The notes under the pieces were generated by a model, which made no database searches, was not told where the DNA came from, and was given only the letters and a program-made list of their open reading frames with translations. This document shows, one piece after another, positions 1-31,717 of a stretch of DNA of 31,717 nucleotides. Each line of letters opens with the position of its first letter. Position 1 is the stretch's first letter. The DNA is from a virus: the IMG/VR virus record IMGVR_UViG_3300047494_000270, positions 1-31,717 of that record. One strand, given 5' to 3'. Made by a program: the position numbers and the translations under genes.

Positions 1-1323
1 TTGATTTTATCGCTCGACAAAAGAGCGCTGCGCGGTCTGATTGAGAGGGCCCTGACAGCACTGGCGAGCGACCGGTGGAATTGGGCTGGCGACAGAGGCA
101 AGGCTCGCGCCGAGCAGCTGCCGCCCACCGACGACGACTGGATCGTCTGGCTGCTGCTGGCCGGCCGCGGCTTCGGCAAGACCCGCACCGGGGCGGAGAC
201 GGTCCGTGCGCTGATCGAAAAAGGCAGCATCCGGCGGGTCGCCCTGGTCGGCCCCACCGCCGCCGATGTGCGCAGCGTGATGGTCGAGGGCGAGAGCGGA
301 TTGTTGTCCGTCTTCCCGCCGTCGAACCCCCCGCTCTATGAGCCGTCCAACCACCGCATCCTTTGGCGGAACGGCGCCATCGCCACCTGCTATTCCGCCG
401 ACGAGCCGCGGCGGCTGCGCGGCCCGCAGCATGACTTCGCCTGGATCGATGAATTGGCGGCATGGCGTTACCCTCAGGAAGCCTGGGATATGCTGATGTT
501 CGGCCTGCGCCTGGGCGACCGGCCGCGCGTCGTCGTCACCACCACGCCCAAGCCGATCCGCCTGATCCGCGACCTGGCCGCCGCGCCGACGACGCGGGTG
601 ACGCGCGGGTCGACTTTCGACAACAGGAAAAACCTGGCGGCGAGCTTCGTGAAGTCGATCGTCAGCAAATATGAGGGCACCCGCCTCGGCCGGCAGGAGC
701 TGTATGCCGAGCTGCTGGAGCAGGCGGACGGCGCGCTGTGGACCCGCACGGCGATCGAGGCGGCGCGGATCGCGGTAGAGGACCAGCCCGAGCTGAAGCG
801 CATCGTCGTCGCCATCGACCCGGCCGTCACCGCCGGCGAGCATTCCGACGAGACCGGCATCGTTGTCGCCGGCATCGGCACCGACGGACTGGCCTATGTG
901 GTGCGCGATGCCTCCGGCCGGTTCTCGCCCAACGAATGGGCCAGCCGCGCGATCAACCTGTACCGGCTGTTCGGCGCCGACCGGATCGTCGCCGAGACCA
1001 ATAATGGCGGCGAGATGATCGAACTGACCTTGCGCACGGTCATGCCGGCCGTGTCGTTCAAGGCGGTCAGCGCCAGCAGGGGCAAGCAGGCGCGGGCCGA
1101 GCCGGTGGCCGCGCTGTATGAGCAGGGCAGGGTCCGCCATGTCGGCGGATTTCCGGCGCTGGAAGACCAGATGTGCAACTGGGAGCCGGCCAGCGGCGCC
1201 TCCTCACCCGACCGGGTGGATGCGCTGGTCTGGGCGCTGACCGAACTGGTGCTGGAGCCGCGGGCCACCGGCGCGCTCGATTACCTGCGCGACAGGGTGG
1301 AGCGGCAAAAGCCGGCCGCCTGA
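1..1323 (+). CDS. terL: Phage terminase large subunit (DNA-packaging ATPase/nuclease)
   Basis: The 440-residue protein is the packaging motor. The N-terminal ATPase shows a Walker A loop GRGFGKT at residues 55-61, a Walker B stretch FAWIDEL around 146-152 with the Asp150-Glu151 pair, and a coupling-type motif VVVTTTPKP at 177-185. The C-terminal RNase H-like nuclease shows its acidic residues in AIDPA (Asp273), AETNNGG (Glu332) and PDRVDALVWAL (Asp414/Asp417). Together these match the COG5323/Terminase_6 type found next to HK97-type portals and in GTAs. The frame opens with TTG on the first base of the window, so nothing upstream can be read: the true start may lie further left, and a small terminase, if there is one, is outside the window. 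The length is normal for the family. Confidence 0.95.
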   Translation: MILSLDKRALRGLIERALTALASDRWNWAGDRGKARAEQLPPTDDDWIVWLLLAGRGFGKTRTGAETVRALIEKGSIRRVALVGPTAADVRSVMVEGESGLLSVFPPSNPPLYEPSNHRILWRNGAIATCYSADEPRRLRGPQHDFAWIDELAAWRYPQEAWDMLMFGLRLGDRPRVVVTTTPKPIRLIRDLAAAPTTRVTRGSTFDNRKNLAASFVKSIVSKYEGTRLGRQELYAELLEQADGALWTRTAIEAARIAVEDQPELKRIVVAIDPAVTAGEHSDETGIVVAGIGTDGLAYVVRDASGRFSPNEWASRAINLYRLFGADRIVAETNNGGEMIELTLRTVMPAVSFKAVSASRGKQARAEPVAALYEQGRVRHVGGFPALEDQMCNWEPASGASSPDRVDALVWALTELVLEPRATGALDYLRDRVERQKPAA

Positions 1324-1354
1324 TCCTATTCGACTCAAGAAGGAGGCAACGACA

Positions 1355-2071
1355 ATGGCAAAGACCAAACTCGCGGTTTTGCACGACCCGCATCCGGCGG
1401 ACGACGCCGCCCCGCCCCGATCGCCGGCGCGCCACGACCTGGCCGAGCTGCTGCTGGATTTGCGCGACGCCGAACGCAAGGCGGTGCTGGCCCGCGCGCC
1501 GATCGCCCGGCTGGAGGCCGAGATCGCCGACGAGGCGGTGGCCCGCGCCTTGCTGGACGAGCTGGACGCCGACTATGCCGCCCGCATGGCCGCCTGGGCG
1601 GGCACCGACCAGGGCGCGGCCCCGGAGCCCAACCTTGAGACACGGCGGGAGGCGCAGGCCACGCTGAACGCGGCGAGCCTGAAGGCCGAGGCGGCGCGCA
1701 AGACTCTCGATGCCATGCGCCACGCCATCGCCCAGGCCGACGCCAGGGTGGGCGGGATCAGGGCCCGCGCCCGGCCGGCCGTCGCCGCCATATTGCGGGA
1801 GGAGGGGGCGTGGCTGGCCGCCGAATATTGGCGCCGCTATGCCGATCTCGAGCAGGTGCGCCGCGAGCTGACCGCGCTGGACCAGGTTCTGATCGCCGAT
1901 TTCCCGATCATCCATGCCCCGACCGGCCGCACGATGGTGGAGTGGCTGTCGCCGGTGAAACTGTCGGCGCAAGACGCGCTGGACGCCGCCGAGGCGGCCT
2001 GCGCCACCCTGGACGATGTGCCCGCGCTGACCCGTATGTGGCGGGTGAAGGCCGAGGATTTGGCGCGCTGA
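1355..2071 (+). CDS. Uncharacterised alpha-helical (coiled-coil) phage protein
   Basis: This 238-residue protein is not recognised. It starts at an ATG behind a very strong ribosome site (AAGGAGG, 9 nt upstream) and lies 31 nt after the terminase stop, so it is probably co-transcribed with it. After a proline-rich N-terminus of about 25 residues it is almost wholly Ala/Glu/Arg/Leu-rich helix (about 27-165) with heptad-like spacing, then a short segment with FPIIHAPTGRTMVEW near 193-207, then helix again. There is no signal peptide or membrane segment. The position next to the terminase would suit a packaging accessory or an internal virion protein, but the sequence does not prove either. Confidence 0.75.
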   Translation: MAKTKLAVLHDPHPADDAAPPRSPARHDLAELLLDLRDAERKAVLARAPIARLEAEIADEAVARALLDELDADYAARMAAWAGTDQGAAPEPNLETRREAQATLNAASLKAEAARKTLDAMRHAIAQADARVGGIRARARPAVAAILREEGAWLAAEYWRRYADLEQVRRELTALDQVLIADFPIIHAPTGRTMVEWLSPVKLSAQDALDAAEAACATLDDVPALTRMWRVKAEDLAR

Positions 2072-2120
2072 CCGGCTTGTCCCGCTGGACGCCGCCGGGG
2101 GTTTATTTTAATTTACCCTT

Positions 2121-2435
2121 ATGCCGATCGCCGCGACATTATCCGCCCTGTTCAGCCGCTTCACCAGCGCCAGGCCGAAGCGGGCGAAGCCCACCTGGGG
2201 CACGCAGAGCCATATCGACATACTTGCCGACAACCTGCCCCGCGACCGCGAAGGCTGGGTCATCGAAGATAAATCCATCCGCCGCAACGGCGTCATCATC
2301 GCCTGGACCGGCCCCCTGTCAGCCGCCGGCACGACGGTGACGGTCAAGATGGACGGCCAGCGCTTTCCGGTGACGGCGGATGAGACACGGAAACTGAAGG
2401 AACGGCTGACGGAGTTTTTGGCGGCGCAGGGGTGA
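2121..2435 (+). CDS. Small hypothetical protein
   Basis: This is a 104-residue protein of unknown function. It has a basic N-terminus (residues 10-30, Arg/Lys-rich), a central DNLPRDREGWVIEDKSI stretch, a predicted beta hairpin (NGVIIAWTG, TTVTVKMDGQRFPVT) and a C-terminal amphipathic helix. No clear Shine-Dalgarno sequence precedes the ATG; the 25 nt before it are AT-rich, so translation may be weak or the start may differ. It sits at the right end of the GC-rich terminase block. The next 150 bp drop sharply in GC, marking the edge of an inserted cassette. Confidence 0.55.
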   Translation: MPIAATLSALFSRFTSARPKRAKPTWGTQSHIDILADNLPRDREGWVIEDKSIRRNGVIIAWTGPLSAAGTTVTVKMDGQRFPVTADETRKLKERLTEFLAAQG

Positions 2436-2467
2436 GGGTAGGAGCGGTTAACTTAAGGGACTCGATT

Positions 2468-2497
2468 TTGAAGGTGCGACTCTGAAACCTGTATGCA
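2468..2497 (+). promoter_or_regulatory. Candidate sigma-70-type promoter of the small cassette
   Basis: A TTGAAG hexamer at 2468-2473 and TATGCA at 2492-2497 are 18 nt apart, in an AT-rich intergenic stretch that follows a GC-rich block. It lies about 100 nt before the gene at 2595. The match is only moderate; the position at the head of a cassette that ends in a terminator is the main support. Confidence 0.3.
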
Positions 2498-2594
2498 AAA
2501 TAGGATATGCGTATCATATAAGCTGCCCAGGGCACCTTAATGACGCTGCACACGTTTCAAATGTGACCCTTACGACGCTCGGGAAACTTATCAC

Positions 2595-2885
2595 ATGACG
2601 ATTTTTGCAGTGCTCTTGCCGGCGCCAACGCCGAAGATAGCCGAGCAGATCAAGGCTTCATTTCCGAATGACCACTATGAGATCACCTCAACGCAATGGC
2701 TGGTTTCCAGCTCGCTGACAGCGGTCGACCTTAGTGCGAAGATCGGAATTTACGACTCTAAAAATCCGAACGCACCTTCCGTCGGGAATGCGATTGTCTT
2801 CGCAACATCGTCATATTTTGGACGTGCGCCTCAGACTGTGTGGGATTGGCTGAAGGTCAAACTGGAAAGTCGTCCAGTTGGGTAA
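2595..2885 (+). CDS. Small hypothetical protein, ferredoxin-like alpha/beta pattern
   Basis: This 96-residue protein reads as beta-alpha-beta-beta-alpha-beta: MTIFAVLLPA strand, helix with KIAEQIKASF, strand YEITS, strand TQWLVSSS, helix AVDLSAKIGI, strand NAIVFATSS, and a C-terminal helix with TVWDWLKVKLES. Small proteins with this kind of layout occur in prophages and other mobile elements, but I cannot name a function. The stop codon lies inside the next gene, with an 8-nt overlap, so the two are translationally coupled. Base composition is clearly lower in GC than the terminase block, as expected of a transferred cassette. A regulatory or sensing partner of the membrane protein downstream is inference only. 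Confidence 0.65.
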   Translation: MTIFAVLLPAPTPKIAEQIKASFPNDHYEITSTQWLVSSSLTAVDLSAKIGIYDSKNPNAPSVGNAIVFATSSYFGRAPQTVWDWLKVKLESRPVG

Positions 2886-3237
2886 GAATCAGCCTCCAAT
2901 AGCCGCGGGGCCGCCGACCGAGGTCGCAAGCGTCCCACCGCCGCAAGATTTGTACCCCACTTCAGACATCCGATTCGTATTAGTCGAAATCGGGAAGCTG
3001 AGTACGAAACTTGATCATCTTGACGAAACGCTGGGAAAGACCAGTGCGAAGGTCGAGAGCGTTCTTCAGACGGTAGATAGGGTGAAGACTGGCGCTATTG
3101 TCGCCAGCGTAATTTTATCTGGAGTGCTTGCGTTGTTTTGGTGGGCCATTGGGGACCGCATAGAAAATGCTGCACGGCACGTTCTTACTGACCCGGCCTT
3201 CGCCTCTCATATAGAAGCGCCCGCTAGGACACAGTGA
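2878..3237 (+). CDS. Small coiled-coil protein with one membrane helix
   Basis: The 119-residue protein begins at TTG inside the end of the preceding frame (8-nt overlap). It has a Pro-rich N-terminus (residues 7-27), then a heptad-like coiled coil at about 31-70 (FVLVEIGKLSTKLDHLDETL and on), then a single transmembrane helix at about 72-91 (GAIVASVILSGVLALFWWAI) and a short C-terminal tail. This is the layout of a membrane-anchored, oligomerising protein with a long cytoplasmic N-terminal part. It ends just before hairpins that look like a terminator. The function is unknown. Because it forms a closed cassette with its partner inside a phage operon, a role in the lysogen (for example excluding other phages) is a reasonable guess, not a demonstrated one. 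Confidence 0.6.
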   Translation: MGKNQPPIAAGPPTEVASVPPPQDLYPTSDIRFVLVEIGKLSTKLDHLDETLGKTSAKVESVLQTVDRVKTGAIVASVILSGVLALFWWAIGDRIENAARHVLTDPAFASHIEAPARTQ

Positions 3238-3254
3238 TCAAAGGCGGTGGTGGT

Positions 3255-3300
3255 CGCCTTATTTAGCACGATCTCGGCAGAGCAAATAAGGCGGATTTTT
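3255..3300 (+). terminator. Terminator-like hairpin with an alternative upstream fold
   Basis: CGCCTTATTT at 3255-3264 pairs perfectly with AAATAAGGCG at 3284-3293 (10 bp, 19-nt loop), followed by GATTTTT. The left arm can instead pair with AAGGCG at 3241-3246, making a 6-bp hairpin that would prevent the terminator fold. It follows the stop at 3237 closely and closes the small-gene cassette. Confidence 0.5.
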
Positions 3301-3381
3301 ATAACCATACGGTAGGGTTGCCCCTCGTCACGCTCCGCTGCAAGCCTATGCAACGCTAGTTGGGCTCGGTAAGACTGGTGG

Positions 3382-4530
3382 ATGAGGCAACCGAAGAACC
3401 AACCGAATGTCCAATCGCGGGGCCGCGACCATCACCTAGATGGGTTGCGAGGTATCGCTGCATTGGTCGTGGTTTTAGAACATTTGTCGGCGCTATTACC
3501 TGTGGCGGATTGGCATTTCGGTCAGGGACTTCGCTGGGAAGTTATTACTGCGCTTTTAAGTTTTCCCTTCAGAGCAGGAAACTTCGCGGTCTACATCTTC
3601 TTCGTTATGTCTGGGATCGTTGTCGCGAAAGCAGCCCGCGACAAACCATGGCCACTATCTCTTCTTGCGCGCTACGTGAGGTTGACACTGCCGATGCTGG
3701 CGGCAAGCCTGCTGGCGTGGCTGCTCCTCTCGGTCTACCCAGATGAGATGCCCGCGATAAGTGCATTCAAGGCGAATTACTGGACAACGAACCTCTATCA
3801 GTTCGGCGCGCCAACTCTTTGGCAAGCAGTATCTGAAGCACTATATGGAGCGTACGCTACGCTCCCTAAGCCGTTAGTGAACCCAGTTCTCTGGTCCATG
3901 CGGATTGAGCTCTGGGGATCGCTGGGTATTTTTACGTTTTACCGCTTCGTTCCAGTCACATGGCGTCTCGGCGCTCTGGCCGGCATCGCCATTTTATTGG
4001 GCGTCTCGGGCGGTTGGGCGTATATTTCCTTCGCCATCGGTGTCGCGCTTTCTGAGTCGGCCGATCGACATCAGATCAAGGGTAATCATCTGACCGGCAT
4101 GGCGATGATGGCGGTTGGCATCGGGATAGCAGCGATGGCTCCTTTGCAGGCGCTACGATATTACTCGCGCCTCGTGACGGCGATTGTTGGCTTTGAGGCC
4201 GATCTGAAAATCCTTGTCTGCACGATTGGCGCCACGTTATTAGTCGGTGGAGTGATCCTAAGCGAGAAAAGTCAGTCGTTTTTGACTTCGCGGGTCCCGC
4301 AGTTTTTGGGAACCGTCTCCTATTCCCTGTATTTGACCCATATGCCGATCCTCTACACGATCTTCGCGGCTTGGTATCTGTCTGCAGGCGCGCCACCTTC
4401 GGCTCCGTTCCTGGGCGTTTGGATGGTGGCGTTTTTGGCCATCGCGATCCCGACTGCCTATGTCGTGACAGTCATCGCTGATCGCCCGGCGACAAGGCTC
4501 ACGAAACTACGGCATCGCGTTGTCAGCTGA
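3382..4530 (+). CDS. Membrane O-acyltransferase (acyltransferase-3/OafA family)
   Basis: The 382-residue protein is an integral-membrane acyltransferase of the Acyl_transf_3 family, which moves acetyl or similar groups across the inner membrane onto surface polysaccharide, lipid or peptidoglycan. The family signature is at the N-terminus: HHLDGLRGIAALVVVLEHL (residues 17-35), with the putative catalytic His34. About ten hydrophobic segments follow, and the conserved late motif FLGTVSYSLYLTHMPIL lies around 310-330. It has only the membrane domain, with no fused SGNH domain; an SGNH esterase is encoded by the next gene. GC content is lower than in the structural genes. Such genes on phages are typically lysogenic-conversion genes that change O-antigen and block further infection. 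The exact acceptor and acyl group cannot be read from the sequence. Confidence 0.88.
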   Translation: MRQPKNQPNVQSRGRDHHLDGLRGIAALVVVLEHLSALLPVADWHFGQGLRWEVITALLSFPFRAGNFAVYIFFVMSGIVVAKAARDKPWPLSLLARYVRLTLPMLAASLLAWLLLSVYPDEMPAISAFKANYWTTNLYQFGAPTLWQAVSEALYGAYATLPKPLVNPVLWSMRIELWGSLGIFTFYRFVPVTWRLGALAGIAILLGVSGGWAYISFAIGVALSESADRHQIKGNHLTGMAMMAVGIGIAAMAPLQALRYYSRLVTAIVGFEADLKILVCTIGATLLVGGVILSEKSQSFLTSRVPQFLGTVSYSLYLTHMPILYTIFAAWYLSAGAPPSAPFLGVWMVAFLAIAIPTAYVVTVIADRPATRLTKLRHRVVS

Positions 4531-4747
4531 TTAGCCGGGGATTTCGCCAGGCGCTTCTGTTCTTAACGGATAGAAGCGTGCGGAGAGTATTCTCGCGCCT
4601 TCTGAAGCTGATGTCTCCGCTCGATTAGATACCACCACCGACTAGCATTGGCCGGCTAAGTCCGACCGCGAAACTTATCCACCGCATTGCTCATCGGAAG
4701 ACGCTCGGTCTAAACGCGGGGCAGTCTATTTCTTGGGAGTTTAGACC

Positions 4748-7048
4748 GTGTCGATCATCTATTCTCAAAGTTACGACGGCACGATCATCGGCGCGCTGCC
4801 AAGCGGATGGTCGCCGATTGACTCCGCCAACTGGGCTGTCAGTAACACCGCTTCTATTTCCGCGCCTAATTCCTTGGTTGGGCCGCTGAGCAGCGGTGAC
4901 GGCGCGCAGATTATGTATACTGGCCAATCCGCCCTCGCCGATATGGAGGTTCGCTACGACGTAGCCGTGGTCAACGGCTTTGTTGGTATCATCCTGCGCG
5001 GGTCGGCAGATTCGACGACTGCCTACATCATCATTCCTGACAACGCCGGAACGCTTAACGGCCAATGGGATGTCTATAAGCGGGTTTCTGGAAGTGTCAC
5101 TCGTATCGACACATTCAGTCCGTCGGGCCTTTCCGGAAACATCAGTATCAGAGCGCGCATCCAGGGCTCGACGATCTCGATAAGGGTTTGGGACCAGGGC
5201 ACGGCAGAGCCAGGCAGCTGGACGCATCAGTCGACCGATGGCTCAATCACGTCCGCAGGTTATCCCGGCTTGTACAACCAGTTCAACGGATCGTCGGGTG
5301 GCTCTGGCGTCGACAATTTCACCCTCGACAATCTGGTGAGTGCTTTCCTCGCCGTCAGCCCGACGTCGGTGATTGCTAGCTCGACCGGAAACACCCTCAC
5401 CCTGACAGGTACCGGCACCAGCTGGACGTCCGGCACACCAGGGTTGCCGACCTTCACCGCGTCAGGCGGCACGATTACCGCGCAGCATGTCACTTCCGCG
5501 ACCTCAGCGACGCTGACTTATACCGCTCCGAGTTCCGCCGGCACCGTCACAATCACCGATCCGGGCACCGGCACGACAGCAATACTGACCGTTTTGGCAA
5601 CGGCGGCCAGCGACTTCACCATCAGCCCAACCTCGAACGCGACCACGCCCGGTGTTGCCACCGGCGGCTACCAGGTCGCGCTTAACGGCGCCCTCGCGTC
5701 GAATGTCTCCATCGCCCTCTCCGATGGCGGCGCCGGCGGCGCGTTCTCGCCTTCCAGCCCGCTCACCTTCACCCCGGGGAATGCCGGCACGCCGCGGACT
5801 GTCACCTATACGCCGCCGGGTGGTAGTGGTGCCGGGACGATTCCGCTCGGCTTCTCCGCCACCGGCGCTTTCACGGCCTCGCATGCGGCGAGCTGTGTCG
5901 TCGGCACCGGTCCGGTCACGGTGGCCGTCAGCGACCCGAATTTGTTCTTCTCGCCCTATAATTGGCGGATGTCGGGCTCCAGCTTCGCGATTTCGGCCTG
6001 TAACGGGGCTTATATGAAAATGGGGTTCACCGGTACCTCGATCAAAATCGCGCTGAATATCGCGGGCTATGCCGCGCTGTACGGCAACGCGGCGCTGTGG
6101 CCGAAGGTCAGGTGGTCGATCGACGACGGCGCGGCTGTCGATCATCAGCTGACATCCGGCGACGCCACCCTGACCCTGGCGACAGGGCTGCCGGCCGGAA
6201 CGCATCAGCTTTACTTCTGCATGGTCTCGACGACCGACGGCTACGACCGCTGGGTCGGGCCTGGCAGCGCCGTCATCCCGACCGGCTTCATTCTCGACGG
6301 CGGGGCCGAAACCGTCGCGCCGCCGCTGAGCGCGATGCGGGTCCTGTTTCTTGGCGACAGCATCACCGAGGGCGTCAAGACCACCGGGCAAGCCAGTTCG
6401 GGCGACATCGCCAACAATGACAGCCAGCTGGAATGGTGCGCCCTGCTCGGCAAGGCGTTTCCGGCCGAGTATGGTCAGGTCGGCTATGGCGGGCTGGGCT
6501 GGATTTCGCCCAGCGCCGGCGGCAGCCCGCCCGGCGCGGTGCCGTTCTTCACGCCGGGCAACGACACGCTGTCGAGCTGGGATAAATATTCCCAGGGGCA
6601 GTCGCGGCTGGTGTCCGGCCTGTTCAGCCCGGCGCCCGATATCATCTGCATCATGCTGGGCGCGAACGACCGAACCCTGCCGGCGGGCAACGTCCAGGCC
6701 TCAGTGACGGCGGCGTTGCCGGCGATCAGGGCCGCCGCGCCCGATGCCTGGATCTTCGTCATCTATGAGGTCACCACGCTGAACCAGAAGGCCGCGGTCC
6801 TGGCCGGGTTCGATGCCTATCAGGCGGCGGCGCCGGACGGCAAATGCGCGATCGTCGATTGCGGGATCGAGGCGCATTTCAATTTCAACGACGTGCCGAC
6901 CGACATGGCCGCCGACGGCATCCACCCGGCCTATTATGCCACCGGCCAGATCGCCGGCATCGTCATGAAGCAGATTGAGGACGCGATGCAGGGCGGCGGG
7001 ACCGCGACCACCGCCGGCTATTCCCGCGCCCGGGTCGTCAATGAATAA
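4748..7048 (+). CDS. Virion-like multidomain protein with C-terminal SGNH/GDSL esterase
   Basis: This 766-residue protein starts at GTG behind GGGAG. Domains in order: a jelly-roll, LamG/concanavalin-like N-terminal domain (about 1-195), Ig-like beta modules rich in Thr/Ser/Gly (about 196-390), a further beta sandwich (about 393-525) like that preceding the catalytic domain in CE2-type esterases, and an SGNH hydrolase (about 528-750). The catalytic blocks are clear: FLGDSITEG with Ser538, MLGAND with Asn640, and DGIHP with Asp723 and His726. There is no signal peptide, so it fits a tail-spike or decoration protein that deacylates host surface polysaccharide better than a secreted enzyme. It directly follows the acyltransferase gene, with 217 bp between them. 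The substrate, and whether it is on the virion, are inferred. Confidence 0.8.
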   Translation: MSIIYSQSYDGTIIGALPSGWSPIDSANWAVSNTASISAPNSLVGPLSSGDGAQIMYTGQSALADMEVRYDVAVVNGFVGIILRGSADSTTAYIIIPDNAGTLNGQWDVYKRVSGSVTRIDTFSPSGLSGNISIRARIQGSTISIRVWDQGTAEPGSWTHQSTDGSITSAGYPGLYNQFNGSSGGSGVDNFTLDNLVSAFLAVSPTSVIASSTGNTLTLTGTGTSWTSGTPGLPTFTASGGTITAQHVTSATSATLTYTAPSSAGTVTITDPGTGTTAILTVLATAASDFTISPTSNATTPGVATGGYQVALNGALASNVSIALSDGGAGGAFSPSSPLTFTPGNAGTPRTVTYTPPGGSGAGTIPLGFSATGAFTASHAASCVVGTGPVTVAVSDPNLFFSPYNWRMSGSSFAISACNGAYMKMGFTGTSIKIALNIAGYAALYGNAALWPKVRWSIDDGAAVDHQLTSGDATLTLATGLPAGTHQLYFCMVSTTDGYDRWVGPGSAVIPTGFILDGGAETVAPPLSAMRVLFLGDSITEGVKTTGQASSGDIANNDSQLEWCALLGKAFPAEYGQVGYGGLGWISPSAGGSPPGAVPFFTPGNDTLSSWDKYSQGQSRLVSGLFSPAPDIICIMLGANDRTLPAGNVQASVTAALPAIRAAAPDAWIFVIYEVTTLNQKAAVLAGFDAYQAAAPDGKCAIVDCGIEAHFNFNDVPTDMAADGIHPAYYATGQIAGIVMKQIEDAMQGGGTATTAGYSRARVVNE

Positions 7049-7061
7049 GGTGATCGGCGGT

Positions 7062-7074
7062 GGACAAATTGTCC
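7062..7074. promoter_or_regulatory. Short inverted repeat, candidate operator
   Basis: GGACAA and TTGTCC flank a single A in the 96-bp gap before the small gene at 7145. A binding site for a self-repressing antitoxin-like protein is plausible, but this is a short repeat and could be chance. Confidence 0.25.
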
Positions 7075-7144
7075 GCTATGCTCATATTGGCTTCAGGGGA
7101 GTTCGATCCCGCGAACGCTAACGCTAAGGAGGCAGGAGCGTACC

Positions 7145-7339
7145 ATGAGTATAAAATCGCATGCCTTCGGGCGCGTCACGTTGACCGGTAAGGATGCGGA
7201 AAAGTTCGAGGCCCAGGTTCGCTATGGCCGGGTAAAGCCCGCGGCCGTCGAAAGCGCTAAACGCGGTTCCGAGATGGTCCGGCAGCTTCAAAAGGAAGGC
7301 GGTTCGGTTACCGTTCGGATGGCGCCGACAAAGCGTTAA
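7145..7339 (+). CDS. Small protein, possible antitoxin partner of the GNAT gene
   Basis: The 64-residue, Lys/Arg-rich protein has a strong AAGGAGG-type ribosome site 12-18 nt upstream, plus GGAG closer to the ATG. It reads as a short strand (FGRVTLTG), then a helix-rich centre (KDAEKFEAQVRYG; KPAAVESAKRGSEMVRQLQ), then a C-terminal strand (SVTVRMAP). The stop abuts the TTG start of the acetyltransferase at 7340, so they form a two-gene unit. The layout resembles toxin-antitoxin pairs with a GNAT toxin, but the protein is not a recognisable ribbon-helix-helix (DUF1778) antitoxin. The function is an inference from context. Confidence 0.6.
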   Translation: MSIKSHAFGRVTLTGKDAEKFEAQVRYGRVKPAAVESAKRGSEMVRQLQKEGGSVTVRMAPTKR

Positions 7340-7897
7340 TTGGCCGACGAAGAGATACAAATTCGGCCCATTAGGCCTGACGATAAACTCACCGGGCTTT
7401 CTCTTGGGGATGCGGCGCTCACACCGCTTAGGATTTTTCTACAGAGACATGCCAAAAGCTATGGAGAACATAGCCTTGCGCGAACTTACGGTATGTTTCT
7501 GACAGGTGACCGCGCGCCAGGATTATCGGATACATAACATTGGTGTGCGGTGAGGTTGTTGTCGGCGATGGCGACGCCGCCCCATTCGACGATGTGGAAT
7601 TTCGATACAGGCAATATCCGGCGGTAAAAATCGCACGCCTCGCAACCGATCAGAGCATGCGTGGTAGAGGCCTTGGCCAACAGCTGGTCGATCTGGCAAT
7701 TGGCATCGCCAAGCTGGTGGTAGGGGAGCGCGTTGGCTGCCGGTTCGTCGTCGTTGATTCGAAAAAGAACTCAGTCGGTTTTTTATGAGCGCTGCGGCTT
7801 TACCATCCTCGACACCGAGGAAAACAGGAAGCGCGCGGAACCGATAATGTTCGTTGATCTGCACAAGCTCGGTGGTGAAGCAATCCCCGCCGCTTAA
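7340..7897 (+). pseudogene. GNAT N-acetyltransferase broken by two compensating frameshifts
   Basis: The GNAT fold can be read across three segments. The first (7340 to about 7510) begins IQIRPIRPDDKLTGLSLGD. The second, in the -1 frame (about 7510-7784), contains RIIGYITLV and the acetyl-CoA loop RLATDQSMRGRGLGQQL. The third, back in the first frame (7785-7897), has YERCGFTILD and ends at TAA 7895-7897. The first shift lies near 7500-7520 in a CG-rich stretch; the second is in a run of six T at 7779-7784 where five would keep the frame. As read, the 0-frame stops at 7535. The family includes tRNA-acetylating toxins (TacT/AtaT). It is either a recently inactivated gene or a pair of sequencing errors; the reading frame around it is otherwise well conserved. 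Confidence 0.7.
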
Positions 7898-7922
7898 AGA
7901 CACCGTCTACACAGATGCACGG

Positions 7923-7953
7923 AAAAAGGCGCGGCCAACGGGTCGCCTTTTTT
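7923..7953 (+). terminator. Rho-independent-type terminator after the GNAT cassette
   Basis: AAAAAGGCG at 7923-7931 pairs with CGCCTTTTTT starting at 7944, with an intervening GC-rich loop and a T run to 7953. The A and T runs on both sides make it potentially bidirectional. It is followed within 20 nt by the AGGAGA ribosome site of the next structural gene. Confidence 0.7.
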
Positions 7954-7970
7954 ATTTCAGGAGACATCGC

Positions 7971-8504
7971 ATGCAATTGATCCTGAACGGCGATACGCGG
8001 CCGATCCTGTTCTTCATGGCGCAATCGGCAAATCACGTCTACGGGCTGACCGGGGCCGCGCCCACCGTGGCCATCTCCAAGAACGGCGGCGGGTTCGCGG
8101 CGCCGGTGGGGACGGTCGCTGAGGTTGGGGATGGCTGGTACAGGCTGACGCCCGGCGGCGCCGACGTGACGACCAACGGCATCCTGCTGCTGCATGCCAC
8201 CGCGACGGGCGGCGATCCAGCGGATGTGAAGGCCCAGGTGGTCGCGTTCGACCCCTATGCCGCGAGCCCGGCCTTGAGCGCGATCCAGGCCGGCGTGCTG
8301 AACACCGCGCTGACCGAAAGCTATGCCGCGAACGGGGAGCCGGCGACGCTGGCGCAGCTGCTGTATGGCATCTCAGCCGTCATGAGCAACATCGCGCAGG
8401 ACGGCAATACGCTGACCGCCAACCGGCTGGATGGAGTGACGCCGGCGATGAGCTTCACGCTGGACAGCGCCACCGCGCCGACGTCGCGGCGGCGGATGTC
8501 GTGA
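7971..8504 (+). CDS. Beta-rich phage structural protein (putative)
   Basis: The start chosen is the ATG at 7971, which has AGGAGA 6 nt upstream; the frame is open further left, but that part overlaps the broken GNAT gene and the terminator. The 177-residue protein has an N-terminal half of short strands with the motif GVAEVG/DGWYRL-type turn (here AEVGDGWYRLTPGGADV near 50-65) and ILLLHATATGGDP, a pattern I associate with small structural proteins of alphaproteobacterial siphophages. The C-terminal half is helix plus a Thr-rich tail. It could be a tail- or head-decoration protein. The motif assignment is from memory; the structural role is inference. Confidence 0.65.
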   Translation: MQLILNGDTRPILFFMAQSANHVYGLTGAAPTVAISKNGGGFAAPVGTVAEVGDGWYRLTPGGADVTTNGILLLHATATGGDPADVKAQVVAFDPYAASPALSAIQAGVLNTALTESYAANGEPATLAQLLYGISAVMSNIAQDGNTLTANRLDGVTPAMSFTLDSATAPTSRRRMS

Positions 8505-8514
8505 GTTTTGGAGA

Positions 8515-8528
8515 CAGATTGCAATCTG
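8515..8528. repeat. Perfect 14-bp palindrome
   Basis: CAGATTGCAATCTG is its own reverse complement. It begins 11 nt after the stop of the structural gene and is the first of three perfect palindromes in the 118 bp before the toxin-antitoxin pair. Likely a protein-binding site or a small hairpin. Confidence 0.6.
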
Positions 8529-8537
8529 CCTACAACG

Positions 8538-8551
8538 CTTGGCCGGCCAAG
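8538..8551. repeat. Second perfect 14-bp palindrome
   Basis: CTTGGCCGGCCAAG is its own reverse complement, 9 nt after the first palindrome. The centres of the two are 23 bp apart, about two helical turns, so paired proteins would sit on one face of the DNA. Confidence 0.6.
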
Positions 8552-8570
8552 TCCCATCCTTGCCGGCGCG

Positions 8571-8618
8571 GTCCCCATCAGCGATATTACCGAATTCGGT
8601 AATATCGCTGATGGGGAC
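8571..8618. promoter_or_regulatory. Perfect 48-bp palindrome, candidate operator/hairpin of the TA module
   Basis: The 24-nt left arm (8571-8594) and right arm (8595-8618) are exact reverse complements with no loop; the centre is ACCGAATTCGGT. The right arm contains an in-frame ATG at 8611 and the GGGGA that would serve the antitoxin start at 8623. As DNA it is a large symmetric operator or a cruciform-prone site; as RNA it would fold into a long hairpin that hides the ribosome site. Autoregulation of the antitoxin-toxin operon is the likely role, by analogy with Phd/YefM systems whose antitoxins bind palindromes. Confidence 0.75.
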
Positions 8619-8622
8619 GCTG

Positions 8623-8910
8623 ATGGACATCACAAAAGACATTCAGCCGATGACCACCTTCCGCAATCATTCGGCGGAGATCATGCGGCATCTCAAGGAG
8701 ACCCAACGTCCGGTCATCCTGACGGTCAACGGCCGGGCCGCCGCCGTCGTGCAGGATGCGGATGCCTATCAGCGATTGCTTGATATCGCAGCCGAGGCCA
8801 ACGCCTCCGAGGGCATCAGGCAAGGATTGGAAGATTTGGCGAACGGGCGGACAAGGCCGGTGCTGACGGTCTTTGACGAAATACGCGCGGAATATGACAT
8901 ATCGCGTTGA
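8623..8910 (+). CDS. Phd/YefM-family antitoxin
   Basis: The 95-residue protein shows the Phd/YefM DNA-binding N-domain: PMTTFRNHSAEIMRHLKET, then RPVILTVNGRAAAVVQDADAYQRLLD (residues 10-55), where the NGR turn and following strand are typical. The C-terminal part (56-95), charged and probably disordered until bound, would wrap the toxin. The ATG at 8623 is chosen because GGGGA precedes it; an in-frame ATG at 8611 lies inside the 48-bp palindrome and would add four residues. It overlaps the toxin gene by 17 nt. The protein is expected to neutralise the toxin and repress its own operon by binding the palindromes upstream. Confidence 0.88.
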   Translation: MDITKDIQPMTTFRNHSAEIMRHLKETQRPVILTVNGRAAAVVQDADAYQRLLDIAAEANASEGIRQGLEDLANGRTRPVLTVFDEIRAEYDISR

Positions 8911-9205
8911 ACTGACGACCCGTGCAAGCCGAGATCTAAGGCATATTTTCAAAACCATCGCAGCGGCCGATTCCGTTCAGGCCAAGCATTGGTTCAATGG
9001 ACTTGAAGAGGCGGTACTCAGCCTAAAACGACATCCGGCAAGAGGAATGGCCACACCGGAGGACTGCGGCTTGCGACAGCTGCTTTATGGCAGCGACCGT
9101 TATATTTACCGGATCATCTACACGATCGATGAAGGCAACCGGCGCGTAATCGTGATCCATGTGCGACACGGATCACGCAGGCCAATGGTGCCGAACCCGC
9201 GCTAA
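8894..9205 (+). CDS. ParE/RelE-family toxin
   Basis: The 103-residue protein starts at an ATG inside the antitoxin frame, which gives the normal toxin length. It has the ParE/RelE fold: strand YRVELTTRASRDLRHIF, helix pair with AKHWFNGLEEAVLSLKRHP, then strands with RQLLYGSDRYIYRIIYTID and VIVIHVRHGSRR, the last being the usual C-terminal HxR-type strand. ParE members poison gyrase and RelE members cut ribosome-bound mRNA; the sequence alone does not settle which. The module sits between two structural genes of the late block, where it could stabilise the prophage or act against competing phages. Confidence 0.88.
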   Translation: MTYRVELTTRASRDLRHIFKTIAAADSVQAKHWFNGLEEAVLSLKRHPARGMATPEDCGLRQLLYGSDRYIYRIIYTIDEGNRRVIVIHVRHGSRRPMVPNPR

Positions 9206-9265
9206 TCGAGCCGGCGGCGACTTCGCGAAGGCTATTCGCATCTATCAAAAATTCAGGAGACCGCC

Positions 9266-9715
9266 ATGCCCGCTTGGCCGATCACGTTGGGGTTGGGACA
9301 GGGCGGGCCGGTTTCATTGTGCCTGGATGGGCTGAAGGGGGGCGGCATGGCGCTGAATCCGCGGCGGGTGATGATCCCGGTCTTTCCGTCCGGCTATGCC
9401 GGGCGCGATTTCCCGGCTTTGTCGGTGCTGGCCGACGATGCCTTCGCCATCGATCTTCGGCCCGGGCTGGATGTGGGCGACCGGCTGGACCCGGACACGT
9501 TGCAGACGATGTTCTTTCCGGTCGATGCGCCGGTGACGGATTTCGCCGCCGCCTTGCGCGGGCAGCCGGTTCTGGTCGGCACGGTCGCGGCGCAGGCGAT
9601 CGGCCAGCCGCCGGCGGGGCGTTACGCGCTGGGCTTCAGCTGCCGCACGGTGAACGGACGGACGGTCCAGATCCATTCCTTCTTCGAAGCCGTGGGGTTG
9701 CCCGATGCCGCCTGA
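9266..9715 (+). CDS. Hypothetical structural protein, possible fibre-tail adaptor
   Basis: The 149-residue protein has a good AGGAGA site before ATG 9266 and overlaps the portal start by 11 nt. The N-terminal 50 residues are Gly-rich; then come PDTLQTMFFPVDAPVTDF and alternating strands (PVLVGTVAAQAIGQPPAG, YALGFSCRTVNGRT, VQIHSFF). The final strands resemble the small beta-sandwich proteins annotated as fibre-tail adaptors in some phages. The ribosome site and leader are nearly the same as those of the gene at 7971, with the toxin-antitoxin module lodged between them. The role is uncertain. Confidence 0.6.
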   Translation: MPAWPITLGLGQGGPVSLCLDGLKGGGMALNPRRVMIPVFPSGYAGRDFPALSVLADDAFAIDLRPGLDVGDRLDPDTLQTMFFPVDAPVTDFAAALRGQPVLVGTVAAQAIGQPPAGRYALGFSCRTVNGRTVQIHSFFEAVGLPDAA

Positions 9716-11087
9716 AGGAAAATTGACGCCGCTGACCTATACCCAGCCCGTGCCCGGATTTATCAGCCGGATCGGCGCCGGCCTGCGCTATGCCATTCGC
9801 GGCATCGCGCCGGACGACTGGTTCGGGCCGCTGCAGCCGCTGGCGCCGGTCGACCCGGTATTCACCGAGCCCAGGCGGTTCGATTACCGCTCCGGCCTCA
9901 ACATCCAGTATCAGCCGCGCGGCGAGGAGGGCGTGTCGTTCGTCCAGATGCGGGCGCTGGCCGACAGTTACGATGTGCTGCGGCTGGTGATCGAGACGCG
10001 CAAGGACCAGGTCGAGCGGCTGCGCTGGAACGTGCGGCCGAAAGTGACGGTGGGCAAACAGACGGCGCCGTTGGATGATCCGAGGGTCGCGGCGATCGAA
10101 GGCTTTTTCCGCAAGCCGGACGGCGTCCATCGCTGGGGCACGTGGCTGCGCATGCTGCTGGAGGATCTGTTCGTCATCGATGCGCCGGCGCTCTATAAGG
10201 CGCGCAGTGTCGGCGGCGCGCTGCTGGCGCTGGAGCCGGTCGACGGTGCGACCATCAAGGTGCTGATCGACGACCAGGGCCGCGTGCCGGCGCCGCCCGA
10301 CCCGGCCTATCAGCAGGTGCTGCACGGCGTGCCCAAGGCGGATTTCGACCGCGACACGCTGATCTACCTGCCGCGCAATCCGCGTACCGCCAAAATCTAT
10401 GGCTTCTCGCCGGTCGAGCAGATCATCACCACGGTCAATATCGCGCTCCGCCGTCAGCTGGCGCAGCTGCAATATTTCACCGAGGGCAACATGCCCGAGG
10501 CGCTGATCGGGGTGCCGCAGAGCTGGACGATGGAGCAGATCGGCCAGTTCCAGGACTATTGGGACACGATCCTGGCCGGCAATACGGCCGAGCGCCGGCA
10601 TGCCAAGTTCGTGCCGTCGGACTTCCGCTATCAGCCGATGCGCGACCCGCCGCTGAAGGACGATTTCGACGAGTGGCTGGCGCGGATCGTCTGCTATGCC
10701 TTCTCGACCTCGCCGGCGCCCTTCACCCGGCAGATGAACCGGGCCACCGCCGACAACGCCCAGGAAATGGCGCTGAGCGAAGGTCTGGGCCCGATCATGC
10801 TGTGGATCAAATGCCTGGTCGATCAGGTGATCGAGGAAGATTTCGGCTGTCCCGACCTGGAATTCGAATGGGTCGACGAGAAATCCGACGATCTGATGCG
10901 CCAGGCGCAGATCACCGACATGAAGGTCAAGTCCGGCCTGAAGACGATCAACGAGGCCCGCGCCGAAGCCGGCCAGGACCCGATCCCGGGCGGCGACACG
11001 CCGCTGATCTATACCGGCGCCGGCGCGGTGACGCTGGACAGCGTGCTGAAAGGCGCCGCCTCAACCCCTAATGGAGAGAACGCATGA
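9705..11087 (+). CDS. Phage portal protein (HK97-type)
   Basis: The 460-residue protein forms the dodecameric ring at one capsid vertex, through which DNA enters and leaves. Evidence: the length fits; the stem/wing-type stretch QMRALADSYDVLRLVIETRK (about 85-104) precedes a helix with QVERLRWNV; the central LIYLPRNPRTAKIYGFSPVEQI (about 222-243) and the C-terminal FSTSPAPFTRQMNRATADNAQE followed by a long helix are typical of HK97/lambda-type portals. It overlaps the protease gene by ATGA and is preceded by the adaptor-like gene, so expression is coupled. The order portal, protease, capsid protein is that of HK97 phages and GTAs, though here a cargo region splits protease from capsid protein. 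Confidence 0.92.
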   Translation: MPPEGKLTPLTYTQPVPGFISRIGAGLRYAIRGIAPDDWFGPLQPLAPVDPVFTEPRRFDYRSGLNIQYQPRGEEGVSFVQMRALADSYDVLRLVIETRKDQVERLRWNVRPKVTVGKQTAPLDDPRVAAIEGFFRKPDGVHRWGTWLRMLLEDLFVIDAPALYKARSVGGALLALEPVDGATIKVLIDDQGRVPAPPDPAYQQVLHGVPKADFDRDTLIYLPRNPRTAKIYGFSPVEQIITTVNIALRRQLAQLQYFTEGNMPEALIGVPQSWTMEQIGQFQDYWDTILAGNTAERRHAKFVPSDFRYQPMRDPPLKDDFDEWLARIVCYAFSTSPAPFTRQMNRATADNAQEMALSEGLGPIMLWIKCLVDQVIEEDFGCPDLEFEWVDEKSDDLMRQAQITDMKVKSGLKTINEARAEAGQDPIPGGDTPLIYTGAGAVTLDSVLKGAASTPNGENA

Positions 11088-11890
11088 GACTCTATGCACC
11101 GATCGCCAAGATCGACGAAGCCCAGCACATGGTGTTCGGCTATGCCTCGACCGAAGCCTTGGACAGCCAGGGGGAAATCGTGAAGCGCGAGGCGCTGGAG
11201 GCGGCGCTGCCCGACTATATGCGCTTCGCCAATATCCGCGAGATGCACCAGCCCTCCGCCGTCGGCGTCGCCACCGAGGCCGAGATGGACGAGCGTGGCC
11301 TGTATCTGGCCGCCCGGATCGTCGATCCCGTGGCGTGGGAAAAGGTGACCGCCGGCGTCTATAAAGGCTTCTCTATCGGCGGCAGTGTGGTCCGGCGCGA
11401 CACGGCGCAGAAGCATGTCATCACCGGCGTGAAACTGTCGGAGATCAGCCTGGTCGACCGCCCGGCCAACCCGGAGGCGGTGTTCACCATGTACAAGGCG
11501 GACGATGGGGCGCTCGGCAAGGTCGGGGCGCGGAACTCGGCCGCCGACCTCGCGATGATCCAGGCGATCCACGACCAGGCCGTTTCGCTCGGCGCATCAT
11601 GCGACGGCTGCGCGCTGGACGGCGCCGGCGATGATAACGAGGACGACGATGACATGGCCGACAAGATCGCCGGCCTGCTCGCCGAGCGCGACGCCCTGAA
11701 AAAGGCCCTGGCCCGGATGCCCGCCGAACGCAAGGCAGCGCTGAAGGCCGTGCCGATCGAGAAGTCGGCCGACCGGCTAGGCGGTTTACACCGCGAGGAG
11801 CCGATCAGTAAGGACCCGGTCGAGCTGGTGAAACGCGCGCTGCGCCAGCCGATGACGTTGGGGCAGATCGAGAAGTTGGCGAATGGTTAG
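11084..11890 (+). CDS. HK97-type prohead protease (S78 family) with scaffold-like tail
   Basis: The 268-residue protein matures the procapsid. The catalytic half (about 1-150) has the expected motifs: FGYASTEALDSQGEIV near the start, His55 in IREMH, Ser97 in KGFSIGG and the strand KLSEISLVDRPANP (118-130). Residues 151-268 are not protease: a helix, an Asp-rich linker (about 181-190), then a charged coiled coil from Met191. That part probably acts as the scaffold, since the capsid protein has no obvious N-terminal delta domain. The start overlaps the portal stop (ATGA). Its neighbours downstream are lower-GC cargo genes, not the capsid gene, which is unusual for this family. Confidence 0.92.
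   Translation: MRLYAPIAKIDEAQHMVFGYASTEALDSQGEIVKREALEAALPDYMRFANIREMHQPSAVGVATEAEMDERGLYLAARIVDPVAWEKVTAGVYKGFSIGGSVVRRDTAQKHVITGVKLSEISLVDRPANPEAVFTMYKADDGALGKVGARNSAADLAMIQAIHDQAVSLGASCDGCALDGAGDDNEDDDDMADKIAGLLAERDALKKALARMPAERKAALKAVPIEKSADRLGGLHREEPISKDPVELVKRALRQPMTLGQIEKLANG
11654..11890 (+). CDS. Possible nested scaffold protein from an internal start
   Basis: ATG 11654 (Met191 of the protease) is in frame and has AGGA at 11640-11643, about 10 nt upstream. It would give a 78-residue, highly charged coiled-coil protein starting MADKIAGLLAERDAL. Lambda makes its scaffold Nu3 in this way inside gene C. Here the internal start is only a prediction from the codon, spacing and domain boundary. 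Confidence 0.35.
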   Translation: MADKIAGLLAERDALKKALARMPAERKAALKAVPIEKSADRLGGLHREEPISKDPVELVKRALRQPMTLGQIEKLANG

Positions 11891-12262
11891 AAGGCCTCTC
11901 TTCCTTGAGGAGCGTTCTTATTAGACTAGCCATATTGCCCCCCGGCTCCCAACTAGTGGTGTTTTAAGATAGGGCTGGGATGAATCTAAGAGGATAGAAG
12001 CCGTAACTCTCACTTTTCCAAACGCTGGACGATCAGACTAGCCAATTATGTCACACACTTTCTTCTAACCCGGCTTGAGAGAAGTGTGTATCATCGCCCC
12101 TGGAAACCGAGGCAAAAGAGCCAACATATGGTTCACGACCCCTTCTTTAGGCCTAAGGGCTTACAGAATCCAATCGATTGGACAGCGGAACAGCACACCG
12201 CTACAAGTCGTTTTCTCGAAGAGGCAATTGATCAGGTTCATTGCTTCAGAAGTGTTGAGACC

Positions 12263-12493
12263 ATGATGATAAATCGCAATTCAGTTTTCTGGGCTGCCTT
12301 CTGGGCGGGGTTAGCTAGCCCGGCGTCGGTTTATGCTGCGCCTGTTCCGTATTACGCCTATATGGGTAATTACAGCCTACCGCTGAGCTTTATGCAGGTT
12401 GGGTTCGCCTTAAGCCACTCATACTCACAAGTTGTAAATGACGGACAGTCCATCGCCACTGACACCGGAACAGATTCCGTCGCCACCGTCTGA
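12263..12493 (+). CDS. Small secreted or membrane-anchored protein
   Basis: With the start at ATG 12263 the product is 76 residues and opens with a good signal peptide: MMINRNS, then hydrophobic VFWAAFWAGLASPASV, then a YAA-type cleavage region. The mature part is about 50 residues (PYYAYMGNYSLPLSFMQVGF and on). The frame is open further left, with another ATG at 12128 that would give 121 residues; I prefer the later start because of the signal peptide. The 372 bp before it (11891-12262) is lower in GC and shows no convincing gene or strong promoter. The end overlaps the DUF2335 gene by 56 nt. The function is unknown. Confidence 0.45.
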   Translation: MMINRNSVFWAAFWAGLASPASVYAAPVPYYAYMGNYSLPLSFMQVGFALSHSYSQVVNDGQSIATDTGTDSVATV

Positions 12494-13112
12494 CTCAGGG
12501 GCTACGGCTTCGCTACGTCAGCCCAGCGACGGGGTGCCTCCACAGCCTCCTCAACAACAGCAAATATCCCCTCAAGCGCTGGCCCAGATTCTTCAGGCGC
12601 AGATAGCTCAGCAACGCGGCGCGATGCCGAATTTCGCCCAACCAATTATGACTGGGTCAATTCCGAACCCGACACTGATGTTAACTGCGCAAGTTCAGCA
12701 GACTATGCAATCTTGGCAGGGTCCTTACCCTCCACCTGAAGCAGTGGAGCGCTACGAAAAGCTACTACCAGGTACCTTCGATCGCATGATTAAAATGGCG
12801 GAGCAGCTTCAGCATGCTCAGATTGAGGAGGCGAAAGAGGTACGGGCGATGACCCATAAGGACCAACAGCGCGGAAACTATTTAGGATTCGCGACGGCGG
12901 CGGTGGCGATGTCGGGCGGTCTTATATGTTTATACTTAAACTCACCATGGCTGGGCGCGGTGTTTCTAAGCGTTCCTGTGATGGGCGTCGCCAAGGCCCT
13001 GATTGAATCAGCGTCGTTGCGGTCATTGACGACCCCAAGACCTGAAATGACGGTTCCGGCTCAAGCGGTCGCACCTCCACCGCCGACACCAACAGAACCT
13101 CTCCAGACTTAG
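12438..13112 (+). CDS. DUF2335-family membrane protein
   Basis: This 224-residue protein matches DUF2335. After a Pro/Gln-rich, probably disordered N-terminus (1-60) comes the family core: PYPPPEAVERYEKLLPGTFD (about 94-113), a helix MIKMAEQLQHAQIEEAKEV, then HKDQQRGNYLGF leading into two membrane segments (about 150-190). The C-terminal tail is Pro-rich. The charged helix just before the membrane pair suggests a cytoplasmic assembly that anchors in the inner membrane. The function of the family is not established; members are common in prophages. The start overlaps the previous gene, and no strong ribosome site is visible, so it may rely on translational coupling. GC content is lower than in the flanking head genes. 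Confidence 0.8.
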   Translation: MTDSPSPLTPEQIPSPPSDSGATASLRQPSDGVPPQPPQQQQISPQALAQILQAQIAQQRGAMPNFAQPIMTGSIPNPTLMLTAQVQQTMQSWQGPYPPPEAVERYEKLLPGTFDRMIKMAEQLQHAQIEEAKEVRAMTHKDQQRGNYLGFATAAVAMSGGLICLYLNSPWLGAVFLSVPVMGVAKALIESASLRSLTTPRPEMTVPAQAVAPPPPTPTEPLQT

Positions 13113-13184
13113 TGTTTGGATTCTATTCTGAATCCGCTCGAATTGTGGTCTCCTGCGTGAGCGGTCTGCTAAGCATGTGTTTGA

Positions 13185-13898
13185 TCACCATCTCGACGCC
13201 GCCGCAGCTTTCTGTCGACCTCTTAGGAAGATGCTCCATGCAGCTTCGCGATAGGTAATAGACTCCGCAAACGCGTCCAACAGCCGCGCATACAGCACCG
13301 TTTCGGTGGCACAGAACCAACGCAACCGTGCGATATCCAACTCGTCTAGGTCGGCAAGCCGTTCCGCCATATCGGTCAAGTGCCCGGCCTCTTCGGCCAG
13401 CAGGCTTTTGAGCGAGACCAGACTGCACGCCTTGACCAGCGCCGCCTGGTACAGGCGATAGCCCCACACCGCGCGGAATTCCACCACCATCGACATGGTG
13501 AGATAGGTCGCGCGTGGATGGATATCCGCCGGGAAGGCGCGGACCATTTCGGCCTCCAGGCGCTGGAAGTAACGGCGGGCGGCCAGGGGTGCGATCATGT
13601 CGGCAGCGGAATATTCGAGGGTCCGGCCGGCCTCGCGATTGGCGTGGCGCTTGAAGAAGAAGGCGTGGCGGGTTTCTTCCGCCAGATGCTTCAGTGTCGG
13701 CTGATCGATGCCGAGGCCATGCTGGGTCGCCATTATCTTGTGGCTGCCCATATGCTCCAGCATCGACAGCGTGTTCATGAAGCGCGCATGGACCGGCCGG
13801 TCGGCGATGAAGCCAGCCAGCATGGCCTGTGTGCCGGCCACCAGATGGGCGTTGTTATGGTCGAACTCGGCGACCAAAGTTTCGATATCGGACAGCAT
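13185..13898 (-). CDS. Ferritin-like diiron protein, reverse strand
   Basis: The 237-residue protein reads as a four-helix bundle with a complete set of carboxylate-diiron ligands: Glu48 (MLEHMGSH), Glu75-x-x-His78 (EETRHAFF), Glu140 (VVEFRAVWGY) and Glu170-x-x-His173 (EEAGHLTDM). The E, ExxH, E, ExxH layout is the hallmark of ferritin-like oxidases and hydroxylases. The specific reaction (hydroxylation, oxidation or peroxide handling) cannot be told. It is encoded against the structural genes, between the protease and capsid genes, so it needs its own promoter in the 197-bp gap at 13899-14095; I see no clear one. GC content is close to that of the phage core, which argues for a long-standing or host-derived gene. 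Confidence 0.75.
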   Translation of the reverse strand: MLSDIETLVAEFDHNNAHLVAGTQAMLAGFIADRPVHARFMNTLSMLEHMGSHKIMATQHGLGIDQPTLKHLAEETRHAFFFKRHANREAGRTLEYSAADMIAPLAARRYFQRLEAEMVRAFPADIHPRATYLTMSMVVEFRAVWGYRLYQAALVKACSLVSLKSLLAEEAGHLTDMAERLADLDELDIARLRWFCATETVLYARLLDAFAESITYREAAWSIFLRGRQKAAAASRW

Positions 13899-14046
13899 TA
13901 ACAGCGCTCACTTCATAACGTTACCGCCAGCTAGACCCACTCGCGCGGCGCCACAACCGCGCCAGGGTGCCGCAGCTTTGCGATTTCAGCATTCCGGCCG
14001 GTGAAGCCCGCCATCCGGAGATTTCAACACGCCCTTGGGCAAGGCG

Positions 14047-14077
14047 AAGGGAGCGTCGTGACGGCGCCCCGTCCCTT
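14047..14077 (+). promoter_or_regulatory. Stable hairpin just before the capsid gene
   Basis: AAGGGA (14047-14052) pairs with TCCCTT (14072-14077), enclosing an inner 6-bp stem GCGTCG/CGGCGC with a TGA loop; a CCCG bulge lies on the right side. There is no T run, so it is not a classic terminator. A role in mRNA stability or a 5' boundary of the capsid message is plausible. Confidence 0.4.
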
Positions 14078-14095
14078 TAGATGGAGCCTCAATTC

Positions 14096-15589
14096 ATGAA
14101 TGGTACGACAACCGCGGAAACCCTCGCCTTGGTCAAGGATGCCCTGGCCGCGGGCGGCATCGATACGATGGCCAAGGCGATCACCACCGGAACCGGCCTC
14201 GTCGCCTATGACCTGCAGGCATCGGCCAAGAATCTCTATCCGGCGGCGACGCCGATCCGCAACGTGCTGCCGCGCGTCGGCGGCGGCACCGGCACGGCCA
14301 CCAACTGGCGGCAGGTCAACGCCATCATCGGCTCCGGCTGGGACGCGATGGGCTGGGTGCCGGAAGGCCAGCGGTCGGGCAGGATGAGCTACAGCACCTC
14401 GACCCGCTCCGCCTCATACGCCACGGTCGGCGAGGAGGATTCAGTGACCTTCGAAGCGGTCTCGGCGGCGCAGGGTTTCGAGGATGTGCAGGCGGTGGCG
14501 ACGATGCGCCTGCTGCAGAAGATGATGCTGAAGGAGGAGAACGCCTTCCTGGGCGGCAACGGCAGTTTGCAGTTGGGCACGCCGGCCACGCCGTCGCTGT
14601 CGGTCGGCGGGTCGGGCGCGACGCTGCCGGGCGCGACCTATTCGGTGATCGTGGTGGCGCTGACCTATGAGGGCTATCGCAATTCCAGCCTCGCCGCCGG
14701 CGTCGCGACCTCGAAGAGCATCACCGGGGCGGACGGCAACAGCTTCACGCTGAATGGCGGCTCGTCCGCGCCGTCGGCCGGTGCGACCCAGGCGGTGACA
14801 CTGGGCCAGGTGCTGTCGGCCACGGTCACGCCGATTACCGGCGCCGTCGCCTATGCCTGGTATGTCGGCACGGCCGGCGCGGAGAAATTGCAGGCGATCA
14901 CCACGATCAACAGCGCGACCTTCTCCGCCCCGCTGGCAACCGGCACGCAAGGTGCGTCCGCGGTCACGGCGGACAGTTCGGCCAATCCGGGGCTGGCCTA
15001 TGACGGGCTGCTGACCTCGGCACTCAAATCCAGCTCCGGCGCCTATGTGAACTATCTGGGCACCGGAACGGCGGGAACCGGCACGGGCCTCAGCGCCTCG
15101 GGCCGTGGTTCGGTCAATGAGATCGACCTGATGCTGGAGAAGATGTGGGACCTGTATCAGGTCAGCCCCACCGTCCTCTACGTCAACAGCCAGGAGCAGC
15201 GGAACATCACCAACAAGGTGCTGTCGAGTTCGTCCAGCCCGCTGCTGCGCTATACCACCGACGGGCAGGACCCGTTCGCCATCGTCGCCAATGGCGTGGT
15301 CGAATATTACTACAACCCGTTCGCGTTGGACGGCGGATACAAGATCCCGGTCAAGATCCATCCGTTCATGCCGCCGGGCACCATCGTCGGCTGGGCCGAG
15401 AACCTGCCGGCGCAGTACCAGTCCAGCAACGTGCCCAACGTCGCCGAGGTCAAGACGCGGCGCGATTACTACCGGATGGACTGGCCGCTGAAGACCCGGG
15501 CGTATGAGTTCGGCGTCTATGCCGAGGAGGTACTGGCGGTCTATGCGCCGTTCGCGATGGGCGTCATCGGCAATATCGCCAACGGCTGA
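14096..15589 (+). CDS. Major capsid protein with an inserted Ig-like domain (putative)
   Basis: I start at ATG 14096, because GGAG lies 9 nt upstream; ATG 14081 is in frame but falls directly on that site. The 497-residue protein has capsid features: an N-terminal helix, then GTATNWRQVNAIIGSGWDAMGWVPEG (about 81-106), SYATVGEEDSVTFEAVSAAQGFED, and a long helix TMRLLQKMMLKEENAFLGGN, much like the HK97-fold spine helix and its following loop. At about 160-290 a Gly/Ser/Thr-rich beta module is inserted, with AYAWYVGTAGAEKLQAI typical of FN3/Ig-like repeats. The C-terminal part returns to PTVLYVNSQEQRNI and VKIHPFMPPGTIVGWAE. Position (after protease, before connectors) fits the call, and a strong terminator-like hairpin follows. 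Confidence 0.8.
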   Translation: MNGTTTAETLALVKDALAAGGIDTMAKAITTGTGLVAYDLQASAKNLYPAATPIRNVLPRVGGGTGTATNWRQVNAIIGSGWDAMGWVPEGQRSGRMSYSTSTRSASYATVGEEDSVTFEAVSAAQGFEDVQAVATMRLLQKMMLKEENAFLGGNGSLQLGTPATPSLSVGGSGATLPGATYSVIVVALTYEGYRNSSLAAGVATSKSITGADGNSFTLNGGSSAPSAGATQAVTLGQVLSATVTPITGAVAYAWYVGTAGAEKLQAITTINSATFSAPLATGTQGASAVTADSSANPGLAYDGLLTSALKSSSGAYVNYLGTGTAGTGTGLSASGRGSVNEIDLMLEKMWDLYQVSPTVLYVNSQEQRNITNKVLSSSSSPLLRYTTDGQDPFAIVANGVVEYYYNPFALDGGYKIPVKIHPFMPPGTIVGWAENLPAQYQSSNVPNVAEVKTRRDYYRMDWPLKTRAYEFGVYAEEVLAVYAPFAMGVIGNIANG

Positions 15590-15604
15590 TCCCTGACGTT
15601 CTCG

Positions 15605-15642
15605 ATCGGGCCGGTTTCCTAGAGGAAGCCGGCCCGATTTCA
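15605..15642 (+). terminator. Long terminator-like hairpin after the capsid gene
   Basis: ATCGGGCCGG (15605-15614) pairs with CCGGCCCGAT (15629-15638). The pairing continues inward through TTTCC/GGAAG (one G-T wobble) to a TAGA loop, giving a 15-bp stem, followed by TTTCATTT. It would limit transcription past the capsid gene, which would suit the large excess of capsid over connector protein needed. Confidence 0.8.
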
Positions 15643-15658
15643 TTTATGGAGGCCCGCG

Positions 15659-16219
15659 ATGACTCAAGGCGATCTCGTCTCGCTCTCGGACGTCAAAGCC
15701 TATCTGGGCGGCGATCTGCAATCCAATGACGATGCCGTGCTGAGCCGGCTGATCTCCGCGGCCAGCGCCTTCTTCGTCACGGCCTGCGCCCGGCAAATCC
15801 TGGAGCAGAACTATAGCGAGTTCTATGACGGCAAGGGTAATGGCCGGCTGTATCTGCGCCAGACGCCGGTGACGGCGGTCAGCGCGCTCAGCATCGACGG
15901 CGCGAATGTACCGCAAGCGATGGCGCCGGGTGAGCCGGGATGGCGGCTGAACGGCAATGTCATCCTGCTGTTCGGCCATTGGTTCGGGCGCGGGCTGGTC
16001 AATGTCTCGGTGAGCTACAGCGCCGGCTATGCCACGGCGCCGGCCGATGTCGCCGAGGCGGTGATGGAACTGGTCGGCTTGCGCTATCGCGGCCGCGACC
16101 GGCTGGGCAAGGTCACCGAGAGTATCGGCGGCATGGCGACCACATCCTATACGCAGCGGGATGTCAGCCCGTTCGTCGCCAGCGTCATCGCCCGCTACAC
16201 GCGGGTGAACCTGGCATGA
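15659..16219 (+). CDS. Head-tail connector protein (gp6-like)
   Basis: The 186-residue protein is like the connector proteins that bind under the portal. It begins with VSLSDVKAYLGGDLQSNDDAVLSRLISAAS, the N-terminal helical signature of HK97 gp6-type connectors. A beta-rich middle follows (YDGKGNGRLYLRQTPVTAV), and then the conserved end: VSYSAGYATAPADVAEAVMELVGLRYRGRDR with a C-terminal helix. The position straight after the capsid gene is the usual one. The start has GGAGG 9-13 nt upstream. It ends in a 4-nt ATGA overlap with the next gene. Confidence 0.85.
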   Translation: MTQGDLVSLSDVKAYLGGDLQSNDDAVLSRLISAASAFFVTACARQILEQNYSEFYDGKGNGRLYLRQTPVTAVSALSIDGANVPQAMAPGEPGWRLNGNVILLFGHWFGRGLVNVSVSYSAGYATAPADVAEAVMELVGLRYRGRDRLGKVTESIGGMATTSYTQRDVSPFVASVIARYTRVNLA

Positions 16220-16686
16220 TCGGCGCGACACTGAATGCAGACGCCGTCAGGGACCGGCTTGCCGCGCTGCCCGACAAGGCCGATAGCGCGCTCCGCGCCG
16301 CCGCCGCCGACCTGGTTGCCAGGCTGCGCGACCGCGTCGACGGCAACCTGTCGGGTGGCGTCCTCAATGCGCGGACCGGCGCCCTGCGGGCGTTGCTGGC
16401 GGCGGGGTTGGCTCAAGACGGCGGCATCGCGGCGACGGTGAGCGCCAGTGCGCCCTATGCCGCGTTCCAGGAATATGGCTTCAGCGGAAGCGAGAGCGTG
16501 CGCGCCCATCTGCGGCTCCGGGCCCAGGCCTTCGGCAGGCCGATCCGGCCGGTCGAGGCGCGGGTCCGAGCTTACAGCCGGCAGGTTGATTATCCCGCCC
16601 ATTCCTATCTGCGCAGCGCCCTGGCCGACTTGTCATCTGACATCAGCAATGGGATTTCGGCAGCGGTGGCGGAGGCGCTGTCATGA
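16216..16686 (+). CDS. HK97 gp10-like tail-completion protein
   Basis: The start at ATG 16216 overlaps the connector stop (ATGA); the longer open frame to the left is just a shadow of the connector gene. The 156-residue protein has an N-terminal helix (LPDKADSALRAAAADLVARLRDRV), then NLSGGVLNARTGALRALLAAGL, then SAPYAAFQEYGFSGSESVRAH, and then PAHSYLRSALADLSSDI. The Y-x-x-F-x-E-Y-G and P-x-x-S-Y-L-R-S patterns are those of the HK97 gp10 family that completes the head-tail joint. It is followed by another ATGA overlap. Confidence 0.85.
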   Translation: MIGATLNADAVRDRLAALPDKADSALRAAAADLVARLRDRVDGNLSGGVLNARTGALRALLAAGLAQDGGIAATVSASAPYAAFQEYGFSGSESVRAHLRLRAQAFGRPIRPVEARVRAYSRQVDYPAHSYLRSALADLSSDISNGISAAVAEALS

Positions 16687-17117
16687 GCCGCGAAGCGATC
16701 CAGGCGGCATTGTTCGCCCATCTGACCGGCAACGAAACCGGCCTCACCGGCATCAAGATCGCCAGCCGGCGGCTGAAGTCGCCGCAGGATATCGGGGCCG
16801 GCAACTGCCCGGCCTTGTTCCAGATCTATAAGGGCGAAACCGTCGAATGGAGCGGGATGCAGCCGCTGAAGCGGGTCATGCATCTCGACCTAGTCCTCTA
16901 TGTCCATTCCGGCGACAAGAGCTTCCCGACCTCGTCGCTGCTGAACCCGATGCTGGACGCAATCGAGCAGTCGTTCGGCGCCGGCGACCCCGCCCAGGTG
17001 CTGACGCTGAAAGGACTGGCGCGGCGCGTTACCATAAACGGCCGCATCGAAACCGACGAAGGCCTGCTCGGCGAATATGCCTATGCCGTCGTGCCCGTGG
17101 ACGTTCTCAGACCGTAA
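16683..17117 (+). CDS. Tail terminator protein (gpU-like)
   Basis: The 144-residue protein should form the ring capping the head-proximal end of the tail tube. It shows the pattern of this group: an N-terminal helix, CPALFQIYKGE and MHLDLVLYVHSGDK strands, a helix SSLLNPMLDAIEQSF, and a final strand with YAYAVVPVDVL. The gene position between the gp10-like protein and the major tail protein is the standard one in siphophages and in GTAs (gene 8). The start overlaps the preceding stop by 4 nt. Confidence 0.78.
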   Translation: MSREAIQAALFAHLTGNETGLTGIKIASRRLKSPQDIGAGNCPALFQIYKGETVEWSGMQPLKRVMHLDLVLYVHSGDKSFPTSSLLNPMLDAIEQSFGAGDPAQVLTLKGLARRVTINGRIETDEGLLGEYAYAVVPVDVLRP

Positions 17118-17143
17118 ATCCGCTTAACCCCCAAGGAGACATC

Positions 17144-17332
17144 ATGACCGAACCCGTTCAGCCGGCACCCGCCGGCTTTCCCTCCGTGCCCGCGATCGAG
17201 GCGGCGATCGACCGCTGGTTCAACGACCATATCGCCGGCTCGCCCGTCGCCCAGTCGGTCGACGCCTATAACCATCTGCGTTCGGCGTTGAGCGCGCTCA
17301 GCACCGCCATCGCCGCTATCAGGGAGATCTGA
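17144..17332 (+). CDS. Small hypothetical protein in the tail operon
   Basis: The 62-residue protein starts at ATG 17144 behind AAGGAGA and ends 2 nt before the major tail gene. It is Pro/Ala-rich at the start (residues 3-18) and then one long helix with IEAAIDRWFNDHI and YNHLRSALSALSTAIAAIREI. There is no membrane segment. It is too short to name. Its strong ribosome site and tight spacing show that it is real, and it may be a tail-tube accessory or chaperone. Confidence 0.65.
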   Translation: MTEPVQPAPAGFPSVPAIEAAIDRWFNDHIAGSPVAQSVDAYNHLRSALSALSTAIAAIREI

Positions 17333-17334
17333 GC

Positions 17335-18075
17335 ATGACCCAATATGCTTTTGGCGTCGGCGCGCTGATCGCGCTGCGCACCGACACGGCAACGGCGACA
17401 CCGGCGCAGTTCGGTACGCTACAGGAAGTGCAGCTGGACCTCAGCTTCACCATCAAGGAGCTGACCGGCCAGTTCCAGGCGCCGGCGGCCCTGGCGCGGG
17501 GCGGAATGAAGATCACCGGCAAGGCGAAGGCGGCGCGGATTTCCGCGTCGAACTTCAACAACATCTTCTTCGGCCAGACGCTGACGACCGGCAATACGCT
17601 GACCCAGCTGAACGAGGCCGGGACCGTCCCGGGCAGCGGCGCGCATACGGTCACGGTCGGCAACCATGCGAACTTCGTGGCCGACCTGGGCGTCGCCTAT
17701 GCCGCGACCGGCACCATGCTGACCCCGGTGGCGAGTACGCCGGCCGCGGGCCAGTACACGGTCAATAGCGACACCGGCGTCTATACGTTCAGCGCGGGGG
17801 ATGCCAACGCCGCCCTGCTGTTCACCTACAGCTATACCACCGCGGCAGGCACCAGCCTGTCACTGACCAACCAGCTGATGGGATCGGCCCCGACCTTCAG
17901 CTTGGTCCTGAACGAGCAGTTTCAAGGCAAGCTGCTGAACCTGCAGCTGAACTCGGTGATCGCGCCGAAACTGTCGCTGGCCTTCAAGAACGAGGATTTC
18001 ATGATCCCGGAATTCGACTTCCAGGCCGCCGCCGATCCGGCCGGCAATATCGGCAACATCTGGCTGAGCGAGTAG
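17335..18075 (+). CDS. Major tail protein (tail tube)
   Basis: The 246-residue, Thr/Ser/Ala-rich beta protein is the expected tube subunit. It has the tube-like N-terminus MTQYAFGVGALIALRTD, then QEVQLDLSFTIKELTG, ARGGMKITGKAKAARISASNFNNIFFG, and a late LSLAFKNEDFMIPEFDFQAAADPAGNIG, the family's usual C-terminal stretch. A central Gly/Thr-rich region (about 95-180) may be an added surface domain. It is followed 4 nt later by the tail assembly chaperone, as in most siphophages and RcGTA. Confidence 0.85.
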   Translation: MTQYAFGVGALIALRTDTATATPAQFGTLQEVQLDLSFTIKELTGQFQAPAALARGGMKITGKAKAARISASNFNNIFFGQTLTTGNTLTQLNEAGTVPGSGAHTVTVGNHANFVADLGVAYAATGTMLTPVASTPAAGQYTVNSDTGVYTFSAGDANAALLFTYSYTTAAGTSLSLTNQLMGSAPTFSLVLNEQFQGKLLNLQLNSVIAPKLSLAFKNEDFMIPEFDFQAAADPAGNIGNIWLSE

Positions 18076-18079
18076 ACCA

Positions 18080-18409
18080 ATGGCAGAGATCATCACGCTG
18101 GGCGGACGGGACTATCCCGTCGCGCCTTTGAAGTTCCGCGACCTGAAGCGGATCCTGCCGTTGTTCCTCGGGCTGGGCATCGATACCGAGGCCAAGCTTG
18201 AGGCGCAGGGCGACATCATCGCCGCGGCAATCGCCACCGCCGACCCGAATTTCACCCGCGCCGCGTTCGACGACCTGTCGCCGACCATTCCGGAACTGCG
18301 GAACGCGATCTCGACCGTCGCGATACTGTCCGGCCTCGAGCGGCGGAGCCCTCTATCGGGGGAAGCGCAGGCGGCGAGCCCTTCCCCTGGGGCGACATCT
18401 ACGGCCTGA
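18080..18409 (+). CDS. Tail assembly chaperone, short (gpG-like) product
   Basis: The 109-residue protein begins MAEIITLGGRDYPVAPLKFRDLKRI, the usual opening of a tail chaperone, followed by a helical core with LEAQGDIIAAAIATADPNF and FDDLSPTIPELRNAIS. The last 20 residues (SGEAQAASPSPGATSTA) look like out-of-frame filler after a shift site. It guides tape-measure folding before tube assembly and is not part of the virion. A second product in the -1 frame extends it (see next entry). Confidence 0.85.
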   Translation: MAEIITLGGRDYPVAPLKFRDLKRILPLFLGLGIDTEAKLEAQGDIIAAAIATADPNFTRAAFDDLSPTIPELRNAISTVAILSGLERRSPLSGEAQAASPSPGATSTA

Positions 18410-18618
18410 TCGCCACCGCCTGCGGCTATCGCTGGGCAGAGATCGACGAGATGACGCTGCCGCAATACGGGGAGCTCGCCGCCTATTGGCGGAAATTTCC
18501 ACCAATACATCTTTTGTTCTCAAGTTTGGTACGTTATAAAGGAGATGGAAATAGAACAAACGATCTTTCAGACCTGATGGCAGTGTTCGGCAAGGGAGGG
18601 GATTTTGCCAAATCTTAA
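18361..18618 (+). CDS. Tail assembly chaperone, -1 frameshift extension (gpT-like)
   Basis: In the -1 frame, after the run of five G at 18358-18362, the sequence reads GEPFPWGDIYGLIATACGYRWAEIDEMTLPQYGELAAYWRKFPPIHLL in pieces, to TAA at 18616-18618. The ACGYRW-x-E-I-D-E-M-T-L-P and YWRK-x-PP-HLL patterns are those of alphaproteobacterial tail chaperone T-domains. No ATG, GTG or TTG lies in this frame from 18301 to the conserved part, so a frameshift from the short protein is the only evident route. The end overlaps the TTG start of the next gene. AT-richer bases near 18510-18600 suggest that the C-terminus has been remade by the neighbouring insertion. Confidence 0.7.
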   Translation, partial: GSAGGEPFPWGDIYGLIATACGYRWAEIDEMTLPQYGELAAYWRKFPPIHLLFSSLVRYKGDGNRTNDLSDLMAVFGKGGDFAKS

Positions 18619-19204
18619 AAGCCATGCCCCCGGCTTGGCTGTTGCGATGATGCTGGCTTGTTGCCCCCTTCCGAATTCGACGAGGGCTGCTGATAACCAA
18701 CCGCAAGGGGCCATGCCCGCCTCCGAAGCCCACCGTTATGTCGGCCAAGACCTTTGGATTCCGCCTTCAACCCATATACCCGTCTGTCCGGGGCTTAAGA
18801 CAATGGATGGCTGCGTTCAGCGATCTGGGCGTTTCAGGGTAGAATCAATAGGTCCGATTACCGATACCTTGGTCGGGCTGCTCGTCACCTTCGATGGCGC
18901 GCCGACGGGCTGGACGGCTCTGTCTCCCGACGTGTTGGCTAAAATATTCCAGATAAAGGCGATGGGTTTAGGCATCTATCCTTCCTTCCTCGACCACCTT
19001 ACGAAAAAGGCTGCCGATGAAAGGCGCAAGCTGGGCGGAGTCTTGATCGGCATGAATGAAGGCGAGGCCCTCGCCAGCGCCTGGGGCACTCCGCTCAGCA
19101 AGAAGATCGTGCAGTCGAGTAGAGGCCTCAGAGAAGAATGGCACTACCCCAGCGGAAACGCCCTCCATTTCCATGATGGCGTGCTCGAAGGATACGAGAA
19201 ATAA
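18605..19204 (+). CDS. Secreted SmpA/BamE-like small-domain protein
   Basis: The protein starts at TTG behind a strong GGGAGGGG site, inside the end of the chaperone frame (199 residues). A signal peptide (about 1-30: LAVAMMLACCPLPNSTRA) is followed by DNQ. The C-terminal region reads like an SmpA/OmlA/BamE domain: GVLIGMNEGEALASAWGTP, then VQSSRGLREEWHYPSGNALHFHDGVLEG, with the typical G-M-x-x-x-x-A...WG-x-P and final strand pair. The centre (40-130) is unplaced. It would act in the periplasm or outer membrane, not in the virion. Its place between tail chaperone and tape measure is unusual; it is probably a lysogenic-conversion gene. Confidence 0.7.
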   Translation: MPNLKSHAPGLAVAMMLACCPLPNSTRAADNQPQGAMPASEAHRYVGQDLWIPPSTHIPVCPGLKTMDGCVQRSGRFRVESIGPITDTLVGLLVTFDGAPTGWTALSPDVLAKIFQIKAMGLGIYPSFLDHLTKKAADERRKLGGVLIGMNEGEALASAWGTPLSKKIVQSSRGLREEWHYPSGNALHFHDGVLEGYEK

Positions 19205-19209
19205 TCATC

Positions 19210-19236
19210 AGGCGCCCCACCGGGCGCCTTCTTATT
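19210..19236 (+). terminator. Terminator-like hairpin before the tape measure gene
   Basis: AGGCGCCC (19210-19217) pairs with GGGCGCCT (19222-19229) around a CACC loop, followed by TCTTATT and then GGAG of the next gene. The T tract is interrupted, so termination may be partial. Confidence 0.6.
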
Positions 19237-19245
19237 GGAGCCGCC

Positions 19246-20415
19246 ATGGCCGACAACACCATCCAAATCGGCTTCGACGTCGGCACCGACGATCTGCAGA
19301 GCGGGCTGGATAAGGCGGTGCAGGATTTCAACGCGACCTGCGCGGCGATTCAGCAGACGATTTCCGGTGTCGCCGCGAACGTGCAGCAGGCGGTTCCGCA
19401 GCTGATCAGTTTCCAGCAGGCTTTGGACCAGGGCCCCAGCCCTTCAAAGCGCAAGGCAGAGGAGGCGCAATTCGACGATCAGGTCGCGCATGTGCAGGAA
19501 CTGCGCAACCTGAACCAGCTCTCCGCCGATCAGGCGATGTCTCTGGACGTCCAGATCGAGAATGCGAAGTTCACCCAGCTGAGCGGGGAAATCCAGGACG
19601 AATACGATGCCAGCGCGAAAAAGCTGGCAAACCAACAGAAATACCAGGCCCAGCTCGACCAGCTGGAGCTTCAGCACGATTCCAAGCTGCGGCAGCTGAA
19701 CGAGAAGGAAATCGCCGAGACCGTGCAGGCCTGGCAGCAGATGCTGGCGCCGATCGGCAATGCCTTTTCCGCGTCGCTGACCGGCATGATCACCGGCCAG
19801 GAGAATTTCCGCCAGGCGCTGGCCAATATCGGCAATGCCATCATCGGCGACTTCGTGAACATGGCGGTCAAGCGCGCGACCAACTGGATCATCTCCGAAG
19901 CGACGATGACCTCGGCATCGCAGGCCGGCGATATCGCGCGGGTGGCCTCACAGGATAGGGCGATCACGGCGGGGAAAACCGCAGAGGCGGTGGCCGGCTC
20001 CGCATCGGTCTTCGGCGACGCCAACAAGGCGGCGTCCGGCGCCTATAGCGCGGTGGCCGGCATTCCCATCGTCGGCCCGATCCTGGCGCCGGCGGCGGCG
20101 GTCGCGGCCTTTACGGCGGTGATGGCCTATGACGTGTTCTCGGCCGAGGGCGGTTTCGACATCCCCGCCGGCCTGAACCCCGTCACGCAGCTGCATGAGC
20201 GCGAGATGGTGCTGCCGGCCAGCATCGCCGAGCCGCTGCGATCGGGCTTGGCCGGCGGCGACAACCGCGCCGGCAGCGGCAACCGCGTCGGCGGCGATAT
20301 CCACATCCATGCAGTCGATGCCGCCAGTTTCCAAAGGCTGCTTTCGAATAACAAGGGCGCGGTGGCCAAGGCGTTGCGCGGGGCGCACCGCGCGTTCGAT
20401 CCCGCCCTGGCGTAA
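19246..20415 (+). CDS. Tail tape measure protein (short)
   Basis: At 389 residues this is small for a tape measure protein. Order: an N-terminal domain (DVGTDDLQSGLDKAVQDFNATC), a long coiled coil with few prolines (about 65-165), a stretch like lambda gpH C-terminal tape domains (PIGNAFSASLTGMITGQENFRQALANIGNAI), an Ala-rich hydrophobic segment (about 275-300), and the common end GGFDIPAGLNPVTQLHEREMVLPASIAEPL and HIHAVDAASFQ. The usual rule of about 0.15 nm per residue predicts a tail near 60 nm. The gene follows a hairpin and GGAG. It could be a shortened copy of a longer tape measure; no frameshift is visible. Confidence 0.85.
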   Translation: MADNTIQIGFDVGTDDLQSGLDKAVQDFNATCAAIQQTISGVAANVQQAVPQLISFQQALDQGPSPSKRKAEEAQFDDQVAHVQELRNLNQLSADQAMSLDVQIENAKFTQLSGEIQDEYDASAKKLANQQKYQAQLDQLELQHDSKLRQLNEKEIAETVQAWQQMLAPIGNAFSASLTGMITGQENFRQALANIGNAIIGDFVNMAVKRATNWIISEATMTSASQAGDIARVASQDRAITAGKTAEAVAGSASVFGDANKAASGAYSAVAGIPIVGPILAPAAAVAAFTAVMAYDVFSAEGGFDIPAGLNPVTQLHEREMVLPASIAEPLRSGLAGGDNRAGSGNRVGGDIHIHAVDAASFQRLLSNNKGAVAKALRGAHRAFDPALA

Positions 20416-20442
20416 CGCCGCGACCCGTCACAAGGGGACACC

Positions 20443-21027
20443 ATGAGCTTGGAACTCTTCCCCAGCCTGGCCGGGCTGGAATATCCGGTCGTGCGCACGC
20501 CGATCTTCAAGACGCTGGTCCAGGAAACCGCGTCGGGCGAGGAAACACGGGCGGCGCTGCAGCTCTATCCGCGCTGGCAGTGGACACTGTCGTTCAATTT
20601 CCTGCGCGACGATGCCAATAACGAATTCCGCACCCTGCTGGCCTTCTTTCTGGCCCGCAACGGGTCGTTCGACAGCTTCCTGTTTCAGGATCCCGACGAC
20701 AACAGCGTCACCGGCCAGCCGATCGGCATCGGCGATGGGTCGAACACGGTGTTTCAGCTGTTGCGCAGCTTTGGCGGCTTCGCCGAGCCCGTGCTGGGGC
20801 CGACCGCGATCACGATCTATGTCAATCATCTCGTGACCTCCGCCTGGTCGCACAGCGGCGGGCAGATCACCTTCAGCTCGCCGCCGCCCAATGGCGCCAG
20901 TGTCACCGCCGACATCGACTATGCCTGGCCGGTCCGCTTCCTCGCCGACCAGTACGATTTCTCCAAATTCATGAACCGGCTGTGGGAGCAGAAAAAGCTC
21001 GATTTCATCAGCGTGAAGAACCTGTAA
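20443..21027 (+). CDS. DUF2460 distal tail protein (RcGTA gp12-like)
   Basis: The 194-residue protein matches DUF2460 (TIGR02217): it opens FPSLAGLEYPVVRTPIFKTLVQETASGEETR, then RWQWTLSFNFLRDD, FLARNGSFDSFLFQDPDDNSVT, and ends with the family's DFSKFMNRLWEQKKLDFISVKNL. In RcGTA this is the distal tail protein that forms the ring joining tube and baseplate. The gene order (tape measure before, DUF2163 after) is the conserved one. Spacing to the next gene is 15 nt. Confidence 0.92.
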   Translation: MSLELFPSLAGLEYPVVRTPIFKTLVQETASGEETRAALQLYPRWQWTLSFNFLRDDANNEFRTLLAFFLARNGSFDSFLFQDPDDNSVTGQPIGIGDGSNTVFQLLRSFGGFAEPVLGPTAITIYVNHLVTSAWSHSGGQITFSSPPPNGASVTADIDYAWPVRFLADQYDFSKFMNRLWEQKKLDFISVKNL

Positions 21028-21042
21028 CCCCATGGGCTGGCA

Positions 21043-21906
21043 ATGAAAACCGTATCCGACGAATTGCGCGCCATCCTGGGCTCCAGCCAGTTCTATATGG
21101 CGGATTGCTACAGCTTCATCCTGGCAGACGGCACCACGGTCCGCTACACGACCGCGGAAACCGCGATCACCAACCAGGCAACGGGGCATGTGTTCGCCGC
21201 CTCCGGCCCGTTCTTCGAGCGCTCCCGGGTCAAGTTCCAGACCGGCGTGCAGGTCGATGAGCTGGACATCACGCTGACCGCGCGGCCCGGCGACATCATG
21301 TTCCCCGGCGGCCCAGCCTGGTTGCCGGCATTGCGCGCCGGTGTGCTGGATGGCGCCGAGGTACAGCTGGACCGCGCTTTCATGCCGGCATTCGGCGACA
21401 CCTCGGCCGGGCTGGTGACATTGTTCTATGGACGGGTGGTCGAAGTCGATGTCGGGCGCACGGCGGCGACGCTGAAGGTCAATACGCATCTGGAGTTGCT
21501 CAGCCTGCAATGGCCGTGGCGGCTGTTTCAACCTGGCTGTTCGCGCACCCTGTTCGATGCCGGCTGCACGCTGAGCAAGGCGGCCTATGCCCATGCCTGC
21601 GCCGTCGCCGCTTCGTCCAGCGTCCATCTTCTGCAAACCACGCTGACCCAGGCGGACGGCTGGGCCTCGCTCGGCACACTGACCTTCGGCGGCGGTGTTC
21701 TCACCGGCCAATCCTTCGCCATCAAGTCCCAGACCGGCGGAGCGCTCGACCTGCTGGTCCCGCTGCCATCCCTGCCGGCAGTGGGCGACCCGCTCACCGT
21801 CTATCCTGGCTGCGACAAGACCAAGGCGACCTGCACGACGAAGTTCGCCAACCTGCAGCATTTCCAGGGAGAGCCTTATGTGCCAGTGCCGGAGACGGCG
21901 GCTTAG
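21043..21906 (+). CDS. DUF2163 tail hub protein (RcGTA gp13-like)
   Basis: This 287-residue protein matches DUF2163 (TIGR02218), the hub at the tail tip. It has FERSRVKFQTGVQVDELDITL, VQLDRAFMPAFGDT, FYGRVVEVDVGRTAATLKVN, and the end FANLQHFQGEPYVPVP. Four cysteines lie at 166, 175, 257 and 264; the intervals of 9 and 7 equal those I recall for lambda gpL, which binds an iron-sulfur cluster. A fifth cysteine, at 186, is not in that pattern. Its last 113 bases overlap, tail to tail, a gene on the other strand. Confidence 0.9.
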   Translation: MKTVSDELRAILGSSQFYMADCYSFILADGTTVRYTTAETAITNQATGHVFAASGPFFERSRVKFQTGVQVDELDITLTARPGDIMFPGGPAWLPALRAGVLDGAEVQLDRAFMPAFGDTSAGLVTLFYGRVVEVDVGRTAATLKVNTHLELLSLQWPWRLFQPGCSRTLFDAGCTLSKAAYAHACAVAASSSVHLLQTTLTQADGWASLGTLTFGGGVLTGQSFAIKSQTGGALDLLVPLPSLPAVGDPLTVYPGCDKTKATCTTKFANLQHFQGEPYVPVPETAA

Positions 21907-22324
21907 AGGTTAGCTCCGGTGAACCGAGATTCACTGCAAATTCAAGGCTCTCTGGTTCACTACTCCATTCGATCAGGCGTGCTCTGCCTTCCAGCAGAAG
22001 GGCAGGAAGCCTATTCTTGAATTCCTCACAGGTCTTTTCCTTCACCAGCAAATCTCTTTTCCAATATCGTTTTCCCTCTCTGTCCTGCGAGCAACAAATC
22101 CAAATATTCCATCTCAGGCTTGTCGCGTCCCCCAGATAAATCTGAATGAGACAAGGTATATCCTCCCCCCATTGTAGCGATCGTTCAGGCCAATCCTTCT
22201 GGTTCTTCGTCACGACAAGTCCGGCCGCATTGCTGAAGTCATCGACTATCGGATCAAGCTCCAAGAGCGGGCCTTCGATGCGGTCCCACTCCTCACGAGT
22301 TTCGTACCAGCCTCCGTTTGCCAT
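21794..22324 (-). CDS. Hypothetical protein, reverse strand, lower GC
   Basis: The 176-residue protein is unknown. It starts MANGGWYETREEWDRIEGPL; the ATG overlaps the stop of the gene before it by one base (TAATG), a classic coupling. The central part is Trp-rich and charged (KNQKDWPERSLQW; SLRWNIWICCSQDREGKRYWKRDLL), with CEEFKNRLPALLLEGRARLI following. The last 45 or so residues lie over the DUF2163 gene and look like an out-of-family tail, so the original stop may have been lost on insertion. GC content is well below that of the surroundings. No function is evident. Confidence 0.65.
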   Translation of the reverse strand: MANGGWYETREEWDRIEGPLLELDPIVDDFSNAAGLVVTKNQKDWPERSLQWGEDIPCLIQIYLGDATSLRWNIWICCSQDREGKRYWKRDLLVKEKTCEEFKNRLPALLLEGRARLIEWSSEPESLEFAVNLGSPELTSKPPSPALAHKALPGNAAGWRTSSCRSPWSCRSQDRR

Positions 22325-22791
22325 TATTTCTGCGCCGACTTTGCGACCTTCAGCATGCGTTCCAGCAGGCGGACGCCGAAGCGAAAAGATAGCCAGCCCA
22401 GCCCCTGATCGCGGACCGAGAAGATCAGCTGCTGGGTGTTTGAGTCGATGCCGAAATCGTAGTGGGTGCCCTTGATCGGATGGGCGACGGCTGCTGAGAA
22501 TTCGGTCGGCGCCGGTTCGGGCGCGATTGGTTCTACGGCTACCGGTTGCGCCGGCGCGGGCGTTGCCGGCGGTTCGGGCAGCATGCGCTCGCGCACCTGC
22601 GCCAAGCCGGCCATCAGCCCCTCCAGCTGGTCGGCGCTGAGTACCAGGCCGGCCAGCAGCTTGCCGTCCTTGCCGATTCTGAGATGCATCGATTTGCGGT
22701 CGTTTTCCAGCACCATGGCGAGCTGCGGCCCGGCTTGGCCTGAGTCCGGCAGGTCGAGTTGCGGCTGATCCGGTCCGGGCTCGTTGGGCAT
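22324..22791 (-). CDS. Hypothetical protein, reverse strand, first gene of a two-gene operon
   Basis: The 155-residue protein begins acidic and Pro-rich (MPNEPGPDQPQLDLPDSG), has a compact beta-helix part (RKSMHLRIGKDGKLLAGLVL; SADQLEGLMAGLAQVRERM), then a Pro/Ala linker (about 71-95), and a C-terminal domain with GTHYDFGIDSNTQQLIFSVR and FRFGVRLLERMLKVAK. It is not recognised. It is divergent from the peptidase gene, with 48 bp between the two starts, so any promoter must lie in 22792-22839 or inside the peptidase gene. Its coding strand is opposite to that of the late operon. Confidence 0.6.
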   Translation of the reverse strand: MPNEPGPDQPQLDLPDSGQAGPQLAMVLENDRKSMHLRIGKDGKLLAGLVLSADQLEGLMAGLAQVRERMLPEPPATPAPAQPVAVEPIAPEPAPTEFSAAVAHPIKGTHYDFGIDSNTQQLIFSVRDQGLGWLSFRFGVRLLERMLKVAKSAQK

Positions 22792-22839
22792 CGCGATGCA
22801 TCCTCATGTTCCGCCGTTTCGCAATCCCCGGGGTACGCC

Positions 22840-23283
22840 ATGGACTCCCGTCCGGCAAGCACGTCCGAACAGCGCGCGTCGGTGGTGGCCGAGGCGCTCG
22901 GCTGGCTCAATACGCCATACCACCATGCCGCGCGGATCAAGGGCGCCGGCGTCGATTGCGCGATGCTGCCGGCTTCGGTCTATCGCGCCGCCGGGCTGAT
23001 CCCGGATTTCGCGGTCGATCATTACCCGCCGGACTGGCACCTGCACCGCGACGCCGAACGCTATCTCGACATCGTCACGCGCCATGCAAGCGAGGTTCCG
23101 GCGCCGACCGGGGCGGGCGACTTCGTGCTCTATCGCTGGGGCCGCTGCTTCGCCCATGGCGCGATCGTCATCGCCTGGCCGCAGATCGTCCATGCCGTGA
23201 TCCATGTCGGCGTCGTGCTGGACACTGGCGACGCCGGCCGGCTGGCAGGGCGGCCGCGCCGCTTTTTCACCTTGTGGGGCTGA
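22840..23283 (+). CDS. NlpC/P60-type tail peptidase (RcGTA gp14-like)
   Basis: I start at ATG 22840, giving 147 residues. The fold is NlpC/P60: WLNTPYHHAARIKGAGVDCAMLP, with catalytic Cys40, then GDFVLYRWGRCFAHGAIVI, with His106, and IHVGVVL. In GTAs and related phages this small cell-wall peptidase sits at the tail tip and opens peptidoglycan during entry. The core is of normal length. There is no signal peptide, as expected for a virion-borne enzyme. No strong ribosome site is seen; the divergent reverse gene begins 48 bp to the left, so the insertion may have removed it. It is followed 2 nt later by the tip protein. Confidence 0.88.
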   Translation: MDSRPASTSEQRASVVAEALGWLNTPYHHAARIKGAGVDCAMLPASVYRAAGLIPDFAVDHYPPDWHLHRDAERYLDIVTRHASEVPAPTGAGDFVLYRWGRCFAHGAIVIAWPQIVHAVIHVGVVLDTGDAGRLAGRPRRFFTLWG

Positions 23284-23285
23284 AC

Positions 23286-26200
23286 ATGTTCGGAAGCGGT
23301 GAAACCCAGGCCCAGACCCAGACGGTGGCATCTGGCGTCGATATCCAAAGCTCATGCTATGGCGGCGTCGTGCCGGTCATCTATGGGCGGACGCGGCTGA
23401 CCGGCAACCTGATCTGGTACGGCGATTTCCAGGCGATCCCGGTGCACTCCTCATCCGGCAATGGCGGCAAAGGCGGCGATAGCGGCCACGGCTCCACCAG
23501 CTATGACTATAAGGCGTCGTTCGTCTTCGCGCTGGGCGAAGGCACGCTGGCCGATGTCCAGAATGTGTGGGCGTCCAAGACCAAGACCGCGTTCGCCAAT
23601 TCGAAGCTGGGCTTCGCCAGCGGCGACCTGGGGCAGGCGCCGTGGGGGTACCTCACCACCAAATTCCCCGACGCGGCGATATCCTATGCCGGGACCGGTT
23701 ACGTCTATGCCATGGCCTATGATCTGGGCCAGTCGGCCCAGCTGCCCAACCTGTCCTATGAGGTGACGGGCATCGGCGCCAACGCCATCGCCGGGCTGCC
23801 CGATGCCGACCCGGGGGTGGTGGTCGGCGATGTGCTGACCAATCCGCGCTACGGTGTCGGCTTCCCGGCCCAGCGCATGCCGGCCGGCGGTTTCGCCGTC
23901 TTCTCGGGTTACTGCCGGGCCGCCGGACTGATGATCTCGCCAGTGTTCGACACCCAGTCGGACGCCGCCGGACAGTTGAACGCCATCGTCCAAAGCTGCA
24001 ATGCGGAATTCGTCTGGTCGGGCACGCAGCTGACCATCGTACCCTATGGCGACCAGAATCTGTCGGCCAACGGCGCCAGCTATACCGCTCCCTCGGCGCC
24101 GTTGTTCAGCCTGACCGACGACGACTTCCTGTGCGTCGACGGCCAGGATCCGGTGCAATGTTCGCGCGCCCGGCCGTCCGACCAGATGAACGCGATCCGG
24201 TTCGAATTCCTCGATCGCGCCCATTCCTATAACGCCAATATCGTCGAGGCGAAGAACCAGGCGGCGATCGAGACCTATGGGCTGCGCGGCGAGCAACCCG
24301 AGCAGATGCATCAGTTCTGCGACGCCGGCGCGGCCAAGAAGGCGGCGACGCTGAAGCTGCAGCGCCAGTCGGTCCGCAACGCCTACAGCTTCACGCTGGG
24401 CTGGCGCTATTGCCTGCTCGACCCGATGGACATCGTCGAGATTACTGACTCTGGGCTTGGGCTGAACCAGCAATGGGTTCGCATCCTGTCGCTGGAAGAG
24501 GATGAGAACGGCAATATCCAGGTCACCGCCGAGGAGTATCTCGGCGGCACAGGCCATGCGCCGATCTATGAGTTCGAGCCGGGCTCGCCCTACGACGTCG
24601 ATTACAATGTCGCTCCCGGCAATGTCGACGCGCCGCTGATCTTCGAGCCGCCGCCGGTGATGCTGGCGGCCCGCTCGATCACCGCGCCGCAAATCATGAT
24701 CGGCGCTTGCGGCGGGGCGAATTGGGGCGGCTGCGACATCTATCTGTCGCTCGACAATGCCACCTATAAGCGAATGGGCCGGATCACGGCGCCGTCGCGC
24801 CAGGGCGTGCTGGCCAACACGCTGGCCAGCGGCGCCGACCCGGACACGGCCCACACGCTATCGGTCGATATGAGCGAGAGCGGACGTACGCTCGGCTCCG
24901 GCACCCAGGCCGACGCCGATGCGTTCCGGACGCTGTGCTATGTCGACGGCGAGCTGATCGCCTATGAAACCGCCGTCCTGACCGGCAGCGACCTGTACGG
25001 CCTGACCTATCTGCGGCGCGGCGTTTACGGCTCGGGAATCGAAGCCCATGCCGCCGGCACGGAATTCTGCCGGCTCGACGAAAGCGTCGTGTCGTTCGAC
25101 CTGCCGATCACCCCGGTCTCCTATGTCGGCAAGACGCTCTACCTGAAATTCCTGTCCTTCAACATCTATGGCGGCGGCCAGCAGGAGCTTTCCGACGTCT
25201 CGCCCTACACCTATGTGCCCGGTGGCAGCGGCGTCTTCGTCTATCCGCCGACCGGCGTCAGTTTCACCGTCGGCGCGGAACAGCAGAAGGACGGCACCTG
25301 GATTTCCTTCGGCGTCGTCGCTTGGACGGCGTCGCAAGATCCGCTGTTCGACCAGTATGAGGTGCAATACCGGCTGCACACCGGCCCTGGCCCATGGATC
25401 AGCTGGCGCGGCGGCCGGGACACGACCAGTTTCCGCATCAGCCCGCTGCCGAACAACACGGCCTATGACGTCCAGGTCCGCGCGGTGCGGACCAGCGGCC
25501 CGTTCTATTCGGCCTGGGACCAGACGCTCAACATCACCACCAGCGGCAAGACCACCGCGCCGCCGGCGCCGACCGGCCTCGGCGTCCATGGCGGCTATCG
25601 GCAGATCACGCTCGATTGGACCGCCTCGGCCGAGAACGATGTCGCCTGGTATGAGGTCTGGGAGGGATCGACCAATGTGCTGGCCAGCGCGTCGCGGATC
25701 GCGCTGATCAACGCCACCCATTATGTCCGGCCGGGCCTCAACCTGTCCGACACGAGATTCTATTGGATCAGGGCGCAGGACACTTCGGGGAATTTCAGCG
25801 CCTATCTGGGGCCGGGCAGCGCGACCACCAACGCGGTGGACGCGGCCGATATCACCGGACAGCTCATCAACGCACAGATCGCCGACGCCGCGATCACGGG
25901 CGCCAAGATCGCCGACGCGACGATCGACGTCACCAAGGCCGCGACCGGCTACGGAATGCCGGCCTACGGGTCGAGCCTGCCGAGCAGCGGTCCGAACGTC
26001 TATGAAGGCGCGCTGTTCCTCGATACGGCCGATGGCAAGCTCTACCGGTACCACTCCGGCGCCTGGACGGCAGCTGTTCCGGGCGCCGATATCGCCGCCG
26101 GCTCACTTGGCATCACGGCTTTTGCCTCCGGCATCACGCCGGTGCAGATCGTGTCGTCGCTGCCGACGACCGCGACCGAGGGTCAGGTCGTCATGTTGAC

Positions 26201-29200
26201 GACTGATGGCAAGCTTTACCGGTATCACTCGGGCGCCTGGACAGCCGCGGTCCCGGGTACCGATATCACCACGGGCTCGCTGGGCATCACGGCCTTCGCC
26301 TCGGGTATAACGCCGGTGCAGATCGTGTCGTCCTTGCCGGGCAGCGGGACCGAAGGTCAGGTCGTTATGCTGACGACCAATGGCAAGCTCTACCGCTACC
26401 ACTCCGGTGCCTGGACGGCCGCGGTCCCGGGTACCGATATTACCACGGGCTCGCTAGGCATTACGGCCTTTGCATCGGGCATAACGCCTGTCCAGATCGT
26501 CTCATCACTGCCGGGTACCGCGACCGAGGGACAGGTCGTCATGCTCACTAGCGACGGCAAGCTGTACCGGTATCACTTGGGTGCCTGGACGGCCGCCGTG
26601 CCTGGCGCCGACATCTCGACCGCGTCGCTCGATATCACCAAATTCGCCTCGGGAATCACTCCGGTCCAGATCGTGTCGTCGCTGCCCGGCACCGCGACCG
26701 AGGGGCAGGTCGTGGTGTTGACCGCGGACGGCAAACTCTACCGCTATCATTCGGGAACGTGGACATCCGTCGTCGCGACGGGTGACTTGAGCGGCACCAT
26801 CAGCAGCGCGCAGATCGCCGCCGGCGCGGTCACCGCCGCCGCGATAGCCGCCAACGCGGTGACTTCCGCCGCCATCGCGAGCGGCGCCGTTACGAATTCC
26901 GAGCTCGCCGCCGCCGCGGTTCAGGGATCGAATATCGCGGCCAACGCAATCGACATTACCAAGATCGCGACCGGTTATGGCCTGCCCGCCAGCGTGACCG
27001 GCACGCTGCCGACGAGCGGCAATCTGGTCTACGAGGGCTCGCTCGTCATCCGGACGAACGACGGCAAGCTGTACCGATATACCCGCGGGGCCTGGACGGT
27101 CGCGACCGATGGCGGCGACATCAATCCGGGATCGATCGCCACGGCGGCGATCGCGGCCGGAGCGATCACCACGGCGTTGCTGGACGCCGGCGCGGTTACG
27201 GCCACGAAGCTCTATATCGGCGACACCACCAATCTGATTACCGATCCCACTTTCCTGGATTCCAATTATTGGGAAATAGTCGACCCGATCGGAACAGTGG
27301 CGAGTTTTTCGTCGACCAATATAGGCTTGGGAGCCGCGTCGCAGATATTTTTTGATTGCTCCGCCATTCCCGCGAGCGATACTCAGCTGTTCCAATTCAA
27401 CACGCCTTCGGCCGGAGCGCCCGCGGGGCTGCGGTCAATCTCGGTCACGCAAGGCCTGAATTACCGGGCACTCGCATATGTCCGCTCGCGGCTCTCCTGC
27501 AACAAGAACCTGCAGCTCCGTGTAGCTTTCCTCGATCATACAATGACGGCAATCGGCACCAGCTTGGTTGCGGTTACCGTGGATCCGACCACGGCCACAG
27601 GAGCCGACGGCATAGAGGTTAGCGGCACCGTGACCGCACCCGCCGGCGCCGCCTACGCGTCTTTCTTTGTCCGCATCAGCGGGAACGCTCCCGACACATC
27701 GGGCGGCGCTGGCCAGTGGTACCTCGCCAACCCACGTCTTGAGCGGCAGGTGACGGGAACGCTGATCCAGGATGGGTCGATCACGACCGACCATATTACC
27801 GCTGCCGGCATCAGCGGCACGGCGATTACCGCTGGCACGATCACCGCTGCTCAGATCGCGGCCGGCACGATCACGGCGGGTAATATCGCGGCCAGCACGA
27901 TCACCACCGGCCAGATAGCTGCCAGCACGATACAGGGCAGCGATATCGCCGCCGGTACGATCACAGGCAGCAATATTCAGGCTGGCACGATCACGGCAAC
28001 CCAAATCGCCGCCAATACGATCACGGCCGGGCAGATCGCCGCCGGGGGCGTCAGCACCTCGGAACTCGCGGCCCTGGCGGTCACGGCGGCCAAGATTGCT
28101 GCCAATACCATCACGGCCGCCCAGATACAGGCCGGGACGATCACTTCGAACGAGATCGCCGCCAACACGATCACCGCCGGCAATATCGCGGCCAACACCA
28201 TAACAGCAGGCCAGATCGCGGCCGGTGCGATCAACACGTCGGAACTCGCGGCCTTGGCGGTCACGGCTGCCAAGATCGCGACCAATACGATCACGGCCGC
28301 CCAAATACAGGCCGGGACGATCACGTCGAACGAGATCGCCACCAACACGATCACCGCCGGCAATATCGCGGCCAACACCATAACGGCCGGGCAGATCGCG
28401 GCCGGCGCGGTCAACACGTCGGAACTGGCGGCCAACGCGGTCACGGCGGCCAAGATCGCGGCCAATACGATCACCGCGCTCCAGATCGCGGCGAACACGA
28501 TCGGCGCCGGTCAGATTCAGGCAGGCGGGATCACCACGGCGGCCATCGCGGCTGGCGCGATCACGACCGCATTGCTGGGGGCGGGCGCGGTCACGGCCAC
28601 CAAACTCTATATCGGCGACACGACGAATCTGGTCACCGACCCCACCTTCCTCGATCTCTCCTATTGGCAAGTCACAGATCCGATCGGCACCGTCGCGAGC
28701 TATTCGGCTACGAATATCGGGCTGGGTGTGCCCAACCAGATATTTTTCGATTGCTCCGCCATTCCGGCGAGCAATTCTCAGCTGTTCCAGTTCAACACAC
28801 CCACGGCCAGCGCGCCCGCTGGGGTGCAGCCTATATCGGTCACTCAAGGACTGAATTACCGGGCACTGGCATATGTGCGCTCGCGCCTTTCGTGCAACAA
28901 AAACTTGCAGCTGCGCGTGGCCTTCCTCGACAATACCATGGCGGCCATAGGCACGAGCCTTGTCGCTATTGAGGTGACTCCGGCGTCGGCTACAGGCACG
29001 TCCGGCATAGAGGTTAGCGGCACCGTGACCGCGCCTGCCGGGGCCGCTTACGCGTCCTTCTTCGTGCGTGTTAACGGCGGCGACCCGGACGGATCGGCGG
29101 GCGCCGGCCAGTGGTATCTCGCCAATCCGCGCCTTGAGCGCCAGGTGACCGGGACGCTCATCCAGGATGGGTCGATCACGACCGCGCATATTACCGCCGC

Positions 29201-29885
29201 CGGCATCGATGCCAGCGCGATCACCGCCGGCACGATCACCGGCGACCGGATGGAAGCCAACTTCATCGACAGCGAGACTTTCTCGACGATCCATGGCTCG
29301 GGTCAGCCATTCATCGAGATCAACGGGCACGCCGTCACGATCAGCGGCCATGTCTATGGCCCGTGGTTCAAGGCGAACGACGGCACCCACGACCGCGTCG
29401 TCATGGGCCGGTTTCAGGATGCCTGGGGCCTGTGGATCAACGATGCGTCCGGCAATCCGGTTTTCGAAGAGGCGACGCTGGCCAGCGGCGTGGTCGCCAC
29501 GATCAACGTCAAACCCGGCAATATCACCGCCTCCGCTTCCGCGTCGGTGGCGAATGGCCCCTTCGGCAATGGCGGCTGGCAGGTCGCGGCGTCATCGACG
29601 ATCACTTTGTACGACAATGCGATCGTGGTCGCGCTTGCCAATGTGCTGCTGGGCTACTCCTCCGGTCCCAGAACCTGGGGCCTGAAACTGACGGTCGACG
29701 GCGGCGACGTCGCCCTGACCCAGCCCGGGATCGCCAACACCCAGACGGGACTGTCGATCTCCTGGTCTGGGACGCTGAGCGGCTCGTCAGGCGGCACGTC
29801 CCACACCATCACCCTGTCCTGGAACGCCGACAGCACGGTCCAGATCGACGGCGGAACACTCTCGATTCTGGGGCTGCAGCGATGA
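23286..29885 (+). CDS. Giant tail-tip/host-specificity fibre protein (RcGTA gp15 / lambda J type)
   Basis: The 2199-residue protein starts at ATG 23286. Residues 1-640 are the tip part (YGGVVPVIYGRTRLTGNLIW; TFVFALGEGT-like GEGTLADVQ; LQRQSVRNAYSFTLGW), of the phage-tail_3/J type. Two FN3 domains follow (about 651-758 and 759-853). Then come four full and one partial 58-residue repeats (about 917-1162), a carbohydrate-binding-like module (1293-1509), a pentad-repeat shaft (TITA-x-QIAA-x; 1510-1757), a near copy of the module (1758-1974) and a C-terminal knob (1975-2199). It would contact the host surface. The sequence is GC-rich and uniform, so the repeats probably arose within the phage. Its stop overlaps the next start (ATGA). 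Confidence 0.9.
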   Translation: MFGSGETQAQTQTVASGVDIQSSCYGGVVPVIYGRTRLTGNLIWYGDFQAIPVHSSSGNGGKGGDSGHGSTSYDYKASFVFALGEGTLADVQNVWASKTKTAFANSKLGFASGDLGQAPWGYLTTKFPDAAISYAGTGYVYAMAYDLGQSAQLPNLSYEVTGIGANAIAGLPDADPGVVVGDVLTNPRYGVGFPAQRMPAGGFAVFSGYCRAAGLMISPVFDTQSDAAGQLNAIVQSCNAEFVWSGTQLTIVPYGDQNLSANGASYTAPSAPLFSLTDDDFLCVDGQDPVQCSRARPSDQMNAIRFEFLDRAHSYNANIVEAKNQAAIETYGLRGEQPEQMHQFCDAGAAKKAATLKLQRQSVRNAYSFTLGWRYCLLDPMDIVEITDSGLGLNQQWVRILSLEEDENGNIQVTAEEYLGGTGHAPIYEFEPGSPYDVDYNVAPGNVDAPLIFEPPPVMLAARSITAPQIMIGACGGANWGGCDIYLSLDNATYKRMGRITAPSRQGVLANTLASGADPDTAHTLSVDMSESGRTLGSGTQADADAFRTLCYVDGELIAYETAVLTGSDLYGLTYLRRGVYGSGIEAHAAGTEFCRLDESVVSFDLPITPVSYVGKTLYLKFLSFNIYGGGQQELSDVSPYTYVPGGSGVFVYPPTGVSFTVGAEQQKDGTWISFGVVAWTASQDPLFDQYEVQYRLHTGPGPWISWRGGRDTTSFRISPLPNNTAYDVQVRAVRTSGPFYSAWDQTLNITTSGKTTAPPAPTGLGVHGGYRQITLDWTASAENDVAWYEVWEGSTNVLASASRIALINATHYVRPGLNLSDTRFYWIRAQDTSGNFSAYLGPGSATTNAVDAADITGQLINAQIADAAITGAKIADATIDVTKAATGYGMPAYGSSLPSSGPNVYEGALFLDTADGKLYRYHSGAWTAAVPGADIAAGSLGITAFASGITPVQIVSSLPTTATEGQVVMLTTDGKLYRYHSGAWTAAVPGTDITTGSLGITAFASGITPVQIVSSLPGSGTEGQVVMLTTNGKLYRYHSGAWTAAVPGTDITTGSLGITAFASGITPVQIVSSLPGTATEGQVVMLTSDGKLYRYHLGAWTAAVPGADISTASLDITKFASGITPVQIVSSLPGTATEGQVVVLTADGKLYRYHSGTWTSVVATGDLSGTISSAQIAAGAVTAAAIAANAVTSAAIASGAVTNSELAAAAVQGSNIAANAIDITKIATGYGLPASVTGTLPTSGNLVYEGSLVIRTNDGKLYRYTRGAWTVATDGGDINPGSIATAAIAAGAITTALLDAGAVTATKLYIGDTTNLITDPTFLDSNYWEIVDPIGTVASFSSTNIGLGAASQIFFDCSAIPASDTQLFQFNTPSAGAPAGLRSISVTQGLNYRALAYVRSRLSCNKNLQLRVAFLDHTMTAIGTSLVAVTVDPTTATGADGIEVSGTVTAPAGAAYASFFVRISGNAPDTSGGAGQWYLANPRLERQVTGTLIQDGSITTDHITAAGISGTAITAGTITAAQIAAGTITAGNIAASTITTGQIAASTIQGSDIAAGTITGSNIQAGTITATQIAANTITAGQIAAGGVSTSELAALAVTAAKIAANTITAAQIQAGTITSNEIAANTITAGNIAANTITAGQIAAGAINTSELAALAVTAAKIATNTITAAQIQAGTITSNEIATNTITAGNIAANTITAGQIAAGAVNTSELAANAVTAAKIAANTITALQIAANTIGAGQIQAGGITTAAIAAGAITTALLGAGAVTATKLYIGDTTNLVTDPTFLDLSYWQVTDPIGTVASYSATNIGLGVPNQIFFDCSAIPASNSQLFQFNTPTASAPAGVQPISVTQGLNYRALAYVRSRLSCNKNLQLRVAFLDNTMAAIGTSLVAIEVTPASATGTSGIEVSGTVTAPAGAAYASFFVRVNGGDPDGSAGAGQWYLANPRLERQVTGTLIQDGSITTAHITAAGIDASAITAGTITGDRMEANFIDSETFSTIHGSGQPFIEINGHAVTISGHVYGPWFKANDGTHDRVVMGRFQDAWGLWINDASGNPVFEEATLASGVVATINVKPGNITASASASVANGPFGNGGWQVAASSTITLYDNAIVVALANVLLGYSSGPRTWGLKLTVDGGDVALTQPGIANTQTGLSISWSGTLSGSSGGTSHTITLSWNADSTVQIDGGTLSILGLQR
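26034..26771 (+). repeat. 174-bp tandem repeats in the tip gene
   Basis: Starts of GKLYRYHSGAWTAAVPG-type units fall at 26034, 26208, 26382, 26556 and 26730, exactly 174 bp apart; the last is partial. The codons differ at many third positions between copies, so they are old or have drifted under selection on protein. A further diverged copy lies near 27063. Confidence 0.9.
27162..27813 (+). repeat. First copy of a duplicated binding-like module
   Basis: This 652-bp segment recurs at 28557-29208, at a constant offset of 1395 bp. Both begin with AIT-TALL-x-AGAVTATKLYIGD and end with QVTGTLIQDGSITT-x-HITAAGI. The fold is probably a jelly roll (LRVAFLD; ASFFVRI; GQWYLANPRLER). Confidence 0.85.
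28050..28454 (+). repeat. 180-bp higher-order repeats in the fibre shaft
   Basis: The shaft is made of 10-residue, two-pentad units. Within it a 60-residue block beginning with TSEL recurs at 28050, 28230 and, in part, 28410, 180 bp apart. The last copy changes to AANAV. Such spacing gives a rigid, regular fibre. Confidence 0.85.
28557..29208 (+). repeat. Second copy of the duplicated binding-like module
   Basis: A near copy of 27162-27813 on the far side of the shaft. Many silent changes and some amino-acid changes (SNYWEIVDP against LSYWQVTDP) show that it is not a recent assembly duplicate. Confidence 0.85.
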
Positions 29886-30457
29886 CCACTCTCTATTTCA
29901 TCTACCGGGACGATCCGGGTCCGGTGCTGTGGTCGTGCAGCGGCGTGACCCCGCCGGACCTGTCGTTCGACGCGACATTGCACGCGATCCAGCCCCCGGC
30001 CGGCACGCCGGACACGCCCGGTGCCTATATGATCCAGGGCGGGGCGCCGGTGCCGCGCACGGCCACCCTTGCCGAGAACCAGTTCGCCAAACGAACCGCC
30101 GCGGCTGCCCAGTACGGCGCGCTGATCGTCGCCGGCTTCACCTATCAGGGGGTGCTGTTCCAGATCGACGGCGACGCCCAGGCCCAAATGGCGGCGATGG
30201 GCGTGATGGCATTGGGCAGTATCACCGACCCGACGGGCAGCCCGTGGCCCGGCGGATTCTATTGGGTCGCGGCCGATAACAGCCATGTCGCGATGGACGC
30301 GGCGGCCATGTACGCCTTCGGCCGCGCGGTTGCCGCCTATGTCAGCGCCTGCGTGCTGAGGCTGCGGGCGATCAAGGACGCGATAGCCGGCGCGGCCGAC
30401 CAAGCCACGCTGGATGCGATCGATGTGACCGCCGGGTACCCAGCGGCATCCAACTAG
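29882..30457 (+). CDS. DUF4376-type fibre-associated protein
   Basis: The start at ATG 29882 overlaps the tip protein stop by 4 nt; the longer frame to the left is a shadow of the fibre gene. The 191-residue protein has an N-terminal beta part (LYFIYRDDPGPVLWSCSG; DATLHAIQPPAGTPDTPG) and a C-terminal half of DUF4376 type, with ENQFAKRTAAAAQYGALIV, FTYQGVLFQIDGDAQAQMAAM, GFYWVAADNSHVAMDAAAMYAF and a closing helix. DUF4376 proteins occur at the fibre end of many phages, perhaps in fibre assembly or attachment. It closes the tail block before a terminator. Confidence 0.78.
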   Translation: MTTLYFIYRDDPGPVLWSCSGVTPPDLSFDATLHAIQPPAGTPDTPGAYMIQGGAPVPRTATLAENQFAKRTAAAAQYGALIVAGFTYQGVLFQIDGDAQAQMAAMGVMALGSITDPTGSPWPGGFYWVAADNSHVAMDAAAMYAFGRAVAAYVSACVLRLRAIKDAIAGAADQATLDAIDVTAGYPAASN

Positions 30458-30464
30458 GCCGCCC

Positions 30465-30486
30465 GCCGCCTTCGGGGCGGCTTTTT
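30465..30486 (+). terminator. Rho-independent terminator between tail and lysis genes
   Basis: GCCGCC (30465-30470) pairs with GGCGGC (30476-30481) around a TTCGG loop, followed by five T. It lies 8 nt after the DUF4376 stop and shortly before the GAGGA ribosome site of the next gene. Confidence 0.75.
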
Positions 30487-30510
30487 CATCTCGAAATCCA
30501 AGAGGACATC

Positions 30511-30717
30511 ATGACCGATCCGACCTTCACGGCCGGCGCGGGGAGCGCTGCCTATGCCCAGACCGCGGCCGGCGTGGTGCTGCTGACCACGCCGTTCTGG
30601 GCGCAGGTTCTGTACACCGTCAATATCGTCGCCGCGACTGTCGCCTCGCTGTGCGGCGCCGTCGTGGGGCTGATCGGCGTCTGGCGGATCGTGCGCCAGA
30701 AGCGGGGCCAGCCATGA
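30511..30717 (+). CDS. Small membrane protein, holin-like
   Basis: The 68-residue protein has an extended N-terminus (to about 20), a weak hydrophobic stretch (VVLLTTPFWAQVL), a clear membrane helix (VNIVAATVASLCGAVVGLIGVW, about 37-58) and a basic tail (RIVRQKRGQP). Size, position just before the cell-wall hydrolase and the ATGA overlap with it suggest a holin or antiholin. A different holin-like protein follows the hydrolase, so which of them forms the lethal hole is open. Confidence 0.6.
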   Translation: MTDPTFTAGAGSAAYAQTAAGVVLLTTPFWAQVLYTVNIVAATVASLCGAVVGLIGVWRIVRQKRGQP

Positions 30718-31175
30718 TCGCCGCCGTCGCCATCGTGGAAGACCACACGCGGATGGAGGTCGACACGCTGGCCCGCACGCTGTGGGGTGAGGCGCGCGGC
30801 GAGGGCGAGGCCGGCATGATCGCCGTCGCCGCCGTCATCCAGAACCGCATCGATCTCAGCGCAAGGCTGGGCGGCCGGCACTGGTGGGGGAGCGATTGGA
30901 TCAGCGTATGCCGGGCACGCGGGCAGTTCAGTGCGTGGAACCCCGGCAACCCCAACCGGGTGAAGCTGCTGACGGTCAAGGACAGCGACCCGGATTTCCG
31001 CCTCGCCAAACGCATCGCCGCCGCCGCCATCGCCGGCCGTATCGAAGACCCGACCTATGGCGCCACCGCCTACAAGCTCGCGGCCCAGCCCTGGCCCTAC
31101 ACATGGGGCCATTTCCGCCTGCCGCTGGTCGAGATCGGCAAGCACGCCTTCTATAACTTCGCCAAGGAACGGTGA
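30714..31175 (+). CDS. SleB-type cell-wall hydrolase (endolysin)
   Basis: ATG 30714 overlaps the small membrane gene by 4 nt and gives 153 residues. It matches the Hydrolase_2/SleB family: LARTLWGEARGEGEAGMIAVAAVIQNR, with the putative catalytic Glu26, then CRARGQFSAWN, and PTYGATAYK where a His is more usual near the end. The enzyme cuts the glycan strands of peptidoglycan to free progeny. It has no signal peptide, so it relies on a holin. The family member here is of normal phage size. Confidence 0.88.
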   Translation: MIAAVAIVEDHTRMEVDTLARTLWGEARGEGEAGMIAVAAVIQNRIDLSARLGGRHWWGSDWISVCRARGQFSAWNPGNPNRVKLLTVKDSDPDFRLAKRIAAAAIAGRIEDPTYGATAYKLAAQPWPYTWGHFRLPLVEIGKHAFYNFAKER

Positions 31176-31177
31176 GC

Positions 31178-31717
31178 ATGGACCCGATTTCGATTGCCCT
31201 CGGCCTCGCCCAATTCGTGCCCGCAATTCTCCGTTGGCTCGGCGGCGACCAGGCCGGCGACGTCGCCCAGACGGTGGTCGGCACCGCCGAGACCCTGACC
31301 GGCAAAACCGGCGCCGATGCGCTGAACGCCATCAAGGCCGACCCGGCGCAACAGCTCGCCTTTCAGCAGGCGATGGGCGAGCGGTCCGACGAATTGGAGA
31401 AAGCCTATCTGGCCGACCGCGCCGGCGCCCGCGCTCATGACGAGGCAATGGCCCAGCCCGGCCGCCGCAACCTGCGCGCCGACGTGCTCGCCTACGCCGC
31501 CATCGGCGGGCTGATCAGCCTGATCTGGGCGCTGCTGGTACGGGCCGTCCCGGAGGGCTCGACGCGCGACATCTTGCTGATCCTATCGGGCGCTTTGGTG
31601 GCGATCGTGAAGGATGTTTACGGTTTCGAATTCGGATCATCGCGCGGCAGTGAGGTTAAGACGGAGCAGTTGGGGCGGTTGATGGGGACGATGAAAGATG
31701 TGCCGAGGACCGGATAA
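31178..31717 (+). CDS. GTA-type three-helix holin
   Basis: The start is ATG 31178 (AAGGAA about 10 nt upstream); GTG 31172 is a possible earlier start overlapping the hydrolase stop. The 179-residue protein has an N-terminal hydrophobic segment (ISIALGLAQFVPAILRWLGG), a charged helical middle (about 25-100: QQAMGERSDELEKAYLADRA) and two close membrane helices (VLAYAAIGGLISLIWALLV; DILLILSGALVAIVKDVY), as in the holin of GTA release (GTA_holin_3TM). The stop is the last codon of the window, so what follows is not visible. Confidence 0.75.
   Translation: MDPISIALGLAQFVPAILRWLGGDQAGDVAQTVVGTAETLTGKTGADALNAIKADPAQQLAFQQAMGERSDELEKAYLADRAGARAHDEAMAQPGRRNLRADVLAYAAIGGLISLIWALLVRAVPEGSTRDILLILSGALVAIVKDVYGFEFGSSRGSEVKTEQLGRLMGTMKDVPRTG

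Follow-up and report, generated by a model that had tools for sequence, protein, structure and literature searches.

Palindromic antitoxin-binding sites that lie over the promoters of toxin–antitoxin (TA) operons are already well known (PMC7730913, PMC4803016), and in yefM-yoeB the palindromes bound by the antitoxin overlap the promoter (PMC7730913). By template switching, imperfect quasipalindromes can become perfect ones (PMC7202029). The locus analysed here lies in a 31,717-base virus record, the whole of which is referred to as the window. It resembles yefM-yoeB and axe-txe in combining a Phd/YefM antitoxin with a RelE/ParE-superfamily toxin and in placing a palindrome just upstream of the antitoxin gene, where it overlaps the promoter, here a predicted one (PMC7730913, PMC4803016). 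The features of the locus are as follows.

8508–8535, no strand: palindromic repeat TTGGAGACAGATTGCAATCTGCCTACAA, phage-specific and separate from the operator, located at the cargo site
8559–8564, + strand: −35-like box CTTGCC
8571–8618, no strand: perfect 48-bp palindrome, composed of two 24-nt arms (8571–8594 and 8595–8618) that are fully complementary (100%) and have no spacer (0 nt)
8571–8582, no strand: outer left arm GTCCCCATCAGC, unconserved among the relatives
8582–8587, + strand: candidate −10 box CGATAT, within the palindrome's left half at a distance of 17 nt from the −35-like box, assigned from consensus and spacing
8583–8606, no strand: operator core GATATTACCGAATTCGGTAATATC, with the conserved part TTACCnnA·TnnGGTAA
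8607–8618, no strand: outer right arm GCTGATGGGGAC, identical at 9 of 12 positions to the adjoining GCTGATGGACAT at 8619–8630
8623–8910, + strand: Phd/YefM antitoxin gene, start ATG 8623 (PF02604, E 6e-12; TIGR01552; alignment of relatives)
8894–9205, + strand: RelE/ParE-superfamily toxin gene, its start overlapping the end of the antitoxin gene (PF05016, E 3.9e-16; phrog_2455; RelE of PDB entry 9g12, E 1e-4)

The gene pair and its conserved palindromic core

The antitoxin scores above the curated PhdYeFM_antitox cut-off (45.6 bits against 29.8; PF02604) and above that of TIGR01552 (36.6 bits against 20.8), and the toxin scores above the curated ParE_toxin cut-off (59.8 bits against 23; PF05016). 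The original prediction of a Phd–ParE type module is borne out by the PF02604 and PF05016 matches, which identify a Phd/YefM antitoxin and a RelE/ParE-superfamily toxin. As regards an activity of the ParE (gyrase) or the RelE (mRNA cleavage) type, the toxin reaches 22.6 bits with the NCBIfam model RelE_StbE, under the cut-off of 27.9, and its best PDB match is a RelE. The pair is retained in phage relatives.

The antitoxin start that is conserved among the relatives corresponds to position 8623 (MDITKDIQ…; alignment of 22), and the N-terminus is almost invariant in the same alignment. An ATG at 8611, inside the palindrome, is in frame with 8623, as had been pointed out, but it is private to the window sequence, and the conservation of 8623 rules it out as the genuine start. 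A weak Shine–Dalgarno-like GGGGA lies at 8613–8617, within the right arm. The palindrome had been described as covering the translation start; it ends 4 nt before the ATG at 8623, and therefore covers the ribosome site but not the start codon.

The upstream regions of the relatives (phages and genomes, the latter mostly Acetobacteraceae) were compared by anchoring them on the centre of the palindrome. The antitoxin homologues came from three virus contigs (83–87% identity) and from 30 genome loci, mostly of Acetobacteraceae and related MAGs with some of Acidobacteria; further genome searches added a few antitoxin loci and few new operator loci. The core (A)TTACCnnA·TnnGGTAA(T) is present in ~26 distinct relatives, centred 26–34 nt upstream of the antitoxin start. 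In the Acidobacteria clade the two halves of the core have changed in concert, giving (A/G)GCACC…GGTGC in loci L032 and L033. The flanks of the core diverge among the relatives, and pairing beyond an offset of ~12 drops toward background. In the upstream regions of generic Acetobacteraceae Phd/YefM loci no perfect arm exceeds 5 nt, which is a rough yardstick as their starts are unannotated and a few short reversed loci are possibly misplaced.

The fixed place of the core and the symmetric changes in the Acidobacteria copies form the pattern of an autoregulatory operator. On this comparative evidence the conserved core is almost certainly the operator of the antitoxin. The proposal that the site marks the operator of a Phd/YefM module agrees with the recurrence of the core at the same place in the relatives. 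Related gene pairs are thus preceded by the core, but nearly all of them lack the outer arms or have them in imperfect form. In more distant viral relatives of the antitoxin (L054–L063) another palindrome, GCATnnAATnnGATGC, is conserved in about this region.

Extent of the palindrome

An inverted-repeat search agrees with the description of a perfect 48-bp palindrome with exactly reverse-complementary 24-nt arms and no spacer. No other short-spaced inverted repeat in the window is as long, the runner-up having 16 nt at 94%, and no other perfect zero-spacer palindrome with arms longer than 15 nt was found in 419 kb of fetched loci. The second longest in these loci, with 15-nt arms, is that of L023, and it likewise lies at the operator. 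In each arm the outer 12 bp belong to the window record alone, with partial parallels in L023 and in the chromosomal locus L016, which has the left-flank string CCCATCAGCG in common with the window. Searches of virus contigs found no second independent record with the identical 48 bp, an exact search for the 24-bp core across viral contigs returned zero matches and a DNA similarity search against phage and plasmid collections gave none. Five matches to a 17-mer of the right arm were taken as chance because none of them is palindromic.

Given the conserved inner 12 pairs, the probability of a chance match of the outer 12 pairs is ~3e-7 per locus, or ~8e-6 over 27 loci; the per-locus value rules out a chance origin of the extension. 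A role of the palindrome as a terminator was ruled out by the absence of a T run, and the phage-specific palindrome at 8508–8535 was ruled out as the source of the arms by its different sequence.

Predicted promoter, RNA folding and proposed growth of the arms

Of 27 loci, 15 have the pentamer CTTGC 25–38 nt upstream of the palindrome centre (0.4 expected), and 19 have TTGC in the expected interval (1.5 expected). The phage copies L003 and L004 have the same −35/−10 arrangement as the window, with spacings of 17 and 16 nt, respectively, and in the chromosomal copies the spacing indicates a −10 some nucleotides further downstream than in the phage copies. The candidate −10 is a weak one and is not the same in the phage as in the chromosomal copies; a consensus promoter scan of the E. 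coli type called no promoter at the site. The placement of the boxes predicts that transcription begins at ~8594–8596, at or just right of the centre of the palindrome. The left arm would then lie upstream of the start in the phage and chromosomal arrangements alike, so that the operon's own mRNA would lack it and could not form the hairpin.

RNA that contains both arms has a very stable fold (−63.8 kcal/mol, z −7.9; second fold −48.9 kcal/mol, z −8.7), and RNA from 8595 onwards folds no better than shuffles. The combination of an operator with a translation-blocking hairpin, which had been proposed as a two-layer control, is not upheld as a general mechanism, since hardly any relative has perfect outer arms, conservation does not extend to the ATG at 8611 and the inferred start of transcription falls at the centre. 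A hairpin is possible only in putative read-through mRNA coming from upstream phage genes.

The explanation that we consider probable is that an ordinary autorepression operator had its arms lengthened by template-switch (quasipalindrome) mutation; here the binding, the promoter use and the mutational origin are all read from sequence. The inner 20–24 bp would constitute the operator of the phage-borne phd/yefM-relE/parE operon, to which a dimer of the antitoxin would bind, the toxin probably acting as co-repressor. The bound dimer would block the overlapping promoter, with its −35 at ~8559, its −10 in the left half and its start near the centre, and the extra 12 bp per arm would lie outside the recognised site. 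These most likely arose by quasipalindrome template switching, in which the polymerase would have doubled back at the operator palindrome and used one arm as the template for the other. In the original prediction the alternative was that an older and shorter operator (the central ACCGAATTCGGT) had given rise to the long palindrome, and this alternative fits best because conservation is limited to the inner part. A further indication comes from the flanks of the relatives, in which complementarity at offsets 13–18 is 0.385 within loci against 0.278 across loci (P ~0.003, uncorrected for seven bins). The excess has P 0.008 without L016 and P 0.027 without L016 and L023, and it fades by offset 25, with none left beyond. 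A small excess at these offsets is the trace expected of an operator that seeds the copying of its arms. The searches found no close relative carrying a pre-extension sequence, which counts against this explanation. As the right arm also matches the adjoining 12 nt (8619–8630) at 9 of 12 positions, the copying may have run in either direction.

The perfect symmetry of the extension is also consistent with outer arms that bind further antitoxin dimers or the toxin–antitoxin complex to give tighter or cooperative repression, and yefM-yoeB uses paired palindromes 12 bp apart (PMC7730913). However, the half-site TACC/GGTA is absent from the outer arms, and these are unconserved despite the conserved N-terminus of the antitoxin. 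A nearly invariant N-terminus alongside unconserved outer arms makes protein contact there unlikely to explain the extension, and we regard such an enlarged operator as improbable. An error of metagenome assembly in the left or the right arm is a very remote prospect; the sequence comes from a single metagenomic virus record and the same 48 bp occur in no second one, but the palindrome lies in mid-contig and is centred exactly on the conserved operator, homologous phage sequence flanks it on both sides and the reading frames are intact.

Control at two levels, with a DNA operator and, in putative read-through transcripts, a 22-bp hairpin by which the ribosome site is masked and translation of the antitoxin reduced, would mean that lytic transcription does not simply add antitoxin. 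The stability of the read-through fold and the co-directional position of the module between phage genes are both consistent with this. So is L016 (160–210), which forms an uninterrupted 18-bp sense-RNA stem centred on the operator; every pair in it that departs from Watson–Crick is G·U, and its complementary outer arms are shifted in position but symmetric. Among the relatives the sense strand folds slightly better with its own than with swapped flanks (P 0.004; P 0.02 without L016), and the antisense effect is weaker (P 0.07). Against this, the operon's own transcript would, by the inferred promoter, lack the left arm and fold like shuffles, and most relatives, including the phage copies L003–L005, are without the extended stem. 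A pair-level test gave the same result for G·U (RNA) and A·C (DNA) symmetry and so did not separate the two origins. Taken together, these results leave control at two levels unlikely in the window phage. It is also unlikely that a few Phd/YefM modules (those of the window phage, L016 and perhaps L023) have an operator enlarged into a dual DNA/RNA element, the stem of which shuts antitoxin translation on read-through transcripts only; if this were true, transcription from outside could be sensed separately from that of the module's own promoter. The symmetric complementary arms of L016, with departures by G·U only, could mean selection for a stem and to that extent speak against template switching. 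Together with the uncorrected flank excess, the G·U-tolerant stem of L016 sustains a structural role as a minority reading. Under the favoured template-switch explanation, the extension of the arms in the window phage is probably non-functional.

Phage setting and comparison with known systems

In phages with homologous neighbouring genes the corresponding site is empty in L064, L066, L070 and L071 and holds the same TA pair in L067–L069. In L065 it holds a reverse-strand nucleotidyltransferase gene (NTP_transf_8, PF12281), and the insert of L072 resembles that of L065 in size and sequence. Since the site may be empty, occupied by the TA pair or occupied by another gene, the TA module is optional cargo between two phage genes and is co-directional with its neighbours. 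The cargo hot spot extends over 8504–9266 in the window and is represented in L064–L072. In L004 the 3′ end of the upstream phage gene is repeated in degraded form after the toxin gene (3573–3680), which suggests that the TA pair arrived there with a piece of this phage gene.

The phage-specific repeat at 8508–8535 belongs to a near-perfect palindromic repeat with the consensus TTGGAGACAGATTGCAATCTGTCTCCAA, which is also found in L064 (4555), L066 (4567), L072 (5613 and 5651), L065 (1608) and L003 (3696). Several related phages have the repeat at the cargo site whether or not cargo is present, and it occurs in none of 60 Acetobacteraceae genomes; it may mark or mediate cargo exchange. Pfam matches near the TA module identify an acyltransferase-domain protein (3382–4530) and a GDSL-lipase-like protein (4748–7048).

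The analysis defines a conserved operator, TTACCnnATnnGGTAA, for Phd/YefM-RelE/ParE modules that are common to phages and mostly Acetobacteraceae genomes. The sequence of this core is new, in that no description of it was found in the literature on TA operators consulted for comparison, as is the extreme and probably non-functional extension of its arms in one phage. The locus is a clear natural example of a protein-binding palindrome that may itself have initiated its extension outwards. Should operators as a rule lengthen like this, function is not to be assumed automatically for a long perfect palindrome at a regulatory site.

The operators of yefM-yoeB and axe-txe are paired TGTACA palindromes, those of YefM–YoeB lying 12 bp apart, whereas the site described here is a single palindrome with 24-nt arms and a TTACC…GGTAA core. 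By sequence, the closest solved relatives of the two proteins are RelB and RelE of PDB entry 9g12 and Rv2865 of Mycobacterium tuberculosis (PDB entry 3g5o); the comparison covered the proteins, whose similarity is weak (E 1e-5 to 1e-3). The arm extension resembles quasipalindrome template-switch mutations, in which imperfect repeats are made perfect by the copying of one arm (PMC7202029), although unlike the documented cases it is deduced from the end product and its ancestor is unobserved. The kis-kid antitoxin belongs to another family, but the region I operator of kis-kid is, like the site in the window, a perfect palindrome over the −10 box (here a candidate) of a TA promoter (PMC4803016).

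Follow-up and report, generated by a model that had tools for sequence, protein, structure and literature searches.

The window (the whole stretch of 31,717 nucleotides analysed here, IMG/VR record IMGVR_UViG_3300047494_000270), which comes from an uncultivated tailed phage, encodes a J-type tail-tip protein whose distal part probably forms a central tail fibre, in which pentad linkers carry KLYRY units and CBM-type modules and which ends in an exchangeable tip. Repeats occupy the distal two thirds of this protein. With K for a unit, M for a module and p for a pentad run, its order is p5-K-K-K-K-K-p12-K-p7-M-p21-p11-p14-p8-M-p6-tip. The three repeat scales are one system, since the units carry pentad linkers and the same pentads precede and follow the modules. 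The order common to related proteins is p-K-p-K-p-M-p-M-...-tip, and it is found again in dozens of J proteins from phages and prophages. The features are collected in Table 1.

Table 1. Features of the J-type protein gene in the window (L numbers are related loci from IMG/VR).
Feature	Position	Strand	Basis
J-type tail-tip / host-specificity protein, 2199 aa	23286..29885	+	phrog_1101, Phage-tail_3 and Rcc01698_C matches; start shared with relatives
Conserved J core (hub-binding part)	23286..25250	+	75-82% identical in nearest relatives
Fibronectin-III-like region	25251..25823	+	Pfam fn3 2e-4, under curated cut-off; 62-76% identical to L002-L004
Five tandem 58-residue units (KLYRY segment of about 45 aa plus short pentad linker)	25938..26807	+	
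Pentad linker, unit 5 to unit 6	26784..26978	+	
Sixth KLYRY unit, at the position of the single unit of L002-L004	26979..27110	+	
Predicted jelly-roll (CBM-type) module A with flanking pentads	27156..27842	+	
Decapeptide/pentad shaft, 60-residue blocks in the middle	27822..28601	+	Periodicity; Pfam Decapeptide 2.9e-7, under cut-off
Predicted jelly-roll module B, 83% identical to A, 1395 bp downstream	28551..29237	+	
Pre-tip domain, conserved in L002-L004 and L007	29241..29492	+	
C-terminal tip domain, about 130 aa	29493..29882	+	Common to L004, L006, L007 and L008; replaced in L002, L003 and L005

Gene context and start of the J-type protein

The 31,717-base virus record carries terminase, portal, protease, head-tail adaptor, tape measure, hub and lysis genes in order. 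Around the J gene, the order is portal, tape measure (19246-20415), hub (21043-21906; PF09931, PF09356), NlpC/P60-like, J, DUF4376 and cell-wall hydrolase. The protein was assigned to the J type both by its core domains (Phage-tail_3, PF13550, at 1.1e-26, which passes the cut-off, and Rcc01698_C at 1.5e-14) and by its place behind the tape measure, hub and NlpC/P60 genes. Against the GTA megatron equivalog NF048004 it scored 141.7 bits, well below the cut-off of 800. It is like lambda gpJ, Rcc01698 and phrog_1101 (J-type or GTA-megatron-type proteins) in having the Phage-tail_3 and Rcc01698_C domains; such proteins are likewise placed after tape measure and hub genes and have a fibre-like distal extension. 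The window's protein differs in its unusually long distal part, which far exceeds theirs and bears six KLYRY units, two modules and a shaft of 54 pentads.

The frame that holds the J protein is open over 22806-29885. Residues 1-160 of this long ORF overlap a tail gene in another frame (22759-23283), which has a minor tail protein family match and only a sub-threshold NlpC/P60 match. A start at 22806 was rejected because of this overlap and because no family match or relative covers residues 1-160. Since the phrog_1101 match (3e-111) begins at residue 160 of the long ORF and the relatives begin there as well, ATG 23286 is most likely the true start. Positions 25230-29885 had been presented in the preliminary description as a fibre on its own. 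They are instead the distal part of one J-type protein, and a separate fibre gene starting at 25230 was ruled out by the single frame shared with the J core.

Several neighbouring genes were recorded. The tape-measure match spans just 389 aa, which suggests that the very long tip protein belongs to a short tail. The DUF4376 protein (29888-30457) lies immediately downstream of J and, from its position, is possibly a fibre assembly factor. Between terminase and portal, an acyltransferase-3 protein of the O-acetyltransferase type (3382-4530, 8.5e-27) adjoins a 766-aa protein with GDSL esterase and CE2_N acetylxylan-esterase-type domains (4748-7048); this pair could add and remove O-acetyl groups on the host surface polysaccharide.

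KLYRY units and pentad shaft

Identity at fixed lags was compared with that of shuffled sequences (2000 shuffles per test); in no repeat test did any of the 2000 come near the observed identity. The DGKLYRY/NGKLYRY motif starts at 26031, 26205, 26379, 26553 and 26727, in steps of exactly 174 bp, and identity at lag 58 was 77% against 8% after shuffling (maximum 15%). The motif positions and this periodicity bear out the five evenly spaced 58-residue repeats described previously. A sixth unit, absent from that list, starts at 27060, 333 bp past the fifth. In the PDB, the KLYRY region matched an antibody light chain at 0.02, which was put down to chance.

The shaft is about 54 pentads long. Its identity was 50% at lag 10 and 65% at lag 60, against 16% after shuffling (maximum 23%), and its DNA is built of 180-bp blocks (2.7 copies, 87%); the 10-residue units in 60-residue blocks that had been proposed were thus recovered. 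The model PF25296 ('Decapeptide repeat region') matched four of the five shafts compared, the window's shaft scoring 30.7 bits (E 2.9e-7), short of the 45-bit curated cut-off. The Pfam pentapeptide model gave no match in the shaft. In profile searches, the shaft (27756-28625) matched repeats of Legionella IcmE/DotG at 2e-7 and the synthetic solenoid 4yfo at 0.0066. Homology to IcmE/DotG, which belongs to an unrelated secretion machine, was rejected and the match taken as a similar repeat pattern: the shaft, the IcmE repeats and the synthetic solenoids have in common an aliphatic residue every five positions. A monomer model of the shaft had a pLDDT of 46 and no confident fold. As a rough guide, 290 residues would span about 7 nm if folded as a four-sided solenoid and about 25 nm in a fold of the triple beta-spiral type. 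By analogy with the Douge central fibre, which is a C3 trimer, the fibre is likely trimeric.

Jelly-roll modules and tip

Modules A and B are 82-83% identical in protein and 79% in DNA, and residue identity at lag 465 was 74% against 10% after shuffling. Two copies at a 1395-bp offset, one on either side of the shaft, were therefore found as previously described. Their homology extends from about 27115 to 27849, slightly beyond the 217 residues given before, because the flanking pentads were copied as well.

A model of the module was obtained with AlphaFold2 from 45 homologous modules (pLDDT 75.5). Its best structural match was the Douge gp20 NTD (residues 164-322; Z 14.7, rmsd 2.7, 146 aligned), and it also matched CBM16 (Z 13.7), CBM4 (Z 13.0) and the C-terminal parts of the Klebsiella K2-2 and CBA120 tailspikes. 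Profile searches with the module returned gp20 at 3e-11 and CBM16 at 2e-7. Pfam CBM_4_9 was matched by 10 of the 45 homologous modules (best 3e-9); module A itself had no CBM match in Pfam. As modelled, the module has a CBM-type jelly-roll fold, the same as that of the CBM16/CBM_4_9 families (Z 13-14). The fold alone is no proof of glycan binding, because meprin MAM domains and enzymes, which have other roles, score Z 12-13 against the same model.

In Douge, the gp20 NTD and the fibre tip-CTD bind mycobacterial surface glycans when expressed, so that two glycan-binding domains stand at different distances on one fibre (PMC13033339), an arrangement that the preliminary description had proposed for the protein studied here. 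Douge gp20 (8ZDO/8ZDP) has one CBM-type module near the fibre start and another CBM-type domain at the end, with a stem between them. Binding is demonstrated in Douge; in modules A and B it is putative, from the likeness of fold. Nor do the Douge accounts describe the two domains as recent duplicates or the stem as a decapeptide array (PMC13033339).

The tip of the window's protein is 49% identical to that of L004. It is at least as good a candidate receptor head as the modules and may be the main one, since the tip is exchanged among relatives, as receptor-binding parts typically are.

Copy number among relatives and exchange of modules

Related J cores were collected from 38 IMG/VR loci. The nearest relatives (L002, L003 and L004, core 75-82% identical) encode proteins of 1396-1437 aa with one unit, one module and hardly any shaft, their pentad runs being 4-6 long. 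L005 and L006 (66%) are without units, modules and shaft, and L007 (66%) combines two units, spaced 56 residues, with a 32-pentad shaft and has no module. The J gene of L007 carries an in-frame TGA at position 12398, with a long open frame on both sides, and is either a broken gene or the product of a sequencing error. A search with the 58-residue region added a second group of 23 loci, many with isolate-genome-type IMG identifiers, in which up to five modules and shafts of up to 54 pentads were found. One of the loci (L053, 8487-9311) has a 54-pentad shaft, equal to the window's, and no confident full-length module. Searching IMG/VR with module A alone and narrow patterns found no relative; module relatives were found by an iterative profile on the fetched loci. 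At the DNA level, the phage collection gave no matches.

Across the relatives there are 0-6 units, 0-5 modules and about 6-54 pentads. Comparison of repeat number, a check suggested with the preliminary description, thus gave a widely varying, not a constant, number. The modules of L002-L004 are 38-45% identical to those of the window, against 75-82% in the cores; from this far greater divergence we infer that the distal part probably came from another lineage.

Gain and loss of whole modules were followed in the prophages of this second group. Those with the first 700 residues 91-97% identical have 3, 4 or 5 modules. Over 1059 residues, L045 and L051 share 97% identity; past that point they are set apart by a single clean insertion of 218 residues that holds one module. 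Clean indels of at least 150 aa ended in pentad runs on both sides in 17 of 17 cases, pentads being 28% of distal residues; these 17 come from overlapping pairs in which one event can be counted more than once, so there are fewer independent events, and placement in pentads is helped by sliding within repeats. The breakpoints are those of prophages outside the window's lineage. Within 100 residues on each side of the module breakpoints, exact direct repeats were only 9-36 bp long and the longest never lay at the breakpoints, so that strict homology-driven deletion is not demonstrated at the DNA level. The nearest relative of a module was in another protein for 74 of the 77 modules, which points to shuffling. 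The two modules of the window are nearest each other (82%), which marks them as a true internal duplication. These comparisons support modular growth and loss over evolutionary time.

The same relatives bear on a purely structural reading, in which units, pentads and jelly rolls give length or trimer stability and the C-terminal tip makes all receptor contact. The tip is common to L006 and L008, both without units, modules and shaft, and is swapped in other relatives; L007 has a long shaft without any module; and jelly rolls of the same class are found in proteins with other roles. We nevertheless consider this reading rather unlikely, as the nearest fold is that of the Douge fibre domain, which binds mycobacterial glycans when expressed alone (PMC13033339), and the modules of the sister prophages are diverse and exchanged, as is expected of binding domains and not of spacers.

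Age of the copies

Divergence between copies was estimated by NG86 for units 2-5, the modules and the shaft blocks, and the J core of L002-L004 was used as a yardstick. The modules differ by a dS of 0.85 and a dN of 0.11, units 2-5 by 0.6-1.8 and 0.04-0.27, and the shaft blocks by 0.5-0.8 and 0.06-0.25; the J core differs from those of L002-L004 by a dS of 0.60-0.66. As dS between copies is mostly at least about 0.65, the copies date from about the time of the split from L002-L004 or from before it. Their dN/dS is roughly 0.05-0.45, and the copies are under purifying selection, with the protein conserved. At the DNA level they are 65-86% identical, and exact repeats reach no more than 43 bp at the 180-bp offset, 30 bp at the 1395-bp offset and 23 bp at the 174-bp offset. 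An assembly artefact was rejected as unlikely, since the copies differ at 14-35% of bases and no exact repeat exceeds 43 bp.

These values also bear on a contingency-type switch, in which the arrays would often lengthen or shorten the fibre within the phage population by recombination or slippage. In-frame arrays at three scales and copy numbers that differ among relatives agree with such a switch, and there is an experimental precedent in Enterococcus phage EfV12-phi1, in which 1.8-kb in-frame duplications of the tail fibre arose within days during coevolution (PMC6365445). Active recombination, however, should homogenise the array, and the copies have diverged from each other mostly as much as, or more than, the phage has from other phages. 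With copies this old and exact repeats this short, frequent length change within the population is not favoured, and we regard a switch of this kind as very improbable; frequent switching in the present population is unlikely and rare events are possible. The earlier suggestion that the fibre grows and shrinks by recombination thus holds over evolutionary time, given the copy-number differences and the module indels ending in pentads, and is doubtful as present-day length change in the window's phage.

Discussion

Fibre duplication and module shuffling have already been published (PMC6365445, PMC10579305, PMC6949934, PMC10684548). In-frame duplications or tandem domain arrays are likewise present in tail fibre or tail-associated proteins of EfV12-phi1, of Alteromonas phage A5, with a knob duplication (PMC10579305), and of crAss-like phages, with BACON tandem repeats (PMC6949934). 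The domains differ from those described here, and the EfV12-phi1 copies arose within days, whereas the copies in the window are old.

In the central fibre that we favour, the tip, and possibly the two jelly-roll modules too, would most likely touch the surface polysaccharide, and the linkers and KLYRY units would determine how far it reaches and how its parts are spaced. The pentad linkers, whose sequence is similar throughout, would serve as joints for the insertion, loss or swapping of whole modules by recombination. In the window's phage, a segment made of a module and its pentad junction was probably duplicated in tandem, the junction between the module copies probably grew into the long shaft, and the KLYRY unit was amplified to six. 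These events are old, and purifying selection maintains the copies.

A wider role of the linkers is put forward tentatively. Decapeptide linkers may act in J-type fibres generally as recombination joints: being in frame, low in complexity and near-universal, they could allow whole carbohydrate-binding heads to be inserted, deleted, duplicated and exchanged without breakage of the fibre; the number and spacing of heads would then evolve independently of the tip.

Large as it is, the protein is in other respects an ordinary case of a modular fibre design that is widespread. For phage fibres of a common but little-described kind, it supplies a clear list of parts and a grammar. It also shows how putative sugar-binding heads can differ in number, spacing and identity without putting core or tip out of frame. 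Should the linkers indeed act as joints, this would explain how such phages keep pace with changing surface polysaccharides and would give testable rules for reading unannotated J proteins.
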